A stretch of DNA of 64,000 nt from the NCBI GenBank assembly GCA_037783545.1, contig JBBELK010001202.1, positions 62,001-126,000 of the forward strand, read 5' to 3'. Numbering within the stretch: the stretch's first letter is position 1; each line of letters opens with the position of its first letter. This document shows positions 1-64,000 of this stretch, in pieces. Under the pieces are notes generated by a model. It did no database searches, had not been told where the DNA came from, and saw only the letters and a list, made by a program, of their open reading frames with translations. Position numbers and translations under genes: made by a program. Source of the stretch: Henricia sp. BOLD:AAB3569 (Eukaryota; Echinodermata; Asteroidea; Spinulosida; Echinasteridae).

Positions 1-290
1 ATGCCCACACGAAGAAAATCGTAGGCCATGATCTTATCTATAAGCCTGTCAAATACGAAAATCATGGGTCACGTGGTTTTCCAGACGGAAGCATTTTAAA
101 ACATGCATATTTTGGTCATTTTCGGGTTGTAATTTGATACCTAATGACGTCACAATGACGTCACCCTTGTATGCACATCTTCACATTGGGGTCGATGTTC
201 CTACAGAGTTTCAAGTTGATAGCTTGAACCGTTTTGAAGAAAAGCTCTGGAAACGTTTGAGTGGAAAAAGAAAAAGAAAAAGAAAAAAAA
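1..290 (+). repeat. 3' part of a TGACGTCA-rich modular repeat
   Basis: This is the right-hand end of the repeat family that fills the first 4.8 kb. It matches 2196-2483 and 4391-4670 nearly base for base. It ends in a purine tract of GAAAAA units that runs straight into the next copy. Two TGACGTCA octamers lie close together near 146-164. No coding potential is seen. The copy continues beyond the left edge. Confidence 0.9.
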
Positions 291-2483
291 AACTAGAGGT
301 ATGACGTTTGTTGTTACAAACGCCAGGTGATCGGGCTAAATGAACATTTTGTGATGAATTTCAGACGTTGTTATCACCTATGGAATGGCAAAAATGGAAG
401 TTCAGCAGCCGATTTCACGAAACTTTACGCAATTGCGCAAGTCCACTTACGCCATTACTTGCGCAATAGCTTATGGCGTAAGTGGACTTGCGCAATTGCG
501 TAAAGTTCCGTGAAATCGGCTGCTGTATACACTAATCCGGTAACTAATATCTCCTCCCTGCATATCCGCCATAGCTGGGGGTTGATAGCTTGCACCGTTT
601 TGAGATATGAATTGTTGAAATAATAACCTTTGAAATCTTGTAATGTGACACCTGTGACGACATCATGACGTCACAATTTTGTGCACAAATTGTTGAACAA
701 TATGTTGAACATCAAGTTCTTAAATGTGTTGAAGGAATCATACCAATATCTGTTGTAGTTTTCAAGATACAGCATTTTAAAACATCTCAGCTCCAAATTT
801 GCGTAATTTGACGTACATTACGTAACCACCGTCCATGTAATGACGTCACCAATGGTATAGTCAAAAGGTCCACATGTGTGAAAACATTTCGTTCCGTAGA
901 ACTATGGTCAAATTCCCTACCACTTTGGCTCTATTTGCATTCAAAGTGCTAAACAAGTGTACATTTTCGAACCTCTTCCGGTTTGGACCGGAAGTAGGCG
1001 TCACACAGGGGTCATGACATCGTATGATTTGTTCAGTTCATTTAGACTTATCATGTTGTGAAAGAATTGTTCAAGTATCTATTACGGTTCTTGAGATATG
1101 AATTTTAAAAATAATAACCTTTGAATTTGTGTAATTTGACACCTGTGACGATATCATGACGTCACAATGTTGTGCACAAATTGTTCAACAATTTGATAAA
1201 CATCAAGTTCTTAAATGTGGCGAAAGAATCATGCAAATATCTGCTGTAGTTCTCAAGATACAGCATTTTAAAACAATTCAGCTCCAAATTTGCGTATTTT
1301 GACGCCACATTACGTAACCACCGTCCATGTGATGACGTCACAAATGGTATAGTCAAAAAGTCTACATGTGTGGAAACATTTCGTTCCGTAGAAATATGGT
1401 CAAATTCACTACCACTTTGAATCTATTTGCATTCAAAACGCTTACAAAATGCACATTTTCGAACAACTTCCGGTTTGGACCGGAAGTAGGCGTCACACAG
1501 GGGTCATGACATCGTATGATTTGTTCAGTTCATTTAGACTTATCATGTTGTGAAAGAATTGTTCAAGTATCTATTACGGTTCTTGAGATATGAATTTTGG
1601 AAATAATAACCTTTGAATTTTTGTAATTTGACACCTGATGACGTCATGATTACGTCACACTTGATGCCATCGTGATACTATACATTCTGGTGAAAGTCTG
1701 CCGTAGGGCCTATGTCTGTATCTAATTTACTAACGATTCAGCTTGGTTTGATAGGCATTGTTGCTGGTAAGTGTAAAAACTGAGATTCTCAGTTTCGTTG
1801 AACTTTGACCTCCAATTGACCCCAGAAGGAAGGGTCAGATAAAAATGCCCACACAAAGAAAGTTGTAGCACAGAATGTCATCTGTAAACCTGCCAAATAC
1901 GAAGATCCTGGGTCACGTGGTTTTCAAGACGGAAGCATTTTAAAATATGCATATTTTGTTTTTTTGGGGGGTGTAATTTGATACTTGATGACGTCACGAT
2001 GACGTCACGCTTGATGCCATCATAATATTATACACGCTGGTGAAAGTCTGCCATAGGACCTATGCCTGTACTTAGTTACTTAAAGATTCAGCTTGGTTTG
2101 ATGGGCATTGTTGCTCAATAAGTGCAAAAATTGCGATTTTCGTTTTCGTTGAACTTTGACCTCAGATTGACCCCAGAAGGAAGGGTCAGATGAAAATGCC
2201 CACACGAAGAAAATCGTAGGCCATGATCTTATCTATAAGCCTGTCAAATACGAAAATCATGGGTCACGTGGTTTTCCAGACGGAAGCATTTTAAAACATG
2301 CATATTTTGGTCATTTTTGGGTTGTAATTTGATACCTAATGACGTCACAATGACGTCACCCTTGTATGCACATCTTCACATTGGGGTTGATGTTCCTACA
2401 AAGTTTCAAGTTGATAGCTTGAACCGTTTTGAAGAAAAGCTCTGGAAACGTTTGAGTGGAAAAAGAAAAAAATAAAAAATAAA
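291..2483 (+). repeat. TGACGTCA-rich modular repeat, copy 1 of a 2.19-kb tandem pair
   Basis: The unit starts AACTAGAGG, followed by a small hairpin (CGTTTGT / ACAAACG) and AGGTGATCGGGC, and ends in a GAAAAA-type tract. It is built of diverged sub-modules. Two ~490-bp modules each carry an inverted pair of CCGGAAGT, and ~350-bp modules start near TTGAACTTTGACCTC. I count nine perfect TGACGTCA octamers in this unit. It has no reading frame of note. A 123-bp foldback sits at 403-525. The next unit is nearly identical, so the duplication is recent or homogenised. Confidence 0.9.
403..525. repeat. Foldback hairpin with ~53-bp arms
   Basis: The arms CAGCAGCCGATTTCACG and CGTGAAATCGGCTGCTG are near-perfect reverse complements over about 53 bp, with a loop of about 17 nt. 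The same structure is at 2596-2718 and 22838-22960, always at the same place in the host repeat. It is either a fixed part of the repeat or an old foldback insertion carried along with it. Confidence 0.85.
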
Positions 2484-4670
2484 AACTAGAGGTATGACGT
2501 TTGTTGTTACAAACGCCAGGTGATCGGGCTAAATGAAAATTTTGTGATGAATTTCAGACGTTGTTATCACCTGTGGAATGGCAAAAATGGAAGTTCAGCA
2601 GCCGATTTCACGAAACTTTACGCAATTGCGCAAGTCCACTTACGCCATTACTTGCGCAATAGCTTATGGCGTAAGTGGACTTGCGCAATTGCGTAAAGTT
2701 TCGTGAAATTGGCTGCTGTATACACTAATCCGGTAACTAATATCTCCTCCCTATATATCCGCCATAGCTGGGGGGTTGATAGCTTGCACCGTTTTGAGAT
2801 ATGAATTGTTGAAATAATAACCTTTGAAATCTTGTAATGTGACACCTGTGACGACATCATGACGTCACAATTTTGTGCACAAATTGTTGAACAATATGTT
2901 GAACATCAAGTTCTTAAATGTGGCGAAGGAATCATACCAATATCGGTTGTAGTTTTCAAGATACAGCATTTTAAAACATCTCCGCTCCAAATTTGCGTAA
3001 TTTGACGTACATTACGTAACCACCGTCCATGTAATGACGTCACCAATGGTATAGTCAAAAGGTCCACATGTGTGAAAACATTTCGTTCCGTAGAACTATG
3101 GTCAAATTCTCTACCACTTTGGCTCTATTTGCATTCAAAGTGCTAAACAAGTGTACATTTTCGAACCTCTTCCGGTTTGGACCGGAAGTAGGCGTCACAC
3201 AGGGGTCATGACATCGTATGATTTGTTCAGTTCATTTAGACTTATCATATTGTGAAAGAATTGTTCAAGTATCTATTACGGTTCTTGAGATATGAATTTT
3301 AAAAATAATAACCTTTGAATTTTTGTAATTTGACACCTGTGACGATATCATGACGTCACAATGTTGTGCACAAATTGTTCAACAATTTGATAAACATCAA
3401 GTTCTTAAATGTGGCGAAAGAATCATGCAAATATCTGCTGTAGTTCTCAAGATACAGCATTTTAAAACAATTCAGCTCCAAATTTGCGTATTTTGACACC
3501 ACATTACGTAACCACCGTCCATGTGATGACGTCACAAATGGTATAGTCAAAAAGTCTACATGTGTGGAAACATTTCGTTCCGTAGAAATATGGTCAAATT
3601 CACTACCACTTTGAATCTATCTGCATTCAAAACGCTTACAAAATGCACATTTTCGAACAACTTCCGGTTTGGACCGGAAGTAGGCGTCACACAGGGGTCA
3701 TGACATCGTATGATTTGTTCAGTTCATTTAGACTTATCATGTTGTGAAAGAATTGTTCAAGTATCTATTACGGTTCTTGAGATATGAATTTTGGAAATAA
3801 TAACCTTTCAATTTTTGTAATTTGACACCTGATGACGTCATGATTACGTCACACTTGATGCCATCGTGATACTATACATTCTGGTGAAAGTCTGCCGTAG
3901 GGCCTATGTCTGTATCTAATTTACTAACGATTCAGCTTGGTTTGATGGGCATTGTTGCTGGTAAGTGTAAAAACTGAGATTCTCAGTTTCGTTGAACTTT
4001 GACCTCCAATTGACCCCAGAAGGAAGGGTCAGATGAAAATGCCCACACAAAGAAAATTGTAGCACAGAATGTCATCTGTAAACCTGCCAAATACGAAGAT
4101 CATGGGTCACGTGGTTTTCAAGACGGAAGCATTTTAAAATATGCATATTTTGTTTTTTTGGGGGGTGTAATTTGATACTTGATGACGTCACGATGACGTC
4201 ACGCTTGATGCCATCATAATATTATACACGTTGGTGAAAGTCTGCCATAGGACCTATGCCTGTACTTAGTTACTTAAAGATTCAGCTTGGTTTGATGGGC
4301 ATTGTTGCTCAATAAGTGCAAAAATTGCGATTTTCGTTTTCGTTGAACTTTGACCTCAGATTGACCCCAGAAGGAAGGGTCAGATGAAAATGCCCACACG
4401 AAGAAAATTGTAGGCCATGATCTGATATATAAGCCTGTCAAATACGAAGATCATGGGTCACGTGGTTTTCCAGACGGAAGCATTTTAAAACATGCATATT
4501 TTGGTCATTTTTGGTTTGTAATTTGATACCTAATGACGTCACAATGACGTCACACTTGTATGCACATCTTCACATTGGGGTTGATGTTCCTACCAAGTTT
4601 TAAGTCGATAGCTTGAACCGTTTTGAAGAAAAGCTCTGGAAACGTTTGAGTGGAAAAAGAAGAAAAAAAA
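2484..4670 (+). repeat. TGACGTCA-rich modular repeat, copy 2 of the tandem pair
   Basis: This unit repeats 291-2483 at a period of about 2,193 bp with only scattered substitutions. Position 2196 matches position 1, and 4391 matches 2196. It has the same foldback (2596-2718) and the same inverted CCGGAAGT pairs near 3173 and 3661. A third, partial module (4391-4670) closes the array. The junction between units joins a purine-rich tail directly to a CTAGAGG head, a head-to-tail arrangement. Confidence 0.9.
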
Positions 4671-4708
4671 TAAAAAAATAAAAAAATAAAGAAATCGTAC
4701 GAGAGTAA

Positions 4709-4739
4709 TAGGTGATCGGGCTGTTGGCCCGATCACCTA
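4709..4739. repeat. 13-bp-stem terminal hairpin of the TGACGTCA-repeat family
   Basis: TAGGTGATCGGGC, a 5-nt loop and its exact reverse complement form a perfect 13-bp stem, preceded by AAATCGTACGAGAG. The identical 31-nt hairpin closes the related repeat at 45275-45305. A second left half without its partner lies at 4769-4787. The stem sequence reappears, unpaired, just after the 5' hairpin of the same family (near 325). Confidence 0.85.
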
Positions 4740-4789
4740 AAAAAGACAAAGAAATCGTAGAAGAGCAATAGGTGATCGGGCTGTTGGAA

Positions 4790-5314
4790 GCTCCATGGTT
4801 TCATTCATAAATTTAGCTGTGTGTGTGACATCATGGCAAAGCAACCAATCGGAATGCACGGATGGTGCACGATCGCGAGTGTATGTAGGTCGAGATGCGC
4901 GTAAATCCAAGGCTTTGCTGCAACAATAAAAAAAAATCCACATCGACAGGCAGCCAATCAAACAAGTGTACATGGATTCAATTGTTTTTTTGGGGGGGGT
5001 GGGGGGGGGGTTTAGGGGGTGCGGAGAGTAACCTGTAAAAATGACATGTAAAAAATGGAGGGCCACTCAAGATGCCGGCGGACCAGTCAAGATGTGACCA
5101 CAGTGGCCCGGGTGGCCAGTGTTAAAAAAAGTTATGGGGAAGCCCAGATTGGTCCAGCAGAGGCGACAAGATTTCTGTCGCTTGTACCACGCGAAATGGG
5201 GCCGGTTTCAACAGGCCTCGGTACGCAGGAGTTTGGGAGTGCGTTAAAGGGGCACTGTTGCAAGAGGATGGACCAGTGTAAACACTGTCTGAAACACTGC
5301 TTAGTTGGAATAAA
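4790..5314. other. Stretch with no recognised gene
   Basis: Mostly unassigned sequence with a G-homopolymer-rich tract near 4992-5010. Open frames on both strands cross low-complexity sequence, and none resembles a protein family I know. Confidence 0.6.
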
Positions 5315-5318
5315 TTAA

Positions 5319-6139
5319 AGGGATACACCGGCTTACTGTTTACATAATGTAGCAATCTAGCATCCTTGACAATAATATTTCGATGGTTGTTGTGAAAACA
5401 ATTATCAAAATGTCACGTACATGTAATTAACTAGAAATGTTTAAAATTAACAAAAGAGAAAAATGTTGGGCTATACGCTTTACCAGCCATCGCGATGTAT
5501 TATGTATCATGTGTTTGTAAATAAAGGTGGCGTTCGGTATGGGTCGACACGTGTTTAACCTCGATTCCTGGTTTTCCCTGACTCATCAAACCAGGTCAGG
5601 TCAGCGCTGACTCGAGGAAGCACATCGAATCGAAAGCAACGTTTTTGGTGTCTTTAGCGCCCTCAATAGGCCTACAGTATATGCTGTTTTTTTCTTCGTA
5701 TATTTATCGCCGCGAACGCCGAACACGAAAACACGTAAATCTGAGAGATTCTCTCGTCCATATCAACACCCAGAAACCATTCTTATGAAATCTGTTGGCA
5801 GATTTGTGTACATATTGGAAAATACGGATGTATATATAGTGTTCGTAGGACACCATTTTCCAACAAGAGAAACCAACCGCGATGACAAAAGCAACTCGCA
5901 CTTCGCGCTGGTTTCTACGGCTGGAAATACAACTAACTCACAAGACCACGTGACTTTTGACAGAACCAGAATCTGGTTCCAAAAAGTCACGTGACCTTAC
6001 ATTTTTGGAAAATGCTAAAAAACGGTCATATTTGACAGCGTCTTTTCAGGATATATCTAATTTACTCTGGTAAGCGCTTTAGAATAATGTGTGGGTCTAT
6101 TTCGAGCCCAAAATAGCCCAACAAAGCGGGTGTGTCCCT
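5319..6139 (+). mobile_element. Nonautonomous TTAA-flanked DNA transposon, copy 1
   Basis: Both ends are inverted (AAAGGGATACACC left, GGTGTGTCCCTTT right) and flanked by TTAA at 5315-5318 and 6140-6143, the target duplication typical of piggyBac and Kolobok elements. It matches 6928-7854 in opposite orientation: its left end pairs with that copy's right end and the reverse. No transposase frame was found. It lies in the UBXN6-like gene region, just past exon 5. Confidence 0.85.
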
Positions 6140-6218
6140 TTAAACGCCTCTGGCTTGAATATCGGTAATCTCAAAAAATTTTGAGCACTTGAAATTGAAA
6201 GATACGTTCAAGACCTAC

Positions 6219-6316
6219 TTGCACATGATGTCTATTCCAGCTCGTCGTTTCTCAGCATCTTTGGTAAGAGTGTGAACCATCTTGGCAGTTGCTTCTAAAG
6301 GATTTTCTGGAAGAAG
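6219..6316 (-). CDS. ubxn6: UBXN6/UBXD1-like protein, exon 5 (start of PUB domain)
   Basis: This is the last exon of the gene visible in the window. The acceptor is a T-rich tract ending CCCCCAG and the donor is GTAGGT. It encodes 32 residues plus two bases: LLPENPLEATAKMVHTLTKD followed by AEKRRAGIDIMC. This fits the beginning of the PUB domain of UBXN6 (pattern DPVAAS...NKD...VKLGVDT in vertebrates), which in that family binds the C-terminal tail of p97/VCP. It joins exon 4 in phase 0 and leaves in phase 2, so further exons with the rest of PUB and the UBX domain must lie left of the window. A conceptual stop (TAG) falls right after the donor and is not used if splicing occurs. Confidence 0.85.
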
Positions 6317-6923
6317 CTGGGGGAAAAAAAATCAACACATTAGTAACTGTACTACTGTGCATTGTGTTGCACTGTGGTTATACAATGAATAATTTAAACA
6401 ATTATACAGTGAGTGAGTGCCTGGGCAGTTTCAGGTGCTAAAATGCGTAAAGGGCAAGGTGATTTCAAGTGCTACTGTACACTGTCCAATTGTTACACTG
6501 TTACGACTCTCAAATGTGCATCATCCATGAGGAGTACCACGGCCGAGCTGCTTAAGTATTGAACTCAGAACCCTGTTCAATTGTAACATTTGTGGGTTTG
6601 AATCCCGACCACGTCCGTGATGCTTGTGTCACTATGCAAGGTAATCTGCCATACCGGTACATTTAAGTTGCCTCTCTCCGCCCAGAAGTGGGTACCTCAA
6701 AAACTGTAAACCATAGTGCTTGTAAATTCGTCATCTGGCCAAAAAAGTGTGTTAAGCATTCAATCAGGTTTCAACACATGTCATTGCTGTGTCTGCTTAC
6801 AGATTTCTTCTAAATAAAATATTACATGTAGAATATTGTTGAAACCTCTAAATGTGAAAGTGTAGTTGCCGACTGCTCAAGAGTAGTGGTCATTTTATAG
6901 TGGCACCAATACTCTGTAACACT
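6317..6923. other. Intronic stretch, nothing recognised
   Basis: Intron sequence between UBXN6-like exons 4 and 5, unremarkable apart from the TTAA element that follows it. Confidence 0.6.
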
Positions 6924-6927
6924 TTAA

Positions 6928-7854
6928 AGGAACACACCGGTTTGTTTGGGCTATTTGGAGCTCGAAATAGACTCATACATGATTCTGAAGGCCTTTCCGA
7001 AATAGACCCTAGCGAACCGATACTGTCCTGAAAAGAAACCACAACATTTTGCCGTTTTTGAGCATATGTCAAAAAAACAAGGATACATGATTTATCAGAA
7101 CCAGATTTCTGGTTCAGATAAATCACGTGCTCTTAGAGTTAATTTTGTTTCCAGCCGTATACAAGTTTATTACTGCAGTACTGCACCAAATTCAGCTCAA
7201 ATTTGTTTCAAAATATTTACGAGTATTTGACAAAAAAGACTCTTTATTCAGGTTATGAAAACTAAGTTAAACATAACTATGAAAAAAAAAAAAAATGTCG
7301 AGTATAGTAGCGTGTTTCACCGGGGACAGTGTACGGACGAACGAGTGACATAAGCGCCGTGGCAGTACACACACTGCGACCGGTACGGTCCGCGGTGCCG
7401 TGGTTCATGCATTGAAATGGGCAGGGAGCCAGACCGCCGGGTATGTTTCGTCATCATGTGTTTTAAGCTCCACGCGGAACTGTCACAACAGCCGGTTGCT
7501 GCAGTTGTATGTCCGTGAAGAAAAACCATAAATGTCGGCTCCTCCAAAGAAAACGAAAAAACTTATTCGGTGGTCAGGGCTGTACAGTGAAATCGTCAGC
7601 AGAAAATGAGATATCCAAAGCAAAATCTGCCAAGAGAAGAGCGAATCGTTTGCGAAAGAGTTGCCGTGAAGCTCGCGCGATAGTGAACGGCTGGTAAAGC
7701 GTATAACCCGACTATTGACAGTTTTTGTTAATTTTAAGCTTTTCCAGTTAATTACAGGACATTTTGATAATCTTTTTTCACAAGGACCATCAAAAGATTA
7801 TTGTCAAGGATGCTACATTACTAAATTATGTAAACAGTTAGCCGGTGTGTTCTT
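6928..7854 (-). mobile_element. Nonautonomous TTAA-flanked DNA transposon, copy 2
   Basis: The ends AAAGGAACACACCGG and CCGGTGTGTTCTT are inverted and flanked by TTAA at 6924-6927 and 7855-7858. It is the reverse-orientation relative of 5319-6139 and lies within the UBXN6-like intron, only about 30 bp from exon 4. A short plus-strand frame near 7530 (MSAPPKKTKKLIRWSG...) is rich in basic residues. It could be a remnant of a transposase first exon, but I do not recognise it. Confidence 0.85.
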
Positions 7855-7888
7855 TTAATGGAATCCCCGAAGGGGTGTTTACTCTTAC

Positions 7889-8047
7889 CCTTGTGAGCAG
7901 ACACATTTTAAGATGCTCATCCACTGAAACTTTGGAAATGACATCTGGACACCCTAAGGGACACTGGAAGCACACACCGCTGACTGACACCAGGGATTGG
8001 TCATCGTGGAATGTGGGCTCCTCTGTTGACCTACAGCTGGCTGATGC
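7889..8047 (-). CDS. ubxn6: UBXN6/UBXD1-like protein, exon 4 (CxxC...HxxxC segment)
   Basis: Exactly 53 codons in phase 0 at both ends, with acceptor CTAATTCAG and donor GTAAGA. The exon includes EPTFHDDQSLVSVSG, then VCFQCPLGCPDVISKVSVDE, then HLKMCLLTR. It aligns with the conserved UBXN6 segment that reads GVYFTCPL in vertebrates and lies just before the PUB domain. Here it has a CxxC and an HxxxC pair, so a zinc finger is plausible, though that is inference. A TTAA transposon begins about 30 bp past the donor and apparently leaves the splice site intact. Confidence 0.88.
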
Positions 8048-8873
8048 CTGAATTAGGAAGCAAATACCGGTAAAGGTTAAAGGAGCAGGACCAGATTTTT
8101 CCACAAATTGGATCTCACTCGAACCTAACAATCATGTAAAATACCTCCCCAAAATACTATCCATGGGAAGAAAACAGGAAAATTGCAATCCTCAATTTGG
8201 ATGTGGAAGCAGAAAGGTTGGTGTGATCACTGCACAGCTTTATGTAACTGGATAAATTAGTTTACTAAACTTTGGTGGATTTTTGACAATATCCCCGGAA
8301 ATATATGGATTGAGGGCGCGAAATATCAGAATGGTAGTAAGAAAAATATGACATCAAAATCTCAACACCCATACGAAAAATGGGGAGGTCAAAAATGTGA
8401 TCTGGTAAGCATGCTCCTTTAAATACAGACAAACATGCATAATGTTGATAGAACGACCACTCAAGGGAGATTGGAAGAGCGACTTCTATTGACAGGCGAC
8501 CTTTCATTACAAATCAAAAGACGGCAACATAAACACTTTTTTTCTGTCTGTTGTTGCCACCACTTCAGATACTATCCGGTGGGAGGGATACTGCATCATG
8601 TAAGCACCATACTGCATCATGTGCGTGTGTACTTTGCAGTAGCGCACGCAAGGAAGGCATGATTGAGGCGGGACGCAACAGCATGTACGGACATGCATGT
8701 AATATACATAATGTAACAGCATTCCCACTCCCGTGGCATTTGATCAGCAGTGTTATATTAATTAGTTTCATAACTTTATTAATTTTGCCGTCAGTAACGT
8801 GCTTTTGCCGACAAAATATGAATTGCAGCATATATGGGAGGCAAAAAAGTACGGGGGAAATTGACATCTTTGC

Positions 8874-8874
<1 letters not shown>

Positions 8875-8906
<32 letters not shown>
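8875..8906 (+). repeat. Poly(C) tract, 32 bases
   Basis: An uninterrupted run of 32 C in an intron of the UBXN6-like gene. The proline or glycine frames across it are artefacts. Its length is likely uncertain in any assembly. Confidence 0.95.
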
Positions 8907-9256
8907 ACCCCTCACCCCGGTGTGTCAAAAACGGCGCTTAACACACGACGCGCTTGTGCAACCAGGCCTGTCAAATCACTTCGTTGAACAAAGGAAGTGT
9001 TCACATATACAAATCTGCTTCATCGAATGAAGCGATCTCTTAATCAAATTAAGCTATTTGGTTTCAACGAACGAAGAGATTCTAATCTTCGTCGAATGAA
9101 GAGGTGTGCGCTCACATCAGGAAATCTCTTCGTCGAATCTTCATTAAACAAAGTGATTTCTCTAGTGAGAACAGGGTCTTGGACACATCCATTTTTAGTG
9201 GGAAGTGAAGTCAAACAAACAAAGCAATAGTCCAACACCAAAACTTGTTGCATTAC

Positions 9257-9324
9257 CTGTGATGAAATTGACAATTCATTCATTCTGTTTGCAGCTGCCT
9301 GTTCTGCCTCAATCTCAGCCATAG
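9257..9324 (-). CDS. ubxn6: UBXN6/UBXD1-like protein, exon 3
   Basis: Acceptor TGTACATGTAG, donor GTAATG. Together with the single base carried from exon 2 it gives 23 codons, AMAEIEAEQAAANRMNELSI then SSQ. The segment is charged and probably helical, matching the linker between the ALARL segment and the CPL segment in UBXN6. The phases (1 in, 0 out) match both neighbours, which supports the model. Confidence 0.82.
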
Positions 9325-9372
9325 CTACATGTACAAGAAAAAAGAATATGGCAGACAGAAATATATGATGTT

Positions 9373-9512
9373 TAATGCCATGGTTATTGGGTCTACACTA
9401 AAACCAGTGAACCTTTTCCCTCTGCTTTAGCAAGGAACGTTTCAGATTACTAGGGAATGTTTAGACCCAATTACCATGGCAACTGACGTCACACTTTAGT
9501 AGTCTATATGCA
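9373..9512. mobile_element. MITE with TGCCATGGTTA-type inverted ends
   Basis: TGCCATGGTTATTGGGTCTA on the left is inverted on the right as TAGACCCAATTACCATGGCA, followed by GACGTCACACTTTAGTAGTC. Two relatives are at 30176-30347 and 42126-42300. The left end seems shortened. No coding capacity. Confidence 0.75.
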
Positions 9513-9717
9513 GTTCTGGGAAAGATTACCATGTATGGACAACCTCCGAGACCCCATACGCTAAACTTAATAAACAACTCTCAAAAAATTGCTTTCCTTA
9601 GTAAATTCATGACACGTTTCCCTCCTAATTTTCAGTTTTTATAACTAATCCAAAATTGTTACGTTGTTTGTGTGTCATAAAAAGGAAAATCCTGGGTGTC
9701 CTTGCTTCTCAACTAAC

Positions 9718-9884
9718 CTTTAGCTCTGACCATGTTTGCTTTACTGGATGCCGATGCAGGCCTGTGTGGTTGCAATCTAGCGAGCGCAGCCTCACCAGCC
9801 CTCTGTGCACTTAGAGCTGGAGTGACTCGCACAGGTTCTGAACTGGAGTTAGCAGCAACAGGCCTTTTGGGATAAGGTAGGTAA
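9718..9884 (-). CDS. ubxn6: UBXN6/UBXD1-like protein, exon 2
   Basis: The acceptor is AATCCAGAG (choosing the second AG keeps exon 1 in frame) and the donor is GTTAGT. It encodes YLPYPKRPVAANSSSEPVRV, then TPALSAQRAGEAALARLQPH, then a basic stretch ending NMVRAK. The AGEAALARL core corresponds to AAAALARL in vertebrate UBXN6, a short helix in the otherwise disordered N-terminal half. It leaves in phase 1 and exon 3 restores the codon. The alternative acceptor two bases upstream would add a serine codon but would not match exon 1. Confidence 0.82.
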
Positions 9885-9989
9885 CTCTGGATTAAAAGTC
9901 TGGATTAAAGGCTCATTGCATACGGTTATTGAAAAAAAGAACAGGCAGGCAAGTGTGTCATTACAAAAAAAGGGGGAAATGCCAACACA

Positions 9990-10330
9990 ATTTTATGAAA
10001 ACCGCTTGTGGCAAGGCTAACTGCATCAACCTCTGCAAGAACCACTGAGGCAGGGTGCGCCACTCTGAGCAGCCCTTCCATGACTGTTTTTGAGACGTGC
10101 AACTCTAGAGGTCAACTCATCCAACACAGGATTAGTAAGATTGAAAACCCAACAAAATTTGTTTTTTTATCTCGAGCCCTTAAAGGCAGTATACATGTAT
10201 CTCAAAAATCAGAAATGTTCACAGATTTACGCCTTACTCACACAATATAAACATGATGACCATATAAAACTTCCACTTAAATGGTTTTGTCTAAAGTGCT
10301 ATAGTCTTTGAGAAATGAGTAAAACAATTA
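9990..10330. other. Possible unassigned exon remnant
   Basis: Sequence near 10008-10140 has a coding-like composition on both strands, but I found no supported splice frame or family. It lies in intron 1 of the UBXN6-like gene. Confidence 0.25.
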
Positions 10331-10344
10331 GTTTTCGTCTCTTG

Positions 10345-10515
10345 AGACGAAAATTCAATTTGTCCGAAAACCATTTCGCCCCCAAACCACTTCGCCCGAG
10401 TGCCATTTTGCCTCAAATCACTTCGTCCAAACACTACATCCCCAAATGCTACTTCGCCCTAAACCACTTCGTGCACAGGCCGTGGTTCAGGGCGAAATGG
10501 TTTTGGGGCAAAATG
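10345..10515. repeat. Minisatellite of 13- to 15-bp CACTTCGCCC-type units with an inverted unit
   Basis: Diverged units such as AACCATTTCGCCCCC and AACCACTTCGCCC repeat about eight times. One inverted unit (GGGCGAAATGGTTT) closes the array near 10493, so the block can fold back. It resembles the inverted 16-mer arrays at 19838 and 20372 in organisation but not in sequence. Confidence 0.7.
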
Positions 10516-11224
10516 ACTGCAAATCCCTTTTTGACTGTTTTCTCAAACGTTAGACGATCGTACGGAGCTGGTTTTTGCTCAGGTTGGTTTTAATCATGCA
10601 TATCTTCAATCACACAGGAGGATAAAACTATTTGTAACAGTTTACCAATCATGTATACCGGTAGTCTTCAACTGCAAATGTCACATTTCATTGCTGTGGG
10701 AATCACTTTGTTTAAACAGGTCCACTTGGACCTGGATCACTGAAATCACTGATGTGGAACAGTCTTGAAGTGATTGGTCGATCAGTGCATTTTTGTCTAT
10801 GTAGAGTGTTGATTCATGGATCAAAATTAGCATTTCCTTCCTACAATATTTTTTAGTCTTTGTGCAAAGTCACTCTAAGCACTGTTTGCCAGTGTTGTAG
10901 GACTCGAGTCCAGGACTCGGACTCGAGTCCGACTCGAGTCACAATTTTCGTGACTCGGACTCGACTCGAGTCACATTGGAAAATGACTCGGACTCGAACA
11001 TGGTGACTCATAACTCACGAATCACATATTTTAAGAAAAGAACAAGATATACATTCACACGCTTAACGCAGGATTCTTTTGGAAAAAACAGTACGACGCG
11101 TCAATATATGTACATGTACATGTACATTGCCCCACTAGGCCGGCAAGGAGCGCACAAGCATGTCGTCGTTTCACATACATGTAGGCCTATGTATTGTATG
11201 AACGAAACTGTAGCAGATTCTGTA

Positions 11225-13252
11225 ATAGTCCGGGAGCCCAGCAGGATTTCATCATAATTTTGAGTGCAAAAGGTTTGAAGTGTGGGATTGGTAGAAGTAG
11301 CTGGGACATCTCCCAAACGGGCTTTCTTAAGTGTCCCGGGTGGTGCGTTGGGAGGGGGCAGCCCCCTAAAGTCACCCAAAAATTCGGTTTCATCATAATT
11401 GAGAGTGCAAACCCAATTTTAGCACGGATCGTCAGGCCAACCTACACTGATTGAGAATTCGTTACTTAAGAAAGATAGATTTGGTGCGTTAGCCACTTAA
11501 GAAAGCGGTTAATTAGCGCTAATTAGACGTTTAATCATAATTCTGAGTGCAAAGACAAAACGTATGTCTATGTGCACCCTACACACGGCTGAACACAAAA
11601 ATGCCACTTAAGAAAATTTCTGGTGGTGCGAACCCTACTTAAGAAAGGGTCAAAGGTTAATTAGGTCAAAGGTCACCAATATTCAAAATACGAAGAGCAA
11701 GTTTCTGGCGTGTTTGGATTGAAAGTTTATGACAAATCAATCACTGATTAACCATTTAAGAACAAGATATGTGGTGCTAAGTCTAATTAAGAAGGCCTTC
11801 AATTAGCACTAATTACACCTTTAATCATAATTACGAGTGCATCAATAAAACAAGTGCCAATGTGTTCCTATAACCATACAAAGGCAAAATCACCCGCTTA
11901 AGAAAATGTTTGGTGGTGCGAACCCTGCTTAAGAACGCCTGGAAATCCTGAAGGTCAGGGTCACGTGTAACAGTAAGCCCCGCCCCCTGCGTCTTCCCAT
12001 TCCCGCCCTGCACCCCGGCGCACTGCATCCCGGGTGCCCTGCACTGCCGACCCCCACCTCCTGCACCGCATGACCCAGGCGCCATGGTCCCCGGTTCCCT
12101 CTCCCGGTCCTGATCCCCACACCAATCCCCCCCCCCCCCCCCACCCGGTCATGATACCTGCAAGTTACGGATATGTGCTGTTGTCAAACACGATTGCCTA
12201 ATACATATGCCAAATTGAAGAATAATGTCGAGGTGGTTACGATGTATAAAAGGAGGGCACCATGCGCCTCCACCCCCCTTTCCCCGCTGAGCTACATCAG
12301 ACCGATCACCCAACCCGACGATCTGAGTGGGCTTGTCAGGAGTTGAAGTTCCGCTTTCATGAAAATCCCCCCCACCCCGACCAAACCAGCCTACGCGCCA
12401 CTAACTGTTTTCGATTTGCTGATAAATAATTTGTAACCTAAGAACAGCATATCACGTGTATCAAGTGCGTAAGGACAACTTATTTAGCCAATTTATTGGT
12501 ATCAATTAGAGTAATGCGCGCCAACAAGTTCAACACTTGATTCACAAACAAGCTAATGAACCAAATTTCACAAATTAGTTAGAATTATTCCCAGTGACGG
12601 ATCTAGCTCATTAAAATACAGGAATACGATGGATTTCAGGGGGTTATTCCCGTCCATTTTGTGTTTAGGAACTGGTTAAAGATCGGTAATATTACTATTA
12701 GCCACCTTTGGTAATGGAGTGCGAATTTTTATGTTTGTGTTGGTTTTGGTTAACCTATCCGGACCGGAACTACAGGTCAGACCACATACTGCGAGCTTCC
12801 AGCCTAACCCTCCGACGACTCCAGATCTCTAGCACCCGGTCACACCGAGCTGCCCTAAAAAAAGAGAGAGAGATAGCCCATGCTCCAGGATCCAAGCCCT
12901 CACCAAGTCATTTAGTAACCACGCCTTGGACCAACCGCCGGCCGTATAAACAGATTAGGACATTTCACAAAATCACTCGTACCCACGCGCCCGAGTCCGC
13001 CCTATAAGCCGGACAATAGAACTGATCTATATCCTAACGTCCGTACAATACCAAGCCCTTCAGGTCCCAGCCAGCCTTGATTAGCCAAACAGTGGTCAAC
13101 CTCAGCCTGCAGCGACCGCTCTCACGCACAGAAACCAAAGTTCTGTCCCTCGGCATGAACTTTGCCATCCCGGTCGAGGACATCATTCAGTCAACAGAAC
13201 TGGCCTTACAACACCTCAGCAAGACGACCGTAGATGATGATGATAATGGCAT
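11225..13252 (+). repeat. Left arm of 2-kb inverted repeat
   Basis: The arm reverse-complements 14697-16675 over its full length, with small gaps. It includes CTTAAGAAA-type motifs, a GC-rich block (11970-12140) and a C tract near 12127. Frames through the GC-rich block look spurious. Confidence 0.9.
13078..13233 (+). pseudogene. Penelope-like reverse transcriptase N-terminal fossil (left arm)
   Basis: The frame reads VVNLSLQRPLSRTETKVLSL then GMNFAIPVEDIIQSTELALQ. It resembles the NLS..LT..E...L..GLNFA pattern that precedes the reverse transcriptase in Penelope-like elements, as I remember it. No RT core follows. The left arm lacks 15 bases that the right arm keeps, which are in frame. Confidence 0.45.
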
Positions 13253-14696
13253 ATTATGTGTTAGTGGCCTTGCCACAGGGTGATGTGAAGTGTCTAGTGC
13301 AGTATTGTTGTATATAGTATTGCACACCCCGCTTTCTACCATCAGCTGCTGCCGCTGGCTAGCTCACTCAGCGCGAAAAGGGAGCCGAGCGTGTAAGTCT
13401 CCCCTGCCAGTACATAGCCTCTCCACCACCAAGACTCCTGCAGTGCCTCCTCGTGGCAACACACGGTAACTGGGGACCTTGCGGCCTCAGGCTGAATCTG
13501 TAGGGGATCTCGGAGCAGCAGGTGGGCCCCAGAGACATGGTGTGCAGGCCACCGACGTGTGGATACGTCCTGGTACCATGTCAACCACCCCCCCCCCCCC
13601 CCCCCCCCCCCAGCTATGGGTCAAATAGCTCCACTGCCTTGTGGATGTCTTGGGAAAGTCATAGGCTAAGGAGTAAACCCCGACAGCAAATCGGGAGTGG
13701 AGCCCCCACGGCGGTTGTATGGCATAATTGTCACCTTCCGGCAACTCCTGCATCCCGGTCCGCCCCAGCCGTCTCGACTTTGTCTTGCCACTGGACCCGG
13801 CGTATCAGGACGAGAGAGTGAGGCCGATGCAGCGCAAGTCTCCCTCACTTTAATCCAAGTCACGCGCATGTCTTGACATCACCATCAGTCAATGTTCAAG
13901 TCCTGTGGCGATGGGGAAACGGCGAAGCAGTAGGTGTGGATACACTGGGAGCTGTAGTCGCGAACCTGCACACAGGCGGCTCAGGACATGTTGTCGTTTT
14001 TCACTGGACCGAGGCAGCAGTGGAGTCCGGCAGCCTTCTGGGTGAGCGAGCAGCCCTCTTTAGGATCGCTCTGCTCGCCTTCATAGTATGAGGACGGGGC
14101 TGCGCAGTGCTATCACAACAGGAGCCCAAAGAGCGGAGGAGCGCCGTTCCCAGCAATGCCGAGCAGAAACGCCAGATGCGCAAAGCCAGAGTCACCGGCT
14201 CCAAAAGCACAGCGCCTACCCACTTCTGCCCCACCCTGTGGGAGAGGTTTCCATGCCCGGATTGGCCTCACCAGCCATCTCCGGACTCATCGCAACAGCT
14301 CACCATCCAACTGATGCCATGGTCATCTTCGATTTCGAAGGACGGACAACAACAACAACATATAGCGCACATATCTAGTATCCTGCAAGATACTCATGGC
14401 GCTTTACACATTATGTCCGACATAACCAAGTACTCAAGCAAGCCAAACAAACCAGACCTTGTTTGGCTTGCTTGAGTACTTGGTTATGTCGGACATAACT
14501 GTCGCTCCAAGCCGCCATGACCGTCATCCTTGCAGGATACTAGATATGCTGCGCTATACTGTTGTCTGTCTGTTGTCCGTCCTTCGAAGTCAGCAGATTG
14601 CCATGGACATTCAGTTGGCTGGTGTGGGGTCCTTCCAGAGAGAGTGGTATACTAGGTGGGGGTGGACAAGATGGCAGTAATCTTAGTCTATATAAG
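13253..14696. other. Spacer between the 2-kb inverted arms
   Basis: This 1.44-kb GC-rich spacer is not itself part of the large palindrome. It contains a C tract near 13587-13611 and the 40-bp perfect hairpin at 14411-14498. Several open frames on both strands have unusual composition and match no family I recognise. It may be a fragment of a former coding element. Confidence 0.6.
14411..14498. repeat. Perfect 40-bp inverted repeat, 8-bp loop
   Basis: TTATGTCCGACATAACCAAG and the next 20 bases are exactly reverse-complemented after an 8-nt spacer. Weaker complementarity continues outward (GAAGGACGGACAAC at 14337 against GTTGTCCGTCCTTC near 14570), so the inner palindrome extends to about 14,320-14,605. 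Confidence 0.95.
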
Positions 14697-16675
14697 ATGC
14701 CATTATCATCATCATCTATATACGGTCGTCTTGCTGAAGTGTTGTAAGGCCAGTTCTGTTGACTGAATGATGTCCTCGACCAGGATTGTCTTAAGCGGGA
14801 TGGCAAAGTTCATGCCGAGGGACAGAACTTTGGTTTCTGTGCGTGAGAACTGTCGCTGCAGGCTGAGGTTGACCACGGTTTGGCTAATCAAGGCTGGCTG
14901 GGACCTAAAGGGCTTGGTATTGTACGGACGTTAGGATATAGATCAGTCCTATTGTCCGGCTCAGGGCGGAGGGCGCGCGGGTATGAGTGATTTTGTGGAA
15001 TTTTCTGATCTGTTTACGGCCGGCGGGTGGTCCTAGGCGTGGTTACTAGATGACTTGGTGAGGGCTTGGATCCTGGAAAAGTCCTTGGGCAGGACCGCAT
15101 CTCTTTTTATTAGAGCAGCTCGGTGTGACCGGGTGCTAGAGATCTGGAGTCGTCGGAGGGCTAGGCTGGAAGCTCGCAGTATGAGGTCTGACTTGGTTCC
15201 GGTCCGGATAGGTTAATCAAAATCAACACAAACATAAAAAATCGCACTCCATTACCAAAGGTGGCTATTATTACCGACAGTCCTTAAACACAAAACGGAC
15301 GGAAATAACCCCCTGAAATCCATCGTATTCCTGTATTTTAATGAGGCTGGATCTGCCACTGGGAATATTTCTTCTTAATTTGTGGAATTCTGTTCATTAG
15401 CTTGTTTGTGAATCAAGTGTTTAACTTGTGGGCATTACTCTAATTGATACTAATAAATTGGCTAAATAAGTTGTCCTTACACACTTAATACACGTGATAA
15501 GCTGTTCTTAGGTTACAAATTATTTATCAGGAAATCACGAACAGTTAGTGGCGCGTAGGCTGGTTTGGTGGTGGTGGGGGGAGGGGGGGAGGGGGGGGGG
15601 GGATTTTCATGAAAGTGGAATTTCAACTCCTGACAAGCCCAGATCGTCGGGTTGGGTGATCGGTCTGATGTAGCTCAGCGGGAAAGGGGGAGGGAGCGCA
15701 ATCGTGTTTGACAACAGCACATATCCGCAACTTGCAGGTATCATGACCGGCTGGGGGAGAAGGGGGTGGGGTGATTGGTGTGGGTATCAGGACCGGGAGA
15801 GGGAACCGGGAACCATGGCGCCTGGGTCATGCGGTCCGGGAGGTGTGGGTCGGCAGTGCAGGGCACCCGGGATGCAGTGCGCCGGGGTGCAGGGCGGGAA
15901 TGGGAAGACACAGGGAGCGGGGCTTACTGTTACACGTGACCCTGATTTTTAGGATTTCCAGGCGTTCTTAAGCAGGGTTCGCACCACCGAACACTTTCTT
16001 AAGCGGGTGATTTTGCTTTTGTATGGTTATAGGAACACATTGGCACTTGTTTTATTGATGCACTCGTAATTATGATTAAAGGTGTAATTAGTGCTAATTG
16101 AAGGCCTTCTTAATTAGACTTAGCACCACATATCTTGTTCTTAAATGGTTAATCAGTGATTGATTTGTCATAAACTTTCAATCCAAACACGCCAGAAACT
16201 TGCTCTTCGTATTTTGAATATTGGTGACCTTTGACCTAATTAACCTTTGACCCTTTCTTAAGTAGGGTTCGCACCACCAGAAATTTTCTTAAGTGGCATT
16301 TTTGTGTTCAGCCGTGTGTAGGGTGCACATAGACATACGTTTTGTCTTTGCACTAAGAATTATGATTAAACGTCTAATTAGCGCTAATTAACCGCTTTCT
16401 TAAGTGGCTAACGCACCAAATCTATCTTTCTTAAGTAACGAATTCTCAATCAGTGTAGGTTGGCCTTACGATCCGTGCTAAAATTGGGTTTGCACTCTCA
16501 ATTATGATGAAACCGAATTTTTGGGTGACTTTAGGGGGCTGCCCCCTCCCAACGCACCACCCGGGACACTTAAGAAAGCCCGTTTGGGAGATGTCCAAGT
16601 TACTTCTACCAATCCCACACTTCAAACCTTTTGCACTCAAAATTATGATGAAATCCTGCTGGGCTCCCGGACTAT
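14697..16675 (-). repeat. Right arm of 2-kb inverted repeat
   Basis: Reverse complement of 11225-13252. The G tract near 15575-15602 answers the C-rich block of the other arm. Differences between the arms are scattered substitutions plus small indels. Confidence 0.9.
14735..14890 (-). pseudogene. Penelope-like N-terminal fossil (right arm)
   Basis: The mirror copy of 13078-13233. It retains five codons missing from the left arm (reading AIPLKTILVEDII), so it is the less damaged version. No reverse transcriptase core follows. Confidence 0.42.
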
Positions 16676-16880
16676 AAGTGTTTCATTAAATTGGCGAACA
16701 TGTGACTCGTGTCTCCGACTCGAGGAAAGTGACCCGTGACTCTGACTCGGACTCAAGGCTAATGACTTGAGACTCGGACTCGATAGTAGTGACTCGACTA
16801 CAACACTGCTGTTTGCAAAACAGAACATGAGAAAATCAGGACAATGATGTAAATTTGTGAACGCATAAAAAGTTTACTAC

Positions 16881-16975
16881 ATTTTCCTATCCTCGTCCAG
16901 TCTGTGTCCACTTCCAACTTGCTTGAATTTGTGGTCCAACTTTTTCTTCTCTACAAATTGCTGTAGCCTTTTCAT
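16881..16975 (-). CDS. ubxn6: UBXN6/UBXD1-like protein, exon 1 (start codon)
   Basis: ATG at 16975-16973 opens MKRLQQFVEKKKLDHKFKQV, then GSGHRLDEDRK, ending with a phase-2 donor GTAGTA. In UBXN6 the first ~20 residues form the basic helix (VIM-like) that binds the N domain of p97/VCP, and the sequence here has that shape: K/R-rich, with FKQVGSGHRL matching the vertebrate FK..GPGQKL pattern. Without splicing the frame would stop one codon later, which favours the donor. Joining to 9884 gives ...DEDRK-I-YLPYPKRP. The family acts in p97-dependent sorting of ubiquitinated cargo in endolysosomal and mitochondrial quality control. That is family knowledge, not shown here. Confidence 0.75.
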
Positions 16976-17399
16976 GTTGAAGAAATTATCCTTTGGAACA
17001 GTACACTGTAGATGAGTCGTGGTGGTTCACTCTGGCACACTACTGTATTGGAAAAGATTTTGAAAAAGATTTTTGTCAGTGTTCCATGTATATGTATAGT
17101 TACCGTTTAAATCAGAGGCTATTTTTCAGGTACATACATCCTGTAACAGCCCTACTCAGCAATAACTATCAGTTATGTTTCATGAAACGTCTTGAGTGCT
17201 TGGGCATTACCTAGCCTTTGTTAAGGCCTCGCAGCTGGGTGAGTGTGTCGCGTGCCAGGACAAGAGCACCACCATGCAACGAGGACAGGGGGAGCAGCGT
17301 AGCTGCGACGTTTTTGGGGTAATATTGTTTTGAGGAGCTCGTCTCTGAAAAACACCTTTGGCTCCAGGGGGAGGGAGAACTGTGCCTTTAATGGCTTTT

Positions 17400-17440
17400 G
17401 AAGTTTGATTGGCTGGTGCGCTTGACGTCATTCTCTGCTG
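17400..17440 (-). promoter_or_regulatory. Candidate promoter elements upstream of UBXN6-like exon 1
   Basis: A CCAAT-box core (GATTGGCTGG on plus, near 17408) and a perfect TGACGTCA at 17423-17430 lie about 430-450 bp upstream of the start codon. The arrangement is typical of a housekeeping promoter. The transcription start is not visible. Confidence 0.4.
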
Positions 17441-17576
17441 CAAGACCGTTGCGCACTTTCTGGGGTTTAGTGCGCGCCAAAATCACTTTTCTTGCAGCGT
17501 TGCCACCGCAAGTTCGACATCACAAAAAAATTTAATTTTCTCACCCACTTTCGGTCGGGATTTGGACTGATTTTCC

Positions 17577-17768
17577 CAGGCGCGGATCCAGAGGGGGGGG
17601 TTTTGGGGGTCAAAAACCCCCCCTGCTCCGACACAAAAAAATATAATGTAATGCATTTTTTGCGTGTCCGCGCGCCTGTCCGAAACAAGCAGACATAAAA
17701 ATCTGATGGGCAAAACCCCTCCCTGGTGGCAAAACCCCCTCCTGGAAAAATTCCTGGATCCGCCCCTG
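17577..17768. mobile_element. hAT-type MITE (CAGG-CGGATCCAG ends)
   Basis: CAGGCGCGGATCCAG on the left and CTGGATCCGCCCCTG on the right are inverted. CAGGGGCGGATCC-type ends are common among animal hAT elements. No clean 8-bp duplication flanks it, so it is old or imprecisely bounded. Length 192 bp, noncoding. Confidence 0.75.
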
Positions 17769-18149
17769 TTTCCCACATGCAACACTGGAGAAAACGTAGA
17801 GCCCGTGAGGCGGCGGGGAAGGACGATGGAGCGAGAAATGATGGGTTTTTGGGTAGGAAAACACGGGCCCAAACTCGTGCTCTTGATTCCGCTTTGGAGG
17901 AATCATTACGATTTTCGTCGGAGTCAGAGCCGTATATTTAGAGAGTTGCGACATGTAGCGACTTCTTGTTTTTGGTCACGTGGTCATTTTGTTTCCTACC
18001 GTGAGGATTTTCCCCGTAGGTTTGTGCAGGAGTTCATCAAAAACAGATCGAAAAAACGTTTTTCCGTGACAGCAGACCTGCTGATTTTAACCGTGGAAGT
18101 CGGGCTGTAGGTATATCATGTGGGTACAACTATAGAATACAGGGCCACT

Positions 18150-19790
18150 GGACACTCCATCCTCGCCTCAGAGCTGTGAGGCGAGGTCATGCTCGCTGAA
18201 CCATGCTGACCGAACACACGCAAAGTCACGCGAGAATTGTCGAGGGTTTGCCTTTAAAAAAATATCCCTCTGACATTTGGTCTCGCGAGATTTTGTACCG
18301 CGGGAGTTTCCTTTACAGGTACACACGTACCTCGGTGCATGGTCTCGCGAGAAACCGCGCCCACTAGAGTTCACGCATAGTCACGCGAGAATTGCCGAGG
18401 AGAATTGCCGAGGATTCCACCGCGCCCACTAGAGTTCACGCATAGACACGCGAGAATTGCCGAGGATTCCACCGCGCCCACCAGACACTCCATCCTCGCC
18501 TCAAAGCTGTGAGGCGAGGTCATGCTCCCTGAACCATGCTCACAGCGATGAACGGGTGTGTCTGCGTGTGTGTACGTGTGCACTGAACGTGTGTGTATCT
18601 ATATATGCCACGTGTACTGTATATGTACAGTGTGAATATGTGGGTTGTGCATGCAATGGTCATACCTAGATTGGTTCCCGATCCTACCCCAATGGTCATA
18701 CCTAGATTGCAATGGTCATATATTGGTTCCCGATCCTCCGTGCCGGAGAATGTTTTTAAAAAAGGAAACTCCCGGCCGACTATCACCCGGTAGAAATTCT
18801 CGCGAGACCAAATTAATCTCGCCTTACTTTCCAACGGGACGTACGAGTAGCATGTGATGTCAGAGGAATACTTTTTCAAAGGCAAATATCTTCGACAATT
18901 CTCGCGTGACTTTGCGTTTGTGTACACGCATAAGTGACGTACACACGTTCGGTCAGCATGGTTCAGTGAACATGACCTCGCCTCACAGAGCTGAGGCGAG
19001 GATAGAGTGTCTGGTTGGCGCGGTGGAATCCTCGAGAATTCTCGCGTGACTTTGCGTGGACTAGAGACTATGCACCGAGGTGGGTACCTGTCATCTCGGA
19101 GGATGTTTTTAAAAAAGGAAACTCCCGCCCGAATATCACCCGGACTAATTTCTCGCGAGACCGAATTAATCTCGCGTTACTTTCCAACGGGACGTACGAG
19201 TAGCTGTGATGTCAGAGGGATATTTTTTCAAAGGCAAATCCTCGACAATTCCCGCGTGACTTTGCTGCGTACACGCATGCATGGTTCAGTGAACATGACC
19301 TCGTCATGACCTCGCCTCACAGATCCGAGGCGAGGATAGAGTGTCTGGTTGGCACGGTAGAATCCTCGAGAATTCTCGCATGACTTTGCGTGGACTAGAG
19401 ACTATGCACCGAGGTGGGTACCTGTCATCTCGGAGGATGTTTTAAAAAAGGAAACTCCCGCCCGAATATCACCCGGGCTAATTTCTCGCGAGGCCGAAAT
19501 AATCTCGCGTTACTTTTCAACGACACGTACGAGTAGCTGTGATGTCAGTGGAATATTTTTTCAAAGGCAAATCCTCGACAATTCTCACGTGACTTTGCGT
19601 TTGTGTACACGCATGCGTGACGTACAACTCCCGCCCGAATATCACCCGGGCTAATTTCTCGTGAGACCGAATTAAACTCGCGTTACTTTCTAACGGGAAG
19701 TACGAGTAGCTGTGATGTCGGAGGAATATTTTTCCGAGGGCAAATCCTCGACAATTCTCGCGTGACTTTGCTTGAACCGTTATGTCGTCT
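18150..19790. repeat. Cluster of ~300-bp modules carrying TCTCGCGAGA
   Basis: A module with GGAAACTCCCG, TATCACCCGG, TCTCGCGAGA, GACGTACGAGTAGC and CAATTCTCGCGTGACTTTGC occurs about five times. The first (18160-18370) is inverted and the others direct (near 18720, 19090, 19420, 19620). Modules are separated by GAGGCGAGG-type inverted pieces. Perfect TCTCGCGAGA decamers are at 18281, 18343, 18798 and 19151. No protein is evident. Confidence 0.8.
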
Positions 19791-19837
19791 CGCCTCGCCT
19801 CCGCTGCTTTCAAAAAGGTGTAGCTCACGGGAATGTC

Positions 19838-20437
19838 GGTCGTTTCGTACCCAAGTTTTTTTGTACCCAGTCGTTTCGTACCCAGGTCGTTTCGTACCCA
19901 GGTCGTTTCGCACCCAGGATTCATTGCACACGTGACAAAGGGTTCCAAATCCTTTTCTATTGAACAACAATGCTACTGTCAATCACTCTTGGTGGTTCAC
20001 GGGACGGTGTTGACGGCGCTGCGGTTTGTTTTGTCTGATTTTTTAACCTGCCACTGCATTGTTTTTTCTTCTTCTTGGAGCTTACTGTTTGGAGCTTACC
20101 CTGCGGTTTGTGGGTCTTTTGAGCTTGGGTTATGATCGACGTTGTTTGTCTTTAATATTGTAGCGTGATTTTCTTTGGTTGCTGGTTTTTTTTTAAATTG
20201 TACTTTTTATAATTATCAAGTTTTGACTTTAATTAAAAACTGTCATAAAGTGCAATTCAAGAGTTTTTAAAATGTTCAATGCCTGAATCTACCCTGGTGT
20301 TAATGTTTTCACTATTTTATAATTAAAGAGTTTGCATGACTGGCTTAATCTCCTTTGTGCATCATAATTGACTTGGGTACGAAACGACCAGGGTACGAAA
20401 CGACCTGGGTACGAAACGACCAGGGTACGAAACGACC
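19838..20437. mobile_element. Foldback element ending in inverted 16-bp arrays
   Basis: The left end has about five copies of GTCGTTTCGTACCCAG (19838-19918). The right end has four in reverse complement, CTGGGTACGAAACGAC (20372-20437). The ~450-bp interior is AT-rich and noncoding. Terminal inverted arrays of short tandem units are characteristic of foldback-type elements. Confidence 0.75.
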
Positions 20438-20458
20438 TGCTTCGGCTATAGTTACTCC

Positions 20459-20534
20459 ATAAACCTGATCGACGTTCGCCATCATGTAGGCCTAGTAATT
20501 AATGCCAATGATTGCGAACGTCGATCAGGTTTAT
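20459..20534. repeat. Hairpin with 21-bp perfect arms
   Basis: ATAAACCTGATCGACGTTCGC is exactly inverted after a ~34-nt spacer. It abuts the foldback element and may be a small MITE. Confidence 0.85.
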
Positions 20535-20634
20535 TATTTTCGCTTTAGCGTACCAAAGTATGGACACAGTAATGGCGGATAGCAACCGGTTGTCAAGAAA
20601 GTGAAACCCAAGAACTAGGGCCTACATCTTACCA

Positions 20635-20768
20635 GGGCTGCTTTCGAGCGCGGCACCAGGTGCTCCATGGTGCTCCATGGTGCTCGCCCGAAAGCGTGTG
20701 TAAGCATGTGTGTGACGTAACGTTTCCACAACCTGGGAGCACCAGGGACGAGCGCTCGAAAGCAGCCC
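20635..20768. mobile_element. Short MITE with GGGCTGCTTTCGAGCGC ends
   Basis: GGGCTGCTTTCGAGCGC and GCGCTCGAAAGCAGCCC bound a 134-bp noncoding segment, with further inverted GGTGCTCC / GGGAGCACC inside. No convincing target duplication was seen. Confidence 0.7.
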
Positions 20769-21012
20769 AGATTGTGTATTTCTCCCGTTACAATGATGTG
20801 CGATACAGTTTCTGAAACACGGACGCCGCCTTATTGTTTAATCCGTTCAACAGTAGACTGGTTCCCGAACCTCATAGACATTAAGTCTAATCTCGCGGCG
20901 AATCGGACTTCCGGGCACCAGTCAGGGAATGCCATAGGTTTTGGTTTTAACGTTGTGATGATATTTAAGGTTTAGATCAATTAGACCACGGGCACAGGTG
21001 ATTATCTTTCCG

Positions 21013-21530
21013 TTTCGTGGCGCAGTTCTCAGAACTATGTGGAAATAGCAAATTCTATTAGTCAATGTCAAGTGAATTACAAAAACCAAAATCCACAAAC
21101 CCGAAAATCACCAGAAATTTATGTTTTTACATTTAAATTTCTCTTTCAAAAATAGCGCCCTCTGTTGGCCAATTTTGGAGAACTGTGTGCATTTCCTATG
21201 GAGGTAGCCATGGTACAGTGTATATAGGCAAATCGATTACATGTAGGTTCCCCGTTTATTATCCAAATTTGACGTTGAGTAGACATGGACAGCTATGAGA
21301 TTAGTAAAATGTAATTTGAGGCACAGGTCAGTTAAATAATATTTTTGAGCTCCACAAAAATGTTCATATTGGAAATTAACTTTAATTTGTATAATGCGTT
21401 TAATAATACTGTAACAGTGAAACTTGTTAATAAGCCCACCTTGATAAACAAGCCTCCTGTTTGTAATTCACTTGACATTGACTAAAAGAATTTGCTATTT
21501 CCACATAGTTCTGAGAACTGTGCCACGAAA
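21013..21530. mobile_element. MITE-like element with ~70-bp inverted ends
   Basis: TTTCGTGGCGCAGTTCTCAG and the following ~50 bases reappear inverted at 21460-21530. The interior (~375 bp) is AT-rich with no reading frame. The target duplication was not resolved. Confidence 0.8.
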
Positions 21531-21577
21531 ATCACTTTCTGAACACATTTTGCAGCCTTGCCCCATGGTCTAAAATT

Positions 21578-21735
21578 ATATAGATGCACGTAAAACGCGA
21601 GCGCGAACGTGAAATGCTTTGAACACTTGGTCATGTGACCAATTTTCGAGCCCAGCAACTTCTAGACCTCCTCATGAGGTGACCGGTGCTGAAAGAATTT
21701 CACGTTCACGTACGTTCGCGTTTTACGTGCATATA
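21578..21735. mobile_element. Short inverted-repeat element with TATGCACGTAAAACGCG-like arms
   Basis: Arms of about 37 bp, around GATGCACGTAAAACGCGAGC on the left and CGTTTTACGTGCATATA on the right, are imperfectly inverted. Noncoding MITE-like hairpin. Confidence 0.7.
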
Positions 21736-22139
21736 TTTCCCTATTCTTTGATTTACCACTTTCGCAATGCTTTTGTAAGTTCCCAAACGCCAATGATTGA
21801 AGGGACACCTTAAATTCTGCAGATTAAATAAATAACTTAATGAAGAAATGTTGTATGAACTATAGTCACAGACAAAATCTTTGACTTTTAGCAAGTTTCG
21901 GTTTGTAATAAGTGCCCTTTACGAATTTCCGGCTCAGGCTTGGTACATCTCAGAAATATAGACACGGCTGAAAAAAAATCTGATTTGAACGTCAAGATCC
22001 GATCGTTGACGCCTGTTGATGAGCACATAGCCAACATCACAAAGACCGCCTGCGCAAAGCCGAATCAAGCTATTTTCGCGCCAAAACACTCGCGCCAAAA
22101 TATTCGCGCCACTTCCGGTTGTGTCCTACAGAGCCCGGG

Positions 22140-22640
22140 AAGGGAAGGGGTGGGAAAAAAAAAAATCTCGTTCCCCCAAGATAATAAGTCGTGGCCACGA
22201 CTTATTATCTCGTTGCCACTACATAATTATGTCGTTCCCCCGAGATCATAAGTCGTGGCCACGATATAATAAAAAAAATTATCACCCCGTCCAGCCTGTC
22301 ACTTCCCGCGCAATAGGCCTACAGAGCCCGTGAGAGGTGAGAGAAATAAATTACCTCGTTCCCCCCGAGTTAATAAGTCGTGGCCACGACAATTATCTCG
22401 TTCCCCCAAGATAATAAGTGTTCCCAAGAGATAATATTTGTTTCCTCACCCCGTCCAGCCCGCCCCTTCCCGCGCAAGACAGTGCCCTGGAAGGGACTAG
22501 GTGAGAATTGTTTTTATCTCGTTCCCCCGAGATAATAAGTCGTGGCACGACATAAATTAGCCCGTCCATCCACCGTCCCTTCCCGTGCAATACAAAGGGA
22601 CATGGTGAGAAATTTGTTTTATCTTGTGGCCACGACGGTG
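22140..22640. repeat. Tandem palindromic block, TAATAAGTCGTGGCC units
   Basis: Units containing CTCGTTCCCCCGAGATAATA and AAGTCGTGGCCACGAC repeat four to five times at roughly 180-bp spacing with local rearrangement. A perfect 32-bp palindrome lies at 22179-22210. There is no coding potential, and ORFs across it are by-products. Confidence 0.8.
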
Positions 22641-22725
22641 TCGGACGCTTCGCCCCATTTCCACTCTGCGCCATCTATATGCTATTTAGCTGGCAGTCAG
22701 TCAATAAAATAGGGAAACAAATTTT

Positions 22726-24411
22726 AACTAGAGGTATGACGTTTGTTGTTACAAACGCCAGGTGATCGGGTTAAATGAACATTTTGTGATGAATTTCAGA
22801 CGTTGTTATCACCTGTGGAATGGCAAAAATGGAAGTTCAGCAGCCGATTTCACGAAACTTTACGCAATTGCGCAAGTCCACTTACGCCATTACTTGCGCA
22901 ATAACTTATGGCGTAAGTGGACTTGCGCAATTGCGTAAAGTTTCGTGAAATCGGCTGCTGTATACACTAATCCGGTAACTAATATCTCCTCCCTGCATAT
23001 CCGCCATAGCTGGGGGGTTGATAGCTTGCACCGTTTTGAGATATGAATTGTTGAAATAATAACCTTTGAAATCTTGTAATGTGACACCTGTGACGACATC
23101 ATGACGTCACAATTTTGTGCACAAATTGTTGAACAATATGTTGAACATCAAGTTCTTAAATGTGGCGAAGGAATCATACCAATATCTGTTGTAGTTTTCA
23201 AGATACAGCATTTTAAAACAATTCAGCTCCAAATTTGCGTAATTTGACACCACATTACGTAACCACCGTCCATGTAATGACGTCACCAATGGTATAGTCA
23301 AAAGGTCCACATGTGTGGAAACATTTCGTTCCGTAGAAATATGGTCAAATTCAGTACCACTTTGAATCTATTTGCTAAAAAATTGCACATTTTCGAACAA
23401 CTTCCGGTTTTGACCGGAAGTAGGCGTCACACAGGGGTCATGACATCGTATAATTTGTTCAGTTCATTTAGACTTATCATGTTGTGAAAGAATTGTTCAA
23501 GTATCTATTACGGTTCTTGAGATATGAATTTTGAAAATAATAACCTTTGAATTTTTGTAATTTGACACCTGATGACGTCATGATTACGTCACACTTGATG
23601 CCATCATGATACTATCAGACTGGTGAAAGTCTGCCGTAGGGCCTATGTCTGTATCTAATTTACTAACGATTCAGCTTGGTTTGATGGGCATTGTTACTGG
23701 TAAGTGTAAAAACTGAGATTTCCGTTTTCGTTGAACTTTGACCTCCAATTGACCCCAGAAGGAAGGGTCAGATGAAAATGCCTACACAAAGAAAGTTGTA
23801 GCACAGAATGTCATCTATAAACCTGCCAAATACGAAGATCCTGGGTCACGTGGTTTTCGAGATGAAGGCATTTTAAAATATGCATATTTTGGTTTTTTGG
23901 GAGGTGTAATTTGATACTTGATGACGTCACGATGACGCATGCTTGATACCATCATAATATTATACACGCTGGTGAAAGTCTGCCATAGGACCTATGCCTG
24001 TACTTAGTTTCTTAAAGATTCAGCTTGGTTTGATGGGCATTGTTGCTCAATAAGTGCAAAAATAGAGATTTTCGTTTTCGTTGAACTGTGACCTCAGATT
24101 GACCCCAGAAGGAAGGGTCAGATGAAAATGCCCACACGAAGAAAATAGTAGGCCATGATCTGATCTATAAGCCTGTCAAATACGAAGATCATGGGTCACG
24201 TGGTTTTCCAGACGGAAGCATTTTAAAACATGCATATTTTGGTCATTTTTGGGTTGTAATTTGATACCCGATGACGTCACAATGACGTCACACTTGTATG
24301 CACATCTTCACATTGGGGTTGATGTTCCTACCAAGTTTCAAGTTGATAGCTTGAACCGTTTTGAAGAAAACCTCTGGAAACGTTTGAGTGGAAAAAGAAA
24401 AAGAAAAAGAA
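22726..24411 (+). repeat. TGACGTCA-rich modular repeat, shortened copy
   Basis: Same head (AACTAGAGG with hairpin and AGGTGATCGGG), foldback (22838-22960), inverted CCGGAAGT pair (near 23402) and GAAAAA-type tail as 291-2483, but one ~490-bp module is missing, giving 1,686 bp. It joins the next repeat head at 24412 directly, again head to tail. Confidence 0.88.
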
Positions 24412-25595
24412 AACTAGAGCTACGTCTGTTCTATGAACAGAGCGTAGGGCTTTTTCAAATTTTTTTAACTTCAAAAATGAGCATGCTTACATGTAGCTTG
24501 CAAAAAGTATATAAAGTATTTAATAAAAAAAATGTTTACCTTTAATGTGTTACCTTTAAAGGATTGATGACGTAATCAATGTTTTAACAATACAGACATG
24601 TTTGGTGGTCGACGCACTCTATATTCACCACTATTGGGCTAATTTGCGCAAACACTGCTATCAAAGGGTCATTTTAAGACTTTTTAATTTTGCCGCTAGA
24701 GGGCAATCTTTTATGGAATGACGTAGAAACTTACATTTTTGGAAACCCTATTTACCTTAGACACTAACACTACCAACCGCATCTCGGCAGCTTTCCCCAC
24801 TTTTACAAAATAGGTTCATTAAAAGTGAGCAAGGTCACAGCGATATTTTTTTGGATACCCCACCCTAGTCGAACTCAAACACCTTTAACCCCATCCAAAT
24901 ACCTCTTACCAGTTTCAAATGGCAAGGCAAAATCTGTTTGACCAATAGGGAATGAGGTCAAATGTGAAGGCATGTGCATGGGCATCTGAAAGACCTTTAT
25001 TAATGATCGTATATGCCGAAAGAATCAAGATCGTAGGTCAAACGGTTGATTTTTTTATGAATTTTTGCATATGGAAACATTAAATTTCATGCCCCTTTAA
25101 ACTTACACCTGATGACGTCATGATGACGCTATTGTTGGGTGCACACCTCTTCTACTATGTCTTTCATGTTACCAAGTTTGTTTAAGATTTGTTTAGATTT
25201 GAAAATATGGCAATTTTCAGTTTTTGCACTTTTAAAAACATCAATTAAGTTACTGTAAAAGTAGTACTATTTGTAATAATGTCACATGGCGTTATAAATT
25301 TAATATTTAAAAAGTTTATCCTGAAAACTCAGTTTAGAGGCAAGTTTGATTTTCCCTTTGCGAATTCTAAACTGTTCATTTTTAGTTTGTTTTGTTCACA
25401 TTTGGGATGGAAACGCGATGTTTACTCGAAATACTGATATACATATATTAGTCATCAAAGGCAGAAATCAGAGCACATAATTAGTTAAGATTGAAAAGAG
25501 TTTGGCCAAGGAGTACAATTTCGTAATTAGATTTTTAAAAGATGGTTCAATAAAATCCAGACAATGACTTAATTATTTCAGGCCTATATTAAGCT
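24412..25595 (+). repeat. Second repeat subfamily, AACTAGAGCTACG head
   Basis: The head AACTAGAGCTACG is followed by a hairpin (CTACG-CTGTTC / GAACAG-CGTAG) and GGGCTTTTTC in place of AGGTGATCGGG. The same head is at 40809. Positions 25380-25595 match 42910-43136 closely. It is related in style to the 2.2-kb repeat (TGACGTCA, CAAGTTTG blocks) but diverged. No protein-coding frame. Confidence 0.8.
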
Positions 25596-27180
25596 TTTGT
25601 TTTTAAATGGGACGTGCACTGCATGTTCGCGCAACTTACAACAAGTGTACTATATGTTTACACGTACTGCGCATTCTCTCTTTAGCTATACATGTATAAC
25701 TATGAGGGCGCTATATCACTTTCACGGTAGCAAAACGCGAGTGCATGGCCTGGGGGCTTATTTTTTTTCCCAGGATGGTAAAGGCCAATATTTGCATACC
25801 TCGCTTTAGTTGGTCAGATCATTATGCATATTCATGTTCTTGTTTATTACATGTCATATACCTGCAGAGTGCACACTGTACATGTACTGCACACTGTACT
25901 GTCAGTGTGGTTGGTTGTGCAGTGTGTGGCTTAGTAAGTACGTTGACCACAAATACAAGAAATCCAGGCCCATATGTTACTGCCAAAGAATTACTCTCTT
26001 TGTACATGTACATGTATATATGTTGTCGAATTGAACAGTTTGGTAATAAAAATGACTTGATTGATGTCATTACAATATTTTGTTTGAATTTAAGAAATTG
26101 TTCTAAGTTCCAACATCAGAGCAAGGTTTCCTTGCTCTATGATGGGAAGAAATTGAAACCATAACAAGAACAGCAACGACACAAATATACATTTATGCAG
26201 CGCTTTATTCAACCCGGCAAGAAATAAATGTCAACCTGAAATGATTTAAATGATAAACATAGGTATATTTTGCACAAGAAAACCAAAATCTTCCAAGAAA
26301 ATACTTAATATTTGAAAATTCTGGCTAACTCGTTAGCATATATGTTTTCAATCAATTCATGATCATTGACTTTGTGACGTAAAAGTTGTAAGTTATTTGT
26401 TTCAGATGTTTAGTCCTTGTATGGTCTATTTTTCATCATAAATTGTATATGCGTTCACAATTGTGTGTGATGGATCATGGAAAGGCACTTCAGTGCTAAA
26501 CCAAACTTTGACCTCCATTCCGCATGTCATCACGTACGTTACCAATTATATTTATTGCTGTATTGACCTCACCAAAGCCTTAAACAGCTCATGCACGAAC
26601 ATGCTGTACAACATTACTGGGACGGCCTCGATACTTTTGGTCATTTTAGTTTTGTACACATGTCTATGGGCCATATCCTTGTACACAGTCTGTTCAGTGA
26701 CCGTCGGCCAATCAGCTGTGTTATGGCGTTTCTTGGCCACGCCTTGCACTGTGACAGCGATTCGAGTAGCGACATGTTTATGACTGTGATTTATGACTGT
26801 GCTAGCATTGACCGCATACCTACAGAGGGCAGAACTTATGATAATGACCGACTATGAGAAAACCATAGCAACTGTGCTACTTGCTTGCTGTTACATGTAC
26901 ATTTACGCCGTCGTTATACACTCCTAGAATTATATTCCTCTGTACATTATATTTTAGCCACTATCAAAAATTACTTTTTAAAACAAAAATTGGCAGGTTT
27001 ATAATTGTGTGACTGTAATCACAATTCATACATGTATATAGAAACCCCCATTCAGCTAGAAAACGTACTGTCATGTTCATGTATAACCGACAATATTTGC
27101 ATATACATGTAACATTTTTTGTTTATAACATATTATTTAAGTTTTAAGAAGTGAACATTGCAAAACTGTGATTACCCGTA
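25596..27180. other. Stretch with no recognised gene
   Basis: AT-rich sequence with TACATGTACATG runs (near 26005). A 106-codon plus-strand frame at 26463-26783 is hydrophobic, but it has no recognisable family or splice context and I do not call it. An AAAGCGCTGCATAAATG-like string on the minus strand near 26195 resembles a LINE/SINE tail. Confidence 0.5.
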
Positions 27181-27392
27181 TAACGTTTTACGGTGCTTGT
27201 CTCCGGAAAACACACTTTGTCTCCAGGGGGAGTGAGAGGGTTCATTCCAAAAGCTGGGATGATGCATTGCCTAGGTTACAGTTGGCTGATTGGTTTTCCA
27301 ACCATGCGTTGGCCAATCACATGTGAGGGTCTTGCGCGCCAAAGAGGCCACACTCCTTCGTTGTCCACTGCCGAGTAGGTTTGCTAAAAAAT
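27181..27392. repeat. 212-bp repeat, exact relative of 31995-32206
   Basis: TAACGTTTTACGGTGCTTGT through CCGAGTAGG and TTGCTAAAAAAT is repeated essentially without change 4.8 kb downstream. It contains two CCAAT-box cores around TTGGCTGATTGG and TTGGCCAATCAC, so a promoter-like fragment is possible. Confidence 0.9.
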
Positions 27393-30175
27393 TGTGTCAC
27401 GAAATTTCGCTAAATATATAAAAAACTCGACCGGGATTCGGCTCCTTCGGCTAAACATCCGTTGTAGAAAGGTGCAATAAAGAAGCGGAAGGCTCGGGGA
27501 ATTAACGGTCGAGCAGGTGGGAGCGAAATCTGGCAGACAAGACATCGAATTTGTCGCGGCAAACACGCACACAGGCGACCGTATCGCGGGCTTTAATCCC
27601 GGCTTGCTTCGACGGTCGAGTGGTCGAGATGGTTCGCAGTCGAGTTGGCACGCGGTCGAGTTGGTATTCGGTCGACTTGACTGACATCCCGAGAGGGCGC
27701 CCTTGTTTTCATACATCGCCGTTCGCCAGGCCTAGGCCTACCATGCCAGGCACATCAGGTTTTCGGCGATAGGACGGACTTTACGCGAGTTTTTGGTTCC
27801 TTTCGGGTAGCAAGAACAGCAAAGGTTTGCTACCGGACGTGAGTAAAGGCAGCCGCATGGCTCAAGACATTTTCTATTTTGCTTGCCATCCCTGGAACAT
27901 CAATAACAGCCAGTTCACCAACATGCAGCGGTTGGTTGTTGGGGGCTGCTAAGTTCCGACATTGTTCGGACGTCGGTCATGTCGGTACCGACATTTTCTT
28001 CGACGGACTGAGACGCGACGTCGACGTTTTTCCGGCGTTTCTACACGCCTGCTGCATGGAGGGACACTACTTGCTTCTCTGACTGCAAGGGGTGCAATAA
28101 TTATGTCACTGCAACTTGCAAGACCTTCCTATGCAGGGTAAGCGTGGGCTCTTTCGCTCAGAGTGAACATTTTGTAAAAAACAAAACAAAACAAAACAAA
28201 AATGTTAATTTTTAACGTGCTTCACATCGCAAATTTTGAAGCTGCCGTGTTTTCATTTTTGTACGATTTCACACGGTAATTTGATGCAATTTTACAAGCA
28301 TTAAACGACAACCGCTTGATGATTTTTGCAACAAAAGTTTTTTGAAATCTGTTGCAACTTGTCTGTCGTGTGAGTGGTTTTTCTCGAAAAATATTTTTTT
28401 TCTTTTCTTTTTTAAGTCGTTTTTAACAGTGATGAAAAATCCCATCAATTTTCCAATTTTCACAATTCAACAGTCATTCAAACAAAAACAAAAAACTTTA
28501 GTCGCATTGGTTTTGTGCACAGGTTTGCCATTTTTGGCTGACAAAGAAGCTGAAACCATGGTTGGTGAAGCATGGCGCTCGCTGTTTTGCCTTCTTTTGA
28601 TTGGAAATGCGAACATTTCAATTTCTTGTCATCGATTTGAAATTGTTTGATTTTTGTCAACAGGATTCTGTTTTGATTTCTCTTAATCACATTTGCTTGT
28701 TCACCATTTCGTTGATTTCATAACGAATCTCATTCAGAATTTGACTTTTTTCCTTTTGCATTCAATTTTCCAAACCTGTTTGAGTCCTCTTTCACCTGAA
28801 AATGAATTGAGTGTTGATCATGGATTTTGATTGTGAGACCAACAAGGAAAAAAAAAAAAAATTAAAAAAATAATAAAAATAATAAATCAGATTGATCAGA
28901 GACCGCCATGCACACGGTGGTGGGATTGGCCTTCACAATGAACCGTTTTACTGAGGGTGAAAGGTTTATTAACCAGATTGAAGGAGGTAATTCAGACAAA
29001 TTTAAAATGAATTATTGAGTGTTGAATTTGCATTAAAACCAAACTCATTTGTTTTGCCAACATGAAAATGCAATGCATATCTTCGAATTTACCGGAGGCC
29101 TGGAAATCAACTGATATCAACACCAGCCAGTGAGCAGTGCTGCATCTCCCCTGGTGGACCAAGTCATTGCCCGTTAGATGGTATCCCTTCCAAGGGTAAG
29201 CTCCATCAACTGCCAGGCTGGGCCCTAAAGCTCCGGCTTTTCTTCCGAAGCCAGATGTGCTGCAGAATGATGGTGGGAGCGGCTTGGAGCATTCTTGGTG
29301 AGCAGCAAACGTACTTGGTTGGCTACTAGGGGGTAATGCATTTCAACAAGTAGCCGCCTGTTGAGCTTCAGACTAATTGGCCAGCTCCCAGTGGCCATGT
29401 GCATGTACTTGTGGTGCTTTTAGCACTGTTTTCACTTGAAGCAATGACTTTAAATTTGCTTGTGGTTGGGCAGTGGCCCTTTGTCAAAATTTTTAGGGAC
29501 CAGTTCCTGTGAATTTTTTTTTTTTTTAAATGTGCTACAAGTCTGTGGCGCCTTTCACACCAAAACGTTTAAAACGTTGCAAGCAAGTTCCCGTTTTCAA
29601 AACAAAACAAAACAACAAAAAAAAAAAAAAAGTTTGGTGTTTCTTCCCCCACTCCACCCCACCCCAACCTCAACCTAAATACCCAGTTCAGTCATGTCTG
29701 GGTTGCTTGCAAAAGAGGCCCCTGCCTGCGGGTGGGTTGTTTGTCCTTTCTTGGACGGGGCTGGGTCATGGCGTTTCAGTTTGTCAGAAGTTTGAATTTG
29801 CTTTGAGTCGTCGGGGTGCCCACACAAGGTTCTGTGGTTCAGTTTCACATTCATGTAAGAGTCTCACCAACAGCAGTTTGTTTGGTTTTTAATTTCTGAG
29901 ATCCAGTCAATCATTGAGTTGGTGGAAATCATTTGCGATTTATTTGCAGTGCATTTGCAAAAAAAATAAAAAATAAATAAATAATAAATAAATTAAAAAA
30001 TACAAAACAAACTTGAGCTTATGTGCTTCACGAAGCACGAATTTCAGCCTGAAATGCTTTTTGAAAGGTCTTTCTGACCTTTGAACACTGCAGAAGGTTG
30101 GGGAATTATTTGACTGGAAATCAAGATGCTGATCCTGTATCCATAGACAACAGAGGGCATCCTTTGCATATGCAC
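27393..30175. other. Mostly unassigned stretch
   Basis: Contains A-rich tracts (28847-28880, 29610-29630) and the repeat at 28301-28388. Otherwise I see no supported gene. Short frames near 27551, 28342 and 29530 lack family resemblance. The purine- and A-rich stretches could be tails of old retroelements. Confidence 0.5.
28301..28388 (-). repeat. Diverged interspersed repeat shared with 62837-62925
   Basis: The block TTTGCAACAAAAG...GAAATCTGTTGCAACTTGTC appears in reverse complement at 62837-62925 with scattered differences, so it is a dispersed family. Its boundaries and nature are unknown. Confidence 0.75.
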
Positions 30176-30347
30176 TATGGACTGCCGAAGTGAATTCGTC
30201 CCCTTTTGTTGGTTGCCTAGGCAATTGGATCTGGACTAAAAGTCACTCAACCGTGTCCCGGTGCTTTTCCAACGGTTCTTTTCCCGACGGCCATAATAGT
30301 TTAGATCCAATCGCCATGGCAACGCACGTCACACTTCGGCAGTCTAT
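30176..30347. mobile_element. MITE with GACTGCCGAAGTG and GTTGCC ends
   Basis: GGACTGCCGAAGTG on the left is inverted as CACTTCGGCAGTC on the right. The inner TTGCCTAGGCAATTGGATCT pairs with AGATCCAATCGCCATGGCAA. It belongs with the MITEs at 9373 and 42126. Confidence 0.8.
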
Positions 30348-30380
30348 TGGATAAAAAATGGGTAAAATTTTTCGCAGAAC

Positions 30381-30640
30381 CGAAATGCTCAATACGGCGG
30401 TTCCTCGTTACTACCGGTATACTGTACAGTCTTGGCCCTTACCACTGCAGTACCGAAATGCTCAATACGGCGTTTCCTCGTTACTGTACAGTCTATGGCC
30501 CTTACCGCTGCAGTACAGAAATGCTCAATACGGCGTTTCCTCGTTACTGTACAGTCTACTGCAATTACCTCTGCACTAGCGAATTGCCCAATACGCCGTT
30601 TCCTCGTTACTGTACAGTCTACGGCCCCTTTCTTAAAGGA
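30381..30640 (+). repeat. 63-bp minisatellite, four units
   Basis: Units carry GCTCAATACGGCGTTTCCTC and GTTACTGTACAGTCTA. Spacing is 73 bp for the first unit and 63 bp for the others. Since 63 is a multiple of three, an open frame repeating SIRRFLVT arises. I treat it as a by-product. Confidence 0.9.
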
Positions 30641-30739
30641 CCCGTATTGACCATTAGGTAGCCGATGGCCAAATTCTGTGAACAACCCATTTGTAGCTTG
30701 ATCCGAAGATGTTACTGACCACATTTGACATTAATTGGG

Positions 30740-31015
30740 TCAAGACTGTGGAAGAAGAAGCATTTTATAATTTTGAAGAAAGTGACCAGTAGGTGACCAT
30801 TGACCTCACGCGGTGGTCACCCAAGATAGGACTCCGGTCAAGGAAGACTGTCCAAATCTGGTTGAAATCGGCCACGGCGTTTGGCAGTTATTAGCAGATA
30901 TGTGATGTCACGTGACCGTTTGCCCGAAAAAAGAAAGAAAGAATTTAGAATTTAGAAAGAAAGAAAGAAAGAAATCGGACGATCACAATATACCAGCGTG
31001 CTGCGCACGGCTGAT
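30740..31015 (+). repeat. Tail of another purine-tract repeat with AAAG microsatellite
   Basis: Text of the kind AAATCTGGTTGAAATCGGCC is followed by a GAAA-type tract (30938-30973), then AATCGGACG and a closing CAGCGTGCTGCGCACGGCTG. The order body, purine tract, AATCGKACG, terminal structure matches the ends at 4691-4739 and 45259-45305, so it is probably a further subfamily. Confidence 0.6.
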
Positions 31016-31311
31016 ATAAAAATAAATAGATCCCCATTGTGAAATCCCATTTGTTTGGGCCCAGTCTTGCTCTCCCTTTGCTTTATTTTTACAGGAACGG
31101 CCCGCATTTGGGTTGTGGGGGACAGGATCATTCTCGGAGCAAGACTTGACTAAGCTTCTTCAACGTGGGTGTCTAAAGTGACTTGGCTTTTGGGAAGAGA
31201 GGTGAAAAGATTTCTGCACGGGTTCCCATAGTAACGGGCATCTTTTGACAAACCAGTGCCCAACGTTGTTCTTTAGGAAACCTTTGAATTTTTTCAACTT
31301 GGTTTTGAGGT

Positions 31312-31411
31312 GTTTTTGCAAGTCCCCGTATTGGGAACTTGTGGGGGTGTTGGCAAGTTCCCGTATTGGAAACTTGTGGGGGTGTTTGCAAGTTCCCGCA
31401 TTGGGAACTTG
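31312..31411 (+). repeat. 35-bp minisatellite with palindromic units
   Basis: About three units of CAAGTTCCCGTATTGGGAAC with TTGTGGGGGTGTT. Each unit holds a 9-bp-stem hairpin (CAAGTTCCC / GGGAACTTG). It immediately precedes the 585-bp duplicated block. Confidence 0.88.
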
Positions 31412-31413
31412 TT

Positions 31414-31998
31414 TGGTGGTATTTTAACTGACAATGATGAAACTGCATCATTTTGAAGCCTTGGGACTTCTTCCCAGGGTCTCCCTCTGTGTACTTTGCG
31501 GAGGGGGATGTGGGCGGGGTCAAAATTGGGGGGTTGGCTCTTGAAGATCGGACTTTGGGTGGCTTTTTCTTGCCGGCCCAGAAATCCCAGAATGACACTC
31601 GGGATTTTAGAGATTTGGAGTTGTCTTTATTTTACCCCAATATTTGGCCTGAACTTGTGTTACACATACATTGTAGTATAACTCTATTTTGTGGTCAAGG
31701 TTGACTTATATGTAATATAGTGTTAAGTTTGACGTTTGTTTATATGTGTACAACGTGATAGTTAACTGTAAGTTTTTAATTAAAAGGCACCTTGACAATT
31801 CACATGATGTTCTGTTAAGACCAGCTGGCAAATGTTCATGTACATACATGTACATGTATATGTATATTCACGTTTGTGTAGAAAGAGAAAATAATTGAGT
31901 ATTGAGAGTTTGAGACAATAAACTCTCGGCAGTGGATGGCCGAAGTAGATTGGCAAATTGGTTTCCGTGTGTTTCTCTCTCTCTCTGGAGACAATAAC
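31414..31998 (+). repeat. 585-bp direct repeat, copy 1
   Basis: Essentially identical to 33270-33854, offset 1,856 bp, from TGGTGGTATTTTAACTG to GGAGACAATAAC. It is followed by the 212-bp repeat at 31995. It has an LTR-internal-LTR layout, but the ends do not finish in CA and no flanking duplication, primer site or polypurine tract was found. Frames on both strands are open but unrecognised. Confidence 0.92.
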
Positions 31999-32206
31999 GT
32001 TTTACGGTGCTTGTCTCCGGAAAACACACTTTGTCTCCAGGGGGAGTGAGAGGGTTCATTCCAAAAGCTGGGATGATGCATTGCCTAGGTTACAGTTGGC
32101 TGATTGGTTTTCCAACCATGCGTTGGCCAATCACATGTGAGGGTCTTGCGCGCCAAAGAGGCCACACTCCTTCGTTGTCCACTGCCGAGTAGGTTTGCTA
32201 AAAAAT
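31995..32206. repeat. 212-bp repeat, second copy
   Basis: The same sequence as 27181-27392. Here it begins exactly at the end of the 585-bp repeat, sharing TAAC. Confidence 0.9.
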
Positions 32207-32899
32207 CCCACCCTCCCGTCCCAATGGGATGGATGTTTGATCTTAATGAAATTCTTTTACCACGATCATTTGTTCCGCAATGGCATTTCCTTTCTCAATC
32301 TGTCTACTTGTTGATGTTTGGCCACTGTGGGTGTTTTTAGCCAGAATGCTGGTGCATTTTGGCCCGGTTGGTGAGGGCCTAGGGTTTTGCTGACATATTT
32401 CTTGTGTAGATCGTGTCTAATTAAAAAACATTTAAGAATTTAGTATGTGGTTATATTTTTAAAAAAAAAAAAAAAAAAAAAAAACGTTAGTCGAACACTA
32501 ATAATACAGGACCCTTGGGACTTTGTTAATTGCCTTTGTTAACAGTAATCTTGTTAACAGTAATCTTGTTTTTCAGTCTTGAAAACAAAGACTGGGGACC
32601 TAATGCTTTGCTTGTTTTAAGCATTTCCTTGTCTTAACAGTGCTCTTGTTATCAGTGTTCGACTGTATTCGCAATGTTGCTCATTTGTCTCTGTACATGT
32701 ATTTTGTAACAGAATTGGGTTCGCTTAGTTTTCTAAACGAGAACTTGACTTGTCCAGCCAAGGGTGAGGTTCCCGAGATCATGACCGAGATCACGTCATA
32801 TTGGATATGTTTTGGGAATTGATAGTGTGGATGTACACGCACTAGTGCATTATTAACAGTGTGGTTCATGAACAGGGAAAGTTTGCTTAGGTTTGGCAG
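32207..32899. other. Unassigned stretch with poly(A) tract
   Basis: No gene recognised. A run of A at about 32459-32484 could be the tail of an old retroposed copy. Confidence 0.5.
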
Positions 32900-32924
32900 A
32901 GACAAATTGGGCGAGCCCCCTGTT

Positions 32925-33260
32925 TTGCTCGGATGTGGGTTCCCGAGCAGGCAATGGAAGTCAGCCAGGTAAGTCCTGGTTTCAGCTCGGATGTGGTTTC
33001 CCGGGCGAGGGTGAAAATTGCTCACCTCATTTGAGTGGTCATTGCAGTCGACCATGGATAAATTGGGCGAGTCCCAATTTCAGCTCGGATGTGGTTTCCC
33101 GGGCGAGGGTGAAAATTGCTCCCCTCATTTGAGTGGTCATTGCAGTCGACCATGGATAAATTGGGCGAGTCCCAATTTCAGCTCGGATGTGGTTTCCCGG
33201 GCGAGGAGGAAAATTGCTCCCCTCATTTGAGTGGTCATTGCAGTTGACCATGGATAAGGT
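32925..33260 (+). repeat. 98-bp minisatellite, about three units
   Basis: GACCATGGATAAATTGGGCG recurs at 33052, 33150 and, partly, 33248, giving a period of 98 bp. The first unit is diverged. It immediately precedes the second 585-bp repeat, as the 35-bp array precedes the first. Confidence 0.88.
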
Positions 33261-33269
33261 GTTTGTGGA

Positions 33270-33854
33270 TGGTGGTATTTTAACTGACAATGATGAAACT
33301 GCATCATTTTGAAGCCTTGGGACTTCTTCCCAGGGTCTCCCTCTGTGTACTTTGCGGAGGGGGATGTGGGCGGGGTCAAAATTGGGGGGTTGGCTCTTGA
33401 AGATCGGACTTTGGGTGGCTTTTTCTTGCCGGCCCAGAAATCCCAGAATGACACTCGGGATTTTAGAGATTTGGAGTTGTCTTTATTTTACCCCAATATT
33501 TGGCCTGAACTTGTGTTACACATACATTGTAGTATAACTCTATTTTGTGGTCAAGGTTGACTTATATGTAATATAGTGTTAAGTTTGACGTTTGTTTATA
33601 TGTGTACAACGTGATAGTTAACTGTAAGTTTTTAATTAAAAGGCACCTTGACAATTCACATGATGTTCTGTTAAGACCAGCTGGCAAATGTTCATGTACA
33701 TACATGTACATGTATATGTATATTCACGTTTGTGTAGAAAGAGAAAATAATTGAGTATTGAGAGTTTGAGACAATAAACTCTCGGCAGTGGATGGCCGAA
33801 GTAGATTGGCAAATTGGTTTCCGTGTGTTTCTCTCTCTCTCTGGAGACAATAAC
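33270..33854 (+). repeat. 585-bp direct repeat, copy 2
   Basis: Matches 31414-31998. The sequence after the end differs (CCGGTACAGC here), which defines the right boundary. Confidence 0.92.
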
Positions 33855-34149
33855 CCGGTACAGCATATATGCTAACTCGTGGACCTGCGGGTTTATGTGA
33901 AAATGTTCAGCTTTTCTGACAGAAACAGACAATTTACAAAACCATACTGGAAGTCTCCGTCGAACTTTGTGCGAAAACTTGGCAATCATAACCACAAAGC
34001 CGAAACAAAATTCAAGAAAGCAAACTATAGGCCTATACATGAACATGTGTTCCTTTGCCTATACGACTCTGTATACAAGATTGTTCGATTGACAATGGCC
34101 GGGTGACTCACAATTACGTGTGTGTTAATACGTGTTATCGTTAGTTTTA

Positions 34150-34322
34150 ACAGGGGCCCATTTCATAAAGCTGTTTAGCAGAACAATTTGCTTAATCCAA
34201 ACATTTTCTGCTTTTTTAGAAATGGGTAGTAAACATTGTATGTCAACTTGTGTATTAGCAAGAAAACCCATTTTATAAAGCAAGCTATTTTTTCTGCTAA
34301 ACAGCTTTATGAAATTGGTCTC
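34150..34322. mobile_element. MITE with CATTTCATAAAGCTG ends
   Basis: CCCATTTCATAAAGCTGTTT and AAACAGCTTTATGAAATTGG are inverted around a 100-bp AT-rich core. This end type is widespread in marine invertebrate genomes. Noncoding. Confidence 0.85.
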
Positions 34323-34329
34323 AGATTTG

Positions 34330-35020
34330 TTAACACAGCTGTAATCTCGACCTGTAACTGAACGTCCAGCTTAACATCATGTTAACACGGTGTTAACACT
34401 ATGTTAATTCTATGCACTGAACATATAGGGCGAAGTCAACTCTGGGTTGCGTGTTAGTTAAATTAGTGTAACAGATTTGTTAACTTATTCGGAATTGTGA
34501 CCTTGGAACAAACACCGTGTTAACTCGATGTAACACGATGTTTAGGACGTGTTAGTGTTACATCTCATGATAGTTCAACACGTACACACGTCATACATTA
34601 TGCTACACATCGTGTAGTGTAACAGATCTGCTAACAGATAACTATCTGAAGGTATTTCCCAACTTGAAAATTAGGGGTCCAAAAGTGTGACGTACATGCT
34701 TTTAAAGATTTTCAAGTGTTTTAGTGATTGAAAGTGGTTTCCCAGCAGAAAATATTTATTTTGTATTTCCAAAGTGCCACTTAAATTTAATATTTGTTTG
34801 TGAATAGAGTACTCAGGTTTAATGCAAACTCAATATACAGCCATTTTTTATTGGCGTATGTAACGGGAACCAGTCTAAGTGATAACAAGGACTTATTGCA
34901 ACTATAGAAGGCACTATCCAAAGCATAGGACCTACAGCTAAACAGGCGCCGATTTTAATTCACGCGTCCCATACACATATGTATTACCTGCAGTCCCACA
35001 TTACCTGCATACTACCCTAC
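34330..35020. other. Stretch rich in GTTAACAC-type motifs
   Basis: GTTAACAC, TGTTAAC and CGTGTTA variants recur at least ten times between 34365 and 34630 without regular spacing. The remainder shows nothing recognisable. Confidence 0.55.
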
Positions 35021-35024
35021 ACTA

Positions 35025-35792
35025 ATTCTAATGGAAAACTACTCGACGCCCCTTTTCCAGAAAAAGGGGGGTTGCGTGTATTTCTTATGGAAATCTTCTC
35101 GACTCCCCTTTTTTCAGAAAAAGGGGAGTCGCGTGTATTCTAATGGAAAACTTCTCGACTCCCCTTTTTCAGAAAAAGGGAAGTCGCGTGTATTTCTAAT
35201 GGAAAACTTATCGACTTTCCTTTTCCAGAAAAAAGGGCGTATAATTATAATGGAAAACATCTTGACCCTCCTTCTTTCAGAAAAAGGGGGGTCGCGTGTA
35301 TTTCTAATGGAACTCTTCTCGACTCCCCTTTTACAGAAAAGGGGAGTCGCGTGTATTTCTAATGGAAAACTTCTTGACTCCCCTTTTCCAAAAAGGGGAG
35401 TCGCGTGTATTTCTAATGGAAAACTTATCGACTTTCCTTTTCCAGAAAAAAAGGGCGTATAATTATAATGGAAAACCTCTTGACCCTCCTTCTTTCAGAA
35501 AAAGGGGGGTCGCGTGTATTTCTAATGGAACTCTTCTCGACTCCCCTTTTACAGAAAAGGGGAGTCGCGTGTATTTCTAATGGAAAACTTCTTGACTCCC
35601 CTTTTCCAAAAAGGGGAGTCGCGTGTATTTCTAATCGAAAACTTATCGACTTTCCTTTTCCAGAAAAAAGGGCGTATAATTATAATGGAAAACTTCTTGA
35701 CCCTCCTTTTCCAGAAAAGGTCGGTATTAGGCCTAGTCGCGTGCATTTCTATACTGGAAAACCTCTCGACGCGTGTATTTCTAATTGAAATC
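35025..35792 (+). repeat. 54-bp satellite in 217-bp higher-order units
   Basis: Monomers of about 54 bp read CTAATGGAAAACTTCTCGAC, then CCCCTTTT.CAGAAAAGGGG and GTCGCGTGTATTT. Each contains an inverted pair around GACTCCCC / GGGGAGTC. Four-monomer blocks recur at 217-218 bp (ACTTATCGACTTTCC at 35206, 35423 and 35641), a higher-order pattern. The array resumes at 37894 after an insertion. Since 54 is a multiple of three, several frames stay open, and I do not treat them as genes. Confidence 0.92.
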
Positions 35793-35796
35793 TTAA

Positions 35797-37889
35797 AGGA
35801 ACACGTTGCCTTCAGATTTCACGAAATCTCACGTTTGAGGGTGTTCCTTATACTTATTAAGAGTTGTTCTTGCAATAAAACACATTTAATGTGTTATAAT
35901 TAGTGAATGGTAATTACAAAAACAAACACTGACCTCTGACCCCCACTACATGTCCCGCGAAATGTATACGTATTTCAAGCCGTCAATACGATCGTCCGGG
36001 TAGTGGGCAAAATGCAGCGACGAACAGGAGTTAGGCTGGCGCCGTAGCCAGTGGTCAGGTAAACCTATCAGATGAACGCAAGGTACCATACAATTCTCCG
36101 CCTCCCGAGCATGGAGCTATATATAAGAACTAGAGTGCGCACTTATCACGTGACCCCGTGCCTGTGCGCGGTACCCGGGCGTGCCGCCCTGGGACCGCGT
36201 CCGCCATTTTGTTAGTGGTCAAAATGATTGATAAATACCCGGATGTATCCACTGCAGTCAACCGCGCGGCAGCTATAAATGGGCTTTTAAATGATTTATT
36301 GGCTGTTTAACGCCAGTCATGAGTGAGCTTTTTCTATTGTACCTAGGCAGGTATAAGTAACGTACACCTCTGCCACTAATTATGACATAATAATGTCACA
36401 AAAAGTGCGAATTTTGTTAGAAACGTGATTTTAGAAATGAAAAAAATACAGTTTTTCTCTTGAAAACGCTAGGTTATGCTATGTACTTAATGCATGGTGA
36501 ACGGTAGAACGGTAGTTTTTCCCTTAGGCAGTCGGTTTCACCGGGAAATCCTGCACCTTACAGTCGCGCTGAACTAAATTATCCCAGAAATTTGAATTAA
36601 GTTCGACGTATGAAACAATTTGGAGCGACTTGGTTCGCCAGAAGTCGAAAGATCGAACGACTGAACAGCGACTTGGTTTCAGACGTCGATCTTAAGTGTG
36701 CGCGCGGCTCGCATACCGACGCCTGTCTGAAACAAAATTTTAATCGGAACGATCGTGCGCCTGTATGAAACGGGTGTTACTTTCCCCCAAGTTAATGGCT
36801 GAGGTACTAGTATACCCGAATGCTCTACCTACACACGCAAAAAGCAGTGGGGGACGTAGCAGGAAAGAACTAGGAAGTTGATCGTGGCTTCAGACCTTGT
36901 GTGCAAAATAGATGAGGCAGGCTGAAAAAAAATCCAGTGTTTCCTCACAAAATCTTAAACTTTCCCACTCCAAATTTCGAGTTTTTCCATCAAATCTGCA
37001 CATTCTAATGCTAGATAAGTCATTAAAAAAAATTATGATCAACTCCCCAAATCTTGTACAGTACCCGGGCGACGATTTTGAATGTTGTTTGGCCCATGGG
37101 GAAAGAAAAGTGTTTGGCCTAACTAAAGTTTCAATCTTTTAAAGTAAAATATAAACATGGGACAATGATCCGACAGTCAGGATGATTGTAGTTAGCAACC
37201 ACATCTTTCTGCACCCCTATCGCTGAAAGCATAATCTTAAAATAAAATTAAAGCTGAAAATACGCATGTCGTCAATACATTAGCACGTACTTTTTGCCCA
37301 CTAACAAAATGGCGTCCACGCACCCTTGAGGGCACGGGGTCACGTGATAAGTGCTCACTCTAGTTCCTATATATAGCTCTGTGCTCCCGAGACATGTGTG
37401 AAATGTAAACCCATACACACACACACACACCGACTGGCTGTCAAAAAATGGATCGTCAAGAGAACACAGCAGACGCGTCAAAAAAGAAAAAAACGAAAAC
37501 CTCGCCAATCAGGGTAAGAATATTGTCATGGGACAAACCGATAGAAAGGACTTGGATGATTAATACCCAATAGTTATTGTATACACGAATTTAAAAAACA
37601 GGCACATCACACGCAACGGAGGAAGGAAAAATAATTTCTTTCTCCAGGCTGGAAATAAGACTAATATAATTTCTCCGCCATTGATGGGAGTCAAGATTTT
37701 GACTCCCATAAATGGCGGAGCGTGCTGCTTCGAGAAATTACGCAAAATTGAAGCATTTCTAAGGTACGTTTGTGTGGATCATTATATTCTACTTTTTAAA
37801 CATCTTTCAGATCGTGCTCATTATACTTCAAACGCTTGTAATAGCCCAAAAACGCCCAATAAAGCGCAACCCGAAGGCAACGTGTTCCT
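35797..37889 (+). mobile_element. TTAA-flanked transposon (AGGAACACGTTGCCTTC ends)
   Basis: AGGAACACGTTGCCTTC and its inverse bound the element, with TTAA at 35793-35796 and 37890-37893. It interrupts the 54-bp satellite. It is the opposite-orientation relative of 50562-55086. It contains a short frame MDRQENTADASKKKKTKTSP starting at 37449 and followed by a good donor (GTAAGAAT), perhaps the remnant of a transposase first exon. A hAT-type element is inserted at 36110. Confidence 0.9.
36110..37383. mobile_element. Nested hAT-type element with long inverted ends
   Basis: The ends (CATGGAGCTATATATAAGAA left, inverted on the right) stay complementary for about 60 bp and again further in around GCCATTTTGTTAGTGG. 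The 8-bp duplication CTCCCGAG flanks it (36102-36109, 37384-37391). The relative at 54.8 kb has the same site with a single CTCCCGAG and no insert, which confirms the boundaries. A 76-codon frame at 36912-37142 is unrecognised. No transposase found. Confidence 0.9.
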
Positions 37890-37893
37890 TTAA

Positions 37894-37980
37894 CGACCCT
37901 CCTTTTTCAGAACAGGGGATCGCGTGTATTTCTAATGAAAAAAATATCCACCCTCCTTTTTCAGAAAGTCGTACGTACCT
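37894..37980 (+). repeat. Continuation of the 54-bp satellite
   Basis: GACCCTCCTTTTTCAGA and GCGTGTATTTCTAATG units resume directly after the TTAA element. Confidence 0.85.
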
Positions 37981-38067
37981 AATCGTTGAAAATTCGTGGC
38001 AAAAATCGCAAACCCTTAATTGCTCGATGCAAAAAAACATTGAAAGGCCTTCCACTATAAACGTTAA

Positions 38068-38194
38068 AGGCACAGCTAAGGCTCGTCAGCAATGCGCGTG
38101 CGCCAAATTCATGCAACGAAATACGCGGCTCGATCCATATGCGTATTTCGTGGCACGAATTTGGCGCGCGCGCATTGCCGACGATCCTGTGCCT
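38068..38194. mobile_element. 127-bp hairpin MITE with TTAA duplication
   Basis: AGGCACAGCTAAGGCTCGTC and its imperfect inverse (ending CCTGTGCCT) form a nearly full-length hairpin, flanked by TTAA at 38064-38067 and 38195-38198. Confidence 0.88.
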
Positions 38195-38199
38195 TTAAT

Positions 38200-39249
38200 G
38201 CACTTTGACCATTTATATTCAATGTATTATAGCTCCATGGTTACATGTTAAATTCTGGCATTAACATTTTCAGGTTGTATTTTAATGAATTCATTGAAGT
38301 CCAAAGAATACAATGCACACAAATATAAATGACTCATAAACAATTAAAAACAAAACACAATACATGTACATGAAAATCCACTAAATTTATCTTGGAGTAG
38401 AATGCCACAATGCATAGTATGCTTTTATTGCCGTTCTCACGGTGTTCGAGTTGAACCATATGCAGTACATACAGATTTGAAACTACCGCCTCATACCGCA
38501 ATGCATTGGGGGTTTGCAGTGAGGCAAGGGTCAAGACCCCACCGCTAAAGTGGGCTGAACCAGGAATGCAGCTATCGTGTCGTGTTGCAGCTCTCGTGTC
38601 TTATTGGCTACTGTCTTTTACACGCAAAACCATGGCAGCCCAGTAATGCAAATCTCACACTGGATTCTACCGTATTTTGTTTCCCAGTACTGCAAACTAG
38701 TTTTGCGCAACCAGGGTGCATATGTGAACTCAAACTTATTTGTTTACCAAACTGTTCACATTGTTGAATTAATAATGATCCTAATTTGAAGTTGATGGAG
38801 GCCTATAAGAAAACGATTATATCTTCAACCGCTGTATATAATATTTTGGTGATTAGCCTACTGTATATAGGCCTTGGGCCAATTACCATGGAGGAAGATC
38901 CCTCCACGTGGGCCAACTTGCAACCATGGAGGAAGAAAACACATGGGCCAACTAAAAAACATACTAACTTCGAAATCAGTACTGCAAACCACATGGTAGA
39001 ATTGCCTTCAGACTAGGCCAATTTGTTTAGTGGTTGGGTCTTGGAATTACCATGGAATTATACACACAGTCATGTGATCGTACAACTTCTAGTCACGGCC
39101 AAGGACGACCTTTGCTATTCACTGAGTACACGGTACGCACGCAATGTAGGCCTACATCCAACATGAACAATTTATTAATACGTCAAAAATCCAGCCAATC
39201 GGAAGCAAACATGCAAATATTGGCCTTTACCATCCTGGGAAAAAAAATT
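38200..39249. other. Unassigned stretch
   Basis: No gene recognised. ACCATGGAGGAAGA duplicates locally near 38888 and 38924. The end (39205-39248) matches, in reverse, the sequence around 25750-25800. Confidence 0.5.
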
Positions 39250-39262
39250 ACGCGGCCTGGGG

Positions 39263-39642
39263 GCGTAATTTATTTTACACCACTGCGAGGGGAGAACAAT
39301 GGGGTTTGTACCTTTTTAGCGTCTTGAGAGGAGACTATATAATAGGTTAGGGTTCAGGGTTAGGGTTTAGGGTTGGTTATTTTAAAGGAATTTAGGTTTG
39401 CAACCAGCTTCGTGGTCTGGTTAGAAGAGAGCTCGACTTGTAATCATAAGGTCCCTGGTTCGAATCCATGCATGTTTGGGATTTTCCGAAATTTCTCGGT
39501 TTCTTCTTGTTCTCTAATAGTGAGAGTAAGAGTTGTCACTATTTCCAAGATTGTCACTCGAGAAGTGTCAGTCATTAGAACTTAGACTCTATTCGGGTTG
39601 GCAAATTGGGGTGTACCCCTCGCTGCGGTGTAAATAAAAAAC
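39263..39642. mobile_element. 380-bp insertion with 13-bp direct flanks, telomere-like and tRNA-like segments
   Basis: The 13-bp string ACGCGGCCTGGGG lies on both sides (39250-39262, 39643-39655). Imperfectly inverted ends (TTTTACACC..GCGAGGGG left, CCCCTCG..GGTGTAAA right) bound a segment with degenerate TTAGGG units (39341-39377) and a tRNA-like stretch (39405-39476). Its class is unclear. Confidence 0.6.
39405..39476 (+). pseudogene. Decayed tRNA-Thr(TGT)-like sequence
   Basis: An A-box-like TGGTCTGGTTAGAAG (39413-39427) and a B-box GGTTCGAATCC (39457-39467) flank an anticodon loop reading CTTGTAA. The 3' half of the anticodon stem has lost its pairing and the acceptor stem does not close, so this is a SINE head or tRNA remnant rather than a working tRNA. 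Confidence 0.6.
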
Positions 39643-39655
39643 ACGCGGCCTGGGG

Positions 39656-40808
39656 CTTATGCATGGTTTTACGCAAATTGCGACTTGGCTGAACTTTGGC
39701 CTTCAATTGACCCAGGACGGAAGGGTCAGATGAAAATGTTAACACAAAGAACATTGTAGTCCATGATCTGATCTATAATGTCTGCTAAATATGAAGACCC
39801 TGGGCCATGTGGTTTTATAGAGGGAAACATTTTACGAAATGCATTTGGGGTCATTTTCATGAAGAAAATCCACTTTTTTGCCATTTTTAAATTATCATAA
39901 TTACGTAATCAGTTATGTCATGGTGATGTTCTACATGGTGGTGGAAGTTTGTGATGGGGCCCATGCATGTACCTAGTTTTATAAAGATCAAGCGTTGTTT
40001 AATAGCTAATATTGCTTCATAAGTACAAAAACATACAACAAATGTGATTTTTGAATTGGCTGAACTTTGACCTTCGATTGACCCAGGAAGGAAGGGTCAG
40101 ATGAAAATGCCTACACTAAGAACATGGTAGGCTAGGATCTGATCTATATGTCTGCTAAATATGAAGACCCTGAGTCATGTGGGTTCATACAGGGAAGCGT
40201 TTTACGAAATGCATATTTTGGTAATTTTCATGATAAAAATCCACCTTTGTGCCATTTTAAAATTATTATAATTACGTAATCATTGACGTCATGGTAACGT
40301 TCTACATGGTGGTGGACGTTTGTGATGGCGCCCATGCCTGTACCTAGTTTTATGAAAATCAAGCATGGTTGAATAGCTAATATTGCTTCATAAGTACAAA
40401 CAAATACAAAAAATGTGATTTTTAAATTGGCTGAACTTTGACCTTCGATTGACCCAGGAAGGAAGGGTCAGATGAAAATGCCTACACTAAGAACATTGAA
40501 GCTCATGATCTGATCTAAATGTTTGCCAAATATGAAAACCCTGGGTCATGTGGTTTGGGCAAGGGAACCATTTAAAAAAGTGCATATTTCGGCAATTTTC
40601 CGCTTTTTAGGCATTTTTAAAGTGTTATAATGACGTAACGGATGACGTCACAATGAAGCCATTCTTGGGTGCACACCTCTTATACTATGTCTTTGATGTC
40701 ACCAAGTTTGGTTAATATCAATGTTTGGGAACAACCTGAAAAAGCGCCGACAACGCCCATGCGCTTTGTCTATGGGAAAAAAATCAGAAGAAGAAATAAA
40801 CGGGAAAA
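39656..40808 (+). repeat. Three ~370-bp modules of the CAAGTTTGG-type repeat
   Basis: GGCTGAACTTTGACCTTC starts modules at about 39690, 40065 and 40432. Each continues with GGAAGGGTCAGATGAAAATG, CATGATCTGATCTA and a TGACGTCA or degenerate form. The block ends in a purine-rich tract joined to the next head at 40809. It is a distant relative of the 2.2-kb repeat. Confidence 0.85.
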
Positions 40809-41375
40809 AAAACTAGAGCTACGTCTGTTCTATGAACAGGGCGTAGGGCTTTTTCACATTTTTTTACTTGAAAAATGAGCATGCTTACCTTGTAAAATTA
40901 GATGTTGTTAACATATTAACTATTTAACTTAAAAAAATATTAACATTTAATGCGTTACCTTTAAAGGACTGATGACGTAACCAATGTTTTAACTACAGAC
41001 ATGTTTGGTGGTCGACGTACTCTATAAGCACCACTATGGGCTAATTTGCGCTAACATTGCTATGAAAGGGTCATTTTAAGATTTGTTAATTTCGCCGCTA
41101 GAGGGCGCATTTTTTGGAAAGATTTACCTTAGACACTAACACTGCCAACCCGATCTCGGCATCGTTGACCACTTTTACAAAATAGGTTTATTAAATGCAC
41201 TTCCGGTTTCTACCGGAAGTGAGCAAGGTAAAAGGTCAACACCATATTTTTGAATACCCTACCCTAGTTGAACCATAACACAGTAGACTAGCTCTGAACA
41301 CGTTCAAACTACAAGGCAGAGTTTGACCAATAGGGAATAAGTCAAAGGATGTGGGCATCTGAATAATATTGATGA
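40809..41375 (+). repeat. AACTAGAGCTACG-headed repeat, truncated
   Basis: Matches 24412-24990, including the hairpin head, GGGCTTTTTC and the inverted ACTTCCGGT / ACCGGAAGT pair near 41200. It stops where the SINE begins. Confidence 0.82.
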
Positions 41376-41683
41376 GATTTATATAGCGCACATATCCACC
41401 CAGCAGGGTGCTCAAGGCGCTGTTACCATTATTACCGCTGCCATCAGGGAATCACCAGAACCATTTCGCTTTAACTAGGTGGCTGCTGGTCAGGCGCACA
41501 ACACTATCAGCAGTTAGATTGTGGCATTCCCCTTAACAGCTTCCCATATATCGCTTGGGTTTACGAGGCAACTGGGATTAAGTGCCTTGCCCAGGGACAC
41601 AGACACGTTGGTCGAAGTGGGGTTCGAACCTCCAACCTCTGATTGGGAGTCCCGCTTCATACCCACTAGACCACACGCGTAAG
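41376..41683 (-). mobile_element. tRNA-derived SINE, full length
   Basis: Read on minus, the head has an A box (TGGTCTAGTGGGTATGA) and a B box (GGTTCGAACCC, 41620-41630), the internal RNA polymerase III promoter of tRNA-derived SINEs. A body with GGGCAAGGCACTTAATCCCA follows, and the tail reads AGCGCCTTGAG...GTGCGCTATATAAAT. The tail resembles the 3' end of the LINE at 50989-54695, so that LINE family may have mobilised it. Confidence 0.82.
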
Positions 41684-41699
41684 ATGTACACGTTTGCCC

Positions 41700-42125
41700 G
41701 CCACATTGAAACAGGAGGAATTGCTCCTTTTTGCAAAGGTTCCCGAAGTTACCCAAATGCACGTCCGGACGTTATCGTTAATCGTCGGGTATGATTCGTC
41801 ATTGTTTCGAGAATTTGAGTTGACGTCGCGTGCACTATGCGTGCCGCTGCGTGTGTATTTGGTGATGCAACGGATTCAGAACAACTACGCAGTGGCTATA
41901 GTTACGGTAACCATAAAGCGATAATGAATGGCTATATAGTTACGGGATTACAACAGCAGATTAAAAGTACAATATGGAGCTCAGCTGGGTGATGCAGACA
42001 AGGTTTGAATTTGCTTTTAGATGCTAGGCCTACATGTATATTAAAATGACATGTGTAATATATTAATTGTTTATGAATTGTTATTGAATTAACGCGCGCA
42101 AATTGACGTCACACTCTGCCAGCGA
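41700..42125. other. Unassigned stretch
   Basis: No gene or known repeat recognised. Confidence 0.5.
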
Positions 42126-42300
42126 ATAGACTACTAAAGTAAAAACGCCACCCTTTATGTGTTGCCATGGTTACTGGATCTACAGTAAAACCAGTGAACT
42201 GTTTCCCTGCGCTTTACCGATGGACGATTCAGATTAGCAGCGAATGTTTAGACCCAATTGCCATGGTAACTGACGTCACACTTCATCACACTTCAATTTT
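42126..42300. mobile_element. MITE, ATAGACTACTAAAG / GTTGCCATGG family
   Basis: ATAGACTACTAAAGT and TGTTGCCATGGTTACTGGAT on the left pair with inverted sequence up to GACGTCACACTTC on the right. Third copy of the family seen at 9373 and 30176. Confidence 0.75.
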
Positions 42301-42656
42301 ACCATATTGTTACTTGGTGATATGTATAAATGTATACTTATTTTTTTTAGAAGTAGTTTGGAAGCATGACAATTAATCCTCGTGCGCGCTGTCAGTCCGC
42401 TTTGCGAGCGTCGTGCGTCCATCGCCCATACTTCATAGGAACGCGTACAATACACACGGCGTAAGCGCGTTTTGGAATAGCCGTGAGCGCTTTAAACCCG
42501 CGCGGTTAGCTCATGCAGCCCAGTGTCGTCATTTGCCCATACTTTTCCAAGTCACGATTTTCAATGCACGATCGTTGGTCTATAGGTTTATAGGTCTGTG
42601 CATCAACGTAATTTATGAATGGCGCCCTCTGCCGGTCACGTACAGAAGTCGACATT

Positions 42657-43136
42657 TGGTGGCTTATGCATTGTTTTACGCAAATTTTGACTTGGCTGAA
42701 CTTTGGCCTTTAATTGAACCAGGACGGAGGAATCATATGAAAATGACTCCACCAAGCAAATTGTAGCCCATAATCTGATCTATAATGTCTGCTAAATATG
42801 AAGACCCTGGATCATGTGGTTTTATAGAGGGAAACATTTTAAAAAGTGCATATTTTGGTAATTTTCATCTGCTGTCTCACGATGTAGTCAGCGAAAAAAG
42901 ATTGTTAATTTTTAGTTTGTTTTGTTCACATTTGGGATGGAAATGCGATGTTTACTCGAAAAACTGATATAGGCCTACATATATTAGTCATCAAAGACAG
43001 AAATCAGAGCACATAATTTGTTAAGATTGAAAAAAATTTGGCCAAGAAGGAACATTTTTAAAAATTAGATTTGTTGAAGATGGTTCAATAAAATCCTGAC
43101 AATGACTTAATGATATCAGGCCTATATTAAGCTTTG
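42657..43136 (+). repeat. Partial modular repeat plus fragment shared with 25380-25595
   Basis: Starts GCTTATGCATTGTTTTACGC as at 39655, gives one partial module, then jumps at about 42905 to the sequence found at 25380-25595. The junction marks a deletion or a recombination between repeat copies. Confidence 0.8.
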
Positions 43137-43605
43137 CACCTTACTAAACCTAAAAAGAAGAAAACAAACATTGGAATGAATGCTTCACGGCAAAACTACG
43201 ACATTCCCTCAATAACATACAATTACTTTTTTGTAGAGAGTGGACTCTCTTAAATAAGACTGAAATAACATAAAAGATTGTATCCTACTTACTGTCCTTT
43301 TGTTAAACCATCTTCTCGGTGGGCGCCGTGTCACACGAGGCACACGGAATAGACAGCTAACGGTAAAAATTGATTTCTGCGACGTTTGCTCGCATTGAGA
43401 ACGGTCAAATATAAAACTAGGCCCCTGGCATAACACTGGTCACTGCTCAGTCAACCGAAAACATAATGACATGATCATGGTGTCATTTTAAAGAGGAGAT
43501 TGAACCCTAACAGATGATATCTCCCGTTCATTCATACGCGCCCTACTTTAGTTACAATTAGCAGTAATATCTCGGTTCGTTTTTTTAAATCCACCCTGTC
43601 TATAC
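43137..43605. other. Unassigned stretch
   Basis: No gene recognised. The minus-strand 75-codon frame at 43209-43436 has no family resemblance. Confidence 0.5.
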
Positions 43606-43608
43606 GCA

Positions 43609-45305
43609 AAGGTTGACTTGGCTGAACTTTGGCCTTCAATTGAACCAGGACGGAAGGGTCAGATACAAATGCCTACACGAACAAAATTGTAGCCTATCAC
43701 TATGAACATCTAACAATGGAAATTGGGCACACACCATTGTTACTAACAATGGGGTTACAATGAACATGTACATGTTTTTGCTCATAGTGTATGATCATAT
43801 CTATATGTCTGCAAAATATGACGACCCTGGGTTACGTGGTTTTGGCACGGGAAGCATTTTAAAAGTGCATATTTTGGTTATTTTCATGATAAAAATCCAT
43901 TTTTTTAATTATTTTAAAAAATTTATAATTATGTAATCAGTTATGTCATGGTAAAATGCTACATGGTGGTGGAAGTTTGTGATGGGGCCAATGCCTGTAC
44001 CCAGTTTTATGAAAATCAAGCGTACTTTAATAGCTAATATTGCTTCATAAGTAAAACAAAATACGAGAAAGGTGATTTTTGAATTGGCTGAACTTTGACA
44101 TTCGATTGACCCATGAAGGAAGGGTCAGATGAAAATGCCTACACGAAGAACATAGTAGTCCATGATCTGATATATATGTCTGTCGAATATGAAGACTCTG
44201 CGTCACGAGGTTTTGGCAAGGGAAGTATTGTAAAAATGGCATATTTTAGTAATTTTCATGATAAAAATCCACTTTTGTAGCATTTTAAAATTATTATAAT
44301 TATGTAATCAGTTATGTCATGGTAAAATTCTACATGGTGGTGGAAGTTTGTGATGGGGCCCATACAAGAAAGGTGAATTTTGAATTGGCTGAACTTTGAC
44401 CTTCAATTGACCCAGGACGGAATGGTCAGATGAAAATGCTTACACAAACAAAATTGTAGGCCATGATCAAATCTATATGTCTGCCAAGTATGACGACCCT
44501 GGGTCACGTGGTTTTGGCAAGGGAAGCATTGTAAAAATGGCATATTTTAGTAAATTTCATGATAAAAATCCACTTTTGTAGCATTTTAAAATTATTATAA
44601 TTACGTAATCAGTGACGTCATGGTGACGTTCTACATGGTGGTGGAAGTTTGTGATGGGGCCCATGCCTGTACCTAGTTTTATGAAGATCAAGCGTACTTT
44701 AATAGCTAATATTGCTTCATAAGTAAAACAAAATACAAGAAAGGTGATTTTTGAATTGGCTGAACTTTGACCTTCGATTGACCCATGAAGGAAGGGTCAG
44801 ATGAAAATGCCTACATGAAAAACATTGTAGTCCATGATCTGATATATATGTCTGCCAAATATGAAGACTCTGCGTCACGCGGTTTCGGCAAGGGAAGCAT
44901 TTTAAAAAGTGCACATTTTGGTCATTTTCGGCTTTTTAGGCATTTTTAAACTATTGTAATGACGTAACTGATGACGTCACAATGAAGCTAATCTTGGGTG
45001 CACACCTCTTATACTATGTCTTTGATGTGACCAAGTTTGGTTAAGATCGAAGTTTGGGAACGACCTGAAAAGGTGAGGAGAACACCTACGTGTTATGTCT
45101 ATGGAGAAAAAGTGAGAAGAAAAAAACGGAACAAAAAAAAAAATCAGAACGAAAACAAAGGCTTTTTCGTCCTAAACGAAAAAGCAAAAAAAAAAAAATC
45201 AAAACGAAAACAAAGGCTTTTTCGCCGCAAAGCGAAAAAGCCAAAAAAAAGACAAAGAAATCGTACGAGAGTAATAGGTGATCGGGCTGTTGGCCCGATC
45301 ACCTA
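43609..45305 (+). repeat. Four-module repeat ending in three hairpins
   Basis: Modules starting GGCTGAACTTTGACCTTC lie near 43620, 44083, 44384 and 44753. The tail is A-rich, with hairpins at about 45159-45188 and 45214-45241 (stem GGCTTTTTCGC) and a final TAGGTGATCGGGC hairpin at 45275-45305. It therefore carries the 3' signatures of both subfamilies in series. The frame through the tail (MVKIEVWERPEKVRR...) is a by-product. Confidence 0.85.
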
Positions 45306-45355
45306 ATAAAAAATTGTAGATTTTTTCGTTGAATGACTTTTTAACAATATAGGAC

Positions 45356-46209
45356 CAGGGGTCGATTTCACTAAACTCTTCGTAAGTTAAGGTCCATAAT
45401 AAGTTTACGATGAATCGTACGGCTGCGATGGATCGTGGCTACGATGGGTGCTGCTGTGAATTTCACCAAACCTATCGTAAGCGCGATGCGTTCGATTATC
45501 GATTAGGGCTATTTGCATATTTACTCTAAGGCTGTTTGCTGTTCTAAATTAAGTTTTTAATAAAACGGTCGTCGGCTACACGACTCTGCGTAGTGCAAGC
45601 GCGTGCGTTAAATGTGGCGCGCAGCTTACTAGACGCGTACTATTTCGTGCAGTCACAGAGCGCGTGAGCGCTATTTGTTTTGCGCGTTTTAAAGTCGCGC
45701 GTAGGACGCGTGTAGAACACAGTGACATCATTCAATTTTTTATTCCACGCGTACGTACACGACTTTGTGGCCGACGTAGACAATGTATGGATGGCCAACT
45801 GCATATGTTTCGTGTTTTTGCATGCATGCATTGAAAACATCAGACACTGAACAGTTTGAAGCGACACTTTGTCCCCAGCTAAAATCGTAGGTACCGTAAT
45901 ATACATTTTCTCTTGTTTATATCGCGTAGCATATGATCTAACAAGAGTGGCAATCGGTTTTTGGGGGAGCCAGAGTTCGTCTCATCTTCCAAAAACGGTA
46001 AAAACAACGACCATCGTTGGTCAAAATGTACGCTATGATGACCCATTGCCTCATCGTAGCTTACGGTGCGTTGCCATGGCAGATATGCATCGTTAAACCC
46101 ATCGCAAGTTTCTTGAAATTGTCCTTAGGACGAAACACGAGTTACGGAGCAGTAACCCATCGCATCTCGAGTTACGAAGAATCGTAAACGTTAGCGAAAT
46201 CAAACCCTG
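45356..46209. mobile_element. 854-bp element with CAGGG..GATTTC inverted ends
   Basis: CAGGGGTCGATTTCACTAAA on the left and the inverse of CAGGGTTTGATTTCGCTAA on the right bound a segment full of ATCGTA-type motifs in both orientations. No transposase and no clear target duplication. Confidence 0.7.
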
Positions 46210-46211
46210 AT

Positions 46212-46937
46212 GCTGTTTCCGAGCTCACATATACGCATCTAATATTTTGTGTAAAGTGCTTATAGCTTGTTTTACCTTGCGAAAACGTGCTCTGTGATTT
46301 TTAAGTGTGTTGCACAACATAGTGGAACTACAGCCTTAAATCCCATCCGATGAACGGAGCAAATTTAGTTAAGCCCGGTTTCCATATAGACGTAACAAAC
46401 GCAGAGATAGTCCGGTCAATTTACGGGTAAATTGTGCCTGAACTAGAACTAATTGCAATATAATGCATTCCAACACTGGCTGGTGTATAACAAATCACTC
46501 ATTAACATACTGAAAATCTAATATATAATTTTCGCGGTAACTTTAATTATTACATTTAGGGCGTTATTTCGTCCGTTATCAGTCTCTGGTAATCGTACCA
46601 AATCGTACCAATTCGTGGGAAATTCGTGTCAAAAATCGCACAGTGGGAGGCCCGCTTAACGCAGACAGTCGGCAAAGTTGACTGAGCCAAGTTTAACTTT
46701 TCCGATTGTTTCCGTCAGTGTTTGCCTTGCAGTTGTTTGCGTCTCGTCTGCGTGCGCGCGTTACGATAATATGGAAACTATAGGCCTTACGCACTTTGCG
46801 CAATAGCGCAAGTACCATTTGGATCGAGCCCACACGGTAGATGCCCTCCACCACTCCGCCTCTCCCTACCCCCACGTTTGCGAGACAATAACATATAAAT
46901 CATGTTGCCACGTGGCAATATTGAGTGGGTTGTAGTC
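46212..46937 (+). repeat. Direct duplication, copy 1
   Basis: Matches 47275-48037 from GCTGTTTCCGAGCTCAC to GGGTTGTAGTC, with small indels (copy 2 has ~40 bp more near 47594). It includes AATCGCACAGTGGGAGGC and GCGCAATAGCGCAAGTA. Between the copies lie ~340 bp with no match. Confidence 0.9.
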
Positions 46938-47274
46938 TACTCGGTAGTTTCGATATACGCCCAATGGTTCAAACGGGCACAATGGTCCTGTTGTAAACAT
47001 GCCATTTGGCCTGCAGTAATGTGCCGAAGTATTAATTTCTGACAACTGTTAAGGAGTCAAACTACTTAAACATCTGTGTATGACCATTTCAGTTTCAGAT
47101 AAAGTGAAAACATTTTTGAGGCGCGAGATAGATCGTATTTTGACAAGACACTGGAATACAAGCCATCGGTCCATATGTTACGGCATTTTCTTTCTGTCTG
47201 CAATAAATATAATTAAACAAAGTTGGACTGATGAAACTGTATAGTGTTGTCTGTCACAGCTAAGAACATCAGAG

Positions 47275-48037
47275 GCTGTTTCCGAGCTCACTTTATAAGC
47301 ATCTAATATTTTGTGTAAAGTGCTTATAGCTTTTTTACCTTGCGAAAACGTGCTCTGTGATTTTTAAGTGTGTTGCACAACATAGTGGAACTACAGCATT
47401 AAATCCCATCCGATGAACGGAGCAAATTTAGTTAAGCCTGGTTTCCATATAGACGTAACAAACGCAGAGATAGTCCGGTCAATTTACGGGTAAATTGTGC
47501 CTGAACTAGAACTATAATTGCAATGTAATGTATTACAAAACCGGCTGGTGTATAACAAATCACTCATTAACATACTGAAAATCTAATATTTTCGAATGAG
47601 TAGAAATGTGATTTATTTTTTCACGCCAATTCGCGGTAACTTTAATTATTACATTGAGGGCGTTATTTCGTCCGTTTTCAGTCTCTGGTAATCGTACCAA
47701 ATCGTACAAATTCGTGGGAAATTCGTGTCAAAAATCGCACAGTGGGAGGCCCGCTTAACGCAGACAGTCGCGAAAAGTTGACTGAACCAAGTTTAACTTT
47801 GCCGATTGTTTCCGTCAGTGTTTGCCTTGCAGTTGTTTGCGTCTCGTCTGCGTGCGCGCGTTACGATAATATGGAAACTATAGGCCTTACGCACTTTGCG
47901 CAATAGCGCAAGTACCATTTGGATCGAGCCCACACGGTAGATGCCCTCCACCACTCCGCCTCTTCCTACCCCCACGTTTGCGAGACAGTAACATATAAAT
48001 CATGTTGCCACGTGGCAATATGGAGTGGGTTGTAGTC
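47275..48037 (+). repeat. Direct duplication, copy 2
   Basis: See 46212-46937. Parts of the block recur inverted at 48830-49010 (CTCCGTTCTTCGGATGGGAT), so the region was rearranged more than once. Confidence 0.9.
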
Positions 48038-48123
48038 ATGTTACCTCCTATCTGGAATGTAACAGAAGACACGAGTTGTCAAACCTTGCTAACCATGTCG
48101 CGCCAATGTATGAAGCGTCAATA

Positions 48124-48500
48124 AAGTGACAACCCAAATTTCTCATTTTATGCTCGTAGATTTTCAGGTTTTTTGGTTTCGCAAAGAGTATTTTATAGCA
48201 GAAATTTTAATTTTACTTTAATGACTTTCGCGGCGCGTCAAAAATTGACAACTAAAAATTCCTAATTCCCAGCACTAGAAAAAATAACGTGATGCTCCAA
48301 AAGTGGACAACCCAATTTTCTCGTTTTCTGCTAGTAGATTTTCATGTTTTTTCTGTTTCGCAAAGAGTATTTTCAAAAACCCCAATTTTCTGCTAGCATG
48401 CAGAAATTTGGAATTTATATACTTTGACGACACGCGGCGCGCCAAAAGTGGACAACTAAAAACTTATCTCGCGGCGCCCCAAAGAGTAAACAACGCCCCT
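48124..48500 (+). repeat. ~172-bp tandem repeat, two and a fraction units
   Basis: GTGACAACCCAAATTTCTC at 48128 and GTGGACAACCCAATTTTCTC at 48302 start units that both contain TTTCGCAAAGAGTATTTT and GGCGCG. A third begins near 48449. Confidence 0.85.
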
Positions 48501-48678
48501 ATATTCAAAATAGAATGGTCTTTTGTGAACCCGCCCTACATTCCGCGCCACCAGGTTGGCTGCGCGATCGCGAGAGTGTCCGAAGTGAGCCACACATCAA
48601 AGGACCACCCAATGGAGTGAGTGTCATGTCGGACCGATCGTTTTCGCAAGCACGACTAGAAGCATGTTTGATGTATAA

Positions 48679-48829
48679 AGCGGGCCTCCCACTGTGCGAT
48701 TTTTGCCACGAATTTCCTACGATTAGCTACGATTTGGTACGATTGTGTACAGAGTCTATACACAATCGTAACAAATCGTACCTAATCGCACCTAATTCGT
48801 GGCAAAAATCGCACAGTGGGAGGCCCGCT
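48679..48829. mobile_element. 151-bp hairpin MITE with TAA duplication
   Basis: AGCGGGCCTCCCACTGTGCG with ATTTTTGCCACGAATT is inverted to give ~70-bp arms. TAA at 48676-48678 and 48830-48832 fits the 3-bp duplications of PIF/Harbinger elements. Single right ends of the same family occur near 46590-46660 and 47690-47757. Confidence 0.88.
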
Positions 48830-49270
48830 TAACATTGACTCAACCAATGGCCATCTGTATGATTGAGGGGGTGGGGGTTCGGGGGGCTGGTAGTGCTTGC
48901 GCTATTGCGCAAAATGCGTAACTAAACTTGCTCCGTTCTTCGGATGGGATTTAAAGCTGTAGGTCCAGTATGTTGTGCAGCGCACTTAACAATCACAGAG
49001 CACTTATTCGAAAGAGAAAGGAACTCAACTCGCTGTTGCCTGTTGCTGTGTAAATATGAGCGCATACAAAATGTTACACACAGATGTTGGATAAGTATCT
49101 TAGATAAGTAGGCCTTCATGTACTTAAAAACGGCCTATTATGTTGTTCTTAAAGCCCAATACATTGCAGTTACCCAAAACAAAACCCGACCATTTTGAAT
49201 GGGGTGGGGGCGTGCTGGTACATGGTGAGCGTGTGAGCGCCCTTACATTTTAGTCACAGTGATTTGTTTT

Positions 49271-50557
49271 AACTGTGAACATTTTAAAAAAGGGATAGCG
49301 GCCAAATTCCTTGGGGTAATCTTTGACAGCAAATTAACGTGGAATCAACATATTGATAATATTCTCACAAAGTGTAAAAAGAAACTTAACATCCTCCGCT
49401 GTATAAGCGGACAAACCTGGGGTGCTGACTGCAAAACGCTTTTCCAGATTTACTCGGCCCTTATAAGACCAACTCTCGAATACGGATGCCTTTGATTCCG
49501 CATCGGATACAATTTAAAAAAAACTTGATAGCATCCAGTATAAGGCTCTCAGAATTTGTACGGGTGCAATTCAGGGTTCGCCTCTATTTAAGCTTCGACT
49601 TAAATGTGGTGATCCACCTCTAACTCTGCGCCGTAAACTCCTCACCAATTTATACGGCCTCAAAATCAAAATGCACGAAAACCACCCCAACCAGTACCTT
49701 GAATCTGACAACTGGTGAAAACACTATTTCGCCGAGAAATGGCTCCATACCCTACATAAAACCCCATTCGAAGCTAGACTTGCTCAGCACCCCATAACAG
49801 TATTTCCCATGAACAACAACTTTCCTTACTGGCATTATAATAAACCCTACATATCCAAGGATATCTTTTCCCGAGTTGCCCATTGAAATGATTTCAATGA
49901 TAAGGCTAGTATTAGTCTTGAAATCATAAATACAACCTGGTTTAACTTCCTCCATATTTACACGGATGGTTACTTAAACCCTAACCTCAATACTGTTGGA
50001 TGTGGTATATATATACCCGAGTTTAAATATTCTAAAAGTTTTAGGCTCACTAATGGTATCTCCATTTTTTCAGCTGAACTCGTTGCTATTATTTTAGCAC
50101 TTGAGTGGGTTGAAGATGTCAAACCTCTGAACACATGTATCTTTAGCGATTGTCTTAGTGCAATACAAGCCATCTCCAACCCTCTCCCCCAAAACAAAAT
50201 TGTTTGTGACATCCGCTATACTCTCGTCAATATTCAACATCAAGGTATCACTGTTTCCTTTGAAGGGTCTCCAGCCATTCAGGTATTCCAGGTAACGAAA
50301 ATGTAGATATCATTGCAAAACGAGCCACCTTAAAGAATGATGTAGATATCCAAATGGCTAGTGCATTTTACTGATGGTGGAATTAAACATTATCTAAAAA
50401 ACCAACTTAAAGATGAATGGGCTAAATCTACTCCCAAACTCGACCCACAAAAACACTTTTTATGTAAACCATCCTTCACTTTTGCTACCTGGGGGGAAAA
50501 ACGCCCTCAGGAAGTTAAATTACACAGACTACGAATTTGAGTCTGCATGTAAGGGAC
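49271..50557 (+). pseudogene. RNase H-bearing LINE, 5' fragment (I-like)
   Basis: Starts in the C-terminal part of a reverse transcriptase (KFLGVIFDSKLTWNQHIDNI, then SALIRPTLEYGCL). After frame damage it gives an RNase H domain: IYTDGYLNPN near 49950, SAELVAIILALEW near 50070 and CIFSDCLSAIQAI near 50140 contain the expected D, E and D. Several stops and frameshifts make it inactive. The order RT then RNase H is typical of I-like LINEs. It is cut at 50558 by a TTAA element and resumes at 55091. Confidence 0.85.
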
Positions 50558-51279
50558 TTAAAGGAACACGTTGCCTTCGGGTTGCGCTTTATTGGGCGTT
50601 TTTGGGCTATTACAAGCGTTTGAAGTATAATGAACACGATCTGAAAGATGTTTAAAAAGTAGAATATAATGATCCACACAAACGTGCCTTAGAAATGCTT
50701 CAATTTTGCGTAATTTCTCGAAGCAGCACGCTTCGCCATTTATGGGAGTCAAAATCTTGACTCCCATAAATGGCGGAGAAATTATATTAGTCTTATTTCC
50801 AGCCTGGAGAAAGAAATTATTTTTCCTTCCTCCGTTGCGTGTGATGTGCCTGTTTTTTTAAATTCGTGTCTACAATAACCATTGGGTATAAATCATCCAA
50901 GTCCTTTCTATCGGTTTGTCCCATGACAATATTCTTACCCTGATTGGCGAGGTTTTCGTTTTTTCTTTTTTGACGCGTCTGCTGTGTTAAATAATAATAA
51001 TAATAATAATAATTACTTATAAAGCGCCTTACATCTTTAAAAAGACCTCAAAGCGCTATACATAAAACCCATTGCAAACCTATCGACAAATTAGAAAGAA
51101 TAAAAGGTAGGCCTAGTCTAAACAATAAATAATATTACATTAAAATTCTAGTAATGAAAGGGATACGTTAACAAAAAAAACATGTCTAAAGATCACACAA
51201 GAGCTTACAAATAATGTTGAGTGGATTGGACTAAACATTTGGCCAATGCAGATTATTAGTGAATTTACAGGTACCAATA

Positions 51280-53496
51280 TCAATTAAAAGCAACTTTAAA
51301 AAGATGCGTCTTAAGAGTCTTCTTAAAACGCTCTACCGAATTTGATTCTTGAATATTAGTCGGCAGACTATTCCACAGTCTTGGAGCCAAGTATGAGAAG
51401 GCACGATTACAATAGTAAGCAGTACGTCCTCTTACTGGTTGGCGAAGGGTGAATTGTGATGAAGACCGGAGATTGCGACTGGGTTGATATCGTGTGATAA
51501 TATCATTCAAATAAACTGGTGCAAGCTCATTCAAAATTTTGTAAGTAAGTAACAAAATCTTGAAATCAATTCTCTGGGCAACAGGCAACCAGTGTAAACT
51601 GTAGAGCACTGGTTGTATGTGTTCGCGATACTTAGACCGTGTCAAAAGTCTGGCAGCAGAGTTTTTAATTCTTTGCAACTTAGCAACATCACATGCAGGG
51701 AGGCCACATAGCAAACTATTGCAGTAGTCCAAGCGTGAGGACACGAATGCATGTAAAAGTCGCTCCGTTGCATCTTTACCGAGGTATCTGCGAATCTTGT
51801 GTAATGCGAAAGAGGCAGATTTTGTGATGGCACGGATGTGATCTTTCATCTGTAAAGTACTATCTATCATTACACCAAGGTCTCTAGCAGAGGTAGATAC
51901 GCTAACAGTGGCTCCCCCAACCCTGATGGACGGCAGAGAAGGTGTTCTTATACAACGAGAGCAGAGATGGACAATCTCCGTCTTTGAGTCATTGAACACC
52001 ATTTTGTTGCAAACAGCCCATTTTTTAATGTCAGTAACGCATCTTTCCAAGGTGGCAATGGCTTCCGAGCGCTCCGATGGATCAAATAATAAATATAGTT
52101 GCGTATCGTCTGCGTAGATCATATGATTGATTCCATGGCTGTTGATAATATCGCTGATTGGAGCTGAATACAGCGTGAAAAGGGTAGGTCCAAGCACGGA
52201 CCCCTGTGGGACACCTTGTTCAAGAGGAAATTCTGCCGACGAAACACCACCAATGTCCACGTACTGACGACGGCCTTGTAAGTATGATGCAAGCCAGTCG
52301 AGTGCAGTGCCTGAAATCCCATAACGACTATGTAGACGTCTGAGCAAGATTTGGTGGTTTATAGTTTCAAATGCTGCCGAGAAATCAAGCAGCATTAAAA
52401 TGGCTTCTTGATGGCGGTCAACAGCTCGGAGGAGGTCATTGTATACTCGAACAAGCGCTGTCTCAGTCGAATGAAATCTACGATATGCCGACTGTCTTTC
52501 GGTATACAATCCATTTTGCCGCAAGTAATCATTCAACTGAGACAGTGCAACCCTTTCAATCGTTTTAAATACAAATTTCAAATTCGAAATTGGCCTGTAA
52601 TTAGCTAGTTGTCTGGCATCCAGTGATGATTTCTTAATCAACGGAACAACCCTCGCGGTTTTTAGTGCAGCTGGCATTTGCCCACTAGTCAATGATTTAT
52701 TGACAATGTCCGTTATGCAAGGCAATACCGAATCCAAACACTGTTTCAGAAGTGTACCAGGGAGTGGGTCAAGTGGACAAGACTTAATTGCTGATTCTTT
52801 AATGATTTTGTCAACTGTAATTTCAGAGACTGACTGGAATGAGCCGAAAGTACTCCCACAAGACTCGGAGACCTCGACAAATGTTGCAGCCTGAGCAGTG
52901 TGAAGATTACTGCAGAGATGAGTCTTAATCTTGTCATGAAAGAAACGAGCAAAGTCGTTTGCCAGTGTCTGAGCACAATCGTGTAGAGGCAGGACACGGC
53001 CCGTACTCGTACCACCTTTGAATAAGTTGTCAACAAACTGAAAAAGTTGACGAGTATCGCAGCCAGCCAGTTTAGTCCGATAGTATGAAGACTTTGCCTG
53101 CTCCAACATCCGTCTGTACTCCTTACATTGGTCGTTGTACAGCTGCTTATCAACTTCGAGGCCCGATGTAATCCAGGCGCGTTCTCGCTGGCGACGTTTT
53201 ACCTTAATTGCTCGAAGTGCACAAGAATACCACGGTGCATTTGGCCGTAGAGTCACCATCCTGGATTTAATTTGTACATGTAAATCCAGCAGTTCGCTTA
53301 ACACACGTTCATACTGCGCAACAACCTGAGGAAGATCTCCTAATGAAACAATGCCTTGGGTTGAAGTATCAATGTCACCTTTAAGTTTGACTAAATCGAC
53401 ATTTCGCATTTCCCGAAACGTTATCAACTTTTTTACAGAGTGAGGGCGGGCTATGTCAAGTTGACATTTAACAACATAATGATGTTCCATGGGCAA
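51280..53496 (-). pseudogene. LINE reverse transcriptase, 738 codons, open
   Basis: One uninterrupted frame covers the linker, reverse transcriptase and C-terminal domain: ANYRPISNLKF (residues ~298), LLDFSAAFETINH (~369), GVPQGSVLGP (428-437), YADDTQLY (461-468, catalytic DD) and a CR1/L2-type C-terminus (LLHAFVSSRLDYCNSLLCGL, LHWLPVAQRIDFK). The enzyme would copy LINE RNA onto nicked chromosomal DNA. The first codon of the open frame is TTG, not ATG, because the natural start lies in the endonuclease frame. The two frames overlap by 29 nt, so one base change near 53,470-53,496 separates them. Otherwise the domain looks intact. Confidence 0.93.
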
Positions 53497-54165
53497 TCTC
53501 GATGTTAGTAACTACATCATCTGATGTCCTAGTAATTACAAGATCAAGCGTATGGCCACGTCGATGTGTTGAGCCAATTACATGTTGCTGGAGACTTGAA
53601 GAATCTAGCATTTCTCGGAAGACAGAAGCATCGCGGTCGTCGATGACATCAACATGAAAGGTGAAATCCCCAGCCATCATTATACGGCCGGGATGTACGG
53701 TTATCATCTCCAGCAATGTAGAAAAGTTCCTGAAGAACATGGAGCTGGTCAGCTTGTTAGCCTGTGAAGGTGGCGGTCGATAGATAATAAAAAGTCTGAC
53801 AGACGAACCACCAACCGACACCTCAAACTCCATGTGTTCAAATGATTGGAACGCTTGCGTGTGATTCTGCTTGACAACAACACCCTTGTGAGCAAAAAGG
53901 CAGATACCACCTCCCCTACCCTGGGCACGAGGTTGGCTGTAAGTGTTAAAATGAGGCAATGTTTTTCTAACGTCAGCAAGTAAATGGCCGTCACGCTCAT
54001 CGCCAGACAGCCAAGATTCTGTGATGGCAAAAAGGTATATTTTCTCACCAATGATAAAGTCGGTAATAGAAGTAGTCTTCCGAGTCAATGAGTTCGCATT
54101 CCAAATTGCAATCTTTGACGTGGTAACATTTAGCAGACGGCCCCTGGCCCTGCACAGGAACTCTT
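53468..54165 (-). pseudogene. LINE apurinic-type endonuclease, frameshifted from RT
   Basis: The frame starts upstream of its first TTG, with IAIWNANSL typical of the first endonuclease strand. It continues with AITESWL (Glu of the active site), GRGGGICLFAHKGV, LFIIYRPP, MMAGDFTFHVD and GHTLDLVITR. The usual Asn of GDFN is Thr here, and the final Ser-Asp-His region is where the frame breaks, so nicking activity is doubtful. In the family this domain cuts the target before reverse transcription. No ATG is present, so translation presumably began further upstream in an intact relative. Confidence 0.9.
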
Positions 54166-54533
54166 ATTAAATTTTCATCACATACGGGTTTACCCGCTGG
54201 ATTTATTGTGCGTAGTACACGTTGGGATGTAATCAATGTCGGAATTGAGAAACTCTTACGTGATTTTCCTCCACGAAATCCCCTTTTCGTTGAACGGGCA
54301 ATTTGGAGCACCTTGAGTTCATGCCACTTCTCTGGGTCAATCAATGGTCGGTGTCCGCATGTACGTGCAAGTGTGTTCTTCATAGCCAGTAGTGTGCTTA
54401 TAGAATACGAAATACGAGTCATCGTGAGACTGGGTACCAAACAGTGCACGAATATTCCACAGCTACGACGTAAAATTCCAGTCAAAAATATCTCGAAACT
54501 GCCGCGTATAAACAACACAAAACTCAGATCCAA
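54045..54533 (-). other. Upstream frame of the LINE (possible ORF1 remnant)
   Basis: A 162-codon open frame, starting at TTG, overlaps the endonuclease frame by ~120 nt. It has a basic, Cys-containing C-terminal part (KCYHVKDCNLECEL) but no motif I recognise. It could be a reduced ORF1 or an out-of-frame 5' part of ORF2. Confidence 0.35.
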
Positions 54534-55090
54534 TGCATCCAGAAGTACTTACGAAGTAACGTTACACAGTTAAAAATCCAAACGCAAGCACATAATCACG
54601 CAAAACATGAATTATATTTTGCAAACATCACAAAAGCAAAACAGTGCAGCCATCCAAGAGCGCCACCAATATTTACACTGTGTCCCAACTTGCAAGTGTT
54701 CTCTTGACGATCCATTTTTTTGACAGCCAGTCGGGGTGTGTGTGTGTGTGTGTTTACATTTCACACATGTCTCGGGAGGCGGAGAATGGTATGGTACCTT
54801 GCGTTCATCTGATAGGTTTACCTGACCACTGGCTACGGCGCCAGCCTAACTCCTGTTCGTCGCTGCATTTTACCCACTACCCGGACGATCGTATTGACGG
54901 CTTGAAATACGTATACATTTCGCGGGACATGTAGTGGGGGTCAGAGGTCAGTGTTTTTTTTTTTTTTAATTACCATTCACTAATTATAACACATTAAATG
55001 TGTTTTATTGCAAGAACAACTCTTAATAAGTATAAGGAACACCCTCAAACGTGAGATTTCGTGAAATCTGAAGGCAACGTGTTCCTTTAA

Positions 55091-55320
55091 AGACTTTCTC
55101 CATAACACGGGAAAACACCCCGATGGTTGTTGTGAAATATGCAGTACTACTGAAGACATTGGCCATTTTCTGCTTTCGTGCCGAAAATATAATAAACATC
55201 TTCTCAATACTAGTTTGTCAAACACACCAACGACACTAGCATCGCTTTTTGAAAAAAAGGAACACTGCCATCAAATCCTTAAATTCTTAGAAAATTTTAA
55301 TGTTCTCATTTAATTTTTAT
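55091..55320 (+). pseudogene. RNase H-bearing LINE, 3' fragment with zinc knuckle
   Basis: Continues the frame cut at 50557: KDFLHNTGKHPDGCCEICST then TEDIGHFLLSCRKYN, a CxxC...H....C knuckle as found at the C-terminus of several LINE clades. The stop codon follows ENFNVLI near 55312. The next ~350 bp may be its 3' UTR. Confidence 0.85.
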
Positions 55321-56856
55321 TTTTCTTTGCCTCCATGATTTGGTTTTGTAATGTGCTCATGGGAAGGGGACCACGGAAGGACAGCTGCGCTAGCGATTGG
55401 ACGGGCACAGTGCCACCCTTTCGTCACCCGAAGGTATGCGGACCTGAGAAAAGTACCGGGTGGGGGCCTAGTGCCCTCACCTGGGAAACGGCCGGCCTTG
55501 CGGGACCCTATGTGGCTCTATCGTCTGAAAGATTGCTGGCGCTCCTCTCTCCCTTTCACCCATGCTTTACCCCCACCCATTTCCTTGTTTTTTTCTACAT
55601 ACCCTGCTCACTTTTCCACGTTCAAGGTTTCGATCATTTATTTTAGATATGTGCAAGCACCTTTCTACAAAATAGAATAGTCAAGTATATGCTACGTACA
55701 CCGTAAACGAGTTGCTCAGCGAGATAGTCAGTAAAATGCTCATGGCACAAAGGGCACATGTTTGCCAAAAGTGCCAAAAAAACCTACTACAACAACACTA
55801 CAACACTAAATAAGTGATTATAACCCGCCGAGGTGAATTAATTCGATCAATTGTTTGAGGATGGACAGGCGAGTTTCCGTGCCCGCAGCTATCCCAAATG
55901 TTCACCAATGAAATTCGTGTCACGATTCCATTATTTAGTGTCTTTACATGATATAGATAGAAAAGAAATACAATTTTTGACGTAGGAACAGAGTCAGAAA
56001 CGTAAAGTTTTGATCGAGAACTTGCGATTCTTACAACATCCTTACGGCATATATTCTTTATGAATTTTCGTTTTGAGCTGCAGCACGTGCAGCGACCTTT
56101 TGTTATCATTGCTCTGTGTCAAAGTTGAAACTTCCCAGCGTTTCGGGGTTAACGGTGTAATTTAAATAAAGAATATAAAAAATAAAAAGTACTTATGCTA
56201 TTTGGTCGTGGGCGGTTTCACTTAGGTAAACGTTTGGCCAAAAATTGTCATTTTGACGTTTTTGGAATTTGTGCTGAAACAATGTTTGCCCGCTGGAGAG
56301 CAAACACATTTGTGAAAGGACACATGGAGGTCGCGCGGGTCATGTCTGGGCGCGCGCCCCCGTTGGCCCCAAACATGTGTAAAAGCGAATGCGCTTAACT
56401 TGGAATGCGGCGCCTTTGATGTGCAATTTGCATGTCTGGAAACAACGCGCATGCGTGCTTCGTGCGCGGTGCGACTGAATTATAGTGCAGTGCATTTGTA
56501 GACCGTGGGAACTGTTCATTTTCGGTTTAGCTTTCGCTTATAGTTATAACAGACTGCGATCGGGTTGCTTGGGCCTAGCTCTATCCTGCCTGAATATTGC
56601 CGTTGACATATAGCCAGCCATCAGGGGTGAACTGGCAATAAGTAAGAACGTTAAACATTTTGGAACTACGGACAGTCATAGGTAAACGAGGCAGAAAACT
56701 CAGCAACACGGGCAACCCGGTCACCAAACGAGCCAGGCGAGGACGGGTACAATAGACAGGCAACGCGTCGAAAGTACCAGCAGTAAACGCCGAGGATCTG
56801 CCAACACCAGTACCCGACCTTACTAGCTATAATACCACTAATACTAGCCGTAGTAT
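55321..56856. other. Possible LINE 3' UTR, then unassigned stretch
   Basis: 55321-55680 is GC-richer and may belong to the LINE. Beyond that I recognise no gene. Around 56640-56830 a plus-strand frame (QQHGQPGHQTSQARTGTIDR...) continues in the same frame past the 2.4-kb insertion to 59303-59590, which suggests an interrupted coding fossil of unknown family. Confidence 0.4.
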
Positions 56857-56942
56857 ACACTCCTTTAGCAGTGCTTTGCGCGCGCCACTTTAGTTTGCCC
56901 GCTCCAACCACTGCTAAACTTCGCCGCAAATCCTGCGAAGCG

Positions 56943-57053
56943 CGTGGGTGTGACGTCACCCAACACCGAGCCTGGATAACACTTGCCATGATTGGCTTCA
57001 GTCTGTCACCTGACGTTGGTTCTGTCACATGACCTGCATCTGACACAGTAAAG
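56943..57053 (+). promoter_or_regulatory. Candidate promoter of the microprotein gene
   Basis: Upstream of the start codon lie a TGACGTCA (near 56951), a CCAAT-box inverse (GATTGGCTTC near 56990) and TCACATGACC. The start codon sits in AAAGATGGC, a strong initiation context that also resembles a YY1 site. No TATA box is evident. Confidence 0.45.
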
Positions 57054-57155
57054 ATGGCTGCGCCCAGGTACGTCAACACTAACGTTGCTTTGCCCACTGT
57101 CGCGTCGACTTTTTTTGTCATTATTTCGTCCTGGTTGTTAGTGTGGTTTTACACA
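57054..57155 (+). CDS. Single-span membrane microprotein, exon 1
   Basis: ATG at 57054 opens MAAPRYVNTNVALPTVASTF then FVIISSWLLVWFYT, 34 codons ending at a strong phase-0 donor (ACA/GTAAGT). Residues ~17-37, across the splice junction, form one hydrophobic segment able to span a membrane. Without splicing the frame would stop 14 codons later. The start has A at -3 and G at +4. I do not recognise the family: size and layout resemble small integral membrane proteins of mitochondria or ER, but that is only a guess. It lies wholly inside the Mutator-like element, 197 bp from its left end. A much weaker donor (AGG/TACGTC region) exists inside the exon. Confidence 0.65.
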
Positions 57156-57368
57156 GTAAGTATTTGTTTCACGGACATCACTAATCCTTCACCGTGATCA
57201 CTGTACATCCCTATAGAAAGGTGGGGAAATCACATTTTTCAAGCTCTTCTTTTACCGTGTGTAAACTGATTAGGGGAGAGCTGGAGATGAAGAATGGGTA
57301 TTTTTTTCATATACATTGAACACGGATTTGGGTAAATTTATATGTTGGAATCGATAGCTTATTCAATT

Positions 57369-57617
57369 CTAAGATATACTTCCCACTGACACTTCCGTCC
57401 CAAATGTTGCATTTCTGAGATAAATTAATGATAAAATTACTGCATTAAAATGACGTGGCGAGCGGTCTGTGCGTAAGCGCGACAACAGAGGGCGCTGCGC
57501 GCGCGTGAATGGTTATCTTGTGCACTAACTGAAGGCAAATTTTGAGGAAGAAAACGTGATTTTTCTACAGAAAAGCAACATTTGCGACAAAAGTGCAAGT
57601 GGGAAGTATATCTTAAA
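57369..57617. mobile_element. Small inverted-repeat element in the microprotein-gene intron
   Basis: AAGATATACTTCCCACTGAC plus ~25 further bases on the left are inverted on the right (GTGGGAAGTATATCTT), ~45-bp arms around ~150 bp. The intron is 57156-58186, 1,031 bp. Confidence 0.75.
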
Positions 57618-58186
57618 ATTACATTATGTGTGGATTTCAGGAGGTAATTTCCTTAAAATCTTTGTTCAATGTATACGAAAAAAATACCGAAGAATGCGGT
57701 GCCCACAGAGATATATTGTGCCAAGCCAGCGAATAATTCCTCAACTTCAAGTCTGATCAGTCTTAGTTCAACACGCTGTCTCGTTTTCTGCTAAACTATA
57801 AGCTTTGTCACGTAAGCCTATAAATGCAGCAGGAGTACGTAGCACACGTGGGGGCACGCAACGTCGTTGTCAATGTAATAGCACACATTTACGCCTGGAA
57901 TGAAAACTACGCACTCGACGAAGCTCACGAAGAGGAACTGATAATCATTTTTGTGTGCTAAAACAAACAAACAAAGGGCATGTTTTTTACACTGAAATTT
58001 TGCACAAACACAGACAACAATCTCCCCAAACTGTCGCTGGTTTCACAAGTCTGTTTCGCAACACAAACTACCCTGTTTGGACCAGAAATCTCACCGTCAA
58101 ACAAACATCTTGCTGTGTTCCAATTTAAATATTTTAAAAATTTTTTTTTTAAATAAATATCGTCAGAGAGTATTCTTTATTTTCAG

Positions 58187-58240
58187 TATCTATTCAAAAA
58201 GTTGGAATTGAACAATGCTGTTAAGGAGTTTAATTATTAA
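58187..58240 (+). CDS. Single-span membrane microprotein, exon 2 with stop
   Basis: Acceptor TATTCTTTATTTTCAG. The exon reads YLFKKLELNNAVKEFNY and a TAA stop (58238-58240), joined to exon 1 in phase 0, for a 51-residue product. The aromatic YLF completes the membrane segment, KK follows it, and the acidic, polar tail ends in FNY. About 185 nt of 3' UTR lead to a poly(A) signal. The positive charge after the span would favour a cytosolic or matrix-side C-terminus (inference). Confidence 0.65.
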   Translation, partial: YLFKKLELNNAVKEFNY

Positions 58241-58424
58241 TATTTCTTCATGATGTACTCTCTGCAACAGCAAAACCTTTTAATTGATGTGACTATTTAT
58301 TCAGCAGATGGTTTTGCATGTACAGTGTATTATGGGTTACATTTTTGGCAATATTTACGTTTTTAAAATCCACCATGTCATATTTATCAGTTGTGTAGTG
58401 ACTGTGTAAAGTTGTGTGACAGTG

Positions 58425-58434
58425 AATAAATAAA
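58425..58434 (+). terminator. Overlapping AATAAA poly(A) signals of the microprotein gene
   Basis: AATAAATAAA gives two overlapping signals. A GU-rich stretch (ATGATGTGTTTCTGTGTC, about 58462-58479) follows at the distance expected of a downstream element. Confidence 0.65.
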
Positions 58435-58474
58435 GAAAACCGTTAACAGTCATTTTATGTCATGATGTGTTTCT

Positions 58475-58714
58475 GTGTCACAAAAACAAGACCATAATAT
58501 ATATTTTTCCCAAAGTGAGTTTGGCTGTTTATTTAAATTTATTTGGGCAGATGTAAACATAGAGCAAGGAAACAGAAGATTGGGAAATAGAGTAGCTGAC
58601 CTTTACTTAAATCTTGTGTACAACAAAGTAAAATCTTCAGATTTAAATTTCGAACTTGCAAAAACTTATCAAAACTTGATTAAATACACGCCTGGCTTAT
58701 TGGCTATGCTTTGA
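58475..58714 (+). other. Unrecognised 80-codon open frame inside the Mutator-like element
   Basis: GTG-initiated as drawn. It reads GCLFKFIWADVNIEQGNRRL and later KVKSSDLNFELAKTYQNLIK with a TGA stop. Composition is protein-like, but there is no ATG or good acceptor and it follows the poly(A) signal. It may be a fragment of transposase or of a second captured gene. Confidence 0.3.
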
Positions 58715-59302
58715 GTTTTAATAGCTTATTGGTTTTGATTTAGTGGGGCTTAATAATACTGTTCAAAGAAGAGAAATATATATATATTTAAAAAAATAAG
58801 GTATGTGTACTTGAATTCGGGGCGATTCAATAAAGCTCTTTGCGTACAACTTAACCAACGCAAAATAGGTGGACCGTAAAGCAGTCTAATCTGTTCGAAA
58901 TGCCGTTAGATTTCGTTGGATCCCGACTGGACTAGACAAATGTACGTAGAATTTTCATTATTTATGGGTAGAATATTACATATTCTTTGTGTAGAAGGGA
59001 AACATGGACTGTTTTGAGTATTAGCAGTGGGAAATATTTGCCGATTTTTGGTGTGTGTTTTATCGTCTTTTTTTGCAAGCGTATATTTCACTTCTCGCGC
59101 TGCGGACCGGCGGTATATATGCATATGCATGAACGTTAGGAGGCGCGGCGCGATACCCGATTGTGATTGGCTATCGTGCAACAATCCTAACGATTTTGTA
59201 AGCGGTGTGCTGATTGGCTTCGCAGGATATGCGGCGAAGTTTAGCAGTGGTTGAAGCGGGCAAACTAAAGTGGCGCGCGCAAAGCACTGCTAAAGGAGTG
59301 TA

Positions 59303-59620
59303 GCCGTAGTACAGCACGACAGCTACACGAGGTGCCGCTCCTCCATCAGCCACCGGAACCGGGGGTCATGGGACAATCGGCGGAGAAGCTGCTTCCAGGG
59401 CCACGTTAACAACGGGAGTTTCTTCGTTCACGTATGCCCCATTTATACCGGGTGAGCAAATCCCAGTTTACACGGGATTCTCTAATTTGTTGGTAGGGCA
59501 GATCTCGGGGCCTGCAGACTTGTCCGGGGAAAATACTTGTGGGCGTTCTCGTTGTTGTTGTATTTTTTATGGCATCTTCGGCAACTAAGGCCCTTTATGC
59601 CATCAACTTTACGGTTTTTG
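59303..59620 (+). other. Open coding-like stretch right of the Mutator-like element
   Basis: The frame reads YSTTATRGAAPPSATGTGGH then later TYAPFIPGEQIPVYTGFSNL and stops near 59587. It has no recognised domain. It is in frame with the fossil left of the insertion when the element and one duplication are ignored. Confidence 0.35.
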
Positions 59621-59644
59621 CTTTAACTATACTTTTTTATCAAC

Positions 59645-59850
59645 TTGAGATGACGAAGAAGGATGAGTTGCAGTTTTAGAAGTGGGAGGAAAACCCCCAC
59701 AGAAACGCCCCAGGGAAAACCCACGCGGTCAAGTAGGGACTGCAAACACAATCCACATACACGCCCCAGATTCGAGCCCGGGACGCCAGAGGTGAAAGGC
59801 GAGGAAAGAACCCGCACGCCAACCCGACCGCCCTCTGGGCGTTCTATGAC
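59645..59850 (-). mobile_element. tRNA-derived SINE with conserved core
   Basis: On minus it reads GGTCGGGTTGGCGTGCGGGT (A-box region), CTCGCCTTTCACCTCTGGCG, a B-box-like GGGCTCGAATCTGG, then GTGGATTGTGTTTGCAGTCC and GTGGGTTTTCCC...TTTTCCTCCCAC. The latter blocks resemble a SINE core found in many animals. I am not certain of its formal name. Boundaries approximate. Confidence 0.7.
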
Positions 59851-59953
59851 TGGTTTAATTTATAGGCTCCCAAGCAACACCTGCGGGAGAAGTTGTGGAA
59901 TTTGCGCTTTTCTGTTTAACAAGAAGCTTGGGTCCGATTTCAAAGCCAGAAAT

Positions 59954-61955
59954 AACTAGAGCTTCGCGTTTGTGTTTTACAAACGCAAGGTGATCGGGTG
60001 ACATGACATTGATAAGATGATGACGACACAGCTTTGAGATTGTTTGAAAACTTGAGTTGTTTGATGTTGAAAAAGTATTGCAATTCTCAAGACATGACGC
60101 TGACTATTCCACGCTAAAATTGTGTATCTGATGTCGTCAATATTGGCAGTCAATCTCATCATGACGTCACTATTGTGTGCACAGATTTTTCAAGGATAAT
60201 GAAGAACAAGTTTGGACATGCATATGTGGTGAAAGAATCTTTCCAATATCCATTACAGTTCTCAAGATGTCATTTGAGATCATATTACGTAACCACCGTG
60301 AACGTGATGACGTCATCAGTGCTATATTGTGCGGGAACATTTCGTTCCGTAGAACTTGGTCAAATTCCCTACCACTTTGGCTCTTTTGCATTCAAAATGC
60401 TAACAATTGTACATTTTCAAACCTCTTCCGGTTTGGACCGGAGGTTTGGGTCACACAGGGGTCATGTCATTGTATGATCTGTTCAGTTCATTGAGACCTA
60501 TCATGCTGGAAAAGAATTGTTCAAGTATCTATTACGATTCTTGAGATTTGAATTTTTGAAATAATGACCTTTGAATTTGTGTAATTTGACACCTGTGACG
60601 ACATCATGACGTCACAAGGTTGTGCACAAATTGTTCAACAATTTGATAAACATCAAGTTTTTAAATGTGGCGAAGGAATCATGCAAATATCTGCTGTAGG
60701 TCTCAAGATACAGCAGTTTTAAACAATTCAGCTCCAAATTTGCGTAATTTGACACCACATTACGTAACCACCGTCCATGTGATGACGTCACCAATGGTTT
60801 AGTCAAAAGGTCCACATGTGTGGAAATATTTCGTTCCGTAGAAATTTGGTAAAATTCACTACCACTTTGAATCTTTTGCTTTCAAAATGCTCAACAAATT
60901 CAATTTTCGAACGACTTCCGGTTTGGACCGGAAGTAGGCGTCACACAGGGGTCATGACATCGTTTGATTGTTCAGTTCATTTAGACTTTTTATGCCGTCA
61001 GTGTGAAAGAGTTGTTCAAGTATCTATTACGGTTCTTGAGATTTGAATTTTGGAAATAATAACCTTTGAATTTTTGTAATTTTACACCTGATGACGTCAT
61101 GATTACGTCACACTTGATGCCATAATGATACTATACATGCTGGTAAAAGCCTGCCATAGGGCTTATGCCTGTATCTAATTTACTAAAGATCCAGCTTGGT
61201 TTGATGGGCATTGTTGCTCGGTAAGTGTAAACATTGAGATTTCCGTTTTCGTTGAATTTTGACCTCCAATTGACCCAAGAAGGAAGGGTCAGATGAAAAT
61301 GTCCACACAAAGAAACTTGTGCTCACTATCTGATCCATAAGCCTTCCAAATTCGAAGATCTTGGGTCAAGTGGTTTTCGAAACGGAAGCATTTTAAAACA
61401 TGCATTTTTGGTTATTTCTGGGATGTAATTTGATACTTGATGACGTCACACGTGATGGCATCATGATATTACATGCTGCTGGTGAAAGTCTGCCATTGGA
61501 CCTATGCCTGTACTTAGTTTCTTAAAGATTCAGCTTGGTTTGATGGCCATTGCTACTCAATAAGTGCAACAATTTAGATTTTCGTTTCTGTTGAACTTTG
61601 ACCTCAAATTTACCCCAGAAGGAAGGGTCAGATAAACATGTCCACACGAAGCAAATTGTAGGCCATGATCTGATCTTTAAGTCTTGCAAAATGCGAAGAT
61701 CCTGGGTCACGTGGTTTTCCAGACGGAAGCATTTTAAAATGTGCATTTTGGGTCATTTGGTTTGTAATTTGATGCCCGATGACGTCACAGTGACGTCACA
61801 CCTGTGTGCACACCTTCACATGGGGGTTGATGTTCCTACCAAGTGTCAAGTTGATAGCTTGATCCGTTTTGAAGAAAAGCTCTGGAAACATTTGCGTGGA
61901 AAAAGAAAAGAAAAACGACTAAATCGTACAATACATGTAGTAATAGGTGATCGGA
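59954..61955 (+). repeat. TGACGTCA-rich modular repeat, diverged single copy
   Basis: Head AACTAGAGCTTCGCG with hairpin (GCGTTTGT / ACAAACGC) and AAGGTGATCGGG. It has inverted CCGGAAGT pairs near 60426 (damaged) and 60916, TGACGTCA octamers throughout, and a tail GAAAAAGAAAAGAAAAACG-ACTAAATCGTAC with a final half hairpin TAATAGGTGATCGG. The 123-bp foldback is absent here, so that piece was probably gained later by the other copies. Confidence 0.87.
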
Positions 61956-61959
61956 ATCA

Positions 61960-62836
61960 GTTCCTAATTAAATACCCACAAAGGAACGTTTTATGCTATT
62001 TCGCTTCGCTCATCCGCATAAAAAGTAGTTTGACTCTAAAGAATGACTCAAATAACACCAGACATTCGATTCAGTGGTTTATTTGCAATATGGGAGGGCC
62101 GGGTACCCTTTGCCGAGCACGTTCCAACTGTATAAGTTTGACATTTGTACGTTACCTTATATGTACAGAATCAAGGTATTGGTATAATTATACACGTGAA
62201 ATATAGCGATATACCTGTAGGTGTTCAAAAAACAAAAGCAAAATCATACATGTGTCATATGTTTAACTTTAAAAAAACTTCAATGAGAAAACAGCATCCA
62301 TTCCCAATTCTACATGAGCCAATTCTTTTAAGCTCTTCGGATATCAGCCGTCATTGAAAAAAAAATTATATATATATAGATTAGGCAGAAAGTTGTTTAG
62401 CATGTCATAACCCTTTAAAGTCCCAACTACGTTAGTGTTGAAAACCGTGGTTTATACTGTACTGTATGTACATATACGATATGTAAATATCAATAATATT
62501 TGCGACCACTTTTCTTGGCCACCTTCGGGCCCTTCGGGACTCGCCCGGCACTTTTTTACATGTATAGCCGGTACTTGTGTAGACAATGTATTAAACATGC
62601 TGATAAGTTTGGCTGTCCTCAATGTCTAGAAAAACAATACAGGCTAATGAGCTGCCGCTCTTATTTCTCATTATTTTCATGTGGCATATGACTGATGTGC
62701 ATAATTTCAGTCAGACATACACGTATACCTAAAGTGTCTCAATAGTTACACGTGACTGTAAAGTTAGTGACTTGGAAAACAAATTCAAAATTTATATATA
62801 TATGTGTTTTGTTTTGTTTTTTTTTGTTTTTTTTTT
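61960..62836. other. Unassigned stretch
   Basis: AT-rich with a TATATATATA run (62367) and T-rich tract (62808-62837). No gene recognised. Confidence 0.5.
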
Positions 62837-62925
62837 AGTAAAAACCACTTTCACGCAACAGACAAGTTGCAACAGATTTCAAAAATTACTTTTGTTGCAA
62901 AACAAATCGAGCGGTTGCTTTTTTA
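62837..62925 (+). repeat. Interspersed repeat shared with 28301-28388
   Basis: AACAGACAAGTTGCAACAGA and TTTTGTTGCAAAAC blocks match the other copy in reverse complement. Confidence 0.75.
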
Positions 62926-63059
62926 AATTGCGACAAATTTACGTGCGGAATCGTCAATGAAAATAATAGACAGCAAAATTGTGATGTAATGCAAAGCGCC
63001 CTCTTTGATACGAAGCACGCTATTTTATCTTGGTTAGTCTTAATTCAAGAGTTATCACG

Positions 63060-63270
63060 TCCTTCAAGAGCGGACTGTAACAGGGCGCCATCAACTGACA
63101 TTATACAGCTGCGCCAAGTACAGCATGAGGGCGATATAGGCACGGGCTTGTTATGTCCATGTTCATGTCCATATTGGTGTCTTGAAACAAGACTAAGTAG
63201 TTGACGGCGGCCGCCAACTGCCAATTTTGGCGATATTTTGGGGCGGAAAACGAAAAAATTATCACCACAT
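63060..63270 (+). repeat. ~520-bp-offset duplication, copy 1
   Basis: GCGGACTGTAACAGGGCG through TTGACGGCGGCCGCCAACTG and GGCGGAAAACG matches 63580-63790 with about 15% differences. No product is evident. Confidence 0.85.
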
Positions 63271-63579
63271 CACAGGTGGTTTTACGTGATATTTGGCACA
63301 AATATAAGCCCCAATGAACCAGCCCCAATGAACCTGCATCAAAAGAAATTCAGCCGGACAGATTAAATGATAGAAAACAAAAGATGATTTACAGTGCAAT
63401 TCACGTAGCGGTCCATCAAGCTAATTAACTTCGGTTACATATTTGACCAATATTATTGTCACGACTGCGCGGCTGATGACGTCACGGATTTCCAAGTCGC
63501 TAGTAAAGTCCGTACTCTCTTACGTCTTTGTGTAAATATTATTGTCAATTAGGGTTTGTTTTGCCCTTACCCGACGTAT

Positions 63580-63790
63580 ATTCAGCGGACTGTAATAGGG
63601 CGTCATCAACTGACATTAAACAGCGGCGCCTAGTATAGCATGAGGGCGCTATAGGCACGGGCTTTGTTATGCCCATGTCTATTTCCATATTTGTGTCTTG
63701 AATCAAGACTAGGTAGTTGACGGCGCCCGCCAACTGCTAAATTATTTGCAATAGGCCTAATATGGGCGGAAAACGAGGAAAATCTCACCA
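63580..63790 (+). repeat. ~520-bp-offset duplication, copy 2
   Basis: See 63060-63270. The following ATCTCACCACAGCAGGGT also resembles ATTATCACCACATCACAGG of copy 1. The window then ends in unassigned sequence. Confidence 0.85.
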
Positions 63791-64000
63791 CAGCAGGGTA
63801 CATATTGTTATTATTTTAAAATTTGTGAACACAAGGTCTGAAATCATGGTTAACTGTTGAATTATTTCCTACAAGCCTATTTTATCTTAACTGACTTTTC
63901 AACGGTTAGGATGAAGTGTAGCCTTCTCTTCGTGTGCTAGACGTTCGGTCGACGTATCTGGGGGAAACCATAAAAAAGAACGAAAGAGAGAGAAGCACTG

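Follow-up and report, generated by a model that had tools for sequence, protein, structure and literature searches.

Mutator-like elements (MULEs) have inverted ends of 14–500 bp and target site duplications (TSDs) of 8–11 bp, according to PMC6446971. They are described as rare in animals in PMC8277862, which reports 370 Pack-TIRs across 100 animal genomes. The Drosophila Ssk-FB4 elements described in the same paper hold an almost complete gene and are flanked by duplications of 9–10 bp. An earlier examination of the present locus (hereafter, the sequence-only reading) considered gene cargo of this kind to be little described in animals. This statement needs to be amended in view of the 370 animal Pack-TIRs and of Ssk-FB4. 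According to the same study, its reference genomes yielded no Pack-MULE. In the open-licence literature on animal gene capture and transposons, we noticed no paper on the family described here.

In this work, we found that the locus is probably one copy of a non-autonomous Mutator-like transposon family with terminal inverted repeats (TIRs), approximately 2.5 kb in length, present in the order of 250 copies and moved in trans. The family resembles non-autonomous MULEs in its 86-bp inverted ends, its TSDs of 8 or 9 bp, its 2.5-kb interior, and its many dispersed copies. It also resembles MITEs, namely, in the 82–92-bp palindromic derivatives of its ends and in a 392-bp inverted repeat within its putative intron, whereas the 2.5-kb family form is longer than a MITE and has a structured interior. 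Compared with the Ssk-FB4 Pack-MULE as presented in PMC8277862, there is a similar gene-like unit with promoter, introns, a predicted small membrane protein, and inverted ends, and the TSDs (8 or 9 bp in the copies found here) are close to the 9–10 bp of Ssk-FB4. However, the parent gene, transcripts, and peptides of Ssk-FB4 are known and four copies exist, whereas the present element is described from its sequence, has no parent gene in view, and occurs in hundreds of copies.

The window, i.e., the whole stretch of 64,000 nucleotides from Henricia sp. that was analyzed, contains the following features of the element.

56847–56855, no strand: left TSD GCCGTAGTA, exact pair
56856–56941, forward strand: left TIR, 86 bp, from the inverted-repeat search
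56942–57053, forward strand: promoter-like stretch, from motif positions
57054–57155, forward strand: putative exon 1, 34 codons, 102 nt, matched among the best 150 scored of 375 genome candidates
57068–57073, forward strand: alternative donor GTACGT inside exon 1, unaltered in 29 of the 30 TIR-found copies that cover this site
57297–57688, no strand: MITE-like 392-bp inverted-repeat element in the putative intron, carried by 30 of the 32 TIR-found copies
58187–58240, forward strand: putative exon 2; the majority of copies stop one codon sooner (50 aa)
58238–59073, no strand: module common to the element and repeat family B, approximately 67 to 86% identical in pieces
58425–58434, forward strand: poly(A) signal AATAAATAAA, unaltered in all 27 TIR-found copies that cover this site
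59217–59302, reverse strand: right TIR, 86 bp, from the inverted-repeat search and alignment
59303–59311, no strand: right TSD GCCGTAGTA, exact pair

The element spans 56856–59302 and so begins one base before the start given in the sequence-only reading (56857), which was otherwise right about its placement. Both the 86-bp inverted ends and the perfect 9-bp duplication described there were confirmed: the TIRs are 98% complementary with two mismatches, and GCCGTAGTA has no other exact match in the window (0.13 expected). The left TIR contains an inner inverted repeat of its own (TTTAGCAGTG...CACTGCTAAA). The 86-bp ends of the family start with TACACTCC, and the end motif of the family is TACACTCCTTTAGCAGTGC. 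The interior is a mosaic of three parts: the promoter-like 5′ end, which includes a short open reading frame (ORF); the MITE-like insertion; and a 3′ module that contains the poly(A) signal. Within the promoter-like stretch (633 first-look genome candidates, best 40 scored), we found what we take to be a CRE-like motif (TGACGTCA), an inverted CCAAT box, an E-box (TCACATGAC), and AAAGATGGC at the start codon. The CRE-like motif is not specific, because 45 are present in the window. The Rfam search found no family at gathering score in the window and one weak sub-threshold match in the element.

The sequence-only reading had called for a search for further genomic copies of the ends, and such copies are abundant. 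Among the 2,104 contigs of the genome (740.7 Mb), the terminal 30 bases have 490 matches within three mismatches (258 forward and 232 reverse), compared with none for the reversed-pattern control; these matches suggest in the order of 250 elements. For the complete 86-bp end, the best 40 of 756 first-look candidates were scored and all are 100% identical. From the TIR search, eight pairs and 24 further places were fetched. Perfect TSDs flank 25 of the 26 end-paired copies (21 of 9 bp and four of 8 bp, the latter read from rows), while none was found in L020; these duplications and the long TIRs are as in MULEs. L022, which is among these 26, shares its flank with the window copy and represents the other haplotype of that copy. 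Most end-paired copies are 2.5–2.6 kb in length and the longest is 6.0 kb. The interiors of nine aligned copies are 96.1–99.1% identical, and 32 copies differ from the majority sequence by 1.23% on average (1.63% for the window copy). The feature is one member of a mobile TIR family with many dispersed copies rather than a private capture, and this mobile element is real and of an ordinary kind.

Small derivatives were found as well. The 100 perfect ends listed among the 490 matches form 40 inverted pairs (by eye), five of which span 82–143 bp; an exon-1 match lies inside 34 of the other 35. The three small pairs that were fetched of these five (L100, L101, and L102) measure 85, 82, and 92 bp and have TSDs of 9, 8, and 9 bp, respectively (the 8-bp TSD read from its row); each is a near-perfect palindrome that consists of nothing but family ends. 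Such palindromic copies with TSDs indicate that the interior, including the gene region, is dispensable in cis for movement. Further small palindrome candidates are located at C69:1460659–1460801 and C132:716804–716901. At the other extreme, an 11.9-kb end-to-end copy contains a 287-aa frame that gives the impression of a retrotransposon gag (L024:4287–5150), and such long copies may therefore be nested insertions. The main yield of this work is a young animal transposon family of approximately 250 copies with TSDs and 82–92-bp palindromic derivatives, which merits a family entry.

Regarding mobilization, a transposase made elsewhere may recognize the outermost 40 or so bases, excise the element, and reinsert it through a staggered cut of 8–9 bp, with the interior traveling as a passenger. 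Of the 29 ORFs of the element, 14 were scanned against Pfam (10 plus four), and neither these nor the 51-aa product gave a family above the cut-off. Elsewhere in the genome, we found 19 matches to MULE-domain stretches, such that a helper is possible, and 20 stretches of IS1595-type (Merlin) transposase. Four of the MULE matches and six of the IS1595-type stretches are located on contigs C1–C154, the reach of the 100 listed perfect ends, and none of these is closer than 10 kb to one of those ends (by eye). Membership in the MULEs is assigned by the ends and the TSD length only, since no transposase was found in the scanned ORFs of the element or linked to its ends.

Merlin elements have duplications of 8–9 bp and short ends that begin with G. 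The TSDs of the family copies are also of this length, and an assignment to Merlin, or to another superfamily with 8–9-bp duplications, would fit both the mixture of 8- and 9-bp TSDs and the IS1595-type stretches in the same genome. However, the family ends are long and start with TACACTCC, MULE stretches are present too, and neither kind of transposase is linked to the family ends. We consider a superfamily other than Mutator unlikely.

The two-exon ORF drawn in the sequence-only reading is present as described, with an ATG at 57054 in strong context (A at −3 and G at +4), the 34-codon exon, a GTAAGT donor at 57156 (ACA|GTAAGT), a 1,031-nt intron ending with the acceptor at 58186, a stop codon ending at 58240, and overlapping AATAAA signals at 58425 and 58429. 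Its translation in the window has 51 residues (MAAPRYVNTNVALPTVASTFFVIISSWLLVWFYTYLFKKLELNNAVKEFNY), compared with 50 in the majority of copies because of a stop-codon change; the best 19-residue hydropathy is 1.89. The product has no relative among solved structures and nothing above the cut-off in Pfam (best 15.3 bits, cut-off 21). Searches of collections with few or no animals gave no confirmed match in viral contigs (28 pattern stretches) and nothing in phages, and general genome contigs likewise yielded nothing; the 20-base TIR pattern was also absent from the viral contigs. A genome search for intronless copies, with a 30-base pattern of the drawn junction and up to three mismatches allowed, found none. 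One candidate for a spliced retrocopy (L042; match at 1–37, 100%) was rejected, since its intron is present with an extra A at the donor. The bacterial promoter scan of the DNA is uninformative for an animal.

This gene model was picked after the fact and is only slightly out of the ordinary. The chance estimates are post hoc, as their thresholds were taken from the observed values. With one strand considered for each sequence, a two-exon model arose by chance in 12 of 1,000 dinucleotide shuffles and 17 of 1,000 other segments of the window; when a membrane-like stretch was added, these counts were 3 and 0, respectively. Under three looser settings, the counts per 1,000 shuffles and segments, respectively, were 49 and 83, then 252 and 269 when any ATG context was allowed, and finally 140 and 189. 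A smaller run gave one in 300 shuffles and five in 400 segments. Furthermore, four different second exons satisfy the criteria of the drawn model. The alternative donor CAG|GTACGT at 57068, 14 nt past the A of the ATG, outscores the drawn donor (5.55 versus 3.22 bits, using an approximate matrix). If the element is transcribed, its first exon would more likely end at this strong donor, and a non-coding or short-peptide RNA would be more likely than a selected membrane microprotein. Another ORF that follows an AG (58552–58714) was rejected as the true last exon: it has no Pfam match, its lone match to a solved structure (E = 0.65) was taken as chance, and several indels in its alignment to family B would break the reading frame, their lengths not being divisible by three.

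Repeat family B provides one reason for preferring the inner donor. B is a 2,827-bp insertion (L037:3121–5947) near the left end of L037 (C5:121400–127609), which is itself a 5,422-bp family copy with a perfect 9-bp TSD. This B copy, the sole one with the 5′ part, carries AAGATGGC with a GTAAGT donor 3 nt beyond it. It has 19-bp inverted ends (CAGTCAGTCCGCAGCGCAC) and a 4-bp TSD, and its 3′ part matches the window at 58238–58776 (66.7%) and 58899–59073 (85.7%). The B module is multicopy, with 351 genome candidates (best 40 scored, those at or above 96%). A further copy (L099) is 96.6% identical to B over its main stretch and stops 39 bp before the right end of B; a search of L099 for the 19-bp ends was negative, and the ends of B are for this reason defined by L037 and its partly identical neighbor L036 only. 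Outside the module, no alignment between the two families exceeded those of shuffled sequences for the three stretches tried, 5′ parts included. A module common to two families poses a small puzzle of interior exchange between cut-and-paste elements.

These observations bear on the possibility that the element is an internal-deletion derivative, in which the promoter, the start of the first exon, and the 3′ untranslated end are left from an autonomous transposase gene and the drawn ORF lies within an intron. The stronger donor shortly after the ATG, the similarly placed donor in B, and the same 3′ module with poly(A) signal in B are all consistent with such an origin. On the other hand, no autonomous relative was found, the ends of B differ (as judged from one copy), and the 5′ parts of the two families are unalignable above shuffles. 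This derivation is possible but rather doubtful.

The 392-bp element in the putative intron is flanked by an 8-bp TSD of its own (GAAGAATG, at 57289–57296 and 57689–57696). Both of these duplications were found as exact strings in 18 of the 30 copies that have this element, and one in the other 12. Given its presence in 30 of 32 TIR-found copies, its entry probably predates the spread of the family. A relative of this 392-bp element sits in L032, outside the family element. Within the CpG-rich middle of the inverted repeat, AGAGGGCGCTG is located at 57487–57497, and we take this to be a CTCF-like motif.

Whether the reading frame has been under selection was examined by comparing copies. Exons were located by exact strings in 32 copies; exon 1 was located in 25, of which four lack the acceptor string, and the ORF is intact in 16 of the 21 copies with both exons located. 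Among TIR-found copies with letters at the respective sites, the start codon (31/31), acceptor (28/28), stop codon (28/28), and drawn donor (27/30) are largely or fully intact. Exon 1 of the 32 TIR-found copies has seven synonymous changes versus six nonsynonymous or stop changes (P = 0.032), compared with a neutral synonymous fraction of 0.264 (approximately 26%) derived from the intron spectrum. These counts alone give a hint of constraint. When 27 flank-found copies were added (59 copies; C133 and C46:700428 from the 5′-flank list are absent from the exon-1 counts), the counts became 11 versus 20 (P = 0.17), and leaving out six intact protein-found copies (53 copies) gave 9 versus 20 (P = 0.35). 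Exon 1 is broken by a frameshift or stop in 16 of the 59 copies, and 18 of the 23 exon-1 indels shift the frame while five are in frame.

Among the 32 TIR-found copies, shared variants occupy two of 153 coding sites versus 66 of 1,023 intron sites (P = 0.008). Singletons are also fewer in coding than in intron sites (P = 0.017), and the shared-to-singleton ratio does not differ between the two (P = 0.25). Two other signals were discarded. A synonymous excess of 11:5 among exon-1 singletons in 56 copies was rejected as evidence of selection, because 24 of these copies had been found by protein similarity (these alone contribute four synonymous and no other changes). The lack of shared exon-1 variants was dropped as a sign of lineage-level constraint, with V7L, S25S, and F21L each occurring in two copies among 21 flank-found copies. 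Given how young the copies are and how few were sampled, these data give no firm answer on selection.

The 50-aa single-span protein could be a transposon accessory that was kept for aiding spread, with master copies selected and daughter copies decaying. The intact signals, the TIR-found exon-1 counts, and the lower variation at coding sites argue for this. The latter two also count against our main reading of the element, as does the rarity of the drawn model at its own thresholds. However, the exon-1 excess is not significant once the flank-found copies are added, 16 of the 59 copies are broken in exon 1, and the palindromic copies moved without the gene. Also, B has the 3′ module, yet its best peptide match to the drawn ORF has E = 0.022 over 12 residues, and its 5′ part is unalignable above shuffles. 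We regard an accessory role as quite unlikely. In a fuller proposal, which is more improbable still, a two-exon gene equipped with a promoter and a poly(A) site of its own yields a single-span membrane microprotein of 50 residues, and master copies retain this gene because it favors the element, for example through effects on silencing or on the host cell. Support for the microprotein gene is weak and mixed, and we regard it as a lead. If the proposal is true, the product would differ from the accessory proteins described for Mutator elements and would define a new class among those of transposons, and the family would be an approximately 250-copy gene family built by a cut-and-paste element in an animal.

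The sequence-only reading had inferred either DNA-level capture with the intron retained or an unusual element gene, and suggested looking for the same gene outside an element. Among 38 loci (the 30 best protein hits and eight lower-ranked ones), no copy of exon 1 was found outside the family, all being family sequence. All eight lower-ranked hits, considered as parents, are family sequence, mostly with exon-1 indels, and one (L074) is alignable in part. A distant parent gene could be hidden, because the best 150 of 375 exon-1 candidates were scored. Of the original interpretation, the mobile TIR element with Mutator-like ends is supported (25 of 26 copies with an 8- or 9-bp TSD), while host-gene capture is not supported by the 38 loci examined.

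Under the capture model, a host microprotein gene would have been taken up at the DNA level by a Pack-MULE, complete with its promoter, both exons and the intron between them, and its poly(A) site, and the element would then have multiplied. A housekeeping-like motif cluster upstream of the ATG, the complete ORF and splice signals retained in 16 of the 21 copies, and the precedent of Ssk-FB4 in PMC8277862 are consistent with this. The 38 protein-hit loci examined include no copy outside the family, the product has no match among solved structures and no Pfam family above the cut-off, and the 3′ part is common to another repeat family, all of which make such an origin very unlikely.

Other repeats are present in the window. 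A near-palindrome of approximately 5.45 kb (11225–16675) has 914-nt outer arms that are 98% complementary, and no TSD was found at its ends. Two identical 585-bp direct repeats (31414–31998 and 33270–33854), 1.9 kb apart, are LTR-like or may represent a recent duplication, and 27180–27392 is identical to 31994–32206. Furthermore, frames for reverse transcriptase and endonuclease on the reverse strand (51283–53511 and 53471–54163) are LINE-like.
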